The position numbers were made by a program, and so were the translations under genes. A stretch of DNA of 64,000 bases from Actinomycetota bacterium (GTDB taxonomy: Bacteria; Actinomycetota; Actinomycetes; S36-B12; FW305-bin1): the NCBI GenBank assembly GCA_004297305.1, contig SCTR01000010.1, positions 248,001 through 312,000 on the forward strand, read 5' to 3'. Numbering within the stretch: the first letter of the stretch is position 1; each line of letters begins with the position of its first letter. Under the pieces are notes generated by a model, which was not told the origin of the DNA, searched no databases, and worked only from the letters and a program-made list of their open reading frames with translations. Below, piece after piece: positions 1-64,000 of the stretch.

Positions 1-261
1 GGTGACCCCGTCGGAGTACTCGCGGCCGGCAACGACGCCACTGACCCACGTGGCGTACTGCTGCACGAGGGGTTGATCCAGGCCCAGCCGTGATTCGACC
101 GCGGCGATCTGGGCCTCGTTGGACACCTTGCCGACGTACAGGTAGGCGGGGCTCACACCGGTGAGGGTCGGCACCACCTGGAAGACGACGAACGTGACGA
201 TGCTGATGATCCACACCACGACGACGGCGCCGAGGAGGCGCCGCAGGACGTACCACGCCAC
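1..261 (-). CDS. ABC transporter permease, DppB-like (partial, 3' end outside window)
   Basis: First 87 codons of an inner-membrane permease of the dipeptide/oligopeptide/nickel importer class. The GTG start at 261 follows a strong GGAGGGGG ribosome site. The N-terminus (VAWYVLRRLLGAVVVVWIIS) is the usual first transmembrane helix of DppB-type permeases, followed by a periplasmic-side segment with GLDQPLVQQYATWV, the typical spacing before the second helix. It lies downstream of the binding-protein gene and pairs with the DppC-like permease at 2239-3210. The substrate is unknown; peptide import is the family default. The two ATPase genes are not in the window and may lie beyond the left edge. 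Confidence 0.85.
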   Translation of the reverse strand, partial: MAWYVLRRLLGAVVVVWIISIVTFVVFQVVPTLTGVSPAYLYVGKVSNEAQIAAVESRLGLDQPLVQQYATWVSGVVAGREYSDGVT

Positions 262-334
262 CGCTCCCCCTCCACCGGTCCTGGTCGCCCGCTGGCGTTG
301 CGGACCGGAACCGGGCCGGTCCCCGACGGGCTGA

Positions 335-366
335 ACCCCGGCAGCGTGGTGATCTGCTGCCGGGGT
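335..366 (-). promoter_or_regulatory. Hairpin between binding-protein gene and dppB-like permease
   Basis: Perfect 11-bp inverted repeat (ACCCCGGCAGC paired with GCTGCCGGGGT) with a 10-nt loop, starting 22 nt after the stop codon of the binding-protein gene. There is no T tract, so it is more likely an mRNA-stabilising or attenuating structure that sets binding protein above permease than a full terminator. A similar hairpin follows the other binding-protein gene (8666-8703). Confidence 0.55.
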
Positions 367-388
367 CAGTGTCAGGCCAGTGGCCGGC

Positions 389-2170
389 TCACTTGCCGTC
401 CGACACCCCGATGTTGACCAGGTCGTAGTTGTTGCCGAGGCCGCCGTTCAGGTAGACGTTGGTCAACCGCGGTGCGCGATAGCGCAACACGCGATCCCAG
501 ACGTACGGCAGGTAGCTCGCGCTGTCCATGACGGCGTGGTTGATCGACGTGTTGACCTCGGCTTGAGCCGCCGGGGACGGATCGCCGGACTTCGGCGAGG
601 CGAGAGCCTGGTCGACCACCGGGCTGCGCAGCAGGGCGAAGTTCGTGTTGCCCTCGTCCGAGATCATGTCGGAGGACACGATCGGCGCCCAGAGGCCCTG
701 CGCGTTGGGGAAGTCCGGTGTCCAGTTGACGACCATGAGTCCCAGTTTCTGGTCGACCACCGTCTGCTGGCTGCCGATGTAGCCGAAGTAGTCCGGCGGG
801 TTGATCGCCTTGGCCGCCACGGTGATACCGACGCGCGCGAGCGCCTCCTGGAAGGCGGCGAACTGCGCCTGGCCCTTCTCTGTCGCCGCGTAAGCAACAT
901 TGGTGCTGAATCCATTCGGCTGGCCGCACTCGGCGAGCTTGGCCTTCGCCGTGGACACGTCGCCCGAGCCGTCGGTCCCGCTCGGGTACGGGTCGTAGGC
1001 CGGATCGTTGCCCGGCAGGTTCAGCGGCACCATGTTCGTGGCGATCTCGCCGGCCATGTCGCCGCCCTGCGCGAGCAGTGCGCTGCGCTTGTTCAGCGCG
1101 TAGAAGACCGCCTCGCGGCAGGCCTTGTTGTCCAACGGAGCCACACTCGGGGTGACCGCCAGGTACGAGATACTCCCGGTGACCGGGGCGTCGGCGTTGG
1201 CCTTGAGGGTGGAATCGGTCAGGATCTTGGTCTGGAAAGCGGACTGAACGCCGGTGTCGACCACCAGGTCGAGGGTGCCGGCTTCCAGCCGGGCATCAGC
1301 GTCGGCGCTGTTGCTGAACACCGTCAGGCTGACCGTCGACACCTTCGGCGACCTGATGCTGTCGCTGTCCTGGTTCCACTTGTCGTTGCGCACCAGGGTC
1401 ATCGAGACGCCCGGCTTGTAGTCGGAGATCTTGAACGGCCCGGAGGCCACCGGGTGACTGCCGTACTTGCCGCCAGTGTCCTTCGCCTTGGGCACCGGAG
1501 CCGCGACCGGCAACGCCATCACGTAGTCGAAGGCGGGGTACGGCTTGCGCAGCGTGAACACGATCGTCGAGGGATCCGGTGTCGTCACGCTTGTCAGATC
1601 CTTGGCCCCGCTCTTGTAGGGGCCCTGATACGCCGGGTTTCCCTTGTCGTCCATCTCCGTCAGCAGCGGGATCAGGTACTGGCTGGGACCACCGCTGATC
1701 TGCTCGACGTCGAAACTCCGCTCGATGCCGTACTTCACGTCCTGGCTGGTGATCGGAGTGCCGTCCTCAAACGTGATACCCGGCTTCAGGGTGTAGGTCC
1801 AGACGGTCGCGTCGGCGTTGCGCTTCCCGGGCCCGGTCGCGAGGTCGCCGACGATCTCGGTCCCGCCAGGTCCGGGTTTGGGCGCGTAGCCCACCAGCGT
1901 GCGGGTCATCAGCCGCTGCAGGTCCCAGCACCAGGTGAGGTAGGTACGAGCGGGATCCCAACTGTCGCAGTCGGCGCTGGCCGCCAGCCGCAACGTGCCG
2001 CCGGTCGCCGACGACGGGTTGACCACCGAGGTGACGGCCGCGTCGAACCCCGACGGCGCGGGGCTCGAAGCGGCCGGACCGCGGGCGCTGGAGCTGGTAC
2101 AGGCGCTGAGCGCCAGGACCGCGACCCCCGTGACCGCGACGACAGCCGGGAACGATCGGGAGGTGCTCAT
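389..2170 (-). CDS. ABC transporter substrate-binding lipoprotein, family 5 (peptide type)
   Basis: Extracytoplasmic solute receptor of about 593 residues. From the ATG at 2170 (AAGGCGG seven to ten bases upstream) the protein begins with a basic residue, a hydrophobic stretch and a lipobox LSAC, so it is a lipoprotein anchored by its cysteine. The body carries the family 5 hallmark region FEDGTPITSQDVKYGIERS about 100 residues into the mature protein, and the length is normal for DppA/OppA. A second in-frame ATG at 2188 would add six residues. It lies between the two permease genes on the same strand. Substrate could be peptides, but family members also bind nickel, sugars and opines. Confidence 0.9.
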   Translation of the reverse strand: MSTSRSFPAVVAVTGVAVLALSACTSSSARGPAASSPAPSGFDAAVTSVVNPSSATGGTLRLAASADCDSWDPARTYLTWCWDLQRLMTRTLVGYAPKPGPGGTEIVGDLATGPGKRNADATVWTYTLKPGITFEDGTPITSQDVKYGIERSFDVEQISGGPSQYLIPLLTEMDDKGNPAYQGPYKSGAKDLTSVTTPDPSTIVFTLRKPYPAFDYVMALPVAAPVPKAKDTGGKYGSHPVASGPFKISDYKPGVSMTLVRNDKWNQDSDSIRSPKVSTVSLTVFSNSADADARLEAGTLDLVVDTGVQSAFQTKILTDSTLKANADAPVTGSISYLAVTPSVAPLDNKACREAVFYALNKRSALLAQGGDMAGEIATNMVPLNLPGNDPAYDPYPSGTDGSGDVSTAKAKLAECGQPNGFSTNVAYAATEKGQAQFAAFQEALARVGITVAAKAINPPDYFGYIGSQQTVVDQKLGLMVVNWTPDFPNAQGLWAPIVSSDMISDEGNTNFALLRSPVVDQALASPKSGDPSPAAQAEVNTSINHAVMDSASYLPYVWDRVLRYRAPRLTNVYLNGGLGNNYDLVNIGVSDGK

Positions 2171-2238
2171 CAAGGTGTCCGCCTTCATACGGGGGTGACT
2201 CGAGCTTCGGAAGGGCCTCTGCCGCAATCGGTTCGTCA

Positions 2239-3210
2239 TCACGTGGCCCCCTTGGGGTCCAGCGCGTCGCGTAGTCCGTCGCCGAACAGGTTGAGCGCGA
2301 GAACGGTGAGCAGGATCGCGACACCGGGAGCGAGCATGTACAGCGGATAGACCGAGAACGTCGCCATGGCCGTCGACAGCATCTGTCCCCACGACGGCGT
2401 CGGTGGCTCCAAGCCGACGCCGAGGAACGACAGCGCCGCTTCGGCCAGGATGTACGTGGGCACCAGCAACGTCGCGTACACGATGAGCGTGCCCAACAGG
2501 TTGGGCAGGATCTCCCGCCGCAGGATGAACAGCCGGCTGGCACCCAGACTGCGGGCGGCGTCGACGAACTCTCGCTCGCGCAGCGAGAGGACCTGGCCCC
2601 GGACCACCCGGCCGATGTAGGCGAAACCGAAGAAGCCGATGATCAGGACCAGTACGGCGACGTCGAGCGCAGTGCCGCCGATGCCCAGGACGCTGTCCAC
2701 GTCGCGCAGGATCACCACCAGCGCAATCGAGAACAGCAGCACCGGGAAGGCGAGCATCAGGTCCATGAAACGACTGATCAACGAGTCGGCCACTCGACCA
2801 CCCGACCCCGCAACGACGCCGGCCACCAGGCCGAGAACGACCGACAGCGCCGCTGCCAGTACGGCGATCACCAAGGAGTACCGCGCGCCGTACAGAATCC
2901 TGGCGAGCGTGTCACGGCCGTTGGCCGGCTCCACGCCGAGGGGATGCTGGATCGTCATGCTGTCCCACGGCGGCTTGGGCAGGGTGGTCGACGAATCGAT
3001 CAGGTCGATGTTGAACTGCTGCGGATCGATACCGAGGACGCGACAGATCACCGGAGCGAAGACCGCCGCGGCCACCACGAGGCAGACGACGACGAATGCG
3101 CCCATCGCCACCCGATCGCGTCGCAACCGTCGCCACGTCGAGGAGGGCACGCTCACAGCCAGTGATGGCGAGGCGGGCCCGGGCAGTGCCGCGGGAGCGG
3201 TTGTCGACAT
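2239..3210 (-). CDS. ABC transporter permease, DppC-like
   Basis: 323-residue inner-membrane permease. An N-terminal cytoplasmic segment is followed by a first helix (AMGAFVVVCLVVAAAVFAPV), the family loop HPLGVEPANGRD, and the C-terminal BPD transport domain. The ATPase-contact EAA loop is visible as EFVDAARSLGASRLFILRRE. Start ATG 3210 has an AAGGAGG site. It is the first gene of the operon, followed by the binding protein and then the DppB-like permease; this C-A-B order is unusual, since the binding protein normally leads. The promoter should lie in 3211-3378, where I saw no clear box. Confidence 0.9.
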   Translation of the reverse strand: MSTTAPAALPGPASPSLAVSVPSSTWRRLRRDRVAMGAFVVVCLVVAAAVFAPVICRVLGIDPQQFNIDLIDSSTTLPKPPWDSMTIQHPLGVEPANGRDTLARILYGARYSLVIAVLAAALSVVLGLVAGVVAGSGGRVADSLISRFMDLMLAFPVLLFSIALVVILRDVDSVLGIGGTALDVAVLVLIIGFFGFAYIGRVVRGQVLSLREREFVDAARSLGASRLFILRREILPNLLGTLIVYATLLVPTYILAEAALSFLGVGLEPPTPSWGQMLSTAMATFSVYPLYMLAPGVAILLTVLALNLFGDGLRDALDPKGAT

Positions 3211-3378
3211 GGCGCACGCCTCCTTCGGCCGCGTCCGATCTCCTTCCCCCGGGGGACACGCGCACCGTACGTGACCACGACGCGGGAGTCCTGCTGACAG
3301 GCCGGAGCCTCAGCGATGGTGATGCGAGCGACAGCAGTTCGGCCTACCGGCCAGCGACGCGGCTGTGCCCCGGACGGC

Positions 3379-5244
3379 TCAGCTGCGGACCCGGGACCGG
3401 CTGCGTGCCTTCTCCCGTTCGGTGGCGCCCAACAGAACCTTCCGGATCCGGACGTTCGCTGGGGTCACCTCGATGCATTCGTCCTCGCGGCAGAACTCCA
3501 GGGCCTGCTCCATGGACATCTGCTTGTGCGGGATCAGCGGGACCAGGACGTCACTGGAGGACTGACGCATGTTCGTCAGCTTCTTCTCCTTGGTGGGGTT
3601 GACGTCCATGTCGTCGGCACGAGAGTTTTCCCCGACGATCATGCCCTCGTAGACCTCGGTCCCCGGCCCGACGAACATCGTCCCGCGCTCCTGCAGGTTC
3701 GCCAGGGCGAAGCCGGTGGTGGGCCCACGCCGGTCCGCCACCAGGGAACCGGTGGGGCGAGTTCGCAGGTCACCGTGCCAGGGCTCGTACCGGTCGAAGA
3801 CATGGTGCAGCAGACCGGTACCCCGGGTCTCGGTCAGGAACTCGGTACGGAATCCGATCAGTCCACGGGCCGGCACGACGTACTCCATCCGGATCCACCC
3901 GGTGCCGTGATTCACCATCTGCTCCATGCGGCCCTTGCGCAGCGCCATGAGCTGGGTGATCACCCCGAGGTAGTCCTCGGGAATGTCGATCGACAGGTGC
4001 TCCATCGGCTCGTGCACCACGCCGTCGACGACCCGCGTCACGACCTGCGGCTTGCCGACGGTCAGTTCGAACCCCTCGCGGCGCATGATCTCGACCAGGA
4101 TCGCCAATTGCAGCTCGCCGCGGCCCTGGACCTCCCAGGTGTCGGGCCGTTCGGTCGGCTCCATGCGGATCGACACGTTGCCGACCAGTTCGGACTCCAG
4201 CCGGCTCTTGACCAGCCGCGCGGTGAGCTTCGTGCCGCTCTGCCCGGCCAGCGGCGAGGTGTTGATGCCGATCGTCATCGAAATGGACGGCTCGTCGACG
4301 GTGATAGCCGGCAGCGGGACCGGATTCTCGGGGTCGGCCAGCGTCTCGCCGATCGTGATCTCCGGGATACCCGCCACGGCAATGATGTCGCCGGGACCGG
4401 CCTGCTCGGCCGGCACTCGTTCCAGCGCCTCCGTCATGAGCAACTCGCTGACCCGCACCCGCTCGGTCGTCCCGTCCGCACGGCACCAGGCGACCGACTG
4501 ACCCTTGCGGATGGTGCCGGCGCGGACCCGGCACAGTGCCAGCCGGCCCAGGTACGGCGAGGCGTCCAGGTTCGTCACATGCGCCTGCAGCGGTGCGCCT
4601 TCGGAGTAGGCCGGCGCCGGGACCGTCGCCAGCAACGTGGCGAACAGCGGCTCAAGGTCCTCACTGTCGGGCAGACCGCCGTCAGCCGGGCGGGTCAGCG
4701 AGGCACGGCCGGCCCGGGCGCTGGCGTAGACGATCGGGAAATCGATCTGACTGTCGTCGGCATCCAGATCGAAGAAGAGTTGGTACGTCTCGTCCACGAT
4801 CTCCGCGATGCGGGAATCGGGCCGGTCGACCTTGTTGACGACGAGCACCACCGGCAATCGCTTCTGCAAGGCCTTCCGCAACACGAACCGGGTCTGCGGC
4901 AAGGGGCCCTCACTGGCGTCGACCAGCAACAGCACCCCGTCGACCATCTCGAGGCCGCGTTCGACCTCGCCACCGAAGTCCGCGTGTCCGGGGGTGTCGA
5001 TGATGTTGAGCGTGACGCCTCCGGCCGGTGCCGCGGGTCCGGCGTACCGCACCGCGGTGTTCTTGGCCAGGATCGTGATGCCCTTCTCACGCTCCAGGTC
5101 CATCGAGTCCATGACGCGCTCGGCGACGTCCTGGTTGGCTCGGAATGCACCGGACTGCCACAGCATCGCGTCCACCAGCGTGGTCTTGCCATGGTCGACG
5201 TGGGCGATGATCGCGACGTTGCGCAGGTCTTCGCGTACGGGCAT
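3379..5244 (-). CDS. typA: Ribosome-associated GTPase TypA/BipA
   Basis: Translational GTPase of 621 residues that acts on the 70S ribosome and is linked to 50S assembly and stress adaptation. Motifs in order: G1 AHVDHGKT (about residues 15-22), switch region KGITILAKNTAV, G3 DTPGHADF, G4 NKVDR and G5 SAR, followed by the EF-G-like domains and the TypA-specific C-terminus with the MRQSSSDVLVPLIPHKQMS region. Length is usual for actinobacterial TypA. It lies only 39 bp downstream of the allophanate hydrolase gene on the same strand, so read-through from that cluster is possible, but its role is housekeeping and it probably has its own promoter. Confidence 0.95.
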   Translation of the reverse strand: MPVREDLRNVAIIAHVDHGKTTLVDAMLWQSGAFRANQDVAERVMDSMDLEREKGITILAKNTAVRYAGPAAPAGGVTLNIIDTPGHADFGGEVERGLEMVDGVLLLVDASEGPLPQTRFVLRKALQKRLPVVLVVNKVDRPDSRIAEIVDETYQLFFDLDADDSQIDFPIVYASARAGRASLTRPADGGLPDSEDLEPLFATLLATVPAPAYSEGAPLQAHVTNLDASPYLGRLALCRVRAGTIRKGQSVAWCRADGTTERVRVSELLMTEALERVPAEQAGPGDIIAVAGIPEITIGETLADPENPVPLPAITVDEPSISMTIGINTSPLAGQSGTKLTARLVKSRLESELVGNVSIRMEPTERPDTWEVQGRGELQLAILVEIMRREGFELTVGKPQVVTRVVDGVVHEPMEHLSIDIPEDYLGVITQLMALRKGRMEQMVNHGTGWIRMEYVVPARGLIGFRTEFLTETRGTGLLHHVFDRYEPWHGDLRTRPTGSLVADRRGPTTGFALANLQERGTMFVGPGTEVYEGMIVGENSRADDMDVNPTKEKKLTNMRQSSSDVLVPLIPHKQMSMEQALEFCREDECIEVTPANVRIRKVLLGATEREKARSRSRVRS

Positions 5245-5283
5245 GCGTTGGTCGCTCGATTCGTCGGAGGCGGTCCCGGCAGC

Positions 5284-7278
5284 CTACCGGCCGTGAGCGG
5301 CCTGCTCGTCGTCGGCCGGTAGCGCTGCAGCCTCCGTACTGGCCAGGTAGGCGCGCCAGCCACCGAATCGGGTGATGTCCTGTGCGTCGCCGATGACGTG
5401 GGTCTCGCACCGGAATCCGAGGACTTCGCGGCCGTCGCCGAGTTCGATCCGGCCAAGTCCCAGCGGTGCCGGGATCTCGGTCAGCAACGAGCCCAGGGCT
5501 TCGGTCGACAGCCGGTAGATCTCGACCTCGATCGAGGCACCGCGTCCGGGATCGCGGACCAGACCCGGGCGGCGCACCGAATCGCCCGGCAGCGCATAGA
5601 GCCGGTAGTCCGGCGCAGTCGCATTCGGCCCGACCAGAACAGCGCCGCGGTCGGTGAGTTGGTAGTGCAACGGCAGGCCGGCCAGATGGGCACCCACGAC
5701 CGCAAGGTCAACCCAGCCGTCGGTGGAGATCCGGGCAGGGAGGCTCGCAGCGACCGAGGCCCTGGCCGTGCCTGCGGGGGGCATGGCCGAGCGGCTGGCT
5801 ATCGAAGCAGTAGCCACGTCGTCGGCCGGCACGATTTCGCCGGTGGCAGCAGCCAACCGCAGACATCGGGCGTGTACGGCCGAGCCCAGGGACAACAGCG
5901 CGTCGTCATGACCGGCGGGGGCCAACAGGGTGATGCCGAACGGCTGGCCGGCCGGGGTGAACGCCGCCGGGACGGCCACCGCGGACAGGTCCAGAAGGTT
6001 CGCGAACGTCGTGTAGTGCCCCAGGGTGCTGTTCAGGTTCACCGGGTCAGCCACGACATCGGCGACCGAGTAGCTCGTGGCCACGGTCGGCAGCAGCAGC
6101 GCATCGATCTCCGCCCAGACCGGCTCGACGGCACGGGCGAGCTCCGCCAGGGCATACCGGCCACGGAACATTTCGACGCCGGAGACGGCGTCGCCGCGGT
6201 CCAGGATCGACCGAATGACCGGATGCACCGATTCGGGCCGCGACCGGACGAAGTCACCCACCGCAGCCGATCGTTCGGCGACCCACGGCCCGTCGTAGAG
6301 CAACCTGCCGGCAGCCAGGAACGCCGCGAGATCGACATCGACGACGCTGATGCCGCTCCTGATCAGCCGATCGACGGTGCCGCCGTAGGCGTGCCGAAAG
6401 TGCGTGTCGCCGAAGAACTCCCACTGCTGACGCACCGGGACGCCGATCGTGACCGTGGTCAAGTCGGCTGGCTGTGGTGCGGCGGCGGGCAGCGGCAGCC
6501 GCCGGGAGTACGGATCGGCGTCGTCGTATCCGGCGATGAGCGCCATCACCTCGGCGCCGTCGGCCACGCTCAACGAGAACACGCTGACGCAGTCCAGCGA
6601 CCGGCACGCCGGGACAACTCCGGTGGTGCTGACCAGGCCACGGGACGGCTTGATACCGACCACGTTGGTCAGGGCGGCAGGGACCCGGCCCGAGCCGGCC
6701 GTGTCCGTCCCCAGGGCGAACGACGCCAGGCCCGCCGATACCGCGACCGCAGAGCCGGAACTGGATCCACCCGCGATGAACGAGGGATCGAAAGGTGACC
6801 GGCACGCACCGTATGGCGAACGGGTACCACTCAGGCCGGTGGCGAACTGGTCAAGATTCGTCTTGCCCACGAGGATCGCCCCAGCGGCCACCAGCCTGGC
6901 AACGACAGCGGCGTCGCGCTCGGGCCGATAGCTGAAGTCCGGGCATCCGGCGGTCGTCGGCAGGCCGGCGACATCGATGTTGTCCTTGACCGCGAACGGG
7001 ATCCCGAACAGTGCCGGCAACGGCAGGCCCTGCTCACGGTTTACCCGCAGCAGCCGGTCCAGCTCCGAGGCTCGCGCCGCCAGGTCGTCAGACGCCACGA
7101 CCGAGATCCAGACGTTCTCCGCCGCCGACGATTCACGCCGGTTCACGATGATGCGGACGACGTCGCCGACGGTCAGCTGACCGGTTCGGTAGGCCTGGTG
7201 CAGGGCCGGAATCTGCAGCGACGTGAGTCCGTCGTCGTACTGCAGCGGAATCGGCGCGGATTCGCGCTGCGCTCTCAC
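5284..7278 (-). CDS. atzF: Allophanate hydrolase (AtzF/TrzF-type amidase)
   Basis: Cytosolic hydrolase that converts allophanate to ammonia and CO2, the last step of biuret, cyanurate and urea-carboxylase routes. The protein is about 664 residues from GTG 7278, which overlaps the preceding stop by four bases (GTGA). The amidase-signature triad is visible: Lys98 in FAVKDNID, cis-Ser172 in GGSSSGS and nucleophile Ser196 in GTDTAGSG. The segment [10 protein letters not shown] is a marker of allophanate hydrolases rather than general amidases. About 200 residues at the C-terminus match the second domain of AtzF, ending with the LGTVELADGR-like [11 protein letters not shown] region. No biotin carboxylase is nearby, so allophanate probably comes from the adjacent biuret-hydrolase-like enzyme. 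Confidence 0.92.
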
Positions 7279-8000
7279 GCCGGCAGCGGGGCGACCAGCG
7301 ACTGCAGCAACGCCTCCGATGTCGCGACCGCACCGAACACCCCGCCCTGCATCGTGACCATCTTCAAGGCCGCGGCGTAGTTGCCGAGGTCCGTGGCGCC
7401 CGTGCAGTCCGACAGCAGCAGGCATTCGTAGCCCCGGTCGTTCGCGTCCCGCATCGTGGTGTGAACGCAGACGTCCGTGGTGATGCCCGTCAGGATGATG
7501 TGGGTGATACCACGGGTTCGCAGCAGCAGGTCCAGATCGGTCGCGTAGAACGACCCTTTGCCCGGCTTGTCGATGATCATCTCGCCGGGCAGCGGAGCGA
7601 CTTCGGGCACGATCTCCCAGCCCGGTTCGCCGCGGGTGAGAATCCTGCCGCACGGTCCGCTGTCGCCGATTCCGGCACCGATCCGGCGAGACCGCCACAG
7701 CTTGTTGGCCGGGAGGTCGGACAGATCGGGGCGGTGGCCCTCACGGGTATGGACGATGGTGAAGCCCAGCGGCCTGGCGACCTCCAACATGGCGGCGGTC
7801 GGCGCCAGACCGGCACGGGTCAACGACAGGTCGTAGCCCATGGCGTCCACGTAACCGCCGGGACCACAGAAGTCGACCTGCCAGTCGATGTTGATGATCG
7901 CGGTCGTGCTGGCCTGGAAGGTGCCGTCGTACGGCCACGGGTACGGATCGGCGGCGACCGCTCCGAAGGTGGTGATGGCGGCAGAGTCCGTCACGGACAT
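7275..8000 (-). CDS. biuH: Biuret hydrolase-like cysteine hydrolase (isochorismatase family)
   Basis: 241-residue isochorismatase-like hydrolase with a complete catalytic set: Asp39 in INIDWQVDF, Lys145 in [10 protein letters not shown] and Cys178 in [10 protein letters not shown]. Gln218 in MQGGVFG is also present. As I recall, the characterised Rhizobium biuret hydrolase uses D36, K142, C175 and Q215, so all four sit at a constant offset of three, and long stretches such as [14 protein letters not shown] fit that family. Predicted reaction: biuret plus water to allophanate and ammonia. Its product fits the directly overlapping atzF gene. The ATG at 8000 has a GAGGAG site. Triuret hydrolase (TrtA) and RutB-like ureidoacrylate hydrolases are related alternatives, so the substrate is inferred. 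Confidence 0.85.
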
Positions 8001-8042
8001 GCTGGCTCCTCGGCGTTTCGGGCGTTTCAGGATCGGGATGGA

Positions 8043-8639
8043 TCAGCAACTCTGCAGAGCTGCGAGGACGGCAGGAGTGGTGCCGACGGCGCCGAAGATG
8101 CCGCCGGACATCTCGATCATGGACACCGCAGCTGGAGTCAGGCTCGGATCGGCTGCGGCGCAGGCATCGACGACGAGCAGGCACTCGAAACCGCGGTCGT
8201 TCGCCGAGCGCATGGTGGAGTGGACGCTGGTCTCCAGACCGATTCCGCCGATGAGCACCTGGTCGACACCCCAACTGCGCAACGCATGATCCAGCGAAGT
8301 TCCGAAGAAGCCGTCGATCCCCGCGGCGACCATCGTGACGTCGGCGGCCGCGGCCAGCGGGCCGTCTGCGCTGCCGCCGGCAGCTGCTCCCGCCCACTGC
8401 ACCGAGGCTCTCGGACGTCCCGGTGGAATAGTGGCGACGTGCACCACCTTGCCGCCGACCGCAGTCACAGCCGCTGCGATCCGCACGGCAGCAGCCGTCG
8501 ATTCGCTCTGCGGCGCAGCACTTCCGGCTTCCATCGGTGACACCAGCACCAGGACGAGCCGGCGCGGATCGAGCCTGCCGTCGAAGGGCCACGGGTACGG
8601 CGTCGTACCCGCAACCCCGGAAACGGGTGCGTCGGCCAT
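8043..8639 (-). CDS. Degenerate isochorismatase-family paralogue (predicted pseudoenzyme)
   Basis: 198-residue protein clearly homologous to the adjacent BiuH-like enzyme: shared PYPWPFDG N-terminus, VHSTMRSANDRGFECLL and MSGGIFGAVGTTPA. Every catalytic position is replaced: Asp39 by Ser34, the Lys145 region by a lysine-free AAGIDGFFGTSLD (Ala105), Cys178 by Ser138, and the substrate-contact Gln218 by Ser178. The region carrying [12 protein letters not shown] and the EGHRPDL loop is also shortened. The reading frame is intact with a good GGTGAGG site before ATG 8639, and codon use matches its neighbours, so it is a maintained protein. Likely roles are structural subunit of a mixed oligomer, ligand sensor or regulator; none is shown. 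Confidence 0.8.
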   Translation of the reverse strand: MADAPVSGVAGTTPYPWPFDGRLDPRRLVLVLVSPMEAGSAAPQSESTAAAVRIAAAVTAVGGKVVHVATIPPGRPRASVQWAGAAAGGSADGPLAAAADVTMVAAGIDGFFGTSLDHALRSWGVDQVLIGGIGLETSVHSTMRSANDRGFECLLVVDACAAADPSLTPAAVSMIEMSGGIFGAVGTTPAVLAALQSC

Positions 8640-8665
8640 GAATCTCACCTCACCGACCTGCCGGG

Positions 8666-8703
8666 TTCCGCCAGCCCGTGCCTGCCGGCACGGGCTGGCG
8701 GAA
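8666..8703 (-). promoter_or_regulatory. Strong hairpin after the BMP-type binding-protein gene
   Basis: Perfect 17-bp stem (TTCCGCCAGCCCGTGCC and its complement) with a TGCC loop, beginning nine bases after the stop of the binding-protein gene and ending 26 bases before the next start codon. There is no T run on either side. It probably partitions the transcript so that the binding protein is made in excess over the three downstream enzyme-like proteins, by stabilisation of the upstream part or partial termination. Confidence 0.7.
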
Positions 8704-8711
8704 GCGGACCT

Positions 8712-9869
8712 CTACTTGGTGGTACCGACGACACCCTTGACGAAGTAGTCCATCGTCTCGATCTGGTCGACGGTCAACGACGTGCCTGCCGGCACGATCA
8801 ACGTGCCGTCCTGCTTGTACAGCGGCCCGGTAAACGGCGTCCACCCGCTCTTGAGCTTCGCTGTGGCCGCGTCGACCAACGCCTTGGTCTGGGCGGTGAC
8901 CGACGGTCCGTAGGCCGAGGAGATGAAGGGGTTCTTCCCGCTGGCCATGTTCGCCCGATAGTTGGCGTTGTAGGTACTGCCGGTGAACTTGCCGTCGATG
9001 GCCGTCTTGACGATGTCGACGTACAACGGTCCCCAATTCCACTCGGAACCGCCGAGCCAGCCCTTGGGCGCCAGCGAGGAAGCGTCCGCGTGATAGCCCA
9101 CCGTGTACTTTCCGGCGTTCTCGGTCGCCTGGATGATGGTCTTGGTGCAGTCCTGGTGCTGGGTGACGACATCGACCCCCTGGCTGAGCAACGCGGCGAT
9201 CTTGTCCGCCTGCACCGGCGGGTCACACCAGGGGTTCGTCTGCGACGGCGTCGAGACGGCGATCGTCTGCGACTGTGGCGTGACCGACTGCGCCCCGAGC
9301 TCGAAGGCGTTGATGTTGGCCAACGTCTGCGGGATCGGGATCGCGTAGACGTACCCGAGCTTGTCCGAGGTGGTCGCCGCTCCGGCCAGAATTCCGCCCA
9401 GATAGACCGGCTCGTAGACAGCCCCGAAGTAGGAGCCGACATTCGCGGGAATCGGTGTCGGGATGAGACCACCCTGATGCACGACCACGACGTCGGGGTG
9501 GGCCTTCGCCACCTTCAGGGCCGTCTGCAGGTGGCCGTAACTGGTAGCGAAGATGATCGTCGCGCCATCGGAGATCATCTGCTCCATGGTGGTCGCAGCG
9601 GAGTCGTTCTCCGGAATGCTGTACGCATCGATCACTTCCACGTTCGGATAGGCCTTGCGGATCGCCTGCGCGCCCTGGAACACCGCCTGGTTGTAGCCGT
9701 AGTCGTCCTTCGGCCCCACCGCGATGATCCCCACCTTCGTCGCGCCCTGCCCGGGCGCCGTGCCGCCGGAGGGGCTCGACGACGTGGCGGGGCTCGAGCA
9801 GGCGGCCAGCGCCATTCCGACGGCCGCTATCGAAGCCAGCAGCCCGACGCGGGTTCTCCCGATTCTCAT
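8712..9869 (-). CDS. BMP-family ABC transporter substrate-binding lipoprotein
   Basis: 385-residue solute receptor of the basic-membrane-protein/nucleoside (PnrA-like) family. ATG 9869 follows AAGGAAG; the N-terminus has a signal peptide and lipobox LAAC, then a Ser/Pro/Thr-rich linker and KVGIIAVGPKDDYGYNQAVFQG, the typical first strand of BMP proteins. Longer upstream reading is excluded by the lipoprotein start. It ends the transporter part of the operon, 106 bp after the second permease. BMP receptors bind nucleosides, purines and related ureido or guanidine-like compounds. Together with the BiuH/AtzF enzymes downstream, a ureido nitrogen compound (biuret, triuret, a purine-breakdown product) is the likely ligand, by inference. 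Confidence 0.9.
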   Translation of the reverse strand: MRIGRTRVGLLASIAAVGMALAACSSPATSSSPSGGTAPGQGATKVGIIAVGPKDDYGYNQAVFQGAQAIRKAYPNVEVIDAYSIPENDSAATTMEQMISDGATIIFATSYGHLQTALKVAKAHPDVVVVHQGGLIPTPIPANVGSYFGAVYEPVYLGGILAGAATTSDKLGYVYAIPIPQTLANINAFELGAQSVTPQSQTIAVSTPSQTNPWCDPPVQADKIAALLSQGVDVVTQHQDCTKTIIQATENAGKYTVGYHADASSLAPKGWLGGSEWNWGPLYVDIVKTAIDGKFTGSTYNANYRANMASGKNPFISSAYGPSVTAQTKALVDAATAKLKSGWTPFTGPLYKQDGTLIVPAGTSLTVDQIETMDYFVKGVVGTTK

Positions 9870-9974
9870 GATCTTCCTTTCGAGGTTCCGCAAGCGCGGA
9901 GCGGACGTGGATACAGGACGCGACCGTTGTCCTGCGGCACAACGACACACAGCGGGATCAGGCGATGCTGTGCG

Positions 9975-10889
9975 CTAAGTCGTCTTGCTGTTGTCGAGCA
10001 CGCGAAGCAGCTCGTCAGGCGCTGCCAGCAGCGTGCGTTTGCCGAGGATGGCGAGAATGGCCAGGGTCAGGACGAAGGGAAGCGCACCGAGGATCGCCTG
10101 GTTGACCGCGATTCCCTGCGTCTGCAGCGCGCTGCCCAGCGACAACGCCACCCCGAACAGGTAGGAGCCGGCCAGCACCAGGATCGGATTCCACATCGCG
10201 AAGATGACCAGGGCTACGGCGATGAATCCTCTTCCCGCAGTGACATTCTCGTACCACGTCCCCTGAGTCAGTGCCAGCGAGATCTGGGCCCCGCCGACAC
10301 CCGCCAGCGCGCCGCCCACTGCGACGGCTGCGCACCGGACCTTCACGACGCTGTACCCGTGGACTTCGAGCGCGTCGGCGCGCTCGCCGGCCGTCCGGAC
10401 GATGAGTCCCGCCCGGGTCCGGAACAACACCCACCAGAGCAGGGGTGCGGCGAGGTATCCCAGGTACGTCAGCGGATCGTGATCGAACAACACCGGCCCC
10501 ACCAGCGGAATCGAGGAGAGTCCCGGTATCGCCCAGGTCTGGAAGAAGTTGATCGTCCCGGAGACGTACGGAGCGCCGTAGAGCGCCGTGAGGCCGAAGG
10601 CCAGAAAGACCAGCGCCAGCCCACTGGCGAACTGGTTCGCCCCCCGCAGGACGACGAGTACGGCGTGCACGCTGGCCAGCAGCGCCCCCAACGCCGCACC
10701 GCCGAGCACGCCGAGCCGCGGCGAACCGGTGGCGGAGGTCGCGACGTACCCACCGAGCGCACCGACGAGCATGCTTCCCTCGGTGCCCAGGTTGATGACG
10801 CCGGCTCGCTCGGAGATGGTCTCGCCCAGACCCGCGTACATGATCGACGTACCGCCGACCACGGCGCTGGCCAGGATCTGCTCGATCAC
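9975..10889 (-). CDS. ABC transporter permease, BMP/nucleoside-import type (second permease)
   Basis: 304-residue polytopic inner-membrane protein of the branched-chain-permease superfamily, YufQ-like. The conserved N-terminus MYAGLGETISERAGVINLGTEG is typical, as is the ATPase-contact region near AGERADALEVHGYSV. About eight to nine hydrophobic segments are visible. Its ATG at 10889 overlaps the stop of the upstream permease (ATGA), so the two subunits are translationally coupled and presumably form a heterodimer. Confidence 0.92.
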   Translation of the reverse strand: MIEQILASAVVGGTSIMYAGLGETISERAGVINLGTEGSMLVGALGGYVATSATGSPRLGVLGGAALGALLASVHAVLVVLRGANQFASGLALVFLAFGLTALYGAPYVSGTINFFQTWAIPGLSSIPLVGPVLFDHDPLTYLGYLAAPLLWWVLFRTRAGLIVRTAGERADALEVHGYSVVKVRCAAVAVGGALAGVGGAQISLALTQGTWYENVTAGRGFIAVALVIFAMWNPILVLAGSYLFGVALSLGSALQTQGIAVNQAILGALPFVLTLAILAILGKRTLLAAPDELLRVLDNSKTT

Positions 10890-11992
10890 GGCTTCGCCCC
10901 CTTCTTGGTGGTCCAGCCGAGAACGGCGATGAGGACGAGGCCCAGCAGGATGTTCACCGTCGGTGCCGGCAGACCCGACCGCAGCTGCAGACTGTCGCCG
11001 GCGATGGCGATGGCTGCCAGCGCGAACGAGGCGACCAGGACCGGGATGGGCCGATGCCGGGCAAGCCAGCTGGCGAGGAAGCCCAGGTATCCGATGTTGG
11101 CCCCGAACGTCGAGACGAGTTGATATTCCTTGCCGGTCAGGTGGATGACCCCGGCGAGACCGGCAAAGGCGCCACCAAGCAGGAGAGCGCCCAGCAACAG
11201 CTTCCGGACGTTGAAGCCGGCCCGGCGCGCGGCCTCGGCGTTACCGCCGACGACCGAGAGGCGGAATCCCCAGGTCGTGAACCGCAACAGCACCCAGACG
11301 GCCACCGTCGCGATGACCGCGATGGCGATACCGATATGGACCTTGGAACTACCCAGGACCGGCAGCAGGGCGCCCGTCTCAAGCTCCCGACTGGCGATGC
11401 GGCCGTTCTGACCCGGATCACGCCAGGGACCGATGATCAAGTACTGCATGACGAAGAGCGCCACGTAGTTCAGCAGCAGGGTCGTCACCGCTTCGTTGAC
11501 CCGGACCGTCAGCCGCATCGCTGCGGCCACCCCGGCCCACAGGGCGCCGGCCACCGTCCCCGCCACGAGCATGAGGATCAGCACCACGGTGCCGTTGACG
11601 CGCTGATCGAGCATGAGCCCGACCCCCGCGGCCGCGACAGCCCCGATGATCAACTGGCCCTCGCCGCCGACGTTGACCATCCCGCCTCGAGCTGGGACGA
11701 CGACCGCGAGGGCAGTCAGCACGATGGGTGTCGCCAGGATCAGGATCTGCTGCAACGACGTACCGCGCGCCAGCGTCGACGACCAGATGTCGGAATACAC
11801 CTGCAGCGGGTTGGCGCCGTTGGCCATGACGAAGGCGCCGAACACCACCAGGGCCCCCCCGAGCGCGACCACCCATCGCAGCGTCGTCGCCAGCGCTCGG
11901 GAAGCCAGACTCTCCCCAGGAGCCTCCGCCGGACTCGGCGGTGGTCCAGCAGGCTCCGCCGGCGCCGGCTCGGCCGAGACGGTGACGCTCAT
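10886..11992 (-). CDS. ABC transporter permease, BMP/nucleoside-import type (first permease)
   Basis: 368-residue YufP-like permease. After a proline- and glutamate-rich cytoplasmic N-terminus (about 35 residues) come hydrophobic helices and the family motif [25 protein letters not shown], written here as [13 protein letters not shown]. It is coupled at both ends by four-base ATGA overlaps: with the ATPase gene upstream (11989-11992) and with the second permease downstream (10886-10889). It should form the membrane channel together with the 9975-10889 product. Confidence 0.9.
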
Positions 11993-13581
11993 GCGGCTCC
12001 TCCGAGCATCAGTTGGCCGATCCGCTGGCGGTCGAAGTCGGCAGCGGCCACGATTCCCGCCACGTGGCCGTCGTGCATGACCACGATGCGATCGGCAACC
12101 GACATCAACTCGTCGAGATCTTCGGAAACCATGAGAATCCCTGCCCCCGTGGCTCGTTGCTCCAGCAGCACCTCTTGAGTTCGCCGGGTATTGGCGATGT
12201 CGAGCCCCCGGCTGGGATAGGCGGCCACGACCAAGGCGGCAGGCTGCCCGAGTTCCCGCGTCAGAATCACTCGCTGAATGTTTCCCCCGGACAGTTCCGC
12301 CACCTTGCGGTGCGGAGCGGCGATGCGCAGGCCGACCCGCTTGTCGAACTCGGCGGTGCGATCGGCGACGACCTTCCAGTCGATTCCCCACCGTCGGCGC
12401 GGCAGCGCCTTGCCGTCCAGAGCCATGTGCTGCACCACGTCCAGCCGGGCGACCACGGAGTCCGCGACGGGATCCTCGGGGATCGTCACCGCTCCAGCAG
12501 CCAACGCGGCCCGCGGCGACTCCTTGCCCAACGCCGCATCGGCCAATCGGACACTCCCGGCGGTGACCGGGCGCAGCCCGACTGCCACATCGCACAGTTC
12601 GCGTTGCCCGCTGCCGGCAACCCCCGCGACTCCGACGAGTTCGCCGGGGAACACCTCGAAGGTGATGCCCTTGAGCGCCTCGTGCCCCCGGTCGCCGTTG
12701 GCGCGAACGCCATCCAGGGCCAGGACACTGCGCTGCCCGACGCTGACCGGATCGCGCTCCCGCGTCAACGGCGCAACCCGGCGGCCCACCATCGCCTCGA
12801 TCAGTTCCGGGTCGGAGTAGTCGCCAGGCTTGGCCCCGTTGAGGACCACCCGACCGCCACGCAGCACCGTGACCCGGTCGGCGATCGTCCGTACCTCGCC
12901 CAGCTTGTGCGTGACGATGACGATGCCGAAGCCGTTGTTGCGCAGCTGATTGACCACGCTGAACAGCGCTGCGACCTCTTGCGGTGCCAGCACGCTGGTC
13001 GGCTCGTCCAGGATGACCAGACGGGCGCCGGTCATCAGGACCTTGAGGATCTCGGCGCGCTGCCGCTCGCCGATCGACAGGTGCCGCACCTTGGCTTCGG
13101 GATCCACCGCGAGGCCGTGTTCGGCACTGGCGGCGGCGATGCGCGCCGACAGACGATCCAGGCCGAGGGTGAGGCCGCCCGGTATGGCCAGGGCCACGTT
13201 CTCCGCGACGGTCAGTGCCGGCACCAGGCGAAGGTCCTGAAACACCATGCCGATGCCCAGTGCGCGTGCATCGGCCGGGCTGCCCGGCGCCACGACGGTT
13301 CCAGCCACCAGCATCTTCCCGTCGTCCGGAACATAGATTCCGTAGATCATCTTCAGCAGCGTGCTCTTGCCGGCGCCGTTCTCCCCGACCAGCGCATGGA
13401 CCTCGCCAGCAACGACATTGAGGTCCACATCGGTGTTCGCCTTGACCTCACCGAAGTGCTTGGTGAACCCGAGGACCTCCAGCAGCGGCGCCGGCGGACC
13501 GGTATGCCGTTCGCCTCGTGGGTTGGGAACGATGGGGGCCGGCTCCGCAGTGGCAGCCGACTCACTCGGGAACTCGGTCAT
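11989..13581 (-). CDS. ABC transporter ATPase with two ABC domains (nucleoside/sugar type)
   Basis: 530-residue tandem ATPase. Domain 1 has Walker [10 protein letters not shown]-loop VFQDLRL, signature LSIGERQR and Walker [10 protein letters not shown]. Domain 2 (from about residue 275) has a degenerate Walker [11 protein letters not shown], signature LSGGNIQR and [11 protein letters not shown], the form normally seen in YufO/RbsA-type transporters, so the asymmetry is a family trait rather than damage. It overlaps the regulator gene upstream and the first permease downstream by four bases each. It powers uptake through the two permeases fed by the BMP lipoprotein. Confidence 0.93.
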
Positions 13582-14360
13582 GGTCGAGCACCCCGGTGCA
13601 GCGCCATCTGCGTGATGGCGTGGACCGCCCGCCGTTCGACTACCGCCATCGACTCACCGACATTGCGCCGCAGTTGTTCCACTGCTTCGTCGATGTCACC
13701 GGCGATGACCGCACGGATGATGGCCAGGTGCTGCACGATCGTCAGCTCGATGCGGTCTGCGGTCAGGAAGTCGTACATCCGCACCGGACGGATCCGGGCG
13801 TTCACGGTCTCCAGGGTCTCGGTGAGCAGCGGGTTGCCGGCGGCGATGCTGAGACGGACGTGGAAGTCCTCGTCGAAGTCGACGAACTGCGAGTCCGGAG
13901 CCGGCGGCGACTCCTGCAGGCCCTCCCACGTGGTCAGCAGGTCGGCCATCACCGCGGGATCGTGAGGTACCCCTGTCTCCAGGACCCGTTGCAGGCCACG
14001 GGTTTCCAGTGCAATGCGCAGTTCGTAGAGGTCGCGCAACTGGGTGACGTCCGGCTCGGCGACCTCGTAGCCGCCGTCGCTGGAACGTCGCAGCAGCCGA
14101 TCGGCGTGCAACCGCACCAGGGCCTCCCGAACCGGGGTCCGGGACACCTCCAACAAGGCGGCGAGCGGTTCTTCGGCGAGCCTGGTCCGCGTCGGGAAGT
14201 CCCCGGCCAGGATCCGGCGGCGCAGGTCGGCGTAGACCTCTTCGCGTCGGAGCCGGGCCCGGGAGGCACGACGACGTCCCAGTGAGGCGACGCCGGACTG
14301 GGCGGTATCCGAACCGGTATCCAGAGCCGTGCCCGGCCATGTGTCCGGAGCTGCATCCAT
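13578..14360 (-). CDS. GntR-family transcriptional regulator (FadR/FCD subfamily)
   Basis: 260-residue regulator. The winged-helix domain (about residues 30-105) contains [21 protein letters not shown] and [16 protein letters not shown], the standard GntR recognition region. The remainder is the helical FCD ligand domain with conserved metal/ligand residues in DEDFHVRL and the H-containing IVQHLAII helix. It heads the transporter-biuret cluster and is coupled to the ATPase gene by an ATGA overlap, so it is probably an autoregulated repressor that responds to a pathway intermediate. Start ATG 14360 lies eight bases after a TAGCGT -10 box, consistent with a leaderless transcript. Confidence 0.9.
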
Positions 14361-14374
14361 GGGCCGGGACGCTA
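14361..14374 (-). promoter_or_regulatory. Predicted leaderless promoter of the GntR-transporter-biuret operon
   Basis: A TAGCGT hexamer (14369-14374 on the minus strand) lies eight bases before the regulator's ATG. Actinomycete -10 boxes follow TANNNT, with transcription starting at or next to the start codon in leaderless genes. No clear -35 box. The remaining intergenic DNA up to 14477 shows nothing else recognisable; an operator for the GntR protein is expected here but I could not assign one. Confidence 0.45.
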
Positions 14375-14477
14375 GGGAGGCCGAGTTTCGGCCGACAGCG
14401 TGGCGCGTAACGATCAGGTGAGCAGGCGGCCCAGGTCGTTGCGCCGACGTTTCGTCAGCGCAACGGTCCGCCCTTGG

Positions 14478-14915
14478 CTAGGTCGCCGCCCGCAACGCCG
14501 TACGCGCCGGTTCGACGTCACCGGGAAGCCACGCCACCGCGTCGAAGTCCGCGAGGCCGACCCACTGGATCGCGTCGTGCTGCTCGGCCGGCAGCGGCTG
14601 GGCACCCACGGCCAGCCGCGCCAGGTACACATGCAGGACGTACGTGTCGCCGGGCAGCCAGTCGCCGCCGATCCGTGCCCCCGGCTGGATGTGTACCCGG
14701 AGTTCTTCTGCGATCTCGCGGACGAGCGCGGTGTGGTCGTCTTCGCCCGGCTCGACCTTGCCGCCAGGCAGTTCCCAACCGCCGGCCAGCTCCGGCGGTT
14801 CGACCCGCCGCGCAGCCAGCAACCGACCGTCCCGGATGATCGCTGCCCCGACGACGAGCTGCCGGCCCGTCAGATCCGGCCGCGGCTCGCGCCCTGAACC
14901 GGCGGCATAGCTCAC
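14478..14915 (-). CDS. Nudix hydrolase (MutT-like)
   Basis: 145-residue nucleoside-diphosphate-linked hydrolase, probably sanitising oxidised nucleotides such as 8-oxo-dGTP. The Nudix box is visible as GGKVEPGEDDHTALVREI followed by AEEL, with the terminal glycine of the consensus replaced by arginine. The strand RLLAARRVEPPELAGGWELP just before it is typical of actinobacterial MutT. GTG at 14915 is chosen because upstream sequence loses coding character. The gene is divergent from the pterin dehydratase gene, with 27 bp between starts. The exact substrate cannot be told from sequence. Confidence 0.85.
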   Translation of the reverse strand: MSYAAGSGREPRPDLTGRQLVVGAAIIRDGRLLAARRVEPPELAGGWELPGGKVEPGEDDHTALVREIAEELRVHIQPGARIGGDWLPGDTYVLHVYLARLAVGAQPLPAEQHDAIQWVGLADFDAVAWLPGDVEPARTALRAAT

Positions 14916-14942
14916 GCGCCGCGATTCTGCCAGGCTCGCCAC

Positions 14943-15254
14943 ATGCCGCGACTTCTGGACGCCGCCGAACTCGAACGCCAGCTGGCCGGTCTGCCCGGCT
15001 GGCACGGCTCCTCGGAGATGATCCGGAGCGCCTACACCTTCCCTGACTTCCTCACCGGCATCCAGGCCGTCGGGGCCGCGGCGAACGAGGCGGAAGAACT
15101 GAACCACCATCCCGACATCGACATCCGGTGGCGCACCGTGTCGTTCGCTCTGTCCACGCACGATTCGGGCGGGGTGACCCAGCTGGATATCGAGCTGGCG
15201 CATCGCATCCACGACAGTTGCACCCAAGTGGGTGGCACCACGGCCACCGGTTAG
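14943..15254 (+). CDS. 4a-hydroxytetrahydrobiopterin dehydratase (PCD/DCoH family)
   Basis: 103-residue protein of normal family length. The core has the active-site histidine pair and strand NHHPDIDIRW, then VSFALSTHDSGGVTQLD and the closing helix ELAHRIHD, as in PhhB/PCD enzymes, which dehydrate pterin-4a-carbinolamine. Many actinomycetes carry PCD genes without an aromatic amino-acid hydroxylase; none is visible here, so the enzyme may serve in molybdopterin or other pterin chemistry. It stands alone on the plus strand. Confidence 0.88.
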   Translation: MPRLLDAAELERQLAGLPGWHGSSEMIRSAYTFPDFLTGIQAVGAAANEAEELNHHPDIDIRWRTVSFALSTHDSGGVTQLDIELAHRIHDSCTQVGGTTATG

Positions 15255-15368
15255 CCCGGCAGGCGAGCCTGCGGCGCGGCCTTTCCTTACCTGGCTCTGA
15301 CATTCCGCTCAGCTGGTCCTGAGGTTGCCGCGGTTGGCTGTGATGGCCCGCCGACCGCAGGAGGCGTC

Positions 15369-16727
15369 GTGAGTGACATCAGGTGGCCACCGTCGGCGTC
15401 GACCACGGTCGCGCCGGGGCCGTACCCCGCTGCCCCGCCGTACCTCGACGCAACCGACACCGAGCCCAGGCCGCCGGACAGCCCCCCACCGCCTGGGCCT
15501 GGGACCTCGACCGGCACGGCCGGCCGCCGCCGGTGGTCGGCGCTGGCCATCGCCGCCGCGGCGCTGCTCATCCTCGGTGCTGCCGCTGGATTCGGTGCGG
15601 GCAGGGCGATCTTCCCCTCGTCCGCAACGGATCCCACGGCGTCGGCGTTCAGCCCGGGACGGACCAGCCCGCTCCCCGGCCCGGGCGCCGGGACAGTTCC
15701 GGGCGACGTGCCGCCAGCCGAGCGGGGGTCGGGCGGGGCTGACTCGGGCGGGGCTGGCTCGGGCGGCACGGCCGACGGTTCCGCCGGCAGCCCGAGCGCG
15801 GCGGCGGCCGCCGTCATCACGCCATCGATCGTGAACATCACGACGACCATCAATTTCGGCTCTGGCCAAGCCGCCGGCACCGGCATCGTGCTGACGGCGG
15901 ACGGGCTCGTGCTCACCAACAACCACGTGATCAGCGGCGCCACCACGATCTCGGCGGAGCTCGCGTCGAACGGCGCGACGTACCGCGCCACCGTGGTCGG
16001 CTACGACAAGTCTCACGACATCGCGCTGATTCAACTGACGAAGGCGAGCGGGCTGTCGCCGGCCACCTTCGCCCACGACGACGTGGCGATCGGGGACATC
16101 GTCGTCGGGGTCGGCAATGCCGGTGGCGACGGCGGGGCGCCCAGTGTCGCGGCGGGCAAGGTCACCGGGCTGAACGAGACGATCACCGCGACGGATGCCT
16201 CGGACGGCAGTTCCGAGACCCTCCACGGCCTTATCGAGACCGACGCAGCGATCCGCTCCGGTGACTCCGGTGGGCCGCTGGTCGACACCGACGGTGCCGT
16301 GGTCGGCGTCAATACCGCCGCCTCTGCTGCCGCCACGGGACAGGGTCCGACGAACCGGCGCGACGCGGTACAGGGCTATGCGATTCCCAGCAGCGTCGCA
16401 CTGGGGATCGCCGAGCAGATCCGGTCCGGCAAGGCGACCGACACGATCCACATCGGGCCGACCGCATTCCTCGGAGTTCAGGTGGCCGGCGCGGCGTCCG
16501 GAGGTGTCCAGATCGCCGGCGTCGTCGACGGTTCGGCGGCAGCCAAGGCAGGACTCGCCGCCGGGGACGTGCTGACCACCGTCGACGGCACCCCGGTGCG
16601 CGATCCGAATGCGCTGAGCCAGGTCATGAATCGCCTGGCCCCCGGGGACAAGGTCGCGGTGAGCTGGCGCGATGCCAGCGGCAGCCACACCGCCACGGTC
16701 ACCCTCACCGAAGGCCCCGCCGGCTGA
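15369..16727 (+). CDS. Membrane-anchored HtrA/DegP-like S1C serine protease with PDZ domain
   Basis: 452-residue envelope protease. GTG 15369 follows GGAGG. Order: proline-rich cytoplasmic N-terminus (about 1-55), one transmembrane helix (LAIAAAALLILGAAAGFGAG), a Gly/Ser/Ala-rich linker, the trypsin-like domain with catalytic His near residue 186 (TNNHVIS), Asp near 217 (SHDIALIQL) and Ser near 300 (SGDSGGPLV), and a C-terminal PDZ domain (FLGVQVAGAASGGVQIAGVV, then AGLAAGDVLTTVDG). It likely degrades or processes misfolded extracytoplasmic proteins. It converges with the DUF2510 gene. Confidence 0.92.
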   Translation: MSDIRWPPSASTTVAPGPYPAAPPYLDATDTEPRPPDSPPPPGPGTSTGTAGRRRWSALAIAAAALLILGAAAGFGAGRAIFPSSATDPTASAFSPGRTSPLPGPGAGTVPGDVPPAERGSGGADSGGAGSGGTADGSAGSPSAAAAAVITPSIVNITTTINFGSGQAAGTGIVLTADGLVLTNNHVISGATTISAELASNGATYRATVVGYDKSHDIALIQLTKASGLSPATFAHDDVAIGDIVVGVGNAGGDGGAPSVAAGKVTGLNETITATDASDGSSETLHGLIETDAAIRSGDSGGPLVDTDGAVVGVNTAASAAATGQGPTNRRDAVQGYAIPSSVALGIAEQIRSGKATDTIHIGPTAFLGVQVAGAASGGVQIAGVVDGSAAAKAGLAAGDVLTTVDGTPVRDPNALSQVMNRLAPGDKVAVSWRDASGSHTATVTLTEGPAG

Positions 16728-16760
16728 CACCGAGCCCGGCCAACCAGCCGACGGGCAGTG

Positions 16761-17966
16761 TTACGCCGCCATACCCGTCCGCCGGCCGCTCGGTGAGGCA
16801 CCCGGAACCGGCGCGGTCGGGGACGGGACGCCCCCGGTCGCGGCGTACCGCAGCAGTCGCTGTTCGAAGAGCTTCACGATCGCGGGAATCGTCGTTCGTC
16901 CTTCCACGGCGACCTGCTCGCCACTTGCCGAGGGGAAGTACAGGCCGAGCAGCAGCGGTCCGCGGCGCAGATAGACGACGGCACGGGCGGAGTCGCCGTC
17001 GCCGCTACTCGTGGTCACTTCGTACGTCAGTCGCTGCACACCCGGAGTCGACCCCCAGGACGAGTCGTCGAGCGGGCCGACCGTCGTCACCAGCGGCAGC
17101 CCCGAGGAGTCGGTGACCCTGCTGTCCGGGCAGTTGCGAGCCGACGCAGCGATCTCGGCGAACGCCTGCTCGGTCGCCGCCGTCGATCGGTACGCCACTG
17201 CCTCCGTGCTGATCCCCGGCCCACCGAGGACGTCGACGGCCCTGACCTGCAACCGCGCGGAACGCAACTGCTCGCTCGGGTAGCGCGCCGACGCGCACAA
17301 GTCGATCGTCACCGTGCCGTCGACCTGCGTCCCGTCGGGGATCGGCTCGACCAGGTAGCCGGAGGGCACGTCGGACTGCCGCACCACCAGGTCCCGCAAC
17401 GACGCCGCCGTCGCGGGCGCACCGGAAGGGACCGGCGGCGTCGGAGTACCCGACGGCGCCGGACCGGACGGCGCCGGTGCGCTCGGCGACGTGGTCGAGG
17501 GCGGGCTCGTCGCCGGCGCGGGGCTGGTCGGCCGGGGTGACGGCCGGAATGCGGCGCTGGGTTCGGACCTGTCCCGCGTCAGCGCAGCGACGCCCAGCCC
17601 CACCAGGCCGCCGAGGACGACCAACGCGACGGCGATCACGGCGAGTACCCATCCCATGGGCCGTCCCGGCTTCGGGGGCGGACCGAGCGAGACGACCTCG
17701 GCAGTGCGGCTGTCGCCGGCCGGGGTCACCGTGCCCCAGGTCGGCGGGGGCGGCGGCGGCCAGACCCGCGCTGTCGGCGCCGGACCGTACTGCGCGATCG
17801 TCGAGTCGATCGGGCGTACGCCGTCCCCCGTGGAGCCCGGCACTGCCTCCGGGAAGACGTCGGAGGTCCATTCCGATCCCGTCCAGTACCGACGCTGGCC
17901 GGTGAACCACGGGTCGGGGTACCACCCGGACCGGTCCGGGTGGCCGGTCTGTCGCGACTCGTCCAC
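16761..17966 (-). CDS. DUF2510 membrane protein with extracytoplasmic domain
   Basis: About 401 residues from GTG 17966 (AGGAC upstream); in-frame codons allow longer starts up to 18083. The N-terminal DUF2510 motif (SGWYPDPWFTGQRRYWTG) is a small tryptophan/aromatic module found in actinobacterial membrane proteins. A transmembrane helix follows (MGWVLAVIAVALVVLGGLVG), then a Ser/Thr/Pro-rich linker of about 60 residues and an outer domain of roughly 220 residues with two cysteines likely to pair (LCASARYPS and RNCPDSRV). The outer domain resembles PknH-type sensor folds in outline, but I cannot assign a function. Confidence 0.75.
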   Translation of the reverse strand: MDESRQTGHPDRSGWYPDPWFTGQRRYWTGSEWTSDVFPEAVPGSTGDGVRPIDSTIAQYGPAPTARVWPPPPPPTWGTVTPAGDSRTAEVVSLGPPPKPGRPMGWVLAVIAVALVVLGGLVGLGVAALTRDRSEPSAAFRPSPRPTSPAPATSPPSTTSPSAPAPSGPAPSGTPTPPVPSGAPATAASLRDLVVRQSDVPSGYLVEPIPDGTQVDGTVTIDLCASARYPSEQLRSARLQVRAVDVLGGPGISTEAVAYRSTAATEQAFAEIAASARNCPDSRVTDSSGLPLVTTVGPLDDSSWGSTPGVQRLTYEVTTSSGDGDSARAVVYLRRGPLLLGLYFPSASGEQVAVEGRTTIPAIVKLFEQRLLRYAATGGVPSPTAPVPGASPSGRRTGMAA

Positions 17967-18239
17967 GTGAGGTCCTGTCAGGTCGGGCGTCCTGCGACGC
18001 GTTGGCACGCGCTCGGCCGGGGCCAGCGGCCCCATCGCATCACGAGCCGCGGCCGTGAGGCCAACCCGCGCAGCGGTCTTCACCGACCCCGTACATGCGG
18101 CATGGTCGTCTCTTACGTCAGGGGCGCACAGTGTCTGTCGGCGGCGCGCCGTTGCGACCGCTCGGGCGCCCGGCGCCGCGACACGTGACCGACGACCACC
18201 GAAGCGCCGGGTCGAGCACTCCCGGGGAACGGAGAACCG

Positions 18240-19355
18240 ATGGACACCTCACCGCTGCACTCCGAACCGCAGTACGCCGCACCGCAACCGGCCGGGGCCG
18301 ACAACGCGACCGCGGTGCTTCCGCCGCGCCAGGTCGCCACCGACCACGCCGCGCTGCTGGAGGACGCCATCTTCCAGGTCAAGCGCGTCGTCGTCGGTCA
18401 GGACCGGCTGGTCGAACGGGCCTTCCTCTGCCTGCTGGCCGGCGGCCACTGCCTCATCGAGGGTGTCCCCGGGCTCGCCAAGACGTTGACCGTGTCCACG
18501 CTGGCACGGGTCGTCGGCGGGCACTTCTCGCGATTGCAGTTCACCCCCGACCTGGTGCCGGCGGACGTGGTGGGGACCCGGATCTGGCGCCCGTCGCGTG
18601 AAGAGTTCGACATCGAGTGGGGACCGGTCTTCGCCAACCTAGTGCTGGCCGACGAGATCAACCGGGCGCCCGCCAAGGTCCAGGCGGCGCTGCTGGAGGT
18701 CATGGCCGAGCGGCAGGTCTCCATCGGCGGTCATACCCGGCCGGTCCCTGCGCCGTTCCTCGTCCTCGCCACGCAGAACCCGATCGAATCCGAGGGCGTC
18801 TACTCCTTGCCCGAAGCACAGCGCGACCGCTTTCTCATGCAGGTCGTGGTGAAACACCCGTCCTACCAGGAGGAGACGGCGATCGCCGGCCGCATGGGCG
18901 TCCATCCGCCCCGGCCGGAGCAGGTCCTCACCATCGAGCAGCTCACGGCGCTGCAACGCGAGACCGAGGACGTCTTCGTCCACCACGCGGTGCAGGACTA
19001 CGCCGTACGCCTCGTCATGGCGACCCGGGAACCGCAGGCGTGGGGCCTGCCGGCACTGCAGCCGCTCATCGCCCTGGGAGCCAGCCCACGTGGCACCCTC
19101 GGCCTGCTCGCCGCCGGCCGGGCCCTGGCCGTGGTACGAGGACGACGCTTCCTGGTCCCGCAGGACGTCTTCGACGTGGCGCCGGAAGTACTGCGGCACC
19201 GCGTGATGCTGTCGTACGACGCTCTCGCGCAAGGCGTCGACGTCGACGAGGTCATCGCCTCCGTGCTCGCCACCGTCCCGGCGCCGGCAGTCCGCTCGCA
19301 GCAGGGTTCGAGCAATGTCACGATGACCGACTTCAGCACTCAGGCCGCCGGATGA
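18240..19355 (+). CDS. MoxR-family AAA+ ATPase
   Basis: 371-residue chaperone-like ATPase. Walker A GVPGLAKT, Walker B LADEINRAP (with the MoxR-typical INRAP), sensor 1 LATQNPIESEG and the lid segment ILTIEQLTALQ are all present. MoxR proteins assemble or activate VWA-domain partners, and the two following genes encode exactly such partners. Its stop overlaps the DUF58 start (ATGA). The 273-bp gap upstream, between this gene and the divergent DUF2510 gene, must hold both promoters, but no clear box was found. Confidence 0.93.
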   Translation: MDTSPLHSEPQYAAPQPAGADNATAVLPPRQVATDHAALLEDAIFQVKRVVVGQDRLVERAFLCLLAGGHCLIEGVPGLAKTLTVSTLARVVGGHFSRLQFTPDLVPADVVGTRIWRPSREEFDIEWGPVFANLVLADEINRAPAKVQAALLEVMAERQVSIGGHTRPVPAPFLVLATQNPIESEGVYSLPEAQRDRFLMQVVVKHPSYQEETAIAGRMGVHPPRPEQVLTIEQLTALQRETEDVFVHHAVQDYAVRLVMATREPQAWGLPALQPLIALGASPRGTLGLLAAGRALAVVRGRRFLVPQDVFDVAPEVLRHRVMLSYDALAQGVDVDEVIASVLATVPAPAVRSQQGSSNVTMTDFSTQAAG

Positions 19356-20326
19356 CCAGGCTGCCGGGCCGACCCACCGCGACCGACTGGGTCTCTGAAT
19401 CCGTTGGCACTCAGGTCAATCGCGCCGCGGTGCTCCGTCGTCTCGAGCTCGACGTCATCCGGCGGCTGGACGGCCGCCTCACCGGCGACCATCGGACCGC
19501 GGCGTACGGTCCGGGCAGTGAGCGAGCGGCCGCCCGTCCGTACCAGCCCGGCGACGACGCGCGGCGCATCGACTGGAGCCTCACGGCGAGATCACTGACG
19601 GCGCACGTCCGTACCACCGAGGCCGACCGCGAACTGGAAACCTGGGTGCTCGCCGATCGGTCGGCGAGTATGGACTTCGGTACGGCGCAGCGGGAGAAGC
19701 GGGACGTCGTGCTCGGCGTCGCCGCTGCCTTCGGCGTGCTGACGGCCCGGGCCGGGAATCGCTTCGGGGTCATGGCTTTCGGTGGCGACGCGCTGGTGCA
19801 CCGGCCGGCCGCCACGGGACGGCGCGGCATGCTGGCCGGCCTGGCCACGCTCTACGACTGCGCCCGGCAGGGCGGAACTCCCGGACCGGGCGCCGATCTG
19901 GCTGCCGCGCTGCGGACGTTGCCGCGCGTCCAACCGCGCCGCGGCCTGGTCGTGGTGGTGTCCGACTTCCACGACGACGCCGACTGGGCCCATGCGTTGC
20001 GGGAGTTGACGCTACGACAGTCGGTCATCGCCGCGGTCGTCACCGATCCGCGGGACAACGTGCTGCCCGACGTCGGCATGCTGGACGTCGTCGATCCGGA
20101 AACCGGGCGCCTGCTTCATGTGCAGACCCGGTCGCCCAAACTGCGATCGAGATTCGCCGAAGCGGCCCAAGCGCGACAGGACCGGATCCACACGTCCATC
20201 CGCTCGACCGGCGCCGCCCTGGTATCGCTGTCCACCGACCGTGACTGGCTGACCGATGTCATCGGCTTCGCCACCGGTCGGGCCGTCATCCGCAGAACCG
20301 CTGCACTCCAAGGGGTCTCGTCATGA
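19352..20326 (+). CDS. DUF58 domain protein (MoxR partner)
   Basis: 324-residue protein with the DUF58 core RPYQPGDDARRIDWSLTARS followed by a VWA-like fold with DRSASMDFG as its metal-site motif. There is no obvious signal peptide; the protein is probably cytosolic or membrane-associated. ATG 19352 overlaps the moxR stop and its own stop overlaps the next gene (20323-20326), so all three subunits are translationally coupled. In this conserved trio the DUF58 protein is thought to act with MoxR and VWA proteins in envelope stress or complex assembly. Confidence 0.9.
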   Translation: MTRLPGRPTATDWVSESVGTQVNRAAVLRRLELDVIRRLDGRLTGDHRTAAYGPGSERAAARPYQPGDDARRIDWSLTARSLTAHVRTTEADRELETWVLADRSASMDFGTAQREKRDVVLGVAAAFGVLTARAGNRFGVMAFGGDALVHRPAATGRRGMLAGLATLYDCARQGGTPGPGADLAAALRTLPRVQPRRGLVVVVSDFHDDADWAHALRELTLRQSVIAAVVTDPRDNVLPDVGMLDVVDPETGRLLHVQTRSPKLRSRFAEAAQARQDRIHTSIRSTGAALVSLSTDRDWLTDVIGFATGRAVIRRTAALQGVSS

Positions 20327-21291
20327 CGTTCTTGTCCGGCTGGCGGCTGTTGCTGCTGCTGGTCCCGCTTCTGCTGCTCGTGGCGTATCTGGTCATGCTG
20401 CGGTCGCGCCGTCAGGCGGCGGTCCGCTTCAGCAGCGCCGAGCTGCTGCGTACGGTGGCGCCCAAGCGGTCCGGCTGGCAGCGGTTCGTGCCGTGGGCCT
20501 CCTTGCTGACCGCGATCGTCGTCGGCGTACTCGCCTTCGCCCAGCCGGCCTGGGCGATGCGGACACCGAAGGAACGCGCGACGATCATGCTGACGCTGGA
20601 CGTCTCGGCGTCGATGCTGGCCACCGACGTGGACCCGTCCCGGCTGCAAGCAGCTCAGCAGGCAGCGCGCGATTTCGTTGCCGCACTTCCGGCCGGCCTG
20701 CAGGTCGGCCTGGTGACCTTCGACCAGAGCGCCCGTCTGCTCGTCTCCCCTGGGACGGATCGGACGACGCTGCTGGCGGCAATCGACGCGATGCGAGTCG
20801 GGCAGGGCACGGCGACCGGTTCCGGCATCGACCTGGCACTCAGCACGCTGGAAGGCGTCCCGCCGGGCGACGACGGGACGAAGGCGCCGGCGGCGATCGT
20901 CCTGATGAGCGACGGCGCTCCGACCGTGGGCAGCGGCAGGCAGTCGGCCACTGACACCCTCGACGAGGCGACGGCCCGCGCCGCGTCCGACGGCGTCCCG
21001 GTGACCACCATCGCCTTCGGGACCCCGGACGGGTCGGTCACGATCCGCGGTGAGCAGGTCGCAGTTCCCTATGACCCGCAGACGATGGCGGGCATCGCCG
21101 AGGCGACCGGCGGGCAGACCTTCACCGCCGAGAGCGCAGATCAGCTCGGGTCGGTGTACGAGCAGATCGGCAGCATCGTCGGGTACGACGTCGAGTCGTA
21201 CGACCTGACTGCGCTCGCCGCCGGCCTGGCCCTGCTGTTCGCCTCGCTGGCAGCCGCGTCGGCCATCGGTTGGGCGACCCGGCTGGCGTGA
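20323..21291 (+). CDS. VWA-domain membrane protein (BatA-like)
   Basis: 322 residues: N-terminal transmembrane helix (LLLLLVPLLLLVAYLVML), a second hydrophobic segment (WASLLTAIVVGVLAFAQPAW), a VWA domain with the complete metal-ion site DVSASMLATD, later Thr and Asp residues (GTATGSGIDLAL, LMSDG), and a C-terminal transmembrane helix (LTALAAGLALLFASLAAASA). The layout matches BatA/aerotolerance proteins that work with MoxR. Third gene of the coupled operon. A Ca or Mg-dependent protein-binding role in the membrane is inferred. Confidence 0.9.
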   Translation: MTFLSGWRLLLLLVPLLLLVAYLVMLRSRRQAAVRFSSAELLRTVAPKRSGWQRFVPWASLLTAIVVGVLAFAQPAWAMRTPKERATIMLTLDVSASMLATDVDPSRLQAAQQAARDFVAALPAGLQVGLVTFDQSARLLVSPGTDRTTLLAAIDAMRVGQGTATGSGIDLALSTLEGVPPGDDGTKAPAAIVLMSDGAPTVGSGRQSATDTLDEATARAASDGVPVTTIAFGTPDGSVTIRGEQVAVPYDPQTMAGIAEATGGQTFTAESADQLGSVYEQIGSIVGYDVESYDLTALAAGLALLFASLAAASAIGWATRLA

Positions 21292-21349
21292 CCTGAGACC
21301 GGCAGCGCCATCGGGAATAGCCGGGCGGCGTGCGGGGTAGCACGTCGGG

Positions 21350-22069
21350 ATGACCTGGCCGCATGCGCTCGTGCTCGATGTCGACGGAACTCTGGTGGAC
21401 TCGGTGTATCAGCACACCGTCGCCTGGGTGCGCGCGCTGCGGGCGCACGACCTCGACATCGCCCACAGCACAGTGCATCGCGCGATCGGCCTGGGCGGCG
21501 ACAAGCTCGTCGCCCAGGTCGCCGGCCAACAGGCGGAGGACGCTGCCGGTCCGGCGATACGCCAGCGGTGGGAAACGGAGTTCGACTCGTTGCGGCCGCA
21601 GGTCCGGCCGCTGCCCGGAGCCCGCCAGCTGCTGACGGCGGCTGCTGACCGCGGCGTCCCGGTGTTCTTGTCCAGTTCAGGCCGCCGGGTCGACATCGAG
21701 CACTACGTGCAACTGCTCGGCGCCGAGCATGCGGTCGTGGGATGGACCACCGCGGACGACGCCAGCCACAGCAAACCCGATCCCGAGTTGGTGGAGATCG
21801 CACTGACGCGGCTCGGCACCCGTGACGCGATCATGGTTGGCGACACCGGCTGGGACGTGGAGGCCGCTCGCCGGGCCGGCCTGCGCACGGCGACGGTGCT
21901 CACCGGGGGCTGGGGCTCCGCCGAGTTGGTCGAGGCCGGCGCCAGCGTCGTGGCACCGAACATCGGTGCGCTGCGGTGGATGTGGGACGCCCCGCCGGGC
22001 GCGCCCAGCGCAGCCGGCGACGGTTCCGCGCAGCAGGTCGTCGCCGTGTCGGCCGGTCGTACGCCGTAG
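21350..22069 (+). CDS. HAD-superfamily hydrolase, phosphoglycolate-phosphatase-like
   Basis: 239-residue cytosolic phosphatase. Motif I LDVDGTLVDS (nucleophile Asp and acid Asp), motif II LSSSGR, motif III lysine in HSKPDP and motif IV GDTGWDVEAARRAG are all present, with a helical cap between motifs I and II (type C1). It is close to phosphoglycolate phosphatase and beta-phosphoglucomutase families; the substrate is not predictable. It lies 58 bp after the VWA gene and may be the tail of that operon. Confidence 0.85.
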   Translation: MTWPHALVLDVDGTLVDSVYQHTVAWVRALRAHDLDIAHSTVHRAIGLGGDKLVAQVAGQQAEDAAGPAIRQRWETEFDSLRPQVRPLPGARQLLTAAADRGVPVFLSSSGRRVDIEHYVQLLGAEHAVVGWTTADDASHSKPDPELVEIALTRLGTRDAIMVGDTGWDVEAARRAGLRTATVLTGGWGSAELVEAGASVVAPNIGALRWMWDAPPGAPSAAGDGSAQQVVAVSAGRTP

Positions 22070-22175
22070 CCGGGCCCGAGTACCCAGCAATCGGAGAACC
22101 ACTTGCAGCACCGGTGAAACGCCACCGTGGTGAGCGGCGCCGGGCCGGGCAGTTCCGTGGTGAACAGCGCCGCTG

Positions 22176-22433
22176 CTAGTGGTGGCGGAGCGCGTCGATA
22201 AGTTGGCCCTTCGACATGCTGGCGCGACCGGGGATCCCGACCCGCTTCGCCCGCTCGTACAACTCCTTCTTCGTCATGTCGTCGTAGGCGCCGGCTCGAC
22301 CGCCACGCCTGGCCACGGCAGATCGGGAACTTGCCGCCGATGCGTTCGAGATCCGTGCGGCCTTCTGTTTGCTCATGCCCTCCTTCCGCAACGCCTCGTA
22401 CTGTTCGGTGTCCTTGAGGCTCGCGTTCGGCAT
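22176..22433 (-). CDS. Small Rho-N-domain (SAP-like) protein, DUF7218 type
   Basis: 85 residues from ATG 22433, which follows GAGGAGGAT. The N-terminal half (LKDTEQYEALRKEGMSKQKA) is the DUF7218-like helical segment. The C-terminal half (YDDMTKKELYERAKRVGIPG then MSKGQLIDALRHH) is a Rho termination factor N-terminal-like nucleic-acid-binding module. The protein is basic and probably binds DNA or RNA. Function is unknown; similar small proteins are common in actinomycetes, often stress-related. Confidence 0.8.
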   Translation of the reverse strand: MPNASLKDTEQYEALRKEGMSKQKAARISNASAASSRSAVARRGGRAGAYDDMTKKELYERAKRVGIPGRASMSKGQLIDALRHH

Positions 22434-22588
22434 ACCGATCCTCCTCGCTGGTCGATAGGCGACGTGCCCGGGCGAGTTGGGTCCCGTCGTCGTCTCCGGT
22501 GCGGCGCTGCGTCGGCTGATGGGCGCGGCATACCCGTCCTCAGCTCGTCCTATCCGAACTGGCCTGAGTAGGAGGCCACCGTCCCGGC

Positions 22589-24118
22589 ATGTCATCATGT
22601 GAGGACATGACTGTGGGCGGGAGGATGATGACGGAGTCCCGAACGCTCACACCGTCCCGAGCACCATCACAATCTCGGGCGCTGCTGCCGACTCTCGTCT
22701 TCGTCACCCTGGTCGTCTCGATCATCTCGAGCCTTGGGGCACCGCTCATCCCGACGATCGCGACCGAAACCGGCGTCTCCCTGGCGACCGCGCAGTGGAT
22801 CCTCACGGTGACCCTGTTGGTCGGCGCCATCGCCACCCCGATTCTCGGTCGGCTCGGCGACGGCCGGCGACGACGCGAAGCGGCGCTGACCGCACTCGTC
22901 CTCGTCGTCGTCGGCGCGGTGCTCGCCGCGCTTCCGCTGTCGTTCGCGGCGTTGATCGCCGGCCGTGGCCTGATGGGCGTCGGGCTGGCCCTGACCCCGC
23001 TGGCGATGGCAGCTGCGCGCGACGCGATCGCCGGCCAACGGGGACGGCGCGCCATCGCGATGCTGTCGGTGTCGACCGCCACCGGGATCGGCCTGGGCTA
23101 CCCGCTGACGAGCCTGGTCGCCGAGGTCTGGTCCTTCCGGGCCGCGTTCTGGTTCGGCGCTGCGATCGCCGCCGTCGCCCTGGTCGCGGCAATTCCGACG
23201 TTCCCACGGACGCCCGACCGGCCGCCGCGTCGGTTGGATCTCGTCAGCTGCCTGCTCGTGGCACCCGGACTGGCTCTGCTGCTGCTGGCGATGAGCCAGT
23301 ACGGCACCTGGACCGGCCAGGCGGTCGCGGTGATCGCCGCGACAGCGCTCGTGTTGCTTGCAGCGTGGATCGTCCGAGAGGTCCACTCGGCCGCCCCGCT
23401 GGTGAACCTGCGGCTGGTGATCCTGCCCGGAGTTCTCGCCGCGGACCTGATCGGGTTCTTCGGGACGTTCGGTGTCTACACCACGATGACCGTGTCGATC
23501 CGCTTCGTGCAGACGCCGACCGATGCTGGCTACGGGTTCGGTCAATCGGTCTTCGTCGCCGGCCTCACGCTGGTCCCGCTGTCGGTGTTCACCGTGGCGG
23601 CCAACCGGTTGACCGGTCCGCTGGCGCGCCGGTTCGGTCCCGACCTGATCCTGCCGTTGGGCTGTTTCCTGTTCGCCGCCGCCGGCGCCACGTTCCTGCT
23701 GGCACACAGCAGCCTGTGGCAGATCTTCCTCATCATGGGTATCGGTGGGCTCGCCATGGGCTGCACCTCGACGGCGATGCCCGGCCTCATCGTGCGTTCC
23801 GTGCCGGCGGACGAGACCAGCAGCGCGATGAGCTTCAACCAGGTGCTGCGTTTCCTCGGTGGCGCGGTCGGCAGCGCGTTGACGGCGACCGTGCTGGAGA
23901 ACCACACGCCGGTGGGCGCCCACCTGCCGACGCTGGACGGGTACGTGGTGATCGTCTGGACGTCCATGATCTCGCTCGTGCTGGCCGGTATCGTCGCCGC
24001 CGTTCTGCAACGACGAGCCCGCGGTCACGACGTCGACCGCGCCGACGCAGCGCTCCTCGAGGAGGAGAGCATGGCCGACGCTTATCCCATCGGCGCCCCG
24101 CGGACGAACGAGACCTGA
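22589..24118 (+). CDS. MFS transporter, DHA2-like multidrug efflux family
   Basis: About 509 residues with roughly 14 hydrophobic helices. Motif A between helices 2 and 3 is GRLGDGRRRREA, and helix 5 has the antiporter motif C-like GIGLGYPLTSLVAE. Three in-frame ATGs exist (22589, 22607, 22625/22628); 22589 has the best AGGAGG but at long spacing, so the start is uncertain by up to 13 residues. It is probably a proton-driven exporter. The stop overlaps the start of the TetR regulator gene (TGATG), so regulator and pump are co-transcribed. Confidence 0.9.
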   Translation: MSSCEDMTVGGRMMTESRTLTPSRAPSQSRALLPTLVFVTLVVSIISSLGAPLIPTIATETGVSLATAQWILTVTLLVGAIATPILGRLGDGRRRREAALTALVLVVVGAVLAALPLSFAALIAGRGLMGVGLALTPLAMAAARDAIAGQRGRRAIAMLSVSTATGIGLGYPLTSLVAEVWSFRAAFWFGAAIAAVALVAAIPTFPRTPDRPPRRLDLVSCLLVAPGLALLLLAMSQYGTWTGQAVAVIAATALVLLAAWIVREVHSAAPLVNLRLVILPGVLAADLIGFFGTFGVYTTMTVSIRFVQTPTDAGYGFGQSVFVAGLTLVPLSVFTVAANRLTGPLARRFGPDLILPLGCFLFAAAGATFLLAHSSLWQIFLIMGIGGLAMGCTSTAMPGLIVRSVPADETSSAMSFNQVLRFLGGAVGSALTATVLENHTPVGAHLPTLDGYVVIVWTSMISLVLAGIVAAVLQRRARGHDVDRADAALLEEESMADAYPIGAPRTNET

Positions 24119-24714
24119 TGGCCGTCCGAGGCGAGGCCCGTCAGACCCTGCTGGCCGCCGCGAGGACGATGTTCGCCGAACGCGGCTACGACAGGACGAC
24201 CACCCGAGACATCGCGGCGTCTGCGGGCGTGGACGCCACCTTGATCACCCGCTACTTCGGGAGCAAGGCCAAGCTGTATCTGGCGGCGCTGCAGTTGGAC
24301 CTCGCCAGCGGGCCGCCGCCGGACCTGCTGTACCCGGGCCGCATCGCCACGACGCTCGACCGGGTGGGCACGGCGGGGCCTGGACCGCTGCTGCGGGCCG
24401 CGACGCATCCGCAGAGCGACGAGACGATCGCCAGGATCGCCCGTGAGGTCCTCACCGCCCGGATGGTGGAGCCGCTCGCGCAACGATTCGAGCGGGACGG
24501 GCTCGATCAGCCTCGGCTGCGAGCGGAAATCGCTGTCGCCGCCTTCGCGGGCATCACCTTGGGGCGGACGTCGGGGATGTTTCCGGAGCTGGCGGACATG
24601 CCCAATGCCGCGCTGTCCGAGGTGATCGAGATCGTGCTGTCCTCGGTCGCCTCTCCCTGGGTCGCCCCCGAGCCGACCGAGGACGCCGGGGAGCCCGTCA
24701 CGGCACCACGGTGA
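24118..24714 (+). CDS. TetR-family transcriptional regulator
   Basis: 198 residues. The N-terminal helix-turn-helix has TMFAERGYDRTTTRDIAASA and VDATLITRYFGSKAKLYLAA, the canonical TetR signature; the rest is the helical ligand domain with a C-terminal segment typical of the TetR_C_33-like group. It is translationally coupled to the MFS pump gene and is therefore most likely its local repressor, sensing an exported compound. Its last 17 bases overlap the 3' end of the convergent alcohol dehydrogenase gene. Confidence 0.9.
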   Translation: MAVRGEARQTLLAAARTMFAERGYDRTTTRDIAASAGVDATLITRYFGSKAKLYLAALQLDLASGPPPDLLYPGRIATTLDRVGTAGPGPLLRAATHPQSDETIARIAREVLTARMVEPLAQRFERDGLDQPRLRAEIAVAAFAGITLGRTSGMFPELADMPNAALSEVIEIVLSSVASPWVAPEPTEDAGEPVTAPR

Positions 24715-25777
24715 CGTGGATGGCGTCCTGCCCGTCGACCTCGCCGGCCAGGATCCGCACGGCCAAGTCCACATCGTCCAGGCCGATGCGATGGGTGTGC
24801 AGCGCCGACAGGTCGTGCCGGCCGGACGCGAGTACGGCGACTGCCTGGGCGAACGCGGCCGACTCCGCGCCCAGGGCGGTCTTGACGGTGAGTTCCTTGC
24901 GGAGCAGGTCGTCTGCCGGCAGACCGGCCTCGCCGTGGCGTGCGACGTACATGACCGTCCCACCGCGACCAGTCGCGGCCACCGCCAGCCGCAACGCGTC
25001 CGGCGCCGGAGTGAAGTCGAAGGCACGATGCACGCCACGGCCGCCGGTGATGTCCAGCACGGCATCCGCGACGTCGAGGTCCTCCAGCACGTCAGTCGCG
25101 CCCAGGGATCGCGCGATGTCGAACTTCCGGCCGTCGCGTTCCCGGCCGGCGACGATGATGCGGCCGGCACCGGCTTCCTTGAGGGCGATGATGCTGGCCA
25201 GGCCACGCTGGCCCGGACCGATCACCAGGACGTCCTCACCGCGCTGCGTCCCGCCGACGTCGATGGTCCACGACAGCGCCGCGGCGAGCGGATTGAAGAA
25301 CACCGCGTCGGCGATCTCGACGTGCGCCGGCATCGGATGCAGCACCGTGCCGGGCAGCACGACCAGGTAGTCGGCGTACGCACCCCACAGCGACGGTGCG
25401 CGGTCGATCGGCAGGTACGAATACACCTGCCGGTCCGGGCACTGGTGGCGCTGGCCGGCCGCACAGCGAGGGCAGACCCCGCAGGATGCGGTGGGCTCCA
25501 CCGCGACCCGGTCGCCGACCGAAACTCCCCAGCCGGGCGACGCGTCGGGGCTGAGCCGTTCGATGACGCCGACCGGTTCGTGACCGAGGACCATCGGGTA
25601 CGGCGGCGGCTGACCGGCGGCGCCGGCCAGCCCTCGGTACTGGTGCACGTCGGTGCCGCACATCCCCCCGCCTTCGATGCGGACGAGGGCGGCGCCGGCG
25701 GGGAGTTCGTCCGGTATCGCGATGCGGCGAAGCTGCAGCCGGCGAGGACCCTCCAGGACCGCGGCACGAGAACTCAC
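24698..25777 (-). CDS. Zinc-dependent alcohol dehydrogenase family protein
   Basis: 359-residue medium-chain dehydrogenase. GTG 25777 has an AAAGGAG site at eight bases; in-frame sequence upstream is not credible. Catalytic zinc ligands are in GGMCGTDVHQY and VLGHEPVG, the structural zinc cysteines in CGVCPRCAAGQRHQC, and the nucleotide-binding glycine motif in VIGPGQRGLASI (GxGxxG variant). It oxidises an alcohol or polyol with NAD(P); the substrate is not predictable. Tail-to-tail overlap with the tetR gene. Confidence 0.9.
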   Translation of the reverse strand: MSSRAAVLEGPRRLQLRRIAIPDELPAGAALVRIEGGGMCGTDVHQYRGLAGAAGQPPPYPMVLGHEPVGVIERLSPDASPGWGVSVGDRVAVEPTASCGVCPRCAAGQRHQCPDRQVYSYLPIDRAPSLWGAYADYLVVLPGTVLHPMPAHVEIADAVFFNPLAAALSWTIDVGGTQRGEDVLVIGPGQRGLASIIALKEAGAGRIIVAGRERDGRKFDIARSLGATDVLEDLDVADAVLDITGGRGVHRAFDFTPAPDALRLAVAATGRGGTVMYVARHGEAGLPADDLLRKELTVKTALGAESAAFAQAVAVLASGRHDLSALHTHRIGLDDVDLAVRILAGEVDGQDAIHVTVVP

Positions 25778-25933
25778 CGAGTACTCCTTTCGTGACAGCG
25801 CCACCGGGTCGCCGGCAGCCTCGGCGCAGCCGGAGTCCTCGGACTGGACGGCCAACGGCGTATCCCGGGTAGACGGCCGTGCCGGGCGATGGTACGAATC
25901 GGGTCGTCAGTCAGCTCGACGGAGGTGGTTGGC

Positions 25934-26221
25934 ATGGGCCCCGAGCACCGGTCGGTGACCGACCTGTTCGCGGACGAGGTGGAAGGTGTCGACCCGACCG
26001 ATCCGGTGTCGTGGTCGCTTCGGACGAAGGAGGCCCGGATGGAGACCAGCGGAGAACGCGCTGCCGACCAGGACGCGTTGCCGGCGGCAGAACCGCAACC
26101 GGACGCCGTCCCGCTGGTGATCGACGCCACGACGAACCCCGACGACCTGCCGATCCACGTCAACGACCAGCCCCCGGTCCATTTCAACAGCGACGTCGGC
26201 GGCATCCGCGTTACGCCGTAA
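25934..26221 (+). CDS. Small acidic hypothetical protein
   Basis: 95 residues from ATG 25934, which has a good GGAGGTGG site. Rich in Asp, Glu, Pro and Ala, with no transmembrane segment or signal peptide. The C-terminal portion (VPLVIDATTNPDDLPIHVN then PVHFNSDVGGIRVTP) looks like short beta strands. I do not recognise a family. An opposing reading frame covers the same DNA, but the ribosome site and codon pattern favour this one. Confidence 0.5.
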   Translation: MGPEHRSVTDLFADEVEGVDPTDPVSWSLRTKEARMETSGERAADQDALPAAEPQPDAVPLVIDATTNPDDLPIHVNDQPPVHFNSDVGGIRVTP

Positions 26222-26308
26222 CCCGGCCGTCCCTTCCCATCATCGCTGGCTCGCCCCGGTCCGGCTGCGGTTCGAACGGGCGCGACGAGGTCGTCATTTC
26301 GGAGTTTC

Positions 26309-26701
26309 ATGCAGTTCAACCACGTGGCCGTACGCATAGATCCGGCCCATTTCGAGTTGATCGTCGACATGCTGGTCGCCCGGTTGGGATTCGTCGAACT
26401 GCGTAGGATCGACCGAGCAATCTGGTTGCGTCAGCCGGGGACGAACATCGACCTGCAGCTGACCCACAGCACGACCTCGAACCGTGACGACGACAAGCGG
26501 CGCTCCCAGGTGTCCTTCCTCAGCTTGCAACCCCGGCAGGATCTCGACGACCTCGTCGGTTGGCTCGGCGAGCGTGGTCTGCCGGCCACGGTCGGGGTCT
26601 ACTCCGATCGCGAGTTCTATCTGGATGCGCCGGCGGCGTTCGTCGACTTCGTCATCGAAGCGATGCGACCCGAACTCGCGGAGTACGACGTTCAGGTCTG
26701 A
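26309..26701 (+). CDS. VOC/glyoxalase-like domain protein
   Basis: 130-residue protein with one VOC-like fold: first strand MQFNHVAVRI, helix DPAHFELIVDMLVARLGFVE, then RAIWLRQPGTNIDLQL and the closing strand FYLDAPAAFVDFVIE. Potential metal ligands are His5 and residues on later strands, but a full His/Glu set is not clear, so catalysis is uncertain. GGAG lies four bases before the ATG. Stand-alone gene. Confidence 0.65.
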   Translation: MQFNHVAVRIDPAHFELIVDMLVARLGFVELRRIDRAIWLRQPGTNIDLQLTHSTTSNRDDDKRRSQVSFLSLQPRQDLDDLVGWLGERGLPATVGVYSDREFYLDAPAAFVDFVIEAMRPELAEYDVQV

Positions 26702-26763
26702 CCGCGCAACCCTCAGCCGAGGCTTCCGCCGGCTCCACTGACGGAACCGAGCTCGGCTGGACC

Positions 26764-27213
26764 TCAAACCTCGCTGCGCCGCGAGGTGCGGCGGGCGCAG
26801 CGATGCGAGGAGACGCCGAGGATCACCAGAGTCATCGCCGGGACTGCCATGACTCCTTGGAGTACATCCGGGCCGACGAACGGGATCTACACGACGAGCT
26901 CGACCAGCAGCAGGACACCGGAGCCGACGGCGGCCAAACCCAGCCGGGTGGAACGCCGCCACGCCATGACCGCCGTGATCGCACACGGCAGGGCGACGCT
27001 GGCGGCGAGCCACATTCCGGGCACGACCCACGAGGTGAGGCCCAAGGGTTCGAGGTCGCTGACTGGAGGAGTGAAGGTGCCAGTGACGAGCTGCACCGAT
27101 CCCGCAACCGCGGCAACGCTGGTGGCCGCTGCGGTGATGCCGAGAGTGCGGCGCCATCGCGGCAGCGCCACAGCACGGTCAGGGGTTGCCGGCACCTTCA
27201 GCACAGTGTTCAT
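26764..27213 (-). pseudogene. Small membrane protein gene interrupted by an in-frame TAG
   Basis: From ATG 27213 (GGAGGGATGG site) the frame encodes an integral membrane protein with helices GITAAATSVAAVAGSVQLVTG, WLAASVALPCAITAVMAW and LAAVGSGVLLLVELVV, then TAG at 26887-26889. Past the stop the same frame continues with IPFVGPDVLQGVMAV and AMTLVILGV, a further plausible helix, to TGA at 26764. The sequence VELVV-stop-IPFVG looks like VELVVQIPFVG with CAG changed to TAG. Most likely a recent nonsense mutation giving a 108-residue product without its last helix; read-through or a sequencing error are alternatives. Confidence 0.7.
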
Positions 27214-27434
27214 CTCGCCATCCCTCCGGTTTCCGATCGTCGATGGCGACGGTCGCCGCATTGCAGCGGCCGATCACCGGGCGATACCAACGGGCAGCCT
27301 TACTGACCTCAGGCTGGATCGGCCAACCAGAGCCGAGTAGGGCCAGAAGGCCCATGGCCCAAGGTCGCCTCCGCCACCGGTCCCGGATGAGCAGGCGACG
27401 TGACAACTGGGCGACGACGGCGACAGTGCCTTCG

Positions 27435-28031
27435 TCAGGCGTACCGAGGACGGCCGCCCACGCCGTACGTGAGCGCGACGATCCCGGTGCCGAACACGCG
27501 CGAGTCGGTCAGGTCGAGTGCGAAGTCCAGGCCGCTCTTGGGGAACAGCCGTTCTCCTTCGCCGACGATCACCGGGAACTGGACGAGGTTGAGCTCGTCG
27601 ACCAGCTCGCGTTGAAGCAGCCACCGCGCGAGCGAAGCGCTGCCCACCACGAGCAGCTCACCGCCGGATTGCGCCTTCAGCTCCCGGACGCGCGCTTCGA
27701 TGTCGCCGGAGATGACCGCAGTGTCATTCCACGTGGGCGTCCTCACCGTGGCGGAGACCAGGTACTTCGGCTTCGAGCTGATCGCCTCCCCGAAACCGCC
27801 GTCGTCGCTGCGGGCTCCCCAGTACGTCTCGAACAAGCCGTACGTTTTCCGCCCGAGCAGGAATGCGTCGGGCCGCCGCCACGTGTCGAGGATGTACTGC
27901 ACCGCGCCGTCGTCGTTGAGCGAGCGGCCCCAACCGCCGCGGGTGAAACCCGGGTCCATCGCCTCGTTGTTTCCGCCGTTCGCCTGCGCCACACCGTCCA
28001 GAGTGATCTGCAGGCTGATCGTGAGCTTCAT
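27435..28031 (-). CDS. Dihydrofolate reductase-family protein (RibD C-terminal domain)
   Basis: 198-residue cytosolic oxidoreductase-like protein. The N-terminus KLTISLQITLDGVAQ, the middle FLLGRKTYGLFETYW and the nucleotide-contact region GGELLVVGSASLARWLL are characteristic of the YyaP/RibD_C group. Such proteins are widespread in actinomycetes and their substrates are mostly unknown. Single gene; no partners identified. Confidence 0.88.
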   Translation of the reverse strand: MKLTISLQITLDGVAQANGGNNEAMDPGFTRGGWGRSLNDDGAVQYILDTWRRPDAFLLGRKTYGLFETYWGARSDDGGFGEAISSKPKYLVSATVRTPTWNDTAVISGDIEARVRELKAQSGGELLVVGSASLARWLLQRELVDELNLVQFPVIVGEGERLFPKSGLDFALDLTDSRVFGTGIVALTYGVGGRPRYA

Positions 28032-28126
28032 GAACGCTCCCTCGCTCGGGGGTGGGATGTACGGGATCGCACAGAACGAGACCGGTCACCACGTTCCCAC
28101 GACGACGGTGTTGAGCGACGGTCAGG

Positions 28127-28849
28127 CTAGTCCGAGCCCTGACCTAGACCTTCGATCGTCGCGTACCGTGCGGAAAGATCGCGGATGCGCTGCCAGACAA
28201 CTGCTCGAGGCGCGTCGATCTTGAGTGCTCGGATGTATTCGTCGAGCCGTTGCGGGCGGTCTTGGAGGTAGGTGACCGCCCTGGTGAGGCTGTCGCCGAC
28301 CGTCCTGCCGTACGCAGCGTCCGCCTTACGCGCGCCAGTTCTCAAGGCGGTGATGTCGGGTTTCATCATGGCCAGGTCGATCAGGTCGCGGCCGAACGTC
28401 GACGTGTCTGCCCAACGGTCGTCGTTGGCGAGCAGTTTGGTTGCGACCTGGTCGGTTCGGGTCAGGATCCGCACCCCGCAGATCTCATCGTCCAGGGAGG
28501 GAGTGTCGAGGTCGATGCGGCCTTCGTGGATGATCTCGAACTTGATCGCAACTCCTGCGACGAACACCGACGTCCGGATCCCGTAGCCGTCGACAGAAGG
28601 TGTTCGGCCCAGGTTCAGTTTGCGTGTGGCGAGAGCGTCGAGCCCGTGGTCCCTGACGATCTGGCGCAGCGCGCGGTAAGACTGCTGGTCGGAGACCAGG
28701 AAGTCGATGTCGACCGATTCGCGGAACTCACCGTTGGCGAGGACGATCGCGGTGCCGCCGCCGAACCAGCAGTTGTGCTCGGTCAGGAGCCGTCCGTCGA
28801 GCATCGACAGCAGCTCGGCCACCTGCTGGTGGTGCAACCGCCTAAACAA
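28127..28849 (-). CDS. Nucleotidyltransferase, AbiEii/AbiGii-like putative toxin
   Basis: 240 residues. The nucleotidyltransferase fold is shown by GGGT (about residues 30-33) and the S-x-D-x-D motif SVDID (45-49), followed by FLVSD. This family includes the toxins of AbiE systems and mycobacterial MenT, which transfer nucleotides to tRNA or other targets. The start is taken as TTG 28849, with GGAGG just upstream; it overlaps the end of the helix-turn-helix gene by eight bases, so the two are translationally coupled in the order antitoxin then toxin. The toxin role is inferred from family and pairing. Confidence 0.78.
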   Translation of the reverse strand: MFRRLHHQQVAELLSMLDGRLLTEHNCWFGGGTAIVLANGEFRESVDIDFLVSDQQSYRALRQIVRDHGLDALATRKLNLGRTPSVDGYGIRTSVFVAGVAIKFEIIHEGRIDLDTPSLDDEICGVRILTRTDQVATKLLANDDRWADTSTFGRDLIDLAMMKPDITALRTGARKADAAYGRTVGDSLTRAVTYLQDRPQRLDEYIRALKIDAPRAVVWQRIRDLSARYATIEGLGQGSD

Positions 28850-29303
28850 GGAGCCTCCCGTTGCTGTAGGTGTCCGCGAGGTGCTGGATGAACGCCTTCT
28901 CGTCATCGGTGAGGGCTTGCTGGTTGAGGTGTCGCCAGCCGCGTTCGTAGAGGTTGAGTGCCTCTGTCTCGGTGATGGTGGTGCCGGCGTCGGTCTGCCA
29001 CGCCAGCGTGCGCAGACCGGGGTAGTCGCCGACCGTGATCGTCGCCGGTTCTGCTGCTGGAGCGTCGAGGATCGGGACGACGAGGTGGAGTCCGAGTGCG
29101 GCTGCAACGTTGATGTAGGCGCCGATCGTGACCGAGGGGTTGCCTGCCTCGATCCTGTGCAGGGTGACACGCGAAACGCCAGCAGCTTCGGCGCAGGCGG
29201 TTGCCGTGACGCCGAGGGCCTTTCGGCGTTCGCGCAGTCGAGCGCCGAGGCGTTCGAGGTCCGCCTGTTGTTCAGAGCTTGTGTAAGGGCTAGAGGCCGG
29301 CAT
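28842..29303 (-). CDS. Xre-family HTH protein, putative antitoxin
   Basis: 153 residues. An Xre helix-turn-helix (about 19-75) has RLRERRKALGVTATACAEAA then VSRVTLHRIEAG. The C-terminal region (about 100-153) ends in LYERGWRHLNQQALT and ADTYSNGRLLV, a segment regularly found in partners of AbiEii-like nucleotidyltransferases. ATG 29303 is preferred over upstream ATGs at 29312 and 29321 because a -35/-10 pair places transcription start right at it. Likely autorepressor and antidote for the 28127-28849 product. AbiE antitoxins usually have a different winged-helix domain, so this is a variant module. Confidence 0.78.
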   Translation of the reverse strand: MPASSPYTSSEQQADLERLGARLRERRKALGVTATACAEAAGVSRVTLHRIEAGNPSVTIGAYINVAAALGLHLVVPILDAPAAEPATITVGDYPGLRTLAWQTDAGTTITETEALNLYERGWRHLNQQALTDDEKAFIQHLADTYSNGRLLV

Positions 29304-29360
29304 GTTGCTCATTTTAGTCATATGGCGTGCTAAGTCAATAATGAGAAACACTTTGAGCAA
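29304..29360 (-). promoter_or_regulatory. Leaderless promoter and candidate operator of the Xre/nucleotidyltransferase module
   Basis: On the minus strand TTGACT (29333-29338), a 16-bp spacer and TAAAAT (29311-29316) form a near-consensus promoter ending seven bases before the ATG at 29303, so the mRNA is probably leaderless. The region is AT-rich compared with its surroundings. Inverted repeats CTCATT/AATGAG (29308-29313, 29340-29345) and TTGCTCA/TGAGCAA (29305-29311, 29354-29360) flank the promoter and could bind the Xre protein; the operator reading is tentative. Between 29361 and 29526 I see nothing further. Confidence 0.6.
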
Positions 29361-29526
29361 TCCAATCGGGCGGGCGGACCAGCCCAGAGCGCAGCCGGCC
29401 GCACCCACTCGACGATCTCGTCCACGCAGGACGAAGCCCGATGGTCGACCGGCTTGCGGACTGTCTGCGGACCGACTCGAACCTGAGGGCCCGCGACTCT
29501 CAACGCCTACCGGCGAATCCCGAACG

Positions 29527-30600
<1,074 letters not shown>

Positions 30601-30608
30601 GGGCCGGG

Positions 30609-30614
30609 AGTCTA
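30609..30614 (-). promoter_or_regulatory. ychF -10 box, leaderless type
   Basis: TAGACT on the minus strand, eight bases before the GTG start, matching TANNNT. No Shine-Dalgarno sequence precedes the start. It lies in the 74-bp divergent gap shared with rmuC. Confidence 0.4.
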
Positions 30615-30674
30615 GGCGCGAGTGGCGCCACCGCCTGCCGGCGACCTGTCAGACCCCTCCGACACCATCGGGCC

Positions 30675-31934
30675 ATGGATCCGTTCGCCGTGATCGCGGT
30701 CATCGTCGTCGGTGTGTTGGCGTACGCCGCCGGGCTGTACGTCGGTCGCGGCGCCGCCCGGAGCAGCCGAGCCGAGTTCGCTCGGCTGGCCGCGGAGTCC
30801 CTTCGGGCCAACAACGACCAGTTCCTCGCGCTCGCCGAGACCCGGATGCGGGCCACGCAGGACCACGCCGCTGCGGAACTGGCGCAACGGGAGCACGCAG
30901 TCGGGCAGCTCGTGGCACCCCTCCAGGAGGCCTTGGCGAAGGTCGAGCAGACCCTGGGATCGATGGAGCACACGCGGATCTCGAGCCAGGCGAGCCTCAT
31001 TGAGCAGCTCGGTGCCGCGCGCCGCGCGTCGGAATCGCTGGAGAGCCAGACCCGCGCCCTGGTCACTGCCCTCCGCGCGCCACAGAGCCGTGGTCAATGG
31101 GGCGAGATGCAGCTGCGCCGAGTGGTCGAGGTCGCCGGGATGGTGGAGCACTGCGACTTCGATGAGCAGTCGACGCTGCGGACCGCCGACGGCAGCCGTC
31201 GGCCGGACCTGGTCGTCCACCTGTCCGGCGATCGCCATGTCGTGGTCGACGCCAAGGTCTCGCTGTCGGCCTTCCTCGAAGCGGCGGCGACGTCGGACCC
31301 TGACGTCCACCGCGAACGGATGCAGGCGCACGCCCGGCATCTGCGCAACCACGTCGACGACTTGGCGGGCCAGGACTATGGGGCCCAGCTGCCGGGCGCC
31401 GCGGAATTCGTCGTGTTGTTCGTGCCCGGTGAAGCGTTCCTCGCGCCAGCACTCGAACACGACCCCGGGCTGCTGGAGTACGCCGCCAGCCGCCGCATCG
31501 TGCTGGCCACGCCCACCATCCTCATCACGATGCTGCGCACGGTCGCCCTCAGCTGGCGGCAGGACGCCGTCTCGCGGCACGCCACGGAGGTGCTCGAGCT
31601 CAGCCGCCAGATCTACGACCGCCTCGCCACGCTGGCCGGTCACGTCGACAAGCTGGGCCGCTCGGTGGGTCGCGTCGTCCAGGACTACAACGCCGCGCTC
31701 GGTTCCCTCGAAGGCCGGGTGCTGGTGACGGCCCGTCGACTGGCCACCCTCAAGGTCGTCGACGCGCCACTGGACTCCCCCGCGCCGGTCGACGTCGCGC
31801 CCCGGCCGGTGACCGCGCCCGAGTTCCTGGCCATGGGATACGACGAGGACGAGGACGACGACTGGCTCGCCGGCGGCTTGCTCGGTGGTGGCCAGCCCGC
31901 GGCGCAGCGACAGCGAGCCGGCCCGGCTGCCTGA
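30675..31934 (+). CDS. rmuC: DNA recombination protein RmuC
   Basis: 419 residues. N-terminal membrane helix (AVIAVIVVGVLAYAAGLYVG), a long helical/coiled-coil region rich in Glu, Gln and Ala (about 30-135), then the RmuC nuclease-like core beginning QSRGQWGEMQLRRVVEVAGM and including the PD-(D/E)xK-like RRPDLVVHL and VVVDAKVSL. The C-terminus is acidic (DEDEDDDWLAGG). RmuC limits inversions at short repeats. It is divergent from ychF, a common actinobacterial arrangement. Confidence 0.93.
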   Translation: MDPFAVIAVIVVGVLAYAAGLYVGRGAARSSRAEFARLAAESLRANNDQFLALAETRMRATQDHAAAELAQREHAVGQLVAPLQEALAKVEQTLGSMEHTRISSQASLIEQLGAARRASESLESQTRALVTALRAPQSRGQWGEMQLRRVVEVAGMVEHCDFDEQSTLRTADGSRRPDLVVHLSGDRHVVVDAKVSLSAFLEAAATSDPDVHRERMQAHARHLRNHVDDLAGQDYGAQLPGAAEFVVLFVPGEAFLAPALEHDPGLLEYAASRRIVLATPTILITMLRTVALSWRQDAVSRHATEVLELSRQIYDRLATLAGHVDKLGRSVGRVVQDYNAALGSLEGRVLVTARRLATLKVVDAPLDSPAPVDVAPRPVTAPEFLAMGYDEDEDDDWLAGGLLGGGQPAAQRQRAGPAA

Positions 31935-31983
31935 GTGGTCGCGTGTTGTCGGCGGACGGCGGGGCGTGCGGGATGTCCTGCCG

Positions 31984-31989
31984 TACGGT
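31984..31989 (+). promoter_or_regulatory. -10 box of the DUF6542 gene, leaderless type
   Basis: TACGGT eight bases before the ATG at 31998, fitting TANNNT; no ribosome site is present. It supports the choice of 31998 over in-frame sequence upstream. Confidence 0.4.
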
Positions 31990-31997
31990 ATGGGGCG

Positions 31998-33008
31998 ATG
32001 AGCATCCCTGACCACGCGGCGGCGGCCGAGCCGGCGGGCGACCCTGGCGTCCCGTCTCACGACAGAACCCTGTTCGAGGATCCTGTCGACACTCCGCCGG
32101 TGCTCGACCCCGCCTGGGAGACCGCCCGCGCGGCCAACGGCCGACCCGTGCCCACCGCGGCCGCGCCAGTGCAGTCCTCGCCCGCCATCGCCGGATCGTC
32201 AGCCGCCGCGGCGTCGACCATCGCGGGCTCAGCTGTCCCTGGCGATCCGGCAACGGAGACCGCTACTGGCCCCGCCCATACAGCCCGCACGGCCCACCCC
32301 GATGGTTCGGCGGGGGCACCGGGTTCGGCACAGCCCGCAGGTTCGGTACGCCACGAGGAGGCCGAGCCCGTCCCGGTCCGCGCAGCGCCTGCGGTCGACG
32401 TCGGCCGGTTGTATCGGTCCGCCGGCGCCGCCGGTCCGGCGACGACCGGCACGATTCCGGCGTTGACGCCGGAGATGCTGGCGGCCCGAGCCGCCGCGGC
32501 AACCGCGGCCTCGCCGCCACCGGCCGCCGTGCAGTCCCGGCCGCAGTCAGCGGGTCCCGCCGCCGTTCGCCCGGCGGGCGCGGGCCTGAACGCTCGCGGC
32601 GTCGCCGTCGTCGTCACCGGCGTCACGCTGCTGCTCGGTCTGGCGGACGCGATCATCGGCACCGGCCGGCTCGGCTGGGTCACCGGCGTCGGGCTTGTGC
32701 TGTCCAGCGTGTACGCCGCGTTCGCCGTACGCCTCAACGACCTGTGGACCGCCGTGTTCACCCCGCCGCTGGCCTACCTGGTCACGGTGCTCATCGCCGG
32801 ACAGCTCACCTTGGGCGAAGGCACCCTGCTGACCCGCGAAGCGATCATGATCGTGTCGACGTTGTCGTTCAACGCCCCCTGGATCCTCGCCGCGACCCTG
32901 GCGGCCCTGGTGATCGTGTTGGTCCGGCGCCGCGCCGTTGCCGCACCGCGGCAAGCCGCGGTGGGCACGTCACCGACGACCGGTGCCGCAGGACCGCCGC
33001 CCGCCTGA
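31998..33008 (+). CDS. DUF6542 membrane protein
   Basis: 336 residues. The first 190 or so are low-complexity (Ala, Pro, Thr, Glu), presumably a disordered cytoplasmic region. The C-terminal DUF6542 domain has four helices: GVAVVVTGVTLLLGLADAI, WVTGVGLVLSSVYAAFAV, WTAVFTPPLAYLVTVLIAG and WILAATLAALVIVLVRRR. Function unknown; in actinomycetes the family often lies between rmuC or ychF and ispH, as here. Confidence 0.8.
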   Translation: MSIPDHAAAAEPAGDPGVPSHDRTLFEDPVDTPPVLDPAWETARAANGRPVPTAAAPVQSSPAIAGSSAAAASTIAGSAVPGDPATETATGPAHTARTAHPDGSAGAPGSAQPAGSVRHEEAEPVPVRAAPAVDVGRLYRSAGAAGPATTGTIPALTPEMLAARAAAATAASPPPAAVQSRPQSAGPAAVRPAGAGLNARGVAVVVTGVTLLLGLADAIIGTGRLGWVTGVGLVLSSVYAAFAVRLNDLWTAVFTPPLAYLVTVLIAGQLTLGEGTLLTREAIMIVSTLSFNAPWILAATLAALVIVLVRRRAVAAPRQAAVGTSPTTGAAGPPPA

Positions 33009-33042
33009 ATCGCCCCGCCCCGCGTCGAACCGCGCCCGAACA

Positions 33043-33198
33043 CGCGAGCCGCCCTGCACGCAGCGGCGCCGAAACACAACAGCTCCCGACACCCAGCCGG
33101 CCACGAGACACATCGGCCCGCGAGCCGCCCGGCACGCAGGGGCCCCGAGATGCAGGGGCCCCGAGATGCAGGGGCTACGAGATGCAGGGGCTACGACG
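33043..33198. repeat. Short direct and tandem repeats after the DUF6542 gene, reaching into the ispH stop
   Basis: A 32-bp direct repeat occurs at 33043-33074 and 33119-33150 (about 28 of 32 identical, containing GCGAGCCGCCC and GCACGCAG). It runs directly into a 16-bp tandem repeat, TGCAGGGGCYMCGAGA, with copies at 33151-33166, 33167-33182 and 33183-33198. The last copy contains the TAG stop of ispH (33191-33193). No Cas genes and no spacers, so not a CRISPR array. The region is the convergent gap between the DUF6542 and ispH genes. Confidence 0.75.
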
Positions 33199-34159
33199 AG
33201 GCGGCCTCGGCCTTGCGTAGGTCGCGGCGCAGTTCCGGCGGAAGCGCGAACGCCAGATGTTCCTCCGCAGCGGCGACTTCTTCGACGTCCTCGAAGCCCC
33301 GCTGCGCCAACCACTCCAGGACGCCGGCGACCAGCGTCTCGGGCACCGAGGCGCCGCTGGTGAGGCCGACAATTGTCGCCGTCGCGAACCATTCGTCGTG
33401 CAACTCACCGGCGTGATCGATCCGGTACGACGATCCGGCCCCCGCCTCCAGCGCGACCTCGACCAGCCGGACGGAGTTCGACGAGTTCCCCGAACCGACC
33501 ACGATGAGCACGTCGCAGTCGGGCGCAATCTGTTTGACCGCGCTCTGCCGGTTCTGTGTGGCGTAGCAGATGTCATCGCTCGGCGGGTCGACCAGCAGCG
33601 GCAGCCGTTCGCGGAGCCGGGCCACCGTCTGCAGCGTCTCGTCGACCGACAGCGTGGTCTGCGACAACCACGCCACCGGCGCGTCCTGGCCGATCTCGAC
33701 CGTGGCCGCCTGGTCGGGCCCGTCGACGAGGGTGATGTGGTCGGGCGCCTCGCCAGCTGTCCCGATCACTTCCTCATGCCCGTCGTGACCGATCAGCAGG
33801 ATGCGGTAGCCCTCCTCCGCGAACCGCCTGGCCTCCGCGTGCACCTTCGTCACCAGGGGGCACGTCGCGTCGATGGTGCGCAGCCGGCGAGCCTTGGCTT
33901 CCTCGTGGACCACCGGAGCGACCCCGTGGGCGGAGAACACCACGGTCGCGCCCTCGGGCACTTCCTCGGTCTCGTCGACGAAGATCGCGCCAGCCGCCTC
34001 CAGGGTGGCCACCACATGCCGGTTGTGCACGATCTGCTTGCGCACGTAGACAGGCGGGCCGTACACCTCCAGCGCCTTCTCCACCGTCACGACCGCTCGG
34101 TCCACACCGGCGCAGTAACCGCGGGGCGCAGCCAGCAGGACCTTCCGCGTGGCGCTCAC
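33191..34159 (-). CDS. ispH: 4-Hydroxy-3-methylbut-2-enyl diphosphate reductase
   Basis: 322-residue iron-sulfur enzyme for the last step of the MEP pathway, making IPP and DMAPP. The three cluster cysteines are in [22 protein letters not shown] and [11 protein letters not shown]; active-site histidines in IVHNRHVV and FSAHGVAP, and the substrate-contact glutamate in [12 protein letters not shown] 34159 lies six bases after TACCAT, so a leaderless transcript is likely. Divergent from xseA with only 37 bp between start codons. Confidence 0.96.
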
Positions 34160-34196
34160 CGGCCCATGGTAGGTGGCGGCGGCTAGCCTCGCGGCC
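34160..34196. promoter_or_regulatory. Overlapping divergent leaderless promoters of ispH and xseA
   Basis: Minus strand: TACCAT at 34166-34171, six bases before the ispH GTG. Plus strand: TAGCCT at 34184-34189, seven bases before the xseA GTG. With normal spacing each -35 region would fall on the other promoter's -10 or start site, so RNA polymerase can probably occupy only one direction at a time. Confidence 0.5.
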
Positions 34197-35408
34197 GTGG
34201 CACTGGCAACCTCACCCGAGCAGCCGGCTCCGGTTCGCACCATCGCGCGGCTCGTCTCGGACTGGGTCGACCGCCTCGGCGCGGTCTGGATCGAGGGCCA
34301 GGTGGCGCAACTGACCCGGCGTCCCGGGGCACGTACGGTCTGGTTGACGCTGCGCGACACGGACGCGGACATGAGCCTGCAGGTCGTCGCCGGGCTGCTC
34401 GTGGCCGGTTCCGTCACGCCCCCGCTGGCCGAAGGTCAGCGCGTCGTGGTCCAGGCCAAGCCCGAGTTTTGGACCGGTCGTGGCCAATTGCAGTTGCGGG
34501 CCACCGAGATTCGGCCCGTCGGGCTGGGAGCTCTGCTGGCGCAGATCGAGCAACTCAAGGCCGTACTGGCTGCCGAGGGCCTGTTCAGCAGCGACCGCAA
34601 GCGCCCCATCCCCTTTCTGCCGCGGTCGATCGGTCTGGTCTCCGGCCGCAACAGTGCCGCGCTCCGCGACGTCGTCGCCAATGCGCGCCAACGCTGGCCC
34701 GCGGCGCGATTCGAGGTGCGGGAAGTCGTCGTACAGGGTCCGCAATCCGTCCCGGCGATCGTCGCCGCACTGCGGGAACTCGACACGCTGGCCGCCGTCG
34801 AGGTGATCGTCGTCGCGCGCGGCGGAGGCAGCGTCGAGGATCTCCTGCCGTTCAGCAACGAAACCCTCGTCAGGGCCGTCGCGGCGTGCCAGACACCGGT
34901 CGTGAGCGCCATCGGCCACGAACAGGACTCGCCGCTACTCGATCTGGTGGCCGATCTGCGCGCTTCCACCCCGACCGACGCCGGCCGCCGAGTTGTCCCC
35001 GACGTCGCCGAGGAGCGGCGGCGCATCGACGACCTCGCGCGCCGGGCCTCGGCACGGACCCGCGGCCGGCTCGACGCGGAACAACGCTGGTTGCAGTCGA
35101 CGGTCGAGCGCGCCGTCCTCGCCGAGCCCGGCACCATCCTGCAGGGCCACCGCCACCTCCTCGACCAACTGACGGCCCGGGCCGTGACCACGCTGCGACA
35201 CCGGCTCCATCGCGCCGAAGACGACCTGACCCACGTCACCGCACGGGTGCGCGCGCTGTCGCCGGCGGCGACGCTGGAACGTGGGTACGCCGTTGTACGA
35301 CGGGCGGACGGGACCGTCGTCCGCTCCGCGGCCAGCGTCGAAGCCGACGAGTTACTGCGGATCAGGCTGGCCGACGGCGAACTGACGGCCCGTCCGGACG
35401 CGCGCTGA
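34197..35408 (+). CDS. xseA: Exodeoxyribonuclease VII large subunit
   Basis: 403 residues from GTG 34197. N-terminal OB-fold ([20 protein letters not shown]), then the catalytic core with [36 protein letters not shown] and [20 protein letters not shown], all diagnostic of XseA, and a C-terminal helical region that binds small subunits, ending [13 protein letters not shown]. An in-frame GTG at 34173 would overlap the -10 box, so the shorter start is chosen. Degrades single-stranded DNA with XseB, whose gene follows after 218 bp of repeat-rich DNA. Confidence 0.95.
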
Positions 35409-35456
35409 CCGCCACGCATTCCGATACGGCCGGCTGGCGGTCGCGAGCCACAGCGG

Positions 35457-35570
35457 CCGGACACAAGGCGCCGGACACAAGGCGCCGGACGCAAGGCGCC
35501 GGACGCAAGGCGCCGTAGTCGAGCAGCCGGACGCGGCAAGGCGCCGCACGCAGGCAAGGCGCCGCACGCA
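35457..35570. repeat. 14-bp tandem repeat between xseA and xseB
   Basis: Four adjacent copies of CCGGACRCAAGGCG at 35457-35470, 35471-35484, 35485-35498 and 35499-35512, followed by imperfect copies (GGCAAGGCGCCGCACGCA) to about 35570. Contains GGCGCC palindromes, so the RNA could fold. It separates two genes that are usually adjacent or overlapping. Confidence 0.8.
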
Positions 35571-35613
35571 AAGCCGCCGAGCCAGCGCGGCAGCCCAACG
35601 GCGGCGAGCCGCC

Positions 35614-35619
35614 TACAGT
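35614..35619 (+). promoter_or_regulatory. xseB -10 box, leaderless type
   Basis: TACAGT seven bases before GTG 35627. A separate promoter fits with the repeat-filled gap after xseA and selects the start codon. Confidence 0.4.
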
Positions 35620-35626
35620 GGCCGCC

Positions 35627-35983
35627 GTGACCAGGGGCGACGATGCGACGGCAGCCGAGTCGGCATCCGGAGCGAGCGAGGACACCGCCGACGAGTTCGC
35701 CGGTCTGGGCTATGAGCAAGCCCGCGACGAGTTGACGACCATCGTGCGGGCGCTGGAGGCCGGTGGCGCGACGCTGGAGGAATCGCTCGCGCTCTGGGAA
35801 CGCGGCGAGGCACTGGCCGCCGTATGCCGGCGCTGGCTCGACGGCGCTGCGGCCCGCCTGGACGCTGCCGCCCGCCGGCACGCCACCACCAGCGACACGA
35901 CTGGCAGCGACACCACCCGCGGCCAGACGGTGGGCGACACGACAGCCGGCGACAACACCGCCACGAGCAAGCGGTCGTCCTGA
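35627..35983 (+). CDS. xseB: Exodeoxyribonuclease VII small subunit
   Basis: 118 residues; the family core is [40 protein letters not shown] and the following helix with [13 protein letters not shown]. The first 25 residues and the last 35 (rich in Thr, Ser, Asp, Gly) are low-complexity extensions; typical XseB is about 75-90 residues. Binds the XseA C-terminal region to form the processive exonuclease. GTG 35618 is an alternative start but overlaps the -10 box. Confidence 0.9.
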
Positions 35984-36018
35984 CAGGATCGGTGCCCGCA
36001 GCGCCCGCTGTGTCGCCG

Positions 36019-36924
36019 CTAGGAAACCTGCTCAGCCAGCCACAACTTGGCCGCAGTGTTGTCCGCGGGGATGGTGAACTCGTCGACCGCCATGATCCGG
36101 TCGATGTTCTCGGCCACCGACTCGACCGACAACTCCGGGTCGTGCATCCCGGCCCCGAGACCGAGGAACACCCGGGCCACCGAGCCGGCGCGGCATTCGA
36201 ACACCTCCCCGTTGACCGTGCACGAACGGTGCGACAGCCAGCCGACCAGTGGCGCGACGAGGTCCGCGGAATACTGCTGCTGGGCCTCGCGGCGCGGGTG
36301 GCCCACGGGGAAGGTGACATCGGCGAGCCGGGTGAAGGCGGCCGGATTCACCGCGTTCACCCGGACACCGACCGACGCGCCGAGCAGGGCGAAGGACCGG
36401 GTCAGCCCGTACACCCCCGCCTTCGCCGCGGTGTACGCCGGTTGCGGCGTACCGAAGATCGCCGACGATGTCGTCATCACGACCCGCCCGTAACCCTGCG
36501 CCACGAAATGCGGCCACGCGGCAGCCGTCACGTTGAAATGCCCGCCGGCGTGGACCCGGACCATGTTCTCGAACTCGGCGTACGACAACTCCGCCAGCGG
36601 CGACTCGTTGGCGATCCCGGCGTTGTTGACCACGATGTCGAGCCGGCCGAACTCGTCCAGCGCCTGTTCGACCGCCGCAGCCGCGCCGGCCGACGTGGCG
36701 ATGTCGTCCCCATTGGCCACAGCCCTGCCGCCGGCCGCAACGATCTCGGCCACCGCCTGCTCGGCGGGCTGCAGGCTGCGGCCGCCACCGGCAAGATCGA
36801 TCCCCAGGTCGTTGATCACGACGGCGGCACCCCGAGCTGCCAGCAGCCCGGCGTGTGCCCGGCCGAGCCCCCGGGCCGAACCGGTCACGATGGCCACCTG
36901 GCCGTCGTACCTTGCCTCGTCCAT
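36019..36924 (-). CDS. SDR-family NAD(P)-dependent oxidoreductase
   Basis: 301 residues from ATG 36924 (GAGGAGCGGA site). Cofactor motif TGSARGLGRAH, NDLG after strand 2, NNAG, and catalytic Ser-Tyr-Lys in TSSAIFGTPQPAYTAAKAG. The long C-terminus (about 60 residues beyond the core) and the INDLGIDLAGGG loop match the 17-beta-hydroxysteroid-dehydrogenase-4/FabG-like group acting on 3-hydroxyacyl or cyclic alcohol substrates. Third gene of a minus-strand operon after a crotonase and an LLM oxidoreductase, which suggests a terpenoid, steroid or cyclic ketone degradation route. Confidence 0.88.
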   Translation of the reverse strand: MDEARYDGQVAIVTGSARGLGRAHAGLLAARGAAVVINDLGIDLAGGGRSLQPAEQAVAEIVAAGGRAVANGDDIATSAGAAAAVEQALDEFGRLDIVVNNAGIANESPLAELSYAEFENMVRVHAGGHFNVTAAAWPHFVAQGYGRVVMTTSSAIFGTPQPAYTAAKAGVYGLTRSFALLGASVGVRVNAVNPAAFTRLADVTFPVGHPRREAQQQYSADLVAPLVGWLSHRSCTVNGEVFECRAGSVARVFLGLGAGMHDPELSVESVAENIDRIMAVDEFTIPADNTAAKLWLAEQVS

Positions 36925-36976
36925 TCCGCTCCTCACCGCAATGAGTTCGACCGCACCGAGTTCGCGCGAACGACGG

Positions 36977-37948
36977 TCAGCTTCCCGCCAGTTCGGCCAC
37001 GACGTGGACCATGGCGTCCTTGCTGTAGTTCAGACCGATGAAGTACGAGATGCCGTAGCGTTCCCGGTACATCCGCATCTGGTCGGCGACGGATGCGACC
37101 GAACCGCGATACGCCCACGGCGTGCCCTGCATCGCCTGCACGATGAGCTGGTGCCGGGTGGGAGCCTCGTCCACCTGGACCTTCCCGTCGTCCAGGACCA
37201 TGCTGAAGATGTTGACCGCCAGGGTGAGTTCGGGCATGCGGTCGCCGGCCACCTCCCGGACCTTGGCGATCTTTCGTTCGAACGCCTCGGGCGTGCAGTC
37301 GTCGAACTTGTGATTGGGCTGGCCGGGGATCTGCCGGGGTTCGGTCTGCGGGATGACGTTGACGATATTGGCGTGTTGCGCCGCGATCGTCAGCATTCGC
37401 GGTCCGCCGCCGCCGACCATGATCGGCGGGTGCGGCTGCTGGACCGGCTTCAGCAGGGGCGACTGCACGTTCACCGACGGGTAGTACTGGCCGTCATGGG
37501 TGAACGGGTCGCCCGCCCAGGCCTGCTTGAGGACGGTCAGCGATTCCTCCAGCCGACCGACCCGGACCCCGCCACGATCGAACGGCATACCGAGCGCCGT
37601 GTAGTCCTTCTCCATCCAGCCGGCACCGATGCCCAACTCGAACCGGCCGTCGGAGAGGATGTCGATCGAGGCGGTCTCCTGGGCCAACGCGACCGGATGC
37701 CGGAAGTCGTTGTCCAGCACCAGGTAGCTGAGGCGGAGTCGATCACTGATCTGGGCAGCTGATGCCATCGCGGCGAGCGGGCCGATCCGGTCGTCGACGT
37801 GGTCGGAGACGAACATGACGTCGAAGCCGAGGTCGTCGACTTCCCGGACCATGTCGACCCAGTCCTGCCGGCGGCGCACACGCGACGGCGACACGTGCGC
37901 GGTCTGCATTCCGAAACGGAACGGACGCAACGTTTCCTGGGCACTCAT
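36977..37948 (-). CDS. LLM-class oxidoreductase, probably F420-dependent
   Basis: 323-residue TIM-barrel protein of the luciferase-like monooxygenase superfamily. Features: N-terminal strand FRFGMQTAHV, FDVMFVSDHVDDRIGPLAAM, the cofactor-contact region RFELGIGAGWMEKDYTALGM and PPIMVGGGGPRMLTIAAQHA, typical of actinobacterial F420-dependent members such as the MSMEG_2516 group. ATG 37948; the crotonase gene ends eight bases upstream. It may reduce or oxygenate an intermediate of the same pathway. Cofactor assignment is by family resemblance. Confidence 0.85.
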   Translation of the reverse strand: MSAQETLRPFRFGMQTAHVSPSRVRRRQDWVDMVREVDDLGFDVMFVSDHVDDRIGPLAAMASAAQISDRLRLSYLVLDNDFRHPVALAQETASIDILSDGRFELGIGAGWMEKDYTALGMPFDRGGVRVGRLEESLTVLKQAWAGDPFTHDGQYYPSVNVQSPLLKPVQQPHPPIMVGGGGPRMLTIAAQHANIVNVIPQTEPRQIPGQPNHKFDDCTPEAFERKIAKVREVAGDRMPELTLAVNIFSMVLDDGKVQVDEAPTRHQLIVQAMQGTPWAYRGSVASVADQMRMYRERYGISYFIGLNYSKDAMVHVVAELAGS

Positions 37949-37955
37949 CGCGCGG

Positions 37956-38858
37956 TCAGTCCGTCGTGTGCGGTTCGCCGTACTGACCCTGGAAGAGGCT
38001 GCGCGGCTTGGAGGCACGGGGACGGGTGAAACCGGATGCGCTGCGCAGACCCTTGGTCAGTTCGTCCTCGCCCTGATTCTCGCCCTCGGCGGCTTCCCAG
38101 GGATTGAACGCCCGGTCGACGTGCAGCATGACCTCCAGGGCCATGCCATATCCGACTCCGACGTCGTCGCGGAAGATTCGCTGCCAGCGCGAGACGAATG
38201 CCCGACGCATGAACCGCAGGGCCAGCGTGTCGAACGTCGCCAGCTGGTGCGCCAACTCCAGCGCGCGCGGCATCAGCTCGTCCAGCGGCATGACCTCGTT
38301 GACGAAGCCGATCTCCTGCGCCTGCTGGGCGGTGATCTTGTGGCCGGTCAGCAGGAAGTACTTGCCACGATTGGGGCCGAGCAGTTCCTGCCAGAAGATA
38401 TGGGCGCCGTCGGCCGGCGGCTCGCCCATGTAGACGTGGCCGTCGGTGAAGTACGCGTGGTCGGCGGCCAGCACGATGTCGTTGAGCACCACCAGTTCGG
38501 AGTGGTGGATCGACGGTCCGTTGACCGCACCGATCACCGGGCAGTCGATCTGGAACAGGTAGTCGTACTGCATCTTCTGCCGCCGGGCAGTGAACTCGTG
38601 GTGGTCGGGGGTGGTGAAGCGCTCGCGCCACGGACCGTGCGAGCCGATGAAGGCGTCGCCGGTCCCGGTGATGATGACGACCCGATTCTCGCGGTCGGCC
38701 GCGATGTCCCGCAGCGCCGGCGCCCAGTCCTCGTGGTGCTCCTGCGCGTAGTCGGCGGTCGTCCCGTCCGGATCCTGCAACCGCATCACCAGGACGCCGT
38801 CGTCAAAACGTTCGAAGGCCAGGGTCGGATACCGATTCGCGTACTCCGGTTGTGACAT
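37956..38858 (-). CDS. Crotonase-superfamily hydrolase, 6-oxocamphor-hydrolase-like
   Basis: 300 residues from ATG 38858 (AAAGGGA site). Crotonase fold, but the usual second acid of hydratases is absent. Instead the pattern resembles beta-diketone hydrolases: a histidine in QEHHEDW, DRENRVVIITGTGDAF, a histidine in NGPSIHHSEL, FTDGHVYMGEPPADGAH with a likely catalytic Asp, and LLGPNRGKYFLLTGHKI. As I recall 6-oxocamphor hydrolase, these positions align with its catalytic histidines and aspartate. Predicted to cleave a carbon-carbon bond of a cyclic diketone by retro-Claisen hydrolysis. A CoA-type hydratase or isomerase remains possible. Confidence 0.72.
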   Translation of the reverse strand: MSQPEYANRYPTLAFERFDDGVLVMRLQDPDGTTADYAQEHHEDWAPALRDIAADRENRVVIITGTGDAFIGSHGPWRERFTTPDHHEFTARRQKMQYDYLFQIDCPVIGAVNGPSIHHSELVVLNDIVLAADHAYFTDGHVYMGEPPADGAHIFWQELLGPNRGKYFLLTGHKITAQQAQEIGFVNEVMPLDELMPRALELAHQLATFDTLALRFMRRAFVSRWQRIFRDDVGVGYGMALEVMLHVDRAFNPWEAAEGENQGEDELTKGLRSASGFTRPRASKPRSLFQGQYGEPHTTD

Positions 38859-38881
38859 GTCGACGGTCCCTTTCGGCAAGG

Positions 38882-38915
38882 TACTTAACGTCTGTGAAGT
38901 AGCTTGGCGAAGCTA
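38882..38915. promoter_or_regulatory. Palindromic operator candidate upstream of the crotonase operon
   Basis: TAGCTT-GGCG-AAGCTA at 38900-38915 is a perfect 6+6 dyad, adjacent to a smaller TACTT/AAGTA dyad at 38882-38901. It lies 42-57 bases upstream of the first gene, where a TetR-type repressor would bind. No regulator gene is adjacent. Confidence 0.4.
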
Positions 38916-39026
38916 ACACGACCCAGGTAGACCGTCAATGAGTCACTGCCGGAAACATTTCACGAGCAGCTGTTTCGGACGCTCGGAACGAAAGATCTTG
39001 CTGCGCCACACGGAACGCCGGCGCCG

Positions 39027-39566
39027 TCAGCCGCCCTGCAGCGAGGTGGCGAAAGGTTCCAGAACGGTCCAGTCGACCGTCCCGGTGACCACCGTGGTCA
39101 CTCCATCGGTGGTGCAGACCAGCGAGCGCTCGCCGGCCTCGGCGTTCTCCCAGCGTTCCCACGCCGTCGATCCGAGGGTCACCACGCCGACCCGGCGGCC
39201 GTCACGGGTCCGTTCGGCCAGGAACCGCCGGTCGGTGGTGCGCGCCTGGGACAGCCCGACGTACTGCTCGCCCGCGGTGACCCACCCGACCTGCCACACC
39301 GGGACCCCCGGCAGGTCCGGCAGCGGCTCGTACCGGGCGCTCGTGGGCGTCCAGTCCGCTGGGCTGACGACCGGAGCCAGGACCGGGAAGTCCGCGGCCG
39401 CCCGGGCCCGGATCAGGACCGGCTGATAGTCGACCCGGGTGGTCGGGGTCGGCTGGGCGCGGCCGGCGACAGCGACGACCACCAGGCAGATGAGGACGAC
39501 GACGACCATGGACAGCACCATGTCGCGCAGGTTCTGCGCCAGGCTCCGGCGCCGGGCTGCTGCCAT
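39027..39566 (-). CDS. DUF4245 membrane-anchored protein
   Basis: About 179 residues; ATG 39566 (GGGGGTC before it) or 39575. One N-terminal helix (MVLSMVVVVLICLVVVAVAG) and an exported domain with the DUF4245 pattern: VDYQPVLIRARAAADFPVL, PADWTPTSARYEPLP, VWQVGWVTAGEQYVGLSQA and the single-cysteine strand ERSLVCTTDG. In actinomycetes this family is a regular neighbour of glpX, as here where the two genes diverge. Function unknown. Confidence 0.85.
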   Translation of the reverse strand: MAAARRRSLAQNLRDMVLSMVVVVLICLVVVAVAGRAQPTPTTRVDYQPVLIRARAAADFPVLAPVVSPADWTPTSARYEPLPDLPGVPVWQVGWVTAGEQYVGLSQARTTDRRFLAERTRDGRRVGVVTLGSTAWERWENAEAGERSLVCTTDGVTTVVTGTVDWTVLEPFATSLQGG

Positions 39567-39676
39567 GACCCCCATGCTCCCGGACGGTCGCACCGACCGA
39601 CGACGCGGGCCGTCCGCCGATAAGCTCCGTCGGATGCCGGGGACGCTCCCTGCGCCGCGCCGACACCGGAGGGCCC

Positions 39677-40693
39677 ATGACACCGAGCAAAGCGGCCGTT
39701 CGGGAAGCGCCCGACCGCAACCTGGCCCTTGAACTGGTCCGGGTGACCGAAGCCGCCGCCATGTCTGCTGCCCGTTGGGTGGGTCGCGGCGACAAGAACG
39801 GCGCTGACGGGGCCGCGGTGAACGCGATGCGGGCGCTGGTCGGCAGTGTGTCGATGAACGGCGTCGTGGTCATCGGAGAGGGAGAGAAGGACGCGGCTCC
39901 CATGCTGTTCAACGGCGAGCGCGTCGGCGACGGCACCGGACCGGAGTGCGACGTCGCAGTCGACCCGATCGACGGGACGACGCTGGCAGCCAAGGGCATG
40001 CCCAACGCGATCTCGGTGATCGCCGTCGCCGAGCGGGGCGCGATGTACGACCCGAGCGCGGTCTTCTACATGGAGAAGCTGGTGACCGGGCCGCTGGCGG
40101 CGGACCTCGTCGACATCACCGCGCCGGTCAAGACCAACCTGCGCCGGATCGCCAAGGCCAAGGGCGAGCGCATCGCCGACCTGACCGTCTGCGTCCTGGA
40201 CCGGCCCCGGCACGAGGGCCTGGTCCGCAACATCCGGCAGGCCGGCGCACGCATCAAGTTCATCAGCGACGGCGACGTCGCCGGCGCGATCATGGCCGCC
40301 CGCGACGGCACGGGCGTCGACCTGCTGATCGGCATCGGCGGTACGCCTGAAGGGGTCATCGCGGCGGCGGCGATCACCTGCCTCGGCGGGACCATCCAGG
40401 CCAAGCTGTGGCCCCGCGACGACGACGAGCGCCGCAAGGCACTGGACGCCGGTCACGACCTGGACCAGGTGCTGCTCACCGACGACCTGGTGACCGGCGA
40501 CAACATCTTCTTCTGCGCGACCGGCATCACCGACGGCGAGTTGGTCCGCGGTGTGCGCTACAGCGGCACCCAGGCCCGTACTCATTCGATTGTCATGCGC
40601 AGCAAGAGCGGGACGATCCGTGAGATCAAGAGCGAGCACCGGCTGGACAAGCTCGGCCTGTACTCCGCGGTGGATTTCGACGGCGGAGCCTGA
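39677..40693 (+). CDS. glpX: Class II fructose-1,6-bisphosphatase
   Basis: 338-residue gluconeogenic phosphatase. Metal and substrate motifs: [42 protein letters not shown] (the DPIDGTT signature) and [19 protein letters not shown] 39677 follows GGAGGGCC. In actinobacteria GlpX is the sole essential FBPase. Followed by two fumarase genes, all on the plus strand, forming a small central-carbon cluster. Confidence 0.96.
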
Positions 40694-40804
40694 TCGCTCC
40701 CGGAACGGGACCGCGCACCGGCCGCCCCGACGGACACGCAGCGGCCGCCTGGCCTGCGCCGGTGAGCGGCAGCCCCTGACGGGCGTGCCCGCGCCGGCCG
40801 TGCC

Positions 40805-40810
40805 TAGGCT
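40805..40810 (+). promoter_or_regulatory. Class I fumarase -10 box, leaderless type
   Basis: TAGGCT six bases before the ATG at 40817; no ribosome site present, consistent with leaderless translation. Confidence 0.42.
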
Positions 40811-40816
40811 GCGCGC

Positions 40817-42487
40817 ATGGCCGATTTCGCGTACTCCGACCTGCTGCCACTGGGACCCGACGAGACGTCGTACCGCCTCGTGACCGCCGACGGCGTCAGC
40901 ACCGTCGAGGCGGCCGGTCGCACCTTCCTGCACGTCGAGCCCGAGGCCCTGCGGCTGCTGTCGTTCGAGGCCCTCCGCGACATTTCACACCTGCTGCGAC
41001 CCACTCATCTGGCGCAGCTGCGCGCGATCCTCGACGACCCGGAAGCCAGTCCGAACGACCGGTTCGTCGCCCTGGATCTGCTCAAGAACGCCAACGTGAG
41101 CGCCGGCGGTGTGCTGCCGATGTGTCAGGACACCGGTACGGCGATCGTCATGGGCAAGCGGGGCCAGCACGTGCTCACCCCCGGCGACGACGAGGCCGCC
41201 ATCTCCCGGGGCATCTTCGACGCCTACTCGACCCTGAACCTGCGGTATTCGCAGATGGCGCCGCTGACGATGTGGGACGAACGCAACACCGGGACGAATC
41301 TGCCCGCCCAGGTCGAGCTGTACGCCGACACCGCGCCGGGCCACGAGGCGGTGTACAAGCTGCTGTACATGGCCAAGGGCGGCGGCTCGGCGAACAAGAG
41401 CTACCTCTTCCAGGAGACCAAGGCAGTCCTCAACCCGAAGGCGTTCCGTACCTTCCTCGACGCGAAGCTGCGCAGCCTGGGAACCGCAGCGTGTCCGCCG
41501 TACCACTTGGCGGTCGTCGTCGGCGGGACGAGCGCGGAGTTCGCCCTCAAGACCGCGAAGTATGCGTCGGCCCACTACCTCGACACGCTGCCGGCGAGTG
41601 GATCGGCTGTCGGCCACGGCTTCCGCGACCACGAGATGGAGGCCGAGATCCTGCGGATGACGCAGGAGTTCGGTATCGGCGCGCAGTTCGGCGGCAAGTA
41701 CTTCTGCCACGACGTCCGGGTCATCCGGCTCCCCCGCCACGGTGCGTCCTGCCCGGTCGCGATCGCGGTCTCCTGCTCGGCGGACCGGCAGGCCCTGGCC
41801 AAGATCACGGCCGAGGGCGTCTTCCTGGAGGAACTCGAGCACGATCCGGCGCGGTTCCTGCCCGACGTGACCGACGAGCACCTCGACGACGACGTCGTCC
41901 ACATCGACCTGAACCGCCCGATGGACGAGATCCGCGCCCAGCTCAGCACGCTGCCGGTCAAGACCCGGGTGTCGCTGCGCGGACCGCTGGTGGTGGCACG
42001 CGACATGGCCCACGCCCGGATCCAGCAGATGCTCGACAACGGCGAACCCCTGCCGGCCTACCTGCGCGACCACGCCGTCTACTACGCCGGTCCGGCCAAG
42101 ACGCCCGCCGGCTACGCCTCCGGTTCGTTCGGTCCCACCACCGCCGGCCGGATGGACGCGTACGTCGACAGCTTCCAGGCCGCGGGCGGCTCCATGGTCA
42201 TGCTGGCCAAGGGCAACCGGAGCAAGGCGGTGACCGAAGCCTGCCAGCGGCACGGCGGGTTCTACCTGGGCTCCATCGGCGGTCCGGCGGCCCGACTGGC
42301 GCAGGACAACATCCGCAAGGTGGAGGTGCTCGACTTCCCCGATTACGGCATGGAAGCGGTCTGGCGGATCGAGGTCGAGGACTTCCCCGCGTTCGTCGTG
42401 GTGGACGACAAGGGCAACGACTTCTTCGCCGAGACGATGCGTCCGACGACGCTGCGCATTCCGGTCGGGGCGCCCACCGGCGGTTGA
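40817..42487 (+). CDS. fumA: Fumarate hydratase class I (iron-sulfur)
   Basis: 556 residues, the full length of single-chain class I fumarases. N-terminal domain with the cluster ligand in [18 protein letters not shown] and later cysteines in [17 protein letters not shown] and [10 protein letters not shown]; the C-terminal half has [34 protein letters not shown] and [17 protein letters not shown]. Interconverts fumarate and malate using an oxygen-labile 4Fe-4S cluster. Directly upstream of an iron-free class II fumarase. Confidence 0.95.
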
Positions 42488-42567
42488 ACCGCCGGCTGAC
42501 CGCGATCGGGCCGAATGCGGCCGCGTCGCTGGCGGCGGGAGCCGCGAATTCGCGCGACCATAGGGGC

Positions 42568-43977
42568 ATGGACGGCTCAGCGGGGCAGGACGTACGGGTG
42601 GAGCACGACAGCCTCGGTGAGGTCCGTGTGGCCGCCGGCGCGCTCTGGCGGGCGCAGACCCAGCGGGCTGTCGAGAACTTCCCGATCTCCGGCGAACCGC
42701 TTCCCTCGTCGTTGCTGCGAGCCCTTGCCCTGGTGAAATCCGCTGCGGCGCAGGTTAATGCCGAGCACGGTGTGCTGCCACGGGACGTCGCCGACGCGAT
42801 CAGCGCCGCCGCCGATGAGATCGTCGAGGGGGCCTACCCGGAGGCCTTCCCGGTCGACGTCTTCCAGACCGGCAGCGGGACCTCCACGAACATGAACGTG
42901 AACGAGGTCGTCGCGACCTTGGCCGAACGTCGGCTCCACCGACCGGTTCACGCCAACGACGACGTCAACGCGTCGCAGTCCAGCAATGACGTCTTCCCGA
43001 CTGCCATTCACGTCGCCGCCGTGCAGGCTGTCGTGGACCGGCTGGTGCCGGCATTGGAGCATCTGGCGCACAGCCTGCGCGGCAAGGCCGAGCAGTATCG
43101 CGACGCGGTGAAGCCGGGCCGGACGCACCTGGTCGACGCGGCGCCCACGACGTTCGGTGCCGAGCTGAACGGCTACGCCACGTCGGTGGACCACGGCATC
43201 GCGCGTCTGCTGGCGACGTTGCCGCGGTTGGGCGAACTGCCGATCGGCGGTACGGCCGTCGGGACGGGCCTGAATGCGCCGAAGGGGTTCGGCGGCGAGG
43301 TGGCCCGGCGGCTGGCGGCGCGGACCGGGCTGCCGCTGCGGGAGGCCCGCGACCACGCGGAGGCGGCCGGCGGCCGCGATGGCCTCGTCGAGCTGTCCGG
43401 CCAGCTGCGCACGGTCGCCATCTCGCTGACGAAGATCTGCGACGACCTGCGGTGGATGGCCTCGGGACCCAACGCCGGTCTCGCGGAGATCACGCTGCCG
43501 GCCCTGCAACCGGGCTCGTCGATCATGCCCGGGAAGGTGAACCCGGTCGTCCCGGAAGCCGTCATCGGCGTCTGCGCGGCCGTCATCGGCAACGACGCCA
43601 CTGTCGCGTGGTCAGCAGCCCGCGGCTCGTTCGAGCTCAACGTCGTCATGCCGGTGATGGGACGCGCTGTGCTGCAGTCGGTCGACTGGCTCGCGGCGTC
43701 GGTGCGGCTGCTGGCCGACCGCTGCGTCGACGGGATCGTCGCCGACGTCGAACGCATGCGGGACCTGGCGACCTCCTCGGATGCCGTGGTGACGCCGCTG
43801 GCGACGCGACTCGGCTACGACGAAGCCAGTTCGGTCGTCAAGGAGGCGCGTGCGACAGGCCAGAGCCTGCGTGCGGTCGTCCTGGCCCGCGGGCACGTCG
43901 ACGCCGGACGGCTGACCGACGCCGAGCTCGACGACCTGCTCGACGTACGGCGGATGGCCCGGCCGCACGACGACTGA
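42568..43977 (+). CDS. fumC: Fumarate hydratase class II
   Basis: 469-residue member of the fumarase/aspartase superfamily. Conserved blocks: [31 protein letters not shown], the catalytic [10 protein letters not shown] (here with D in place of the usual Q of THLQDA) and signature loop [15 protein letters not shown]. Heat-stable and iron-independent in known cases. ATG 42568, 80 bp after the class I gene. The superfamily also has argininosuccinate, adenylosuccinate and aspartate lyases, but the loop sequences favour FumC. Confidence 0.93.
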
Positions 43978-43984
43978 GCCACGC

Positions 43985-44030
43985 CCGATCAGCAGCAGCC
44001 GACGCGGGTCAGCAGCAGCCGGCCGAGGTC
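43985..44030. repeat. Imperfect 20-bp direct repeat after fumC
   Basis: GATCAGCAGCAGCCGACGCG is followed at once by GGTCAGCAGCAGCCGGCCGA and a partial third copy (GGTCAGGAAGCGACAG). Located in the convergent gap between fumC and the transglycosylase gene, with no T tract. Confidence 0.5.
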
Positions 44031-44097
44031 AGGAAGCGACAGGCGGCCAGGCGGCCGCGTCGGAGAGAGCCGGCGAGGCCAGGAGGAACCGGCGGGG

Positions 44098-44817
44098 TCA
44101 GTACCAGTGGTGCGAGCGCCAGAACGACCACGCCTTGGCCGGGGTGCCGTAGCGAGCGCGGATGTAGCGCAGTCCCACCTCGACCTGGATCTCGGGCGAG
44201 GCCATGTACTGCGCGACGGTGTAGCCGTTGCCACGGACCACCGCAGCCGACGTCTGCGGAATCCCGAGGTATTTGCCGCTCGGGTTGCGGGCCTTGTGAC
44301 GCCAGGAACTCTCGCGCTGCCACATCGCCACGAGCGCGGTGTACTGCGCGCCGTCCCAGCGGTACTTGCGACCCATGTACTGCCGGGCATACCAGCGGTT
44401 GTACGTCGCTGTCCCGAAGCGGGCGGGCGCCAAGGACCGAACCGTGCGCAACGCCGACTTGGAGGTCTTGGTCGTGAAAACTGCTTGCGGCACAACGGCT
44501 GCGCCGGCGGTAGAGCCGGTCGTGACCGCCGCGGTCAAGGTTGCCGTGGTCGACGTTGCCGTGGCCGACGTTGCCGTGGTCACCGTCGCCGTGGTCGACG
44601 ACGGTGCGGTCAAGGCCGACGTGGTTGATGCCGGAGCGGTCAGTGGGGCGGCTACCAGGCCAGTGGACGGTGGGGCCGCAGCGTCGGTAGCTGACGTCGC
44701 GGCCGGCTCGGTCGCATCGACGGCGGCAGCGTCCGCCGACGCCTGTGCCACGAGGGCGCCAGCGCCGACTGTCAGGGCGGTCGCGACGGCCAGGCCTCGC
44801 AGGGCTTGCTTGGACAC
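44098..44817 (-). CDS. Secreted transglycosylase-SLT-like protein
   Basis: 239 residues from GTG 44817 (GAGGAAGGG site). Signal peptide (LRGLAVATALTVGAGALVAQ, cut near AQASADA), a Thr/Ala/Ser-rich low-complexity linker of about 80 residues, then a compact lytic-transglycosylase-like domain of about 90 residues with WQRESSWRHKARNPSG (catalytic Glu in RESSW), KYLGIPQTSAAVV and the C-terminal GLRYIRARYGTPAKAW. It presumably cleaves peptidoglycan outside the cell. Known actinobacterial relatives are resuscitation-promoting or SLT proteins. Confidence 0.85.
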   Translation of the reverse strand: MSKQALRGLAVATALTVGAGALVAQASADAAAVDATEPAATSATDAAAPPSTGLVAAPLTAPASTTSALTAPSSTTATVTTATSATATSTTATLTAAVTTGSTAGAAVVPQAVFTTKTSKSALRTVRSLAPARFGTATYNRWYARQYMGRKYRWDGAQYTALVAMWQRESSWRHKARNPSGKYLGIPQTSAAVVRGNGYTVAQYMASPEIQVEVGLRYIRARYGTPAKAWSFWRSHHWY

Positions 44818-45263
44818 ACGTGTCCCTTCCTCGGACACGCCCCCTGGTGGGCGAGTCGACGGGGCCGCTGGCACAGGCAGGGCGTGAACGGGTCCAGGGT
44901 CGGCGCGCACGCACTGCACAGGCCCCCGCAGGGGCGGCGCGGGCACCATCGATCCGGCACGGGGCCGACTGACCGATCTGCCCGTCACGGGGCTCTTGAT
45001 CGGGCTCTACCCTGCCGAGCAGGTCCCACAGCGCCAAGACCATGGGCCGTGAGGAGGACCACTCACCGGCGCTTCATTTCACGACTAATCGGACATCTAG
45101 GGGAGAACTACCCCTGATATCGGCGAATTCCTGTGACGTGTTGCACAGCCGTGTGTCCACATGGCGGACGACAGATCTCGACATTCGCTCACGGCGTGTC
45201 GCACTGTCGTCACGGCCGGTAGAACTTGGTGACGAAAGTCGGTCTCGGCCAGGCCATTCAGCC
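44818..45263. other. 446-bp intergenic region with inverted repeat
   Basis: Long leader upstream of the transglycosylase gene, between it and the 3' end of the PhoH gene. It contains AGGGG-AGAACTA-CCCCT (45099-45115), an inverted repeat with seven-base centre, in an AT-richer stretch (45070-45125), which could be a response-regulator operator or small hairpin. GC-rich stems such as GCCCCCGCAGGGGC (around 44921-44935) are also present. I searched for the conserved blocks of the cyclic di-AMP riboswitch, often found ahead of such genes, and did not find them. No credible open reading frame. Confidence 0.4.
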
Positions 45264-46601
45264 TCAGCCGAGATCAGTGCCCACGTCACCCAGCATCTCG
45301 GTCACCAGCGCGGCGATCGGCGATCGCTCGGACCGGGTCAGCGTGACATGCGCGAACAGCGGATGGCCTTTGAGCTTCTCAACGACGGCGACGACGCCGT
45401 CATGTCGGCCCACCCGCAGGTTGTCGCGCTGAGCGACATCGTGTGTCAGCACGACCCGGGAATCCCGGCCGATGCGCGACAACACCGTGAGCAGGACGTT
45501 GCGCTCCAACGACTGTGCTTCGTCGACGATGACGAAGGCATCGTGCAGCGAACGCCCGCGGATATGTGTCAGCGGCAGGACCTCGAGCATCCCGCGATCG
45601 ACAATCTCCTCCACAACCTCCTGTGTCGCAAGGGCTCCCAGTGTGTCAAAGACCGCCTGCGCCCACGGCGACATCTTCTCGTGCTCGGTACCCGGCAGGT
45701 AGCCGAGATCCTGACCACCGACGGCAAACAGCGGGCGGAACACCACGACCTTGCGGTGCTGTTCCCGTTCCAACACCGATTCCAGTCCCGCACACAACGC
45801 CAGCGCGCTCTTGCCGGTACCCGCGCGACCACCGAGCGAGACGATCCCGATCTCCGGGTCGAGCAGCAGGTCCAGCGCGATCCGTTGTTCAGCGCTGCGA
45901 CCGTGCAGGCCGAACGCTTCCCGGTCACCCCGGACCAAGCGAATCTGCTTGTCAGCAGTGACCCGACCGAGGCCGTGCCCACGCTCGCTGACCAGCACGA
46001 TGCCGGTGTTGCACGGCAGATCACGGGCTTCGGCCAGGTCGATCCGCTCGTCCTGGAAGAGCCGGTCCAGGTCGTGTCCGGCGATGTCGAGTTCGACCAT
46101 CCCGGTCCAGCCGGACTCGACCACCAGTTCCGCCCGGTATTCCTCGGCGGTCAATCCCACCGCGGACGCCTTGACCCGCATCGGCAGGTCCTTGCTCACC
46201 ACGACGACGTCGTCACCGTCGGCAGCCAGGTTGCGGGCGACCGCGAGGATGCGAGTGTCGTTGTCCCCCAGGTGGAATCCCTTCGGCAGGATCGTTGGAT
46301 CGGTGTGATTGAGTTCGACCCGGATCGTGCCGCCGGCAGTTCCCACCGGGATGGCCTGGTCGAGCCGGCCGTGCTCGACCCGCAGATCGTCGAGCAGGCG
46401 CAGCGCACTGCGCGCGAAGAAGCCGAGTTCCGGATGGGTGCGCTTGGCCTCGAGCTCGGTGATGACCACGACCGGGACCACGACTTCGTGTTCGTCGAAG
46501 CGCAACAACGCGTTCGGGTCTGACAACAGCACGCTGGTGTCGATGACGTAGGTACGGCGACTGCCAGCGGCTCGCGAAGCGTTGCGGTGCGCAGTGGGCA
46601 C
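45264..46601 (-). CDS. PhoH-family protein with N-terminal PIN domain
   Basis: 445 residues from GTG 46601, which follows GGAGG; in-frame sequence upstream is discarded. PIN nuclease domain first (about 15-150) with acidic residues in [23 protein letters not shown] and [22 protein letters not shown]. The PhoH ATPase/helicase domain follows with Walker [13 protein letters not shown], and Walker [15 protein letters not shown]. Actinobacterial PhoH2 proteins are RNA helicase-nucleases. Downstream of the isoprenyl transferase gene on the same strand. Confidence 0.93.
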
Positions 46602-46755
46602 ATCGGCCTCCGGTGTCGGGGGGCCGGCCGGGCGCCGGCCCGATGACGTGACGCTAGGCGCATCGAACGTCGCCGAACGACCGCCACGCCGGGCGGCAGG
46701 TGACATCGAGATGAACGGCTGCCTCACAACACCCAGCAGTCACGCTGCCTGGCCG

Positions 46756-47517
46756 TCAGGAGCCGTAGCGGCGCTCCCGGTCGGCGTACGCCCGAAGGGC
46801 CCGGACGAAGTCGACCTCGCGGAAGTCGGGCCAGAACGCTTCGCAGAAGTAGAACTCCGAATGAGCGCTCTGCCACAGCAGGAAACCGGACAGCCGTTGC
46901 TCGCCGGAGGTGCGGATCACCAGGTCCGGGTCGGGCTGGCCCTTGGTGTACAGGTGTTCGGCGATGTGCTCGACGTCCAGCAGCGCTGCGAGGTCGTCGA
47001 GGCTGGTGCCACGCTCGGCGTGCTGTTGCAGCAGCGCACGAACCGCGTCGACCACCTCCCGTCGACCGCCGTACCCGACCGCGACGTTGACCAGCGGGCC
47101 GCGTACGCCGGCGGTGGTCTCCTGAGCGTCCTTGAGCAGGGCCGTCGTCGACGACGGCAACAGGTCCAGCGCGCCGACCGGGTTGACCCGCCAGCGGCGG
47201 GCGGCCGCCAGGTGGCGCACGGTGTCTTCGATGATCCCGAGAAGCTGCGTCAGCTCCTGCGGGGGACGCGCCAGGTTGTCCGTCGACAGCAACCACAGCG
47301 TGACGACCTCGATGTGCAGGCTCTCGCACCAGCCGAGCAGTTCGTCGATCTTCGCCGCGCCAGCGCGGTGCCCTTCCGCGGACGAGGAACTCCGCTCGCT
47401 GGCCCAGCGCCGGTTGCCGTCGAGGATCACTCCGACGTGGCGGGGCAGCTGCGCCGGGTCGAGGTCGGCACGAAGGCGGCGGAGGTAGGCGCGGTAGACC
47501 AGATCCGACAGCGCCAT
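46756..47517 (-). CDS. uppS: Isoprenyl transferase (cis-prenyltransferase, UppS-like)
   Basis: 253 residues. Catalytic Asp in HVGVILDGNRRWAS, then HRAGAAKIDELLGWC, VTLWLLSTDNLARP and the C-terminal signature RTSGEQRLSGFLLWQSAHSE with FYF. It condenses IPP in cis configuration to make polyprenyl carriers; the LSTDN sequence is closer to the short-chain Z,E-farnesyl type (Rv1086-like) than to long-chain UppS. ATG 47517 lies seven bases after TAGCCT. Substrate chain length is inferred. Confidence 0.92.
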   Translation of the reverse strand: MALSDLVYRAYLRRLRADLDPAQLPRHVGVILDGNRRWASERSSSSAEGHRAGAAKIDELLGWCESLHIEVVTLWLLSTDNLARPPQELTQLLGIIEDTVRHLAAARRWRVNPVGALDLLPSSTTALLKDAQETTAGVRGPLVNVAVGYGGRREVVDAVRALLQQHAERGTSLDDLAALLDVEHIAEHLYTKGQPDPDLVIRTSGEQRLSGFLLWQSAHSEFYFCEAFWPDFREVDFVRALRAYADRERRYGS

Positions 47518-47524
47518 GGGGCGA

Positions 47525-47530
47525 AGGCTA
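47525..47530 (-). promoter_or_regulatory. Isoprenyl transferase -10 box, leaderless type
   Basis: TAGCCT on the minus strand, seven bases before the ATG at 47517, with no ribosome site. Same hexamer and spacing as the xseA promoter. Confidence 0.42.
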
Positions 47531-47601
47531 CCGCCGCCGCCTGCGGGAAACCCTGTCGTGCACGCCAGAGCACGCGTTCGGCCCTGAACCCAGGAGGTCG
47601 T

Positions 47602-48123
47602 TCAGGCGGCGTCGGGACCCTGCGACCGGACGCGCTCGACGGCGGCCATGGCCTCGCGCAGTTCGGCCAGCCACGTCTGTTCGTGACGGCCGACCAGCCG
47701 CACGGACCAGGCCAGCGCGTCGGACCTGGAGCGGGCGACGCCGGCCTGCACCAACGTGTCGAGCACGAGACGGTCCTGCTGCCGCAGTCGCGTCATGACC
47801 GGGACCGACAGGGTCGTGAACAGCTCGCGACGACCGTCGCAGTCGACACCCCAGGCCACCTTGCGACCCGTGCGGTGCTCCAGCTCGCGGGCGATGTCGA
47901 TGCGTTGCGGTCGGGTGCGTTCGCGGAACTCCTTGGTGCGGCCGGCGGCGGCCGCAGTGCGCTCGGCCTCCGAAGCTCCGGCAGCCAGCTCGACCGGCCG
48001 GAGCCGGCCGACGACGGTGATCTCTTCCCGGTCGACGACCACCTCGAGGTCACCGTCGAACCAGTCCTGCGGCACGCGGCCGGTGAGCCAGCCCCGTACT
48101 TGGTCGGTGAGGTGCTGAGTCAT
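47602..48123 (-). CDS. Conserved hypothetical protein
   Basis: 173 residues, soluble, rich in Arg, Glu and Ala. The start region has HLTDQVRGWLTGRVPQDWF, followed by WFDGDLEVVVDREEITVVGR, a helical stretch with EFRERTRPQRIDIARELEHR, and a C-terminal half typical of ribbon-helix-helix or helical DNA-binding proteins (VQAGVARSRSDALAWSVRLV). I do not recognise a named family. It lies 18 bp downstream of the DUF255 gene on the same strand and is probably co-transcribed with it. Confidence 0.7.
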   Translation of the reverse strand: MTQHLTDQVRGWLTGRVPQDWFDGDLEVVVDREEITVVGRLRPVELAAGASEAERTAAAAGRTKEFRERTRPQRIDIARELEHRTGRKVAWGVDCDGRRELFTTLSVPVMTRLRQQDRLVLDTLVQAGVARSRSDALAWSVRLVGRHEQTWLAELREAMAAVERVRSQGPDAA

Positions 48124-48141
48124 AGCGCGATGATTACACGA

Positions 48142-50214
48142 TTACGTCGATGCAGGAAGGCCCGGCGGGCGCCCCGGTTCGGGCAGCGCGCCGACCTGGG
48201 CGGCCAACTGTCCGACGTCGGCGGTCGGCGCCTGGCAGCTGAAGTCGCGGCAGACGTACGCCGTCGCCCCATCGGCCAGCAGCGGACGGCCGACCACCAG
48301 GGCGGCTGCGGATTGGTCGGCGCCCGGAGGGTCGGCGGCGGGTGGGGCCACGGCGACCACGAGCCCCGGCGCCGTCCCCATCAGGGCGGTGTGATGCAGC
48401 GCGGCCCGCGCCGGATCGTCCGGCCCCACGACAGCGACCTCCCGTGGCCCGTCCGCCCATGCCTCGGCGACCGCCAACCCCCAGCCGGCGAAGCGGGGTT
48501 GGCTGCGGCCGATCGCGGCGACGACTCCCAGGGCCGCACCAGCGGCGTCGCGATGGGGAACGCTGCCGGTGAGAGCAGCGAACGTCAGCAGGGCGCCGGC
48601 CGCGGCGCTGCTGCCCGACGGAGTCGCGTTGTCCGCAGGGTCCTGGGGCCGCGCGACGAGTTCCTCTGCGTCCCAAGCGGTGTCGTAGAAGGCGCCGGTG
48701 TCGTCACGGAACTGGGACAGGACGACGTCGAGCAGCTGACCGGCCACCGTGAGCCAGCGCGGCCGCCCGGTGACCTGGTAGAGCGCCAGCAGTCCTTCGG
48801 CGACCCCGGCGTAGTCCTCCAGCACTCCGGCGTGCCGGCCGGCCGTCCCGTCGCGGGACACCCGGGCCAGTCGTACCCGGTCGGACTCCACGAGGTGGAC
48901 GGCGACGAGCAGGTCAGCGGCTGCCGTTGCTGCGTCGAGGTACGCCGGAACTCCCAGCAGGGCACCAGCTTCGGCCAGCGCCGCGATCGCCAGTCCGTTC
49001 CAGCCGGCGACGACCTTGTCGTCGCGGGCCGGCTGCGGCCGTCCGGCGCGCGCGGCGAGCAACCGTTGCCGCACGGACTCCCATCGCACGCTGTCCTGGG
49101 GATCGGCCGGCAGTTGCAGCACCGAGCTGCCGCCCTCGAAGGTGCCGGTGGTCGTCACCTCCAGCAGTCGTGCGGCCCACGCGGCGTCGGCCGTCCCGAG
49201 CGCGGCGGCCAGTTGCTCCTGGGTCCACACATACGTCGACCCTTCGAGGCCGGCCGCATCGGCGTCGAGGGCCGATGCGAAGCCGCCCTGCTCGGTCCGC
49301 AACTCCCGCAGCAGGAAGTCCGCGGTCTCCCGGCTCACCCTCTCCGCCAGTCGGTGGCCGGTGGCACGCCACCAGTGCAGGTAAACCCGAAGCAGCAATG
49401 CGTTGTCGTACAACATCTTCTCGAAATGCGGCACCGTCCATGAGCGGTCGACGGCGTACCGGGCGAAGCCGCCGCCGAGCTGGTCGTACATCCCGCCGCG
49501 TGCCATCGCCTCGCAGGTGGCGCTGACAATCGCCAGGGCACGCCGGTCGCCGACTCGGCCATGATGACGGAGCAGGAACTCCAGCACCATGGACGGCGGG
49601 AACTTCGGCGCACCGCCGAACCCGGCGAACTGTGCGTCGTACTGCGAGGCGAGGACCGCGACCGCCTCGTCGAGCAAGGCAGCATCGGGTGGCCCACCGG
49701 TCACCGCCGGAATCTGCTGACGGGACAGCAGATCGCGGATGTCCGCGGCCGAACCGCGGACCGCGTCCCGACGATCGCGCCACGCATCGTCGACGGCGAG
49801 CAGGACCTGGGTGAACGCCGGCGAACCTGCGCGCGGTTCCCGCGGCCAGTACGTCCCGGCGTAGAACGGTGATCCGTCATGATCGACGAACACGGTCATC
49901 GGCCAGCCCCCGTGACCGGTCAGCGCCTGAGTCGCGCGCATGTACACCGCGTCGACATCGGGACGCTCCTCCCGATCGACCTTGACGCTGACGAACCGTG
50001 CATTCATGAGCCCGGCGGTGGCCGCATCCTCGAAGGACTCGTGCGCCATGACATGGCACCAGTGGCACGCGGCGTACCCGACGCTCAGCAGGATCGGTAC
50101 GTCGCGGCGCTTGGCCTCCGCGAACGCCTCGGGTCCCCACTCCCACCAATCCACCGGATTCTCCGCGTGCTGGAGCAGGTACGGACTTGTCGCCGATGCG
50201 AGTCGGTTGGCCAT
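48142..50214 (-). CDS. Thioredoxin-domain protein DUF255 (YyaL/SPATA20-like)
   Basis: 690 residues. The N-terminal thioredoxin-like domain opens with [20 protein letters not shown] and has the redox motif [10 protein letters not shown]; the C-terminal two thirds form an alpha/alpha toroid related to N-acylglucosamine epimerases (for example [27 protein letters not shown]). Function is poorly known; redox or glycan-related roles are proposed. ATG 50214 has a GCAGGAG site. Its 5' end is duplicated at 52465-52601, flanking a decayed element, so the present start region and promoter were probably supplied by that element. Confidence 0.92.
50047..50188. repeat. Direct repeat, copy within the DUF255 gene (putative att side)
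   Basis: About 140 bp coding for residues 9-55 of the DUF255 protein match 52465-52601 in the same orientation at roughly 85 percent identity. Identical blocks: 29 bp at 50084-50112 and 24 bp at 50165-50188, where similarity ends abruptly on the start-codon side. Confidence 0.8.
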
Positions 50215-50333
50215 GTCCTGTCACTCCTGCCAGTGGTGTTTGCATGAGAGATCCTTGAATGATGTTTCCGTGGAGGCCCTCTGCCCGGCATGTCGAGCGG
50301 AGTCCCGACTCCAGCCTAGGAGAGGTGGTCACG

Positions 50334-50609
50334 GTGGCAGCTCGCACGAAGACCACCCTGCTCGCCCAGGGCAAGGGAGCGCCGCCTCGACGGGACCGGC
50401 TGGTCGTGGCGGGTGCGGCTCTACGGGCCCGCCACTGGCGAAACCGGCTACCAGGTCATCTTCAAGGCCCCGGCCGGTGAAGGTGAGCCGCGGAAGCGAG
50501 TCCTGCGGCGAGCTTCATCGGAGGAGGAGCGCGCAAGATCTTCGCCCAGGCCGAAGCCGCACTCGACGCCGAGAGGGAGACTCCCGCGGCCGCCGGCGTG
50601 CGGGGATGA
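50334..50609 (+). pseudogene. Tyrosine-recombinase/integrase N-terminal remnant, frameshifted
   Basis: GTG 50334 has an upstream AGGAGAGG. Three successive frames are needed: VAARTKTTLLAQGKG and PRRDR in frame 1; WSWRVRLYGPATGETGYQVI, then FKAPAGEGEPRKRVLRRASS in a second frame after a base gain near 50400; ARKIFAQAEAALDAERETPA in a third after one base is lost near 50530; then TGA at 50607. These fit the arm-DNA-binding N-terminus of actinobacterial phage-type integrases. The core-binding and catalytic domains are gone. It sits immediately beside the duplicated DUF255 segment, where an integrase gene normally lies relative to its att site. Confidence 0.7.
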
Positions 50610-51264
50610 ATTGGTGATCGGACTCCGGAGCATCTACCGACTAGGCCCCTACTGGGCGGACGGCAGGCTGTCTGGACGCCTGCAGAGTCGAGCGAAGACC
50701 TCGGAGATGAAGCAGTTCATCTCCGAGGTGCGAGGGAGGGTCACCGAGTCGTTCGCACGCTCGGTTGCAGCGAAGCTTGAGCAGCTCGGGATGACAACGA
50801 AGCTGTCGGTGAACAAGATCGGACAACAGCGGCTCGTGGATTCGAAGGGTCAGGACCTCGGAGACGTCGACATCCTGGCCGCACACCGGTCGACTCGATC
50901 CATCGTCGCGGTGGAGGCGAAAGACTGCGAGATCGCTCGGACCCCGCCGAGATCGCCGGGAGTTCGAGAAGCTCCTCAAAGGAAGAAGGGCAAGAAGTCG
51001 ACGGTTGAGCTGCACAGCCGGCGGCTCGCGTGGCTCCGCGAGAACCTCGCCGAGGTCGTACGCAGCCTCGGCGTGGATCCCGATGACGGACCGTGGCAAG
51101 TCGTCGGGAGCATCGTCACCAGCGGCCCGTTACTGACGCCGCTGGTGGAACACAGTCCGCTTCCCGTCGTCCCGTACGTTGACCTACGGATCGAGGCCGC
51201 ACGATCCTGGACCTTCGCCGTGGGTGCGTCAGGGGAAGAAGAAGCCGCGAACGACCCGGAGTAG
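50610..51264 (+). pseudogene. Truncated nuclease-like protein gene with compensating frameshifts
   Basis: The open frame begins in the integrase remnant and has no proper start before ATG 50707, while coding character (IYRLGPYWADGRLSGRLQSR) is already present at 50625, so the gene is 5'-truncated. GDVDILAAHRSTRSIVAVEA with the following K suggests a PD-(D/E)xK nuclease core (Asp, Glu-x-Lys). Between about 50941 and 50992 the translated ARTPPRSPGVREAPQRKK looks shifted: adjusting single bases at three places gives PAEIA, EFEKLLKG and KKGKKSTVEL, a credible helix. Three single-base losses have restored the frame. Function unknown. Confidence 0.5.
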
Positions 51265-51347
51265 GGCCTTGGCGTGCGGAACTTGAGCGAACGCGCCGCC
51301 GCTTCTCCACAGATCGGGGCCCGCCCAGCCGTTAGTTCCGTAACATC

Positions 51348-51353
51348 TATGAT
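51348..51353 (+). promoter_or_regulatory. Promoter -10 box of the HigA-like gene
   Basis: TATGAT lies in the most AT-rich stretch of the element (51333-51356), 30 bases before the ATG at 51384, which has its own AGAGGAG site. No confident -35 box. The adjoining TAACATC and GATACGC may include the antitoxin's operator. Confidence 0.4.
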
Positions 51354-51383
51354 ACGCTCGCTCCCTGGAGAGGAGTGATCGAC

Positions 51384-51794
51384 ATGACCGGCAACAGTGC
51401 CTTCTGGGATGACCTTGCCCGCGACCTTGAGGATCCTGAGTTCCTCCGGGAGTTCGTCGTCGAGTCCATGCGCATCGCCACCGTCGACAAGGTAGTCAAC
51501 GCGCTCGATGACGCACGCGAGGCCGCTGGGCTGTCCAAGGCTGAGCTTGCTCGCGCCATCCAGGTCGAGCCGGCGACGATCCGGCGCCTCTTCGCCTCGG
51601 ACAAGTCGAACCCGACGCTTGGCACGCTGGCCGAGGTCGCCGCAGCGCTCGGGATGCGAATTACTATCGAGCCGCTCGATGAGGACGAGCGGACGAAGGT
51701 TACCGAGCCCCTCCTGGCTGGACGGACCGCCGACCCCGCCGCCCTGGCTCGCCACCTCCACGAGCTGCGGACCCGCTCCAAGGTTCCGGCCTGA
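51384..51794 (+). CDS. HTH (HigA-like) antitoxin
   Basis: 136 residues. N-terminal helices AFWDDLARDLEDPEFLREFV and RIATVDKVVNALDDAREAAG precede an Xre-type helix-turn-helix (LSKAELARAIQVEPATIRRL then NPTLGTLAEVAAALGMRITI). This combination is the usual antitoxin partner of Gp49/RelE-like toxins in actinomycetes. ATG 51384 has AGAGGAG at nine bases. Unlike the normal head-to-tail operon, the likely toxin gene faces it tail to tail with two bases between stop codons. Confidence 0.82.
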   Translation: MTGNSAFWDDLARDLEDPEFLREFVVESMRIATVDKVVNALDDAREAAGLSKAELARAIQVEPATIRRLFASDKSNPTLGTLAEVAAALGMRITIEPLDEDERTKVTEPLLAGRTADPAALARHLHELRTRSKVPA

Positions 51795-51796
51795 CG

Positions 51797-52276
51797 TCAC
51801 CCGATCGAGCGCGGGTTGCGGTTGAGGTATTCCTTGCCCATCGAGCGCACCGCCGCGTAGTCGGCGTCGCTCAACGTCGTGCGGAACGGCTTGTCACGAC
51901 CGTCGATAACGACCAACAGCGGCTTCTCCTGCCCCTTGGCCTCGTAGTCGAGCAGGCAGAACAAGCGGTAGTGGTGGCGCCTCGGTCCGTCGATGCGAAC
52001 CTCGAACCAGCCTCTCATGTCGCCCTTCATCGCCTCCCAGTAGCCGCCGCCGGTGAACCGCTTGGGCGGTGCCGTAGCAACGGCGATGAGAACGGCGCTG
52101 GCCTTCGCACGGACCGAGATCGGCCAGGAGCGCAGGGCATTGCGACCGGGCTCGGTCTGACCGGCGTCGTCCTCGACGTGCCGCTTGAAGTAGACGATGT
52201 CGTGCGGGTCGTCAGGAGAGGGCCCAATGCGCACAGTTGGCGCCGGAGCGTTCTTTCGCTTCTTTGAGCTCGCCAT
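51797..52276 (-). CDS. RelE/HigB (Gp49-like) toxin-family protein
   Basis: 159 residues from ATG 52276; in-frame GTG 52279 is an alternative. The C-terminal 110 residues match Gp49/HigB proteins: WPISVRAKASAVLIAVATAP, GGGYWEAMKGDMRGWFEVRI, GPRRHHYRLFCLLDYEAKGQ and LVVIDGRDKPFRTTLSDADY. These act as ribosome-dependent or ribosome-independent mRNA interferases. A basic N-terminal extension (SSKKRKN) precedes the domain. Convergent with the antitoxin gene, so the two need separate promoters. Confidence 0.8.
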   Translation of the reverse strand: MASSKKRKNAPAPTVRIGPSPDDPHDIVYFKRHVEDDAGQTEPGRNALRSWPISVRAKASAVLIAVATAPPKRFTGGGYWEAMKGDMRGWFEVRIDGPRRHHYRLFCLLDYEAKGQEKPLLVVIDGRDKPFRTTLSDADYAAVRSMGKEYLNRNPRSIG

Positions 52277-52441
52277 CACCGTCAACGCTATCGGCGACTA
52301 CCGACATCGGCCGGGAGGCAGGTGCCCCCGTGATGCAAAGTAGTGATGCAAACTGTCCCGGGTACAGCGTTCAACGGCGATACGGCGTGAACCGACGCGG
52401 CACGCCAAGCGCTCTCTGACCTGCGGTTTAGCCGAAACCCG

Positions 52442-52610
52442 TCAACGACCATCTACGCGGCGACCATGTGGCACCAGTGGCGGCGGCGAGTCGACACTCA
52501 GCAGGATCGGTACGTCGCGGCGCTTAGCCTCCTCGAACGCCTCGGGTCCCCACTCCGACCAATCCACTGGATTGTCGGCGTGCTGGAGCAGGTACGGACT
52601 TAAGGCCGCC
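52442..52610 (-). pseudogene. Fragment of a DUF255 thioredoxin-domain gene
   Basis: Encodes [37 protein letters not shown], closely matching residues 9-48 of the intact protein at 48142-50214, then shifts out of frame just before the CHWCH region (the DNA CCACTGGTGCC is still there) and stops. No start codon or ribosome site fits. Sequence differs from the intact copy at about one base in seven, many at third codon positions, so it is a different allele rather than a recent copy. Confidence 0.75.
52465..52601. repeat. Direct repeat, distal copy (putative att side)
   Basis: Counterpart of 50047-50188. Identical blocks are 52497-52525 (29 bp) and 52578-52601 (24 bp). With the integrase remnant inside, the two repeats bound a 2.3-kb insert. 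Confidence 0.75.
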
Positions 52611-53202
52611 CCCGCCAGGTAGGCCGAGAAACGCGAGCGCAGTGACATCTTGGGCAACTGCGAAGTCTCGACGGGCGTCTCGCTCTCGTTGAGTCCCGTG
52701 AAGTCCGATGGCCCGGCCCCATCGGCAGGAATGCCAGTGCGTCGAACGAGTCGTGTCCTCGGATGGCCGATTCCAACTTGGTCCGGACGGCCTCAATCTG
52801 ACGTTTCAGTTGGGTACCGATGTCGCCATGACAGGATGCCTGCTGCACGAGGTTGGTATAGAAGTCCGCGAACGCGAGACGTTCTCGGTTCCCGCGTCGA
52901 TGAACTGAACGCGGTCGGGCTTGGGATGGGCGCTCGCAGTGTGGGCGCCGGCACCAACAACCGGGCGGACCTCGACTGCTCGGAGTGGCTAGGCTGCCAA
53001 CCTTGGCGAATCTGCTCGCGTCTACTTCCAGGTCGTCGACCGTCGCGCGACCTCGTAGATCGCCTCGATCTGCCGCGTGCTCAGCTGGAGAATCCGCAAA
53101 AGGTCGATCGCACGAACCGCAAAGGTCGATTCGATCTTGATTCTCGCCCTTCCCCGGCCCCGCGCTTCTCCGGCACCTACTGCGACGCCCGCCTGGCACT
53201 GG
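52611..53202. other. Decayed region with coding remnants, no intact gene
   Basis: No complete gene. On the minus strand about 52705-52905 encodes [40 protein letters not shown] and [16 protein letters not shown], which reads like real protein but has no start and loses sense on both sides. A second minus-strand piece, about 53022-53130, encodes RARIKIESTFAVRAIDLLRI, LQLSTRQIEAIYEVARR and stops at 53022. These may be two parts of one or two genes broken by indels. I do not recognise a family. Confidence 0.5.
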
Positions 53203-53715
53203 CTACCAGTGCGGAGGCGGGGCGGCCTGGGGCGCGGTGTGCTCGGTCCAGCCCGAACCGTCCCAGTACTTCTGACCCGGCCCGTGCGGGTTCGGATACC
53301 AACCAGCGGGAACGTCCGGCGGCGGAGGCGGCGGAAGATCGGGAACGATCCGCAGCTTGACCGTTGCAGGCCAGGAACCCTCGTGCGCGACAGGGTCGAC
53401 CTGTGACCGTTCGGCCAGTGCGCGGGTCAGTTCCTCGTAGAGGGCAGCGAAGCCGGCAGTGTGCTTCTTGAGGAAATGTAACTGGTGACGTCTGCCGCCC
53501 TTAGTCCGAATATCCAGTCGACCATTCCTGACGATGTTCGCATCGCGATAGTCAACAGTCGCAATGTCGTTGATGGCGACCTTGACCTCGGACGGAATCG
53601 GTTCGCCCGGAATCTTGGTTCCTGCAACACCCAGTGTGGCCATCTTGTTGCGGCCCCGCACGCGCAGCGTATGACCGTCGAAATCGACATCGATGGCGTA
53701 CCCCCGGATGCTCAT
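53203..53715 (-). CDS. DUF4429-like and DUF2510 domain protein
   Basis: 170 residues from ATG 53715 (GGGGAG before it; ATG 53724 possible). The N-terminal 110 residues form an all-beta PH-like domain (GYAIDVDFDGHTLRVRGRNK, IPSEVKVAINDIATVDYRDA, TKGGRRHQLHFLKKH) like DUF4429 proteins. A proline linker leads to a DUF2510 module at the C-terminus (AGWYPNPHGPGQKYWDGSGW). No transmembrane segment. Function unknown. It probably lies just outside the decayed element. Confidence 0.75.
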   Translation of the reverse strand: MSIRGYAIDVDFDGHTLRVRGRNKMATLGVAGTKIPGEPIPSEVKVAINDIATVDYRDANIVRNGRLDIRTKGGRRHQLHFLKKHTAGFAALYEELTRALAERSQVDPVAHEGSWPATVKLRIVPDLPPPPPPDVPAGWYPNPHGPGQKYWDGSGWTEHTAPQAAPPPHW

Positions 53716-53724
53716 GCTCCCCAT

Positions 53725-54007
53725 TCCCCTGGCCGCGATCGCTTCATACCCCGTCCTCTCCTGCCGCCCCGGCGGCTGCTGAGCCTTCCCCGCTCCGCAG
53801 GATGCAGGTGGTGCGGCCCGACTTCAAGCCTGTCAACGGGGACGTCTTGGCAACCCCTGCCCTGCCGATGCGGTGAGTGCGCCTCAGCCACGCCGGGGAC
53901 GTTACGGGAGCCGTCCGACACTGTTCAGCCGGCTTTCGCAGTGTCGTCGCCCGTCACGATCGTCGATGACGTTATGGCCGCCCAGCATGGGGGCGCAATC
54001 GCTCACG
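53725..54007. other. 283-bp intergenic region, nothing recognised
   Basis: No credible reading frame, strong hairpin or promoter box found between the DUF2510 gene start and the QueA-like gene stop. Confidence 0.4.
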
Positions 54008-55084
54008 TCACGGCAGCAGCAGGCAGGAGTCGCCGAACTCGTGCCAGCGGTAACCGCACCTCGCCGCCTCGGCGTACGCCGCGCTGACCGCGTCGGGACC
54101 GGCAATGGCCTGCAGCAGCAACAGGTGCGACGCCTGCGGCTCATGCCATCCCGTGAGCAAGCCGGACACCACGCGCGCCGGTCGGGACGGCCCCAGCACG
54201 AGGTCGGTCCACCCCTCACCAGGCACGACACGGCCGGCCGGCAGCGCCGCCGATTCCAGTGCCCGGGTCACCGTCGTACCGACCGCGACGACGCGACCGC
54301 CGCTCGCCCGGGTGAGTTCGACGAGGCGGGCGGTCTGCGCTGGCACGCGGTACCACTCGGGCGCCGGTGGCTCGGCGGCCTCGGGCGACGAGAAGCCGGT
54401 GTGCAGCACGACCGGGGCGATCGTGATCCCTGCCGCGACCAGCGACGTCACGACCTCGGCGGTCAGCGGTCGTGCGGCGCTGGGCATTTCCGCACTGCCG
54501 ACCGGCGCATCGGGATCGGCGTCCGGACCTGGCGCGGTGGCAAACACCGTCTGATACGCCGACAGCGGCCAGGATCCTTCGACGTGGGAGTACGCGATCG
54601 GCTGCCCGTACCGACGAAGGTATCCCTCAAGGCCGCCCTCCACAGCGGCTGCCGCGCGCCACAACCGGGCGCCGCGCGCCGACTGCCCTGCGGGGAAAGG
54701 TGCCGTCAGCCGCAAACTGACCTCCCCCGGGAGCTCGACGACGTCGCCGACCGCAGCGGTCAGCACCGGACCGCTGCGGTCCGGTCGGCGCAGTTCCACG
54801 ACCCATTCCCGCCGCCCACCGGGCGACGCCATGGCGTGAACCGTCACCGGGACGCTGCCCAGCGCCGCCCCGTCGACCGCGGCGGGCAAGGTGGCAGACG
54901 TGTTGACCACCACCAGGTCACCGGCCCGCAGGACCGACGGCAGCGCAGGGAGCCGGTGGTGGCGAAGCACCGGACCGCCCGCGCCGGTCGTGACCACGAG
55001 CAGACGTACGTCGTCACGTCGCCCGCCGCCCGCCTCAATCGGCGTCCGGGCGTCCGGACCGGACGCCACCCTCGACGTCGTCAT
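54008..55084 (-). CDS. QueA-like protein (diverged S-adenosylmethionine:tRNA ribosyltransferase-isomerase family)
   Basis: 358 residues from ATG 55084, overlapping the SDR stop (ATGA). The family is recognised from GQPIAYSHVEGSWPLSAYQT, GSAEMPSAARPLTAEVV, VVLHTGFSSPEAAEPP, TTVTRALESAA and GWTDLVLGPSRPARVVSGLL. The usual N-terminal NDTRV-x-PAR motif of QueA is replaced by NTSATLPAAV and the LPEELIAQ start motif is missing, so the classical queuosine step is doubtful. Many actinomycetes carry this form. Co-transcription with a SoxR-linked SDR suggests a redox-related role. Confidence 0.8.
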   Translation of the reverse strand: MTTSRVASGPDARTPIEAGGGRRDDVRLLVVTTGAGGPVLRHHRLPALPSVLRAGDLVVVNTSATLPAAVDGAALGSVPVTVHAMASPGGRREWVVELRRPDRSGPVLTAAVGDVVELPGEVSLRLTAPFPAGQSARGARLWRAAAAVEGGLEGYLRRYGQPIAYSHVEGSWPLSAYQTVFATAPGPDADPDAPVGSAEMPSAARPLTAEVVTSLVAAGITIAPVVLHTGFSSPEAAEPPAPEWYRVPAQTARLVELTRASGGRVVAVGTTVTRALESAALPAGRVVPGEGWTDLVLGPSRPARVVSGLLTGWHEPQASHLLLLQAIAGPDAVSAAYAEAARCGYRWHEFGDSCLLLP

Positions 55085-55851
55085 GGCCGCTCCGGCGACG
55101 GACGCGACGGCGCCAGATCCGCCGCGCGGAAGCGGCCGCTCGGCGGGCGCTGGTCGATCAGCCGTAACAGAGCGGGCAGCACGGTGACCGGCTCCGGGCG
55201 ATCGGAGATGTCCTGTCCGGGAAAGGCCAACTGGTGCATCGCGGTCCGCATGTCGCCGGGATCGAAGGCGTAGCTGCGCAGGTCGGGTTCCTCCGCCGCC
55301 AGGACAGCCGACAGCTGATCGAGCGCGGCCTTGGATGCGCCGTACGCACCCCAACCGACGTAGGCCTCCGTGGCAGCGTCCGAACTGAGGTTGATCACCG
55401 TCCCCGCGGTGGCCCGCAAGTGCGGCAGCAGGAGCTGGAGCAAGGCAAGCGGAGCCACCGTATTGGTGTGCAGCACAGCGGCGAACGTCTCGATGTCATA
55501 GTCGCGCAAGGGTGGAAGCGGACTGGTCCCGAGCGTGCTCGCGTTGTTGACCACCAGGTCGAGCCGCCCGTACGCCGCGACCGCCGTGGCGATCGACTCG
55601 CGATGCGCCGGGTCGCCGACGTCACCGGCGATGGCGACGAGCCGTCCGGAACCGGTTCCCGCTGAAGGGACCTCCGCGATGTCGGTGGCGGCCTCGACTG
55701 CCGCCGCCAGCGCCCTGGGGTCGCGGCCGTCGATGATGACCGTCCAGCCTCGACCGCCCAGCGACCGGGCGAGTTCTCGGCCGAGGCCGCGGGAACCGCC
55801 GGTCACGACGGCGACGTGCGACGGCGATGCGACGGCCTGCTCCGATGCCAT
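55081..55851 (-). CDS. SDR-family oxidoreductase, SoxR-linked
   Basis: 256 residues from ATG 55851. NAD(P)-binding VVTGGSRGLGRELARSLG, NNAS in VVNNASTLGTS, and catalytic residues Ser (INLSSDAA) and YGASK in GAYGASKAALDQLSA. The substrate is unknown. The start codon lies seven bases after a TAGGCT -10 box and there is no ribosome site. Divergent from soxR across an 80-bp region with a MerR-type operator; translationally coupled to the QueA-like gene. Confidence 0.88.
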   Translation of the reverse strand: MASEQAVASPSHVAVVTGGSRGLGRELARSLGGRGWTVIIDGRDPRALAAAVEAATDIAEVPSAGTGSGRLVAIAGDVGDPAHRESIATAVAAYGRLDLVVNNASTLGTSPLPPLRDYDIETFAAVLHTNTVAPLALLQLLLPHLRATAGTVINLSSDAATEAYVGWGAYGASKAALDQLSAVLAAEEPDLRSYAFDPGDMRTAMHQLAFPGQDISDRPEPVTVLPALLRLIDQRPPSGRFRAADLAPSRPSPERP

Positions 55852-55858
55852 GAACGGG

Positions 55859-55889
55859 AGCCTAAAATCTGAAGTTGACTTCAAGTCAA
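55859..55889 (-). promoter_or_regulatory. SDR promoter with MerR/SoxR operator in a 19-bp spacer
   Basis: Minus strand: -35 TTGACT (55884-55889), exactly 19 bp, then -10 TAGGCT (55859-55864), seven bases before ATG. The long spacer holds the perfect dyad TGAAGT-CA-ACTTCA (55870-55883 approx.), and TTGACTTCAAGTCAA (55875-55889) is a second overlapping palindrome. A 19-bp spacer with a central dyad is the classic arrangement for MerR-family activators, and soxR is the adjacent divergent gene. Confidence 0.75.
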
Positions 55890-55918
55890 TATCGCTGGAG
55901 CAGGCCAGTGCCGCGTCC

Positions 55919-55924
55919 TATCAT
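55919..55924 (+). promoter_or_regulatory. soxR -10 box, leaderless type
   Basis: TATCAT seven bases before GTG 55932. The -35 region (about 55896) is poor. It supports GTG 55932 as the start over ATG 55953. Confidence 0.4.
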
Positions 55925-55931
55925 CGCGGTC

Positions 55932-56396
55932 GTGGCCTCCGTCGACGACCCGATGACCGTGGGAGAGGTCGCCGCACGATCGGGTCTGTCGCCTTCCGCA
56001 CTGCGGTTCTACGAACGCGAAGGCCTGATCGAAGCTCATCGCACCGCCGGAGGGCAGCGGCGTTACGAACGAGCGGTACTGCGGCGGTTGGCGTTCATCC
56101 GCGCGGCCCGGACGGTCGGCATCGGCCTGACCGAGGTCCGGGCAGCCCTCGACACGCTGCCGTCGTCGCGAACCCCGACGCGAGCCGACTGGTCCCGGAT
56201 CTCCCGGCTCTGGCGGGCTCGGCTGGACGCCGACATCGACGCGCTCGTTGCGCTGCGCGACGGCCTGGACTCGTGCATCGGCTGCGGTTGCCTGTCGCTA
56301 CGACGATGCCGACTGTCCAACCCCGACGACCGGGCAGCGACGGCCGGCCCGGGTGCGGCCTTCCTGCCCCGCCGGCTCCGCGACGCCGAACCGTGA
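55932..56396 (+). CDS. soxR: Redox-sensitive transcriptional activator SoxR
   Basis: 154 residues. MerR winged helix MTVGEVAARSGLSPSALRFY with EREGLIEAHRTAGGQRRYER, a dimerisation helix, and the 2Fe-2S cysteine pattern C-x2-C-x-C-x5-C in CIGCGCLSLRRC, the hallmark of SoxR. It senses redox-cycling compounds or superoxide through cluster oxidation. The operator lies between it and the divergent SDR/QueA-like operon, its probable target. Its stop overlaps the arfB start (GTGA). Confidence 0.93.
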   Translation: MASVDDPMTVGEVAARSGLSPSALRFYEREGLIEAHRTAGGQRRYERAVLRRLAFIRAARTVGIGLTEVRAALDTLPSSRTPTRADWSRISRLWRARLDADIDALVALRDGLDSCIGCGCLSLRRCRLSNPDDRAATAGPGAAFLPRRLRDAEP

Positions 56397-56821
56397 CCGA
56401 ACCCCTGCTCGTGCGGCCCGGAGTGGTCATCCCCGCCGCCGAGTTGTCGTGGCGTTTCTCCCGTTCGTCCGGGCCGGGCGGCCAGTCGGTGAACACGACG
56501 GATTCTCGGGTGTCGTTGTCGTATGACGTCCAGCGCGGTACGGCGCTGCCGGCCGCGCTGCGTGACCGCGCGCTGGCCCGGCTGGGTGACCGCCTCGCCG
56601 ACGGCGTACTCACTGTTCACGCCGAGCGGGAACGATCTCAACTGTTGAACCGGCAGGCCGCGCTGCACCGGCTGGCCCGGCTACTGCGGGAGGCGACCGA
56701 TCCACCCGGCCCGCGCCGTAGCCCGACACGGCCCGGCCTCGGTGCCGTCGAGCGACGGTTGAAATCGAAACAACGCCGCGGTCTCACCAAACGACTACGA
56801 GGACCCGTCGCCGACGACTGA
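56393..56821 (+). CDS. arfB: Alternative ribosome-rescue factor ArfB (peptidyl-tRNA hydrolase YaeJ)
   Basis: 142 residues. The GGQ domain is visible as FSRSSGPGGQSVNTTDSRVS, followed by LSYDV and the basic C-terminal tail (RRLKSKQRRGLTKRLRG) that enters the mRNA channel of stalled ribosomes. It releases nascent chains from ribosomes without a stop codon. GTG 56393 overlaps the soxR stop by four bases, so it is translationally coupled to soxR, an unexpected partnership linking ribosome rescue to redox sensing. Confidence 0.92.
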   Translation: MTEPLLVRPGVVIPAAELSWRFSRSSGPGGQSVNTTDSRVSLSYDVQRGTALPAALRDRALARLGDRLADGVLTVHAERERSQLLNRQAALHRLARLLREATDPPGPRRSPTRPGLGAVERRLKSKQRRGLTKRLRGPVADD

Positions 56822-56977
56822 CTCACCGCGGCGGACGTGCACCGGTCACCGCCGTACCGGACACGGCCGCGGCGGACACCGCTGCGGCGGCAAACCCGGG
56901 TCCCGCGCGACCTATGGTCAACTCGGGGGCGACTGTGTACGGTAAACCGCGTTGCCTCTGTCCCACGAACGTTCTTG

Positions 56978-57004
56978 AACGCCCGCGGTCTGGTAGCGGG
57001 CGTT
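56978..57004 (+). promoter_or_regulatory. Hairpin in the cold-shock gene leader
   Basis: Perfect 9-bp stem AACGCCCGC/GCGGGCGTT with a 9-base loop, followed by TTCGTCGT, about 88 bases before the start codon. It may act as an attenuator or as a temperature-responsive leader structure; the 270-bp gap before the gene is long enough for a structured 5' leader. Confidence 0.45.
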
Positions 57005-57091
57005 TCGTCGTATTCCCCCAGGATCGGCCGCGGGACACCGGCACCGGCGTGCGCCGTGCACGTCCGAACCCCGCAGCACAGGAGTAGGAAC

Positions 57092-57295
57092 ATGCCACAG
57101 GGCACAGTCAAGTGGTTCAACGCCGACAAGGGTTTCGGTTTCATCGCCCAGGACGGCGGCGGGCCGGATGTCTTCGTTCACTTCAGCGCCATCGTCGCCG
57201 ACGGCTACCGCAGCCTCGATGAGAACCAGCGCGTCGAGTTCGAAATCACGCAGGGCCAGAAGGGCCCGCAGGCCGACAGCGTTCGAGCCATCTGA
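57092..57295 (+). CDS. Cold-shock protein, CspA family
   Basis: 67-residue single OB-fold RNA chaperone. RNP-1 KGFGFI and RNP-2 VFVHF are intact: [20 protein letters not shown] and [17 protein letters not shown] 57092 follows GGAGTAGGAAC. A long leader with a hairpin lies upstream and a strong terminator follows, so it is a single-gene transcription unit. Confidence 0.96.
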
Positions 57296-57316
57296 CGCGA
57301 CGTCCAGTTTTCGATT

Positions 57317-57352
57317 GAGCGCACCCCCGCGGCAATCCGTGGGGGTGCGCTC
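57317..57352. terminator. Strong hairpin terminator after the cold-shock gene
   Basis: 16-bp stem GAGCGCACCCCCGCGG against CCGTGGGGGTGCGCTC with one G-U pair and a CAAT loop, 22 bases after the stop. There is no long T tract, as is usual in actinomycetes. It also lies 35 bases past the stop of the convergent DUF3817 gene and could serve both. Confidence 0.8.
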
Positions 57353-57387
57353 TATCGCGGGCCGGGTTTCGGCGGCGGCCTGAAACC

Positions 57388-57729
57388 TCAGCCGGACGTC
57401 GCCGGCGCCCGGGAACTGGCCTCGGCTAGTTGCGCCTCGACCCGATGGCTCACCCACCGCTCCGCGAAGAACGAGGCGAACGGCACCGTGCCGGCGAGCG
57501 CGACGAGGATCAACCGCCACAGCGGCCACCGGAGCCGGAAGCCGAGATCGAGCGCGGTCACGACGTACACCACGAACAGCCAACCGTGCGCGACCCAGCC
57601 GACCGAGTACAACCCGGTCTCGCGCAACGATGACACCGTCAGGCTGTAACACAGCGCCAGTGTCATCACCGCGAGCACGACACCGGTGAGCCACGCCATC
57701 ACCCGGTAGCGCAGCAGCGCACCCCGCAT
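57388..57729 (-). CDS. DUF3817 membrane protein
   Basis: 113 residues with three hydrophobic helices (VMAWLTGVVLAVMTLALCYS, VGWVAHGWLFVVYVVTALDL, LWRLILVALAGTVPFASFF), the conserved histidine in AHGW, and FFAERWV, as in actinobacterial DUF3817/YdzA-like proteins. ATG 57729 has a GGAGATGG site. Function unknown. Confidence 0.85.
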   Translation of the reverse strand: MRGALLRYRVMAWLTGVVLAVMTLALCYSLTVSSLRETGLYSVGWVAHGWLFVVYVVTALDLGFRLRWPLWRLILVALAGTVPFASFFAERWVSHRVEAQLAEASSRAPATSG

Positions 57730-57843
57730 GCCATCTCCTCCTGCCCAGCCGTCCAACCGTCCCCCTACTGTCGCGCGCCGTGCCGGGCAGCCGCCGGGCG
57801 CCCCTGCATCCGGTGGCACCGGACTGCCGGATCGGACTTCCGA

Positions 57844-58641
57844 TCAGGTCTGCTCGACCGAGCGGGCCGGGGCGGGCGTAGCAGCCCCGGCGGCATCGGC
57901 TCGGGCGCGGCGAAGGTCGTCGCGCAGCCAGCGAGCCCACAGCAGGACCGCGAACAGCGCGAAGATCCACCACTGCACCGCGTACGCCGCGTTCTGCAAC
58001 GGCCAGCCGGGCGTCGGCGTTGCGACCGTGATCGCGACCGGAGCCGGGGCCGTCGCGGGAGCCGGCGCCGTCGCAGTGGCGAGCACCAGACCGCCTCGCA
58101 GCGGGACGTCCACGCGGTCGGCCACCAGATCCCGACTGATCGCTGTCGGCGCGCCGACGCCGGTCGCGCCGCGATAGAAGGACTCCCACCCCTGGAGCAC
58201 GCCGGTGACCTCGACCTCACCGGCGGGGACGGCCGCGGCCGGGTCCTGCGGATCGGCGACCCAGCCGCGCACGATCGCCACGGCGGTCCCGTCGTCCAGC
58301 AGCAGCGGGGAGACCACCCAACTGCCGGTGCGCCCCGCAGCATCGGTGCGGTTGGCGACGGTCACCTGGCCGGTGGTGGCGAAGCGGCCGCGCGCGACGA
58401 CCGGCCGGCCGAGCGCCGTCCCGGACGCGTCGTCGCCGGCCGCGACCAGGCTGGCGACCGGAACCGGGGCCGCCAAGGCGGCCGCCTCGGCGTGACGCAG
58501 CTGCTGGGCCCGCTCGAACTGCCAGAAGCCGAGCAGCCCGCACAGCACCACGGCGGCGATCGCCGCTGCCGTCAGACCGACCCAGCGCGGCGTGAACAGC
58601 ACCCCGGACACCTCGGCGCGCACCTGGTCCGCCCGGTTCAT
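57844..58641 (-). CDS. SURF1-family cytochrome oxidase assembly protein
   Basis: 265 residues. N-terminal helix (VGLTAAAIAAVVLCGLLGFW followed by QFERAQQL), an external domain with GRFATTGQVTVANR, GSWVVSPLLLDDGTAVAIVR and GWVADP, and a C-terminal helix (YAVQWWIFALFAVLLWARWL), the two-helix SURF1 layout. Assists heme a insertion into aa3-type oxidases. ATG 58641 overlaps the stop of the small membrane protein upstream. Confidence 0.9.
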   Translation of the reverse strand: MNRADQVRAEVSGVLFTPRWVGLTAAAIAAVVLCGLLGFWQFERAQQLRHAEAAALAAPVPVASLVAAGDDASGTALGRPVVARGRFATTGQVTVANRTDAAGRTGSWVVSPLLLDDGTAVAIVRGWVADPQDPAAAVPAGEVEVTGVLQGWESFYRGATGVGAPTAISRDLVADRVDVPLRGGLVLATATAPAPATAPAPVAITVATPTPGWPLQNAAYAVQWWIFALFAVLLWARWLRDDLRRARADAAGAATPAPARSVEQT

Positions 58642-58955
58642 CCGCCCGGCGTACGCCGAGCTGGGCCGCCCTGCCCGTCCGCAGCGTCCGACGCCGGACC
58701 GTCGGCGCCGTCGGGCCGCGGTCCGGGAGACGAGGTGGACTCGGACTCCGACCCCTGGACCGGCGGCTCGAAGGTGGGCGGTACCCGGCGCAGGTGACGG
58801 GTCATCGACCGGCCGAGGATGATCACCGCCGCGATCAGCACGATGAACGACAGCAGCCCCAGCAGGCCCGGCGTCACGCGACTCGCGTCGATCGGCGCCG
58901 ACCCAGCTGGCGCCGACGGGCTGGGGGTCGCCGCGAGCGCCGCCAACAGCGTCAT
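58638..58955 (-). CDS. Small single-helix membrane protein
   Basis: 105 residues: short Pro/Ser/Ala-rich N-terminus, one helix ([20 protein letters not shown]), a basic [17 protein letters not shown], then an acidic disordered tail. Its start overlaps the mca stop and its stop overlaps the SURF1 start, both by four bases. This protein type regularly accompanies mca in actinomycetes. Function unknown. Confidence 0.8.
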
Positions 58956-59923
58956 GCCGACTCCTGCCGGCCTGGCGCCTCGCGCAGACCGGCGAACAAG
59001 TCGTCCTCTGGCAGCTGCGTCGCCACCCGTGACCGCGCCAGTTCGAACTCCTCGTACGGCGCGACCTCCTGTTGCAGTTCCAACGGCGCGGCGAACCAGA
59101 ACCCGGTGGGATCGACCTGCGTCGCATGCGCCCGCAACGCGTCGTCGCGGACCGGGAAGTACTCGGCGCATTCGACCCGGGTGGTGATCCGCTCGGCGTC
59201 CTCCGGGCGATCCTCCCAGCGCTGCAGCCACGGCCCGTACGGCGATTCCAACTCGGCGGCGAGCATCGCCTCGTGCAGCGCGAGCAGCGAACGCTTGCTG
59301 CGGCCGTTGTAGTAGAGCTTCGACGGCTGCCACGGCTGACCCATCCCCGGGTACCTCGCCGGGTCGCCGGCTGCCTCGAACGCCGCCACGCTGACCTCGT
59401 GGCAGCGGATGTGGTCGGGGTGCGGATAGCCGCCGTGTTCGTCGTACGTCGTCATGACGTGCGGCCGGAACTCGCGGACCAGCGCCACGAGCGGCCCGGT
59501 GACGTCGTCCAGCGGCAACGCCGCGAAGCAGCCGGCGGGCAACGGCGGCAGCGGATCGCCTTCGGGCAGACCCGAATCGATGAACCCCAGCCAGGCGTGC
59601 CGCACACCGAGGATGCGCGCCGCGGCGGCCATCTCGGCGCGCCGGACCGCCGGCATGTCGGTGCGGGCGGCTTCGGAATCCGCTGCCGGGTTGAGGATGT
59701 CGCCGCGCTCGCCACCGGTGCAGGACACGACGAGCACCTCGACACCTTCGGCGACGTACCGAGCTGTCGTGGCCGCGCCCTTGCTGGACTCGTCGTCGGG
59801 ATGCGCGTGGACCGCCATGAGGCGCAACCGATCCCCGTCGGCCGCAGTCGCGCCGGGCGTGGCAGCCGCGCTCGCGCGGGTGGTGGCCTCGTCGGTGGGG
59901 GCCTGTCCGGAGTTGCCGACCAC
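58952..59923 (-). CDS. mca: Mycothiol S-conjugate amidase
   Basis: 323-residue zinc amidase of the LmbE/PIG-L family. Zinc ligands in [12 protein letters not shown] (His, Asp, Asp) and [26 protein letters not shown] is a standard block. The length and C-terminal [20 protein letters not shown] distinguish Mca from MshB. It cleaves mycothiol conjugates for export as mercapturic acids. GTG 59923 follows GGAGGGAGG. First gene of the coupled mca/small protein/SURF1 operon. Confidence 0.93.
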
Positions 59924-60037
59924 TGCTGTGCCTCCCTCCGCCGGTCCTGATTGCCGTCGAGATTAGTCTGGCGGCAGGCTCTCCCCGACGCCCGCCCCGA
60001 CCGGGCCGCGAGCGGCCAGGGATCGATCAAGGGACCG

Positions 60038-60502
60038 ATGACGCGGACAGACCTGCCGGCCAACCTGCGACTGCGGTACGGCGTGCGGGGCCGCCCGGCG
60101 TGGGTCGTACCGGTGATCGTGATGGCGGTCGCGATCCTGGTCGGCGCCGGCGGACTGGTCGCGCTGCGGCTGACCGACCAGCCGGTCAGGAGCACGCTGC
60201 TGACCTGGCGCGTGGTGGCGGCGGACCGCGTCGACGTCACCTTCGAGGTACGCCGGCCCGCCGACCAGCCGGTGGTCTGCGTCCTGCGGGCGCAGGACGC
60301 CGACCACGTCGACGTCGGTTACGCCGAGCTGACGCTGCCGGCGGGGACGGCGTACGAGCAACCGACCTTCCGGCTGCGGACCCTCGCCCCGGCGTTCGCC
60401 GCCGAGGTGCTCGGCTGCGGCGCCGGGGCGCGACCCCGCGATGTCCCCCCGCCGCAGTTCCCACCCGGAGTCGCGCCACCCCCGCAGCCCTGGGCCGGCT
60501 GA
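60038..60502 (+). CDS. DUF4307 membrane protein
   Basis: 154 residues from ATG 60038 (AAGGGACC site). One N-terminal helix (WVVPVIVMAVAILVGAGGLV), an external beta domain with LLTWRVVAADRVDVTFEVRR and VVCVLRAQDADHVDVGYAEL, and a proline-rich end. DUF4307 proteins are encoded between mca and greA throughout actinomycetes, exactly as here. Function unknown. Confidence 0.85.
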   Translation: MTRTDLPANLRLRYGVRGRPAWVVPVIVMAVAILVGAGGLVALRLTDQPVRSTLLTWRVVAADRVDVTFEVRRPADQPVVCVLRAQDADHVDVGYAELTLPAGTAYEQPTFRLRTLAPAFAAEVLGCGAGARPRDVPPPQFPPGVAPPPQPWAG

Positions 60503-60701
60503 GTCGGGCCCAGCCGGGTCGATACGGCCTGGATGCGTCGGCGACAGCCCGGACCGGATTGACGGCGGGCTCTCCGGCAGGCGACGGGCTACCCTCGATG
60601 TTTCCCCACGGCGAGCGGGTACCCCGTGGGCCGGACCGCACGTCGGTGCCGGCCGTCCGCCATCCCGACCGCCTGTTGTCGCCGACCCCGACGGAGTTCC
60701 C

Positions 60702-61202
60702 GTGAGCAACCCCACCGATCAGGACGTCACGTGGCTCACCCAGGACGCCTACGACCGGCTGCGCAGCGAGCTCGAGGACCGCACCGGCGCCCGGCGTACC
60801 GAGATCGTGAAGCGGATCGAGGCCGCGCGCGAGGAGGGTGACCTCAAGGAGAACGGCGGCTACCACGCCGCCAAGGAGGAGCAGGGCAAGAACGAGGCCC
60901 GGGTGCGCGAGTTGCAGCACCTGCTGGAGCACTCCCGGGTCGGCGCCCCGTCCTCTGCCGACGACGAAGTCGCCCCCGGCAAGGTCGTCACGGTCCGCTT
61001 CCCGTCGTTCGACGAGGAGGAGACGTTCCTGCTCGGCTCACGCGAGGAGGCGGCTCACGCGACCGTCGAGGTCTACTCGCCGACGTCACCGCTGGGCGCC
61101 GCCGTGCTCGGGACGAAGGTCGGGGACGCGACGACCTACACCCTGGCCAATGGCAAGCAGATGGCCGTCGAGGTGCTCGCCGTCGCGCCGTACGGCGGCT
61201 GA
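60702..61202 (+). CDS. greA: Transcription elongation factor GreA
   Basis: 166 residues. N-terminal coiled coil with the acidic tip (ARRTEIVKRIEAAREEGDLK followed by ENGGYHAAKEEQGKNEARV), and the C-terminal FKBP-like domain ending SPLGAAVLGTKVGDATTYTL. It inserts into the RNA polymerase secondary channel to rescue backtracked complexes. GTG 60702 has a CGGAG site; in-frame upstream sequence is non-coding. A terminator follows. Confidence 0.95.
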   Translation: MSNPTDQDVTWLTQDAYDRLRSELEDRTGARRTEIVKRIEAAREEGDLKENGGYHAAKEEQGKNEARVRELQHLLEHSRVGAPSSADDEVAPGKVVTVRFPSFDEEETFLLGSREEAAHATVEVYSPTSPLGAAVLGTKVGDATTYTLANGKQMAVEVLAVAPYGG

Positions 61203-61217
61203 CCCGCCCGCTCAACG

Positions 61218-61253
61218 CGATGGGCCCGCCCCCACCGGGGGACGGGCCCATCG
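61218..61253. terminator. greA terminator hairpin
   Basis: Perfect 11-bp stem CGATGGGCCCG/CGGGCCCATCG; the loop itself can pair (CCCC/GGGG). Begins 16 bases after the greA stop. Also 34 bases beyond the stop of the convergent ABC permease gene, so it may be bidirectional. Confidence 0.8.
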
Positions 61254-61286
61254 TGTGTGCGCCGCAACCGGCACCATCGGCCCGGC

Positions 61287-62132
61287 TCAGCGAGCGGTCG
61301 CTCCCCGATACCGGCGGACCGACAACGGGACGAAGATCAACAGCAGGATCAACGAGCTGAGCACCGTCCACAACGTCGCGTGCGTCATCGGCCACGAATC
61401 GCCGGGCAAACCGGTCGGGTTCCCGAACAGCTCACGGGCGGCGAGGCTGGCCGCGGACACCGGATTCCATTCGGCGACCGGCTGCAACCACGACGGCATT
61501 CCCTCGATCGGGACGAACGCGCTGGAGATGAACGTCACCGGAAACAGCCAGATGAATCCCGCCGTGTTGGCTGTCTCGGTGTTCGGGACGAGCATGCCGA
61601 CCCAGGTCCCGATCCAGGCGAAGGCATAGGCGAACAACAGCAAGAGCGCGAACGCGGCGACCGCATTGCCGAAGCCGTTCTCGATGCGCCATCCGATGAT
61701 CAGACCGGTGACGGCCAGCACAACGAACTGCAACAGGTTGCGCACCGCGTCGCCGGCCGTGCGGCCGACGAGCACCGCCGACACCGACATCGGCAGGGAG
61801 CGGAAGCGGTCGATCAGGCCCTTGGACATGTCCTCGGCGAAGCCGACCGTCGAGGCCGCTGCCGCGAAGGCCACGGTCTGCGCCATGATCCCGGGCAGCA
61901 GGAACGACACGTAGTCGCCACCTCCTGGCACCGGAATGGCCCCGCCGAAGACGTAAGCGAACAGCAGCACGAACATGATCGACTGCACGATCGCGAAGAC
62001 GAAGAGCTCCGGAATCCTGGTGGAGCGCAAGAGGTTGCGCTTAGTGACCTCCAGGCCGTCCTGCACGCTCCAGCCCCAGATCGGCCGTCGGCGCACGGGA
62101 ACCTGCGCGATGGCCGTGGTGGTGGCCGTCAT
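61287..62132 (-). CDS. ABC-2 type exporter permease (DrrB-like)
   Basis: 281 residues. Six helices typical of ABC-2 permeases, with LFVFAIVQSIMFVLLFAYVF first, VSFLLPGIMAQTVAFAAAAS second, and the family motif DRFRSLPMSVSAVLVGRTAG in the cytoplasmic loop. ATG 62132 overlaps the ATPase stop (ATGA). It pairs with the DrrA-like ATPase to export a lipid, antibiotic or similar hydrophobic compound; the substrate is unknown. Confidence 0.92.
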   Translation of the reverse strand: MTATTTAIAQVPVRRRPIWGWSVQDGLEVTKRNLLRSTRIPELFVFAIVQSIMFVLLFAYVFGGAIPVPGGGDYVSFLLPGIMAQTVAFAAAASTVGFAEDMSKGLIDRFRSLPMSVSAVLVGRTAGDAVRNLLQFVVLAVTGLIIGWRIENGFGNAVAAFALLLLFAYAFAWIGTWVGMLVPNTETANTAGFIWLFPVTFISSAFVPIEGMPSWLQPVAEWNPVSAASLAARELFGNPTGLPGDSWPMTHATLWTVLSSLILLLIFVPLSVRRYRGATAR

Positions 62133-63133
62133 CGTGAACCTCCCTTCCGGCCGCGGCGCCCGCGACCGTCGGCTTCCTCCGGAGCGGCGACCTCGGCCGC
62201 GTGCCCGGTGATGGACAAGAAGACGTCGTCCAGCGTCGGCCGGCGCAAGACCACGTCGTCCAACGCGATCCCGGCGCCGTCGAGGACCCGGATCGCTTCG
62301 ATCAGCACCGTCGAACCACCGTCGACCGGAGCGGACACCCGGCGGGTGTCCTCGTCGCCGACGACATCGCCCCGAGCAAGGCCGCGCAACGCCGCGACGG
62401 CATCGCCGATCTGCGCCCGGTCGCGCACCACCAGCTCGACGACGTCGCCGCCGACCTGGGTCTTGAGTTCGTCGCTGGTCCCCTGCGCGATGACCCGGCC
62501 GTGGTCGATGACGCAGATCGACTCCGCCAGCTGGTCGGCCTCCTCCAGGTACTGCGTGGTGAGCAGCACCGTCGTCCCGCCCGACACCAATTCCTGGATC
62601 ACTGCCCACAGGGCCAGCCGGGAACGCGGGTCCAGCCCGGTCGTCGGCTCGTCCAGGAACAGGATCTTCGGGTGCGCCACCAACGACGCCGCCAGGTCCA
62701 GGCGACGACGCATGCCTCCTGAATAGCCCTTGGCGATGCGGTCGGCCGACTCGACCAGATCGAACTGGGCGAGCAGTTCGGTCGCCCGCTGCCGGCTCCA
62801 GTCCGGATCGAGATGGTAGAGCTTGCCGACCATCTCGAGGTTCTCCCGGCCGGTCAGATATTCGTCAACTGCGGCGTACTGCCCGGTGAGGCCGATGCTG
62901 CGGCGTACGGCGTCGGGCTGCCTGGCCACGTCGAAACCGGCGACGTGAGCTCGCCCGGCGTCGGCCTGCAGCAACGTCGTCAGGATCCGTACGCAGGTCG
63001 TCTTGCCTGCCCCGTTCGGACCAAGCAGGCCGAGCACGCGGCCCTCCTCGACGACCAGGTCGAGTCCGTCGAGTGCGGTGACCTCGCTGCCGTAGCGCTT
63101 CACCAGGCCCTCGGCGACGATCGCCTCGGTCAT
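62129..63133 (-). CDS. ABC exporter ATPase (DrrA-like)
   Basis: 334 residues. Walker A GPNGAGKTT, Q-loop LTGQYAAVDEYLTGRENLEM (DrrA-type), signature YSGGMRRRLDLAASL, Walker B ILFLDEPTTGLD, H-loop replaced by Q in LLTTQYLEEADQL as is usual in this group. The C-terminal domain after residue 230 (DAVAALRGLARGDVV, RRPTLDDVFLSITG) is the DrrA-specific tail. ATG 63133 has a GGGGAG site. Confidence 0.93.
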   Translation of the reverse strand: MTEAIVAEGLVKRYGSEVTALDGLDLVVEEGRVLGLLGPNGAGKTTCVRILTTLLQADAGRAHVAGFDVARQPDAVRRSIGLTGQYAAVDEYLTGRENLEMVGKLYHLDPDWSRQRATELLAQFDLVESADRIAKGYSGGMRRRLDLAASLVAHPKILFLDEPTTGLDPRSRLALWAVIQELVSGGTTVLLTTQYLEEADQLAESICVIDHGRVIAQGTSDELKTQVGGDVVELVVRDRAQIGDAVAALRGLARGDVVGDEDTRRVSAPVDGGSTVLIEAIRVLDGAGIALDDVVLRRPTLDDVFLSITGHAAEVAAPEEADGRGRRGRKGGSR

Positions 63134-63145
63134 GACTGTCTCCCC

Positions 63146-63262
63146 TCGTTGTTGCTCGGGTCGTTGTTGCTCGGTCGTTGTTGCGTCAGGTCGTGGACAC
63201 CTGGCCGTGTGGGCACCGGCGTCGTGGACACCCGCCGGGATGGGCACCTGGCCGTGGTGCGC
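63146..63262. repeat. Tandem repeats in the leader of the ABC exporter operon
   Basis: TCGTTGTTGCTCGG occurs at 63146-63159 and 63161-63174, with a third partial copy at 63175. Immediately after come GTCGTGGACACC twice and GGGCACC-type partial copies to about 63262. The repeats occupy most of the 209-bp space between the ABC ATPase start and the DUF2089 stop. Confidence 0.7.
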
Positions 63263-63342
63263 ACGGCCGTCGGGGTGCGTGCTGGAAACGAACCTAGAGA
63301 ATCGATCAGACAATCCGCCCGGCAGTTTGCCGGGACAGCAGG

Positions 63343-63795
63343 TCAGGGCCGGAGCAGCGCCTCCGCCTCGTCGACGGTCAACCGCCCGGCCGCCAGGTCG
63401 ACGAGCACCTGGTCCCGGTCCGGCGCCGCGGTGCCGGAATCCCAGCCGAGCCGGCCGAGGATCTCGGCGTACCGCTGCCGGGCGGTCGGGTAGCTCACCC
63501 CGAGGTGTACGGCGAGTTCCCGCATGTTGCCGCGCGACGTCAGGAAGCTGCGCAACGTCGCGAGGTCGTCGTCCGACAGGCTACAGAACTCGCAATGGCG
63601 GAACTCGCCACTGACCTGCGTCCCGCACGTACGGCAGCCCAGGCCGGTGACGACCAGCGCGTCGTCGCAGACCGGGCAGCTCACCGGCGCGCGATAGGCG
63701 GGCACGTCCGGCTGCGACGCGCGTCCCGGCCACTCCGGCTGGGACGACCGCCCCGGCGAATCGGCCGGCGACGAGCGCCCCGGCGCGGCTGTCAT
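63343..63795 (-). CDS. DUF2089-family zinc-ribbon/HTH protein
   Basis: 150 residues. A disordered Ser/Pro-rich N-terminus, a zinc ribbon (CPVCDDALVVTGLGCRTCGT plus CEFC), then a sigma-factor-like helix-turn-helix (DDLATLRSFLTSRGNMRELA, VHLGVSYPTARQRYAEILGR) and a C-terminal VDLAAGRLTVDEAEALLR segment (SHOCT-like helix). Probably a transcription regulator. ATG 63795 overlaps the stop of the upstream gene, whose product it may regulate. Confidence 0.88.
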   Translation of the reverse strand: MTAAPGRSSPADSPGRSSQPEWPGRASQPDVPAYRAPVSCPVCDDALVVTGLGCRTCGTQVSGEFRHCEFCSLSDDDLATLRSFLTSRGNMRELAVHLGVSYPTARQRYAEILGRLGWDSGTAAPDRDQVLVDLAAGRLTVDEAEALLRP

Positions 63796-64000
63796 CGGTC
63801 CCTCCGCTCGACCGTGATCTTGCTCATCCGTCCGGACACCCGCAGCTGTCCGGTGCCGCCTGCCGGGTCGGCGGCCGCCGCTCGTCGGCCGCGTCCCCGG
63901 CTGTCGCTCGGGATGGCGATCGAACTCATCTCCCCGTCCCCGACGACGGCCACCTCGGAACCAGCGAGCAGCACCGCAACGACCCTGGACATGTCGGCAT
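63792..64000 (-). CDS. C-terminal part of a hypothetical beta-rich protein (5' end outside window)
   Basis: The open frame enters from the right edge, passes an ATG at 63992 and ends in GTGQLRVSGRMSKITVERRD, overlapping the DUF2089 start by four bases. The short alternating hydrophobic strands (VVAVLLAGSEVAVVGDG) suggest a beta-helix or DUF4097-like protein, which often pairs with DUF2089 genes. Too little is visible to decide. Confidence 0.5.
   Translation of the reverse strand, partial: ADMSRVVAVLLAGSEVAVVGDGEMSSIAIPSDSRGRGRRAAAADPAGGTGQLRVSGRMSKITVERRDR

Follow-up and report, generated by a model that had tools for sequence, protein, structure and literature searches.

A conserved paralogue of biuret hydrolase without the catalytic triad, encoded next to BiuH in Actinomycetota, as a candidate non-catalytic subunit

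Much work has been done, in trypanosomes and animals, on enzyme paralogues that are catalytically dead and control a live partner. The open-access literature yielded no report of such a controlling paralogue in the isochorismatase-like hydrolases and no mention of the protein described here, which we call P, and a survey of biuret hydrolases in genomes, said to have appeared in Environ Microbiol in 2018, may already mention it. The nearest relative of P is the biuret hydrolase BiuH (NF050097; PDB 6AZN/6AZQ and 6XJM), with which it has in common the fold, the dimer-interface motifs and the loop that acts in trans. In the enzyme of R. leguminosarum, Asp36, Lys142 and Lys145 are essential, Lys142Arg being the only tolerated change, with a drop in activity of ~25-fold, and the substrate is held by Gln215 from another subunit, whose replacement by Ala raises the KM >25-fold (PMC5806882). 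The dimer is built by helices alpha4 (178-186), alpha5 (202-213) and alpha2 (95-102), and the protein is a tetramer with a second interface of ~700 A2 (PMC5806882). In the related hydrolase TrtA (PDB 6XIX, 6XJE), the discrimination between triuret and biuret lies with the trans Gln, Q202, whose place is influenced by Ile205 and Glu160 (PMC7948467). The TrtA gene sits in the BiuH operon in proteobacteria.

The locus lies in a stretch of 64,000 nt (the window) of contig SCTR01000010.1 of Actinomycetota bacterium FW305-bin1 (GCA_004297305.1), where a tight operon occupies positions 14360-5284 of the minus strand, with 4-nt overlaps between several adjoining genes. All its features are on that strand and follow in this order: a GntR-family regulator as the first gene (13578-14360), an ABC ATPase (11989-13581), ABC permeases 1 (10886-11992) and 2 (9975-10889), a BMP-type ABC substrate-binding lipoprotein with a weak match to NF047927 (8712-9869), P (8043-8639), BiuH (7275-8000) and an allophanate-hydrolase-like amidase (5284-7278), whose start overlaps the BiuH stop (GTGA). 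An earlier note on this DNA had described P as an intact frame of 198 residues with a good ribosome site, and both were found: the frame runs from the ATG at 8639 to the TGA at 8043-8045, and the Shine-Dalgarno-like GAGGTGAG (8644-8651) is placed 4-11 nt before the start. BiuH, a biuret amidohydrolase with the full Asp-Lys-Cys triad and Gln218, scored 418 bits against NCBIfam NF050097 (cut-off 370) and matched 6xjm with an E value of 1.7e-115.

When P was aligned with the adjacent BiuH, Asp39 was found to be replaced by Ser34, Lys145 by Ala, Lys148 by Ile, Cys178 by Ser138 and Gln218 by Ser178. This agrees with the earlier note on the three changes to Ser and on the loss of Lys145, but not one lysine is gone but both (142 and 145 in R. 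leguminosarum numbering). The paralogy that it had read from the alignment also stands, but the likeness is concentrated in the C-terminal half (residues 105-195), which is ~45% identical to BiuH, and ~45 residues of the BiuH N-terminal half, around lid and loop, are missing. Against NF050097, P scored 103 bits, below the cut-off of 370 and over residues 105-195 only, so that it is not a BiuH equivalog, and its 67.6 bits against Pfam PF00857 (isochorismatase domain, gathering threshold 27) place it in the superfamily by fold. Its AlphaFold2 model, made with 25 sequences, is a complete isochorismatase fold (pLDDT 86.4, pTM 0.86) whose best PDB matches are BiuH, RutB and TrtA, BiuH being the closest (6xjm_D: Z 21.8, rmsd 3.5 over 192 residues, 29% identity).

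The catalytic losses are not peculiar to the window. Asp39 and both lysines are absent from all 29 aligned P sequences, with varying residues in their place, and the Cys is gone from 21, including the window protein; it is kept in the eight of a Cellulomonas-type clade and is otherwise Ser, Ala, Gly, Pro, Thr or Glu. The trans Gln, which in BiuH stands in an MQGGVFG loop, is Ser in 29/29, and the changes Val221 to Ile and Asp176 to Glu are equally fixed. Thus, of the four substitutions that the earlier note had proposed to look for in orthologues, the Gln to Ser change is fixed, and is the only catalytic loss with a fixed replacement, whereas the others vary or, for Cys, are incomplete. By these sequence features P is a non-catalytic pseudoenzyme. 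That it is still an enzyme, with catalytic residues that migrated or were reduced in number, would suit the eight sequences with Cys and the invariance of Asp109, Glu136, His140 and Ser178 in an alignment of 25 sequences; we nevertheless hold this to be improbable, since the general base Asp and both lysines, the replacement of which inactivates BiuH or nearly so (PMC5806882), have disappeared without exception and since the Cys position accepts such different residues.

P was found in 30 distinct actinobacterial genomes, directly upstream of BiuH every time, in a recurrent operon of the order GntR, ABC transporter, P, BiuH and allophanate hydrolase; conserved catalytic loss is therefore joined in all 30 to conserved linkage with a live paralogue. 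Three further genomes, of another family, have the BMP/P/BiuH order of the window. The scan of a genome collection gave 24 P orthologues among 26 loci (the other two being a fragment at a contig end, L040, and a BiuH without P, L038), and their hosts were Nocardioides, Agromyces, Cellulomonas, Microbacterium, Actinomadura, Acrocarpospora, a Streptosporangiaceae, Bifidobacterium boum and several actinobacterial MAGs; P was also present in two genomes placed outside the class of the window and in two more of that class. Some of the genomes with P are incomplete MAGs. In two relatives within the Nanopelagicales (L025 and L026, around 5000-8600) the genes for ATPase and permeases have the inverse orientation to BMP/P/BiuH, and P stays with BiuH. 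In some Cellulomonas-like genomes (L018, 5361-6077; L035, 9989-10702) P has a long tail rich in Pro, Thr and Ala, the end of which holds the BiuH ribosome site. A search of plasmids with P returned no record covering 80% of it in one place, and among the matches listed only the C-terminal half was covered.

In a FastTree tree of P, BiuH, TrtA and the Rhizobium paralogue ISO2 discussed below, P was monophyletic (support 1.0) and joined the BiuH lineage and not TrtA, the deeper node having a support of 0.73. The dN/dS of P between close pairs ranged from 0.05 to 0.50 (0.32 pooled; 0.23 in the C-terminal half) and that of BiuH in the same pairs from 0.04 to 0.15, so that selection on P is purifying, and looser than on BiuH. 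The idea of P as a functionless, decaying duplicate could draw on this higher dN/dS and on the fast N-terminal half (28% mean identity over 37-100), but it has hardly any likelihood for a protein old enough to span several classes of Actinomycetota, with an intact frame in 30 genomes, the selection just described and invariant motifs. A local pseudogene was likewise ruled out by the orthologues and dN/dS: none of the orthologues has the triad, and a ratio of ~0.3 is not near one. The maintained pseudoenzyme of the earlier note is thus borne out, by conserved orthologues, by synteny in many families of Actinomycetota and by purifying selection. Nor do the tree and the loop support reading P as a degenerate TrtA.

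The mean pairwise identities of P, compared with those of BiuH from the same 24 genomes, differed greatly along the protein. They were 0.68 for P and 0.63 for BiuH in the N-terminal arm, 0.28 and 0.82 from the lid to beta2 (37-100), 0.81 and 0.97 in the elbow helix, and 0.91 and 0.87 in the trans loop, the most conserved segment of P. This indicates that the catalytic half of P is free to vary, and that its loop is as strictly conserved as that of BiuH. The loop (residues 176-186, EMSGGIFGAVG; 8082-8114) is a Ser/Ile form of the one that bears the trans Gln in BiuH and TrtA (PMC5806882, PMC7948467). Upstream of it lie the equivalents of two dimer-interface helices of BiuH as described in PMC5806882, alpha4 (residues 136-151, ETSVHSTMRSANDRGF; 8187-8234), with Glu136 in 29/29 sequences, and alpha5 (residues 164-176; 8112-8150). 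With TrtA, P has in common the loop Ile and the Glu before the nucleophile position (I205 and E160 in PMC7948467), but Ser stands for Gln; TrtA, unlike P, has the full triad and the trans Gln (Gln202), forms a separate branch and was never found in the genomes of P. As an observation apart, one genome without P (G391; L045, 1432-2169) encodes a single BiuH-like enzyme with the full triad and the loop MSGGVFGA, that is, with Ser at the Gln218 position, and offers a natural homomeric test of the Ser loop.

The same pattern of conservation bears on the suggestion of the earlier note that P might be a ligand sensor. A P that acts by itself as a sensor or regulator, for instance on the GntR protein or the transporter, would find both in its own operon, and yet we give such a role little credit: its pocket residues, lid and N-terminal half are lost or unconserved, no domain has been added to it, and its neighbour is BiuH, not the regulator, and remains so in loci with inverted transporter genes. 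The sensor reading is therefore weakened because P's own pocket is gone, and among the roles put forward in the earlier note that of an oligomer partner fits best, as judged from sequence.

The arrangement of the genes points to the same partner. The stop codon of P and the start codon of BiuH overlap in 17 of 24 loci, as ATGA or GTGA, with the BiuH ribosome site lying inside P, as one would expect of subunits made together; in the window, the two genes are separated by 42 nt, within which BiuH has its own GAGGAG (8006-8011). We believe that P probably binds BiuH. Against such an interface, the alpha2 part of the BiuH dimer contact (95-102 in R. leguminosarum) falls in the segment missing from P, and the conserved loop might just as well have its role in P:P dimers. 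An AlphaFold2 model of a fused P-BiuH, with the TGA read through and the natural spacer of 14 aa, reached a pTM of 0.50, with a shallow BiuH half, too low for the interface to be read from it. The search for BiuH columns that separate genomes with P from those without gave only four, in three of which L038, the one independent case, shows the state of the P carriers, so that there is no clear signal of co-evolution. The partner might also be the allophanate hydrolase, or P might channel the product from BiuH to it, given that the next gene after BiuH is in most loci that of the amidase, with an overlap of the two in the window. We find this very improbable, as P adjoins BiuH instead, and as no amidase occurs in the stretch fetched for several Cellulomonas loci (L017, L021-L024, L032, L035 and L039).

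The distribution of TrtA gives a further indication. TrtA was sought in BiuH genomes with and without P, the absence of P in the latter being confirmed genome-wide: it was found in 0/30 genomes with P and in 25/30 of those without, and no genome had both. Of these 25, 21 belong to one family (f96) and the others are Sphaerisporangium (G902), G700, G239 and G795; G215, G315, G391, G413 and G633 have BiuH with neither P nor TrtA. The representative actinobacterial TrtA copies have the triad and an AAQGGIFGW-type loop. The exclusion has a Fisher p of 5e-12 with phylogeny ignored, and a Pagel-type comparison of dependent and independent two-trait models on the BiuH tree (57 tips) gave LR 15.1 (4 df, p=0.0045). 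Since Fitch parsimony counts only five changes for P and three for TrtA, we take the exclusion as moderate evidence. The f96 and Sphaerisporangium (L038) lineages, which lack P and have TrtA, are nested among P carriers in the BiuH tree, a placement that would fit two separate losses of P, each of them in genomes that have TrtA; G633, nested as well and without P or TrtA, counts against replacement. Its BiuH match (L079) contains one in-frame TGA, and a slightly shorter match has none. The tie with TrtA implied by the earlier note thus takes another form, since P does not group with it in the tree but the two exclude each other across genomes.

On these grounds we propose that P is a maintained non-catalytic subunit of BiuH whose altered trans loop resets the substrate range and which replaces TrtA, a reading that we put at slightly short of even. 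By this proposal, P would have arisen when an actinobacterial BiuH was duplicated inside its operon, and would have lost its own chemistry but retained the helices of the dimer interface together with the loop that enters the active site of the partner. In the P:BiuH pair, the loop with Ser178 and Ile181 would complete the live BiuH site in place of Gln218 and Val221 of BiuH. That P acts through this loop, docked according to the published structures and our alignment, is conceivable but somewhat less secure. Since biuret and triuret hydrolases are told apart by this trans position, the pair is expected to differ from BiuH in having a different, wider range, or a lower activity on biuret; it counts against the proposal that mutation of Gln215 makes BiuH a poorer enzyme on biuret, not a better one. 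The pair would then do what TrtA does in other genomes. Triuret is the first candidate substrate, with considerable doubt. Equally tentative is the scheme in which BiuH alone hydrolyses biuret and the pair triuret or another longer ureide, one chain thereby serving two reactions and making a TrtA gene unnecessary. Synteny, translational coupling and the conserved core would fit equally well if P were purely structural or stabilising, or if P:P dimers joined BiuH dimers through the small second interface of the R. leguminosarum tetramer, with the range unchanged and the TrtA pattern a coincidence of lineages. This we consider unlikely, because it leaves unexplained both the exclusion of TrtA and the fixation of Ser, Ile and Glu in the region of the specificity loop.

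A similar pair occurs on Rhizobium plasmids (L085, 4010-5294; L087, 4295-5642; L089, 3668-4952), where a live hydrolase, ISO1, overlaps a triad-less ISO2 of 201-213 aa, shortened but with the alpha4 segment and a GLFG loop kept. As with P and BiuH, a live isochorismatase-like hydrolase stands beside a shortened triad-less paralogue, before an allophanate hydrolase, which is annotated directly after the pair in two of the three loci (L085 and L087, as AtzF). In contrast to P/BiuH, the ABC transporter is of the sugar type, the loop has Gly instead of Ser, and Phe occupies the Gln position of the live partner. Although the tree groups ISO2 with P (0.965), both branches are long and the grouping may be due to long-branch attraction, so the Rhizobium pair is probably a second, independent dead/live case. 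On a Salipiger plasmid (L088, 3327-4702) there are two tandem isochorismatase-like hydrolases, both with the triad and with Ser and Gly, respectively, at the trans Gln position, possibly an earlier stage of such pairs.

In trypanosomatids, AdoMetDC and deoxyhypusine synthase have dead paralogues known as prozymes (PMC5201418, PMC3663545), and P would be a variant on this theme, with a sharp and testable hypothesis attached. Like P as proposed here, a prozyme forms a heteromer with the live enzyme and alters its activity, but the folds are unrelated, and activation by prozymes is experimental whereas the effect of P is a proposed change of substrate range through the trans loop. P represents a real and conserved family of pseudoenzymes, apparently undescribed, in a known pathway. 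Annotation by homology files such proteins as cysteine hydrolases and would miss their function. As the structures of the family show that specificity is set by the loop of the neighbouring subunit, two small soluble proteins and two inexpensive substrates would be enough to test directly whether a pseudo-subunit can switch the substrate, and such a switch, if true, would account for a possible use of triuret by actinobacteria that lack TrtA.
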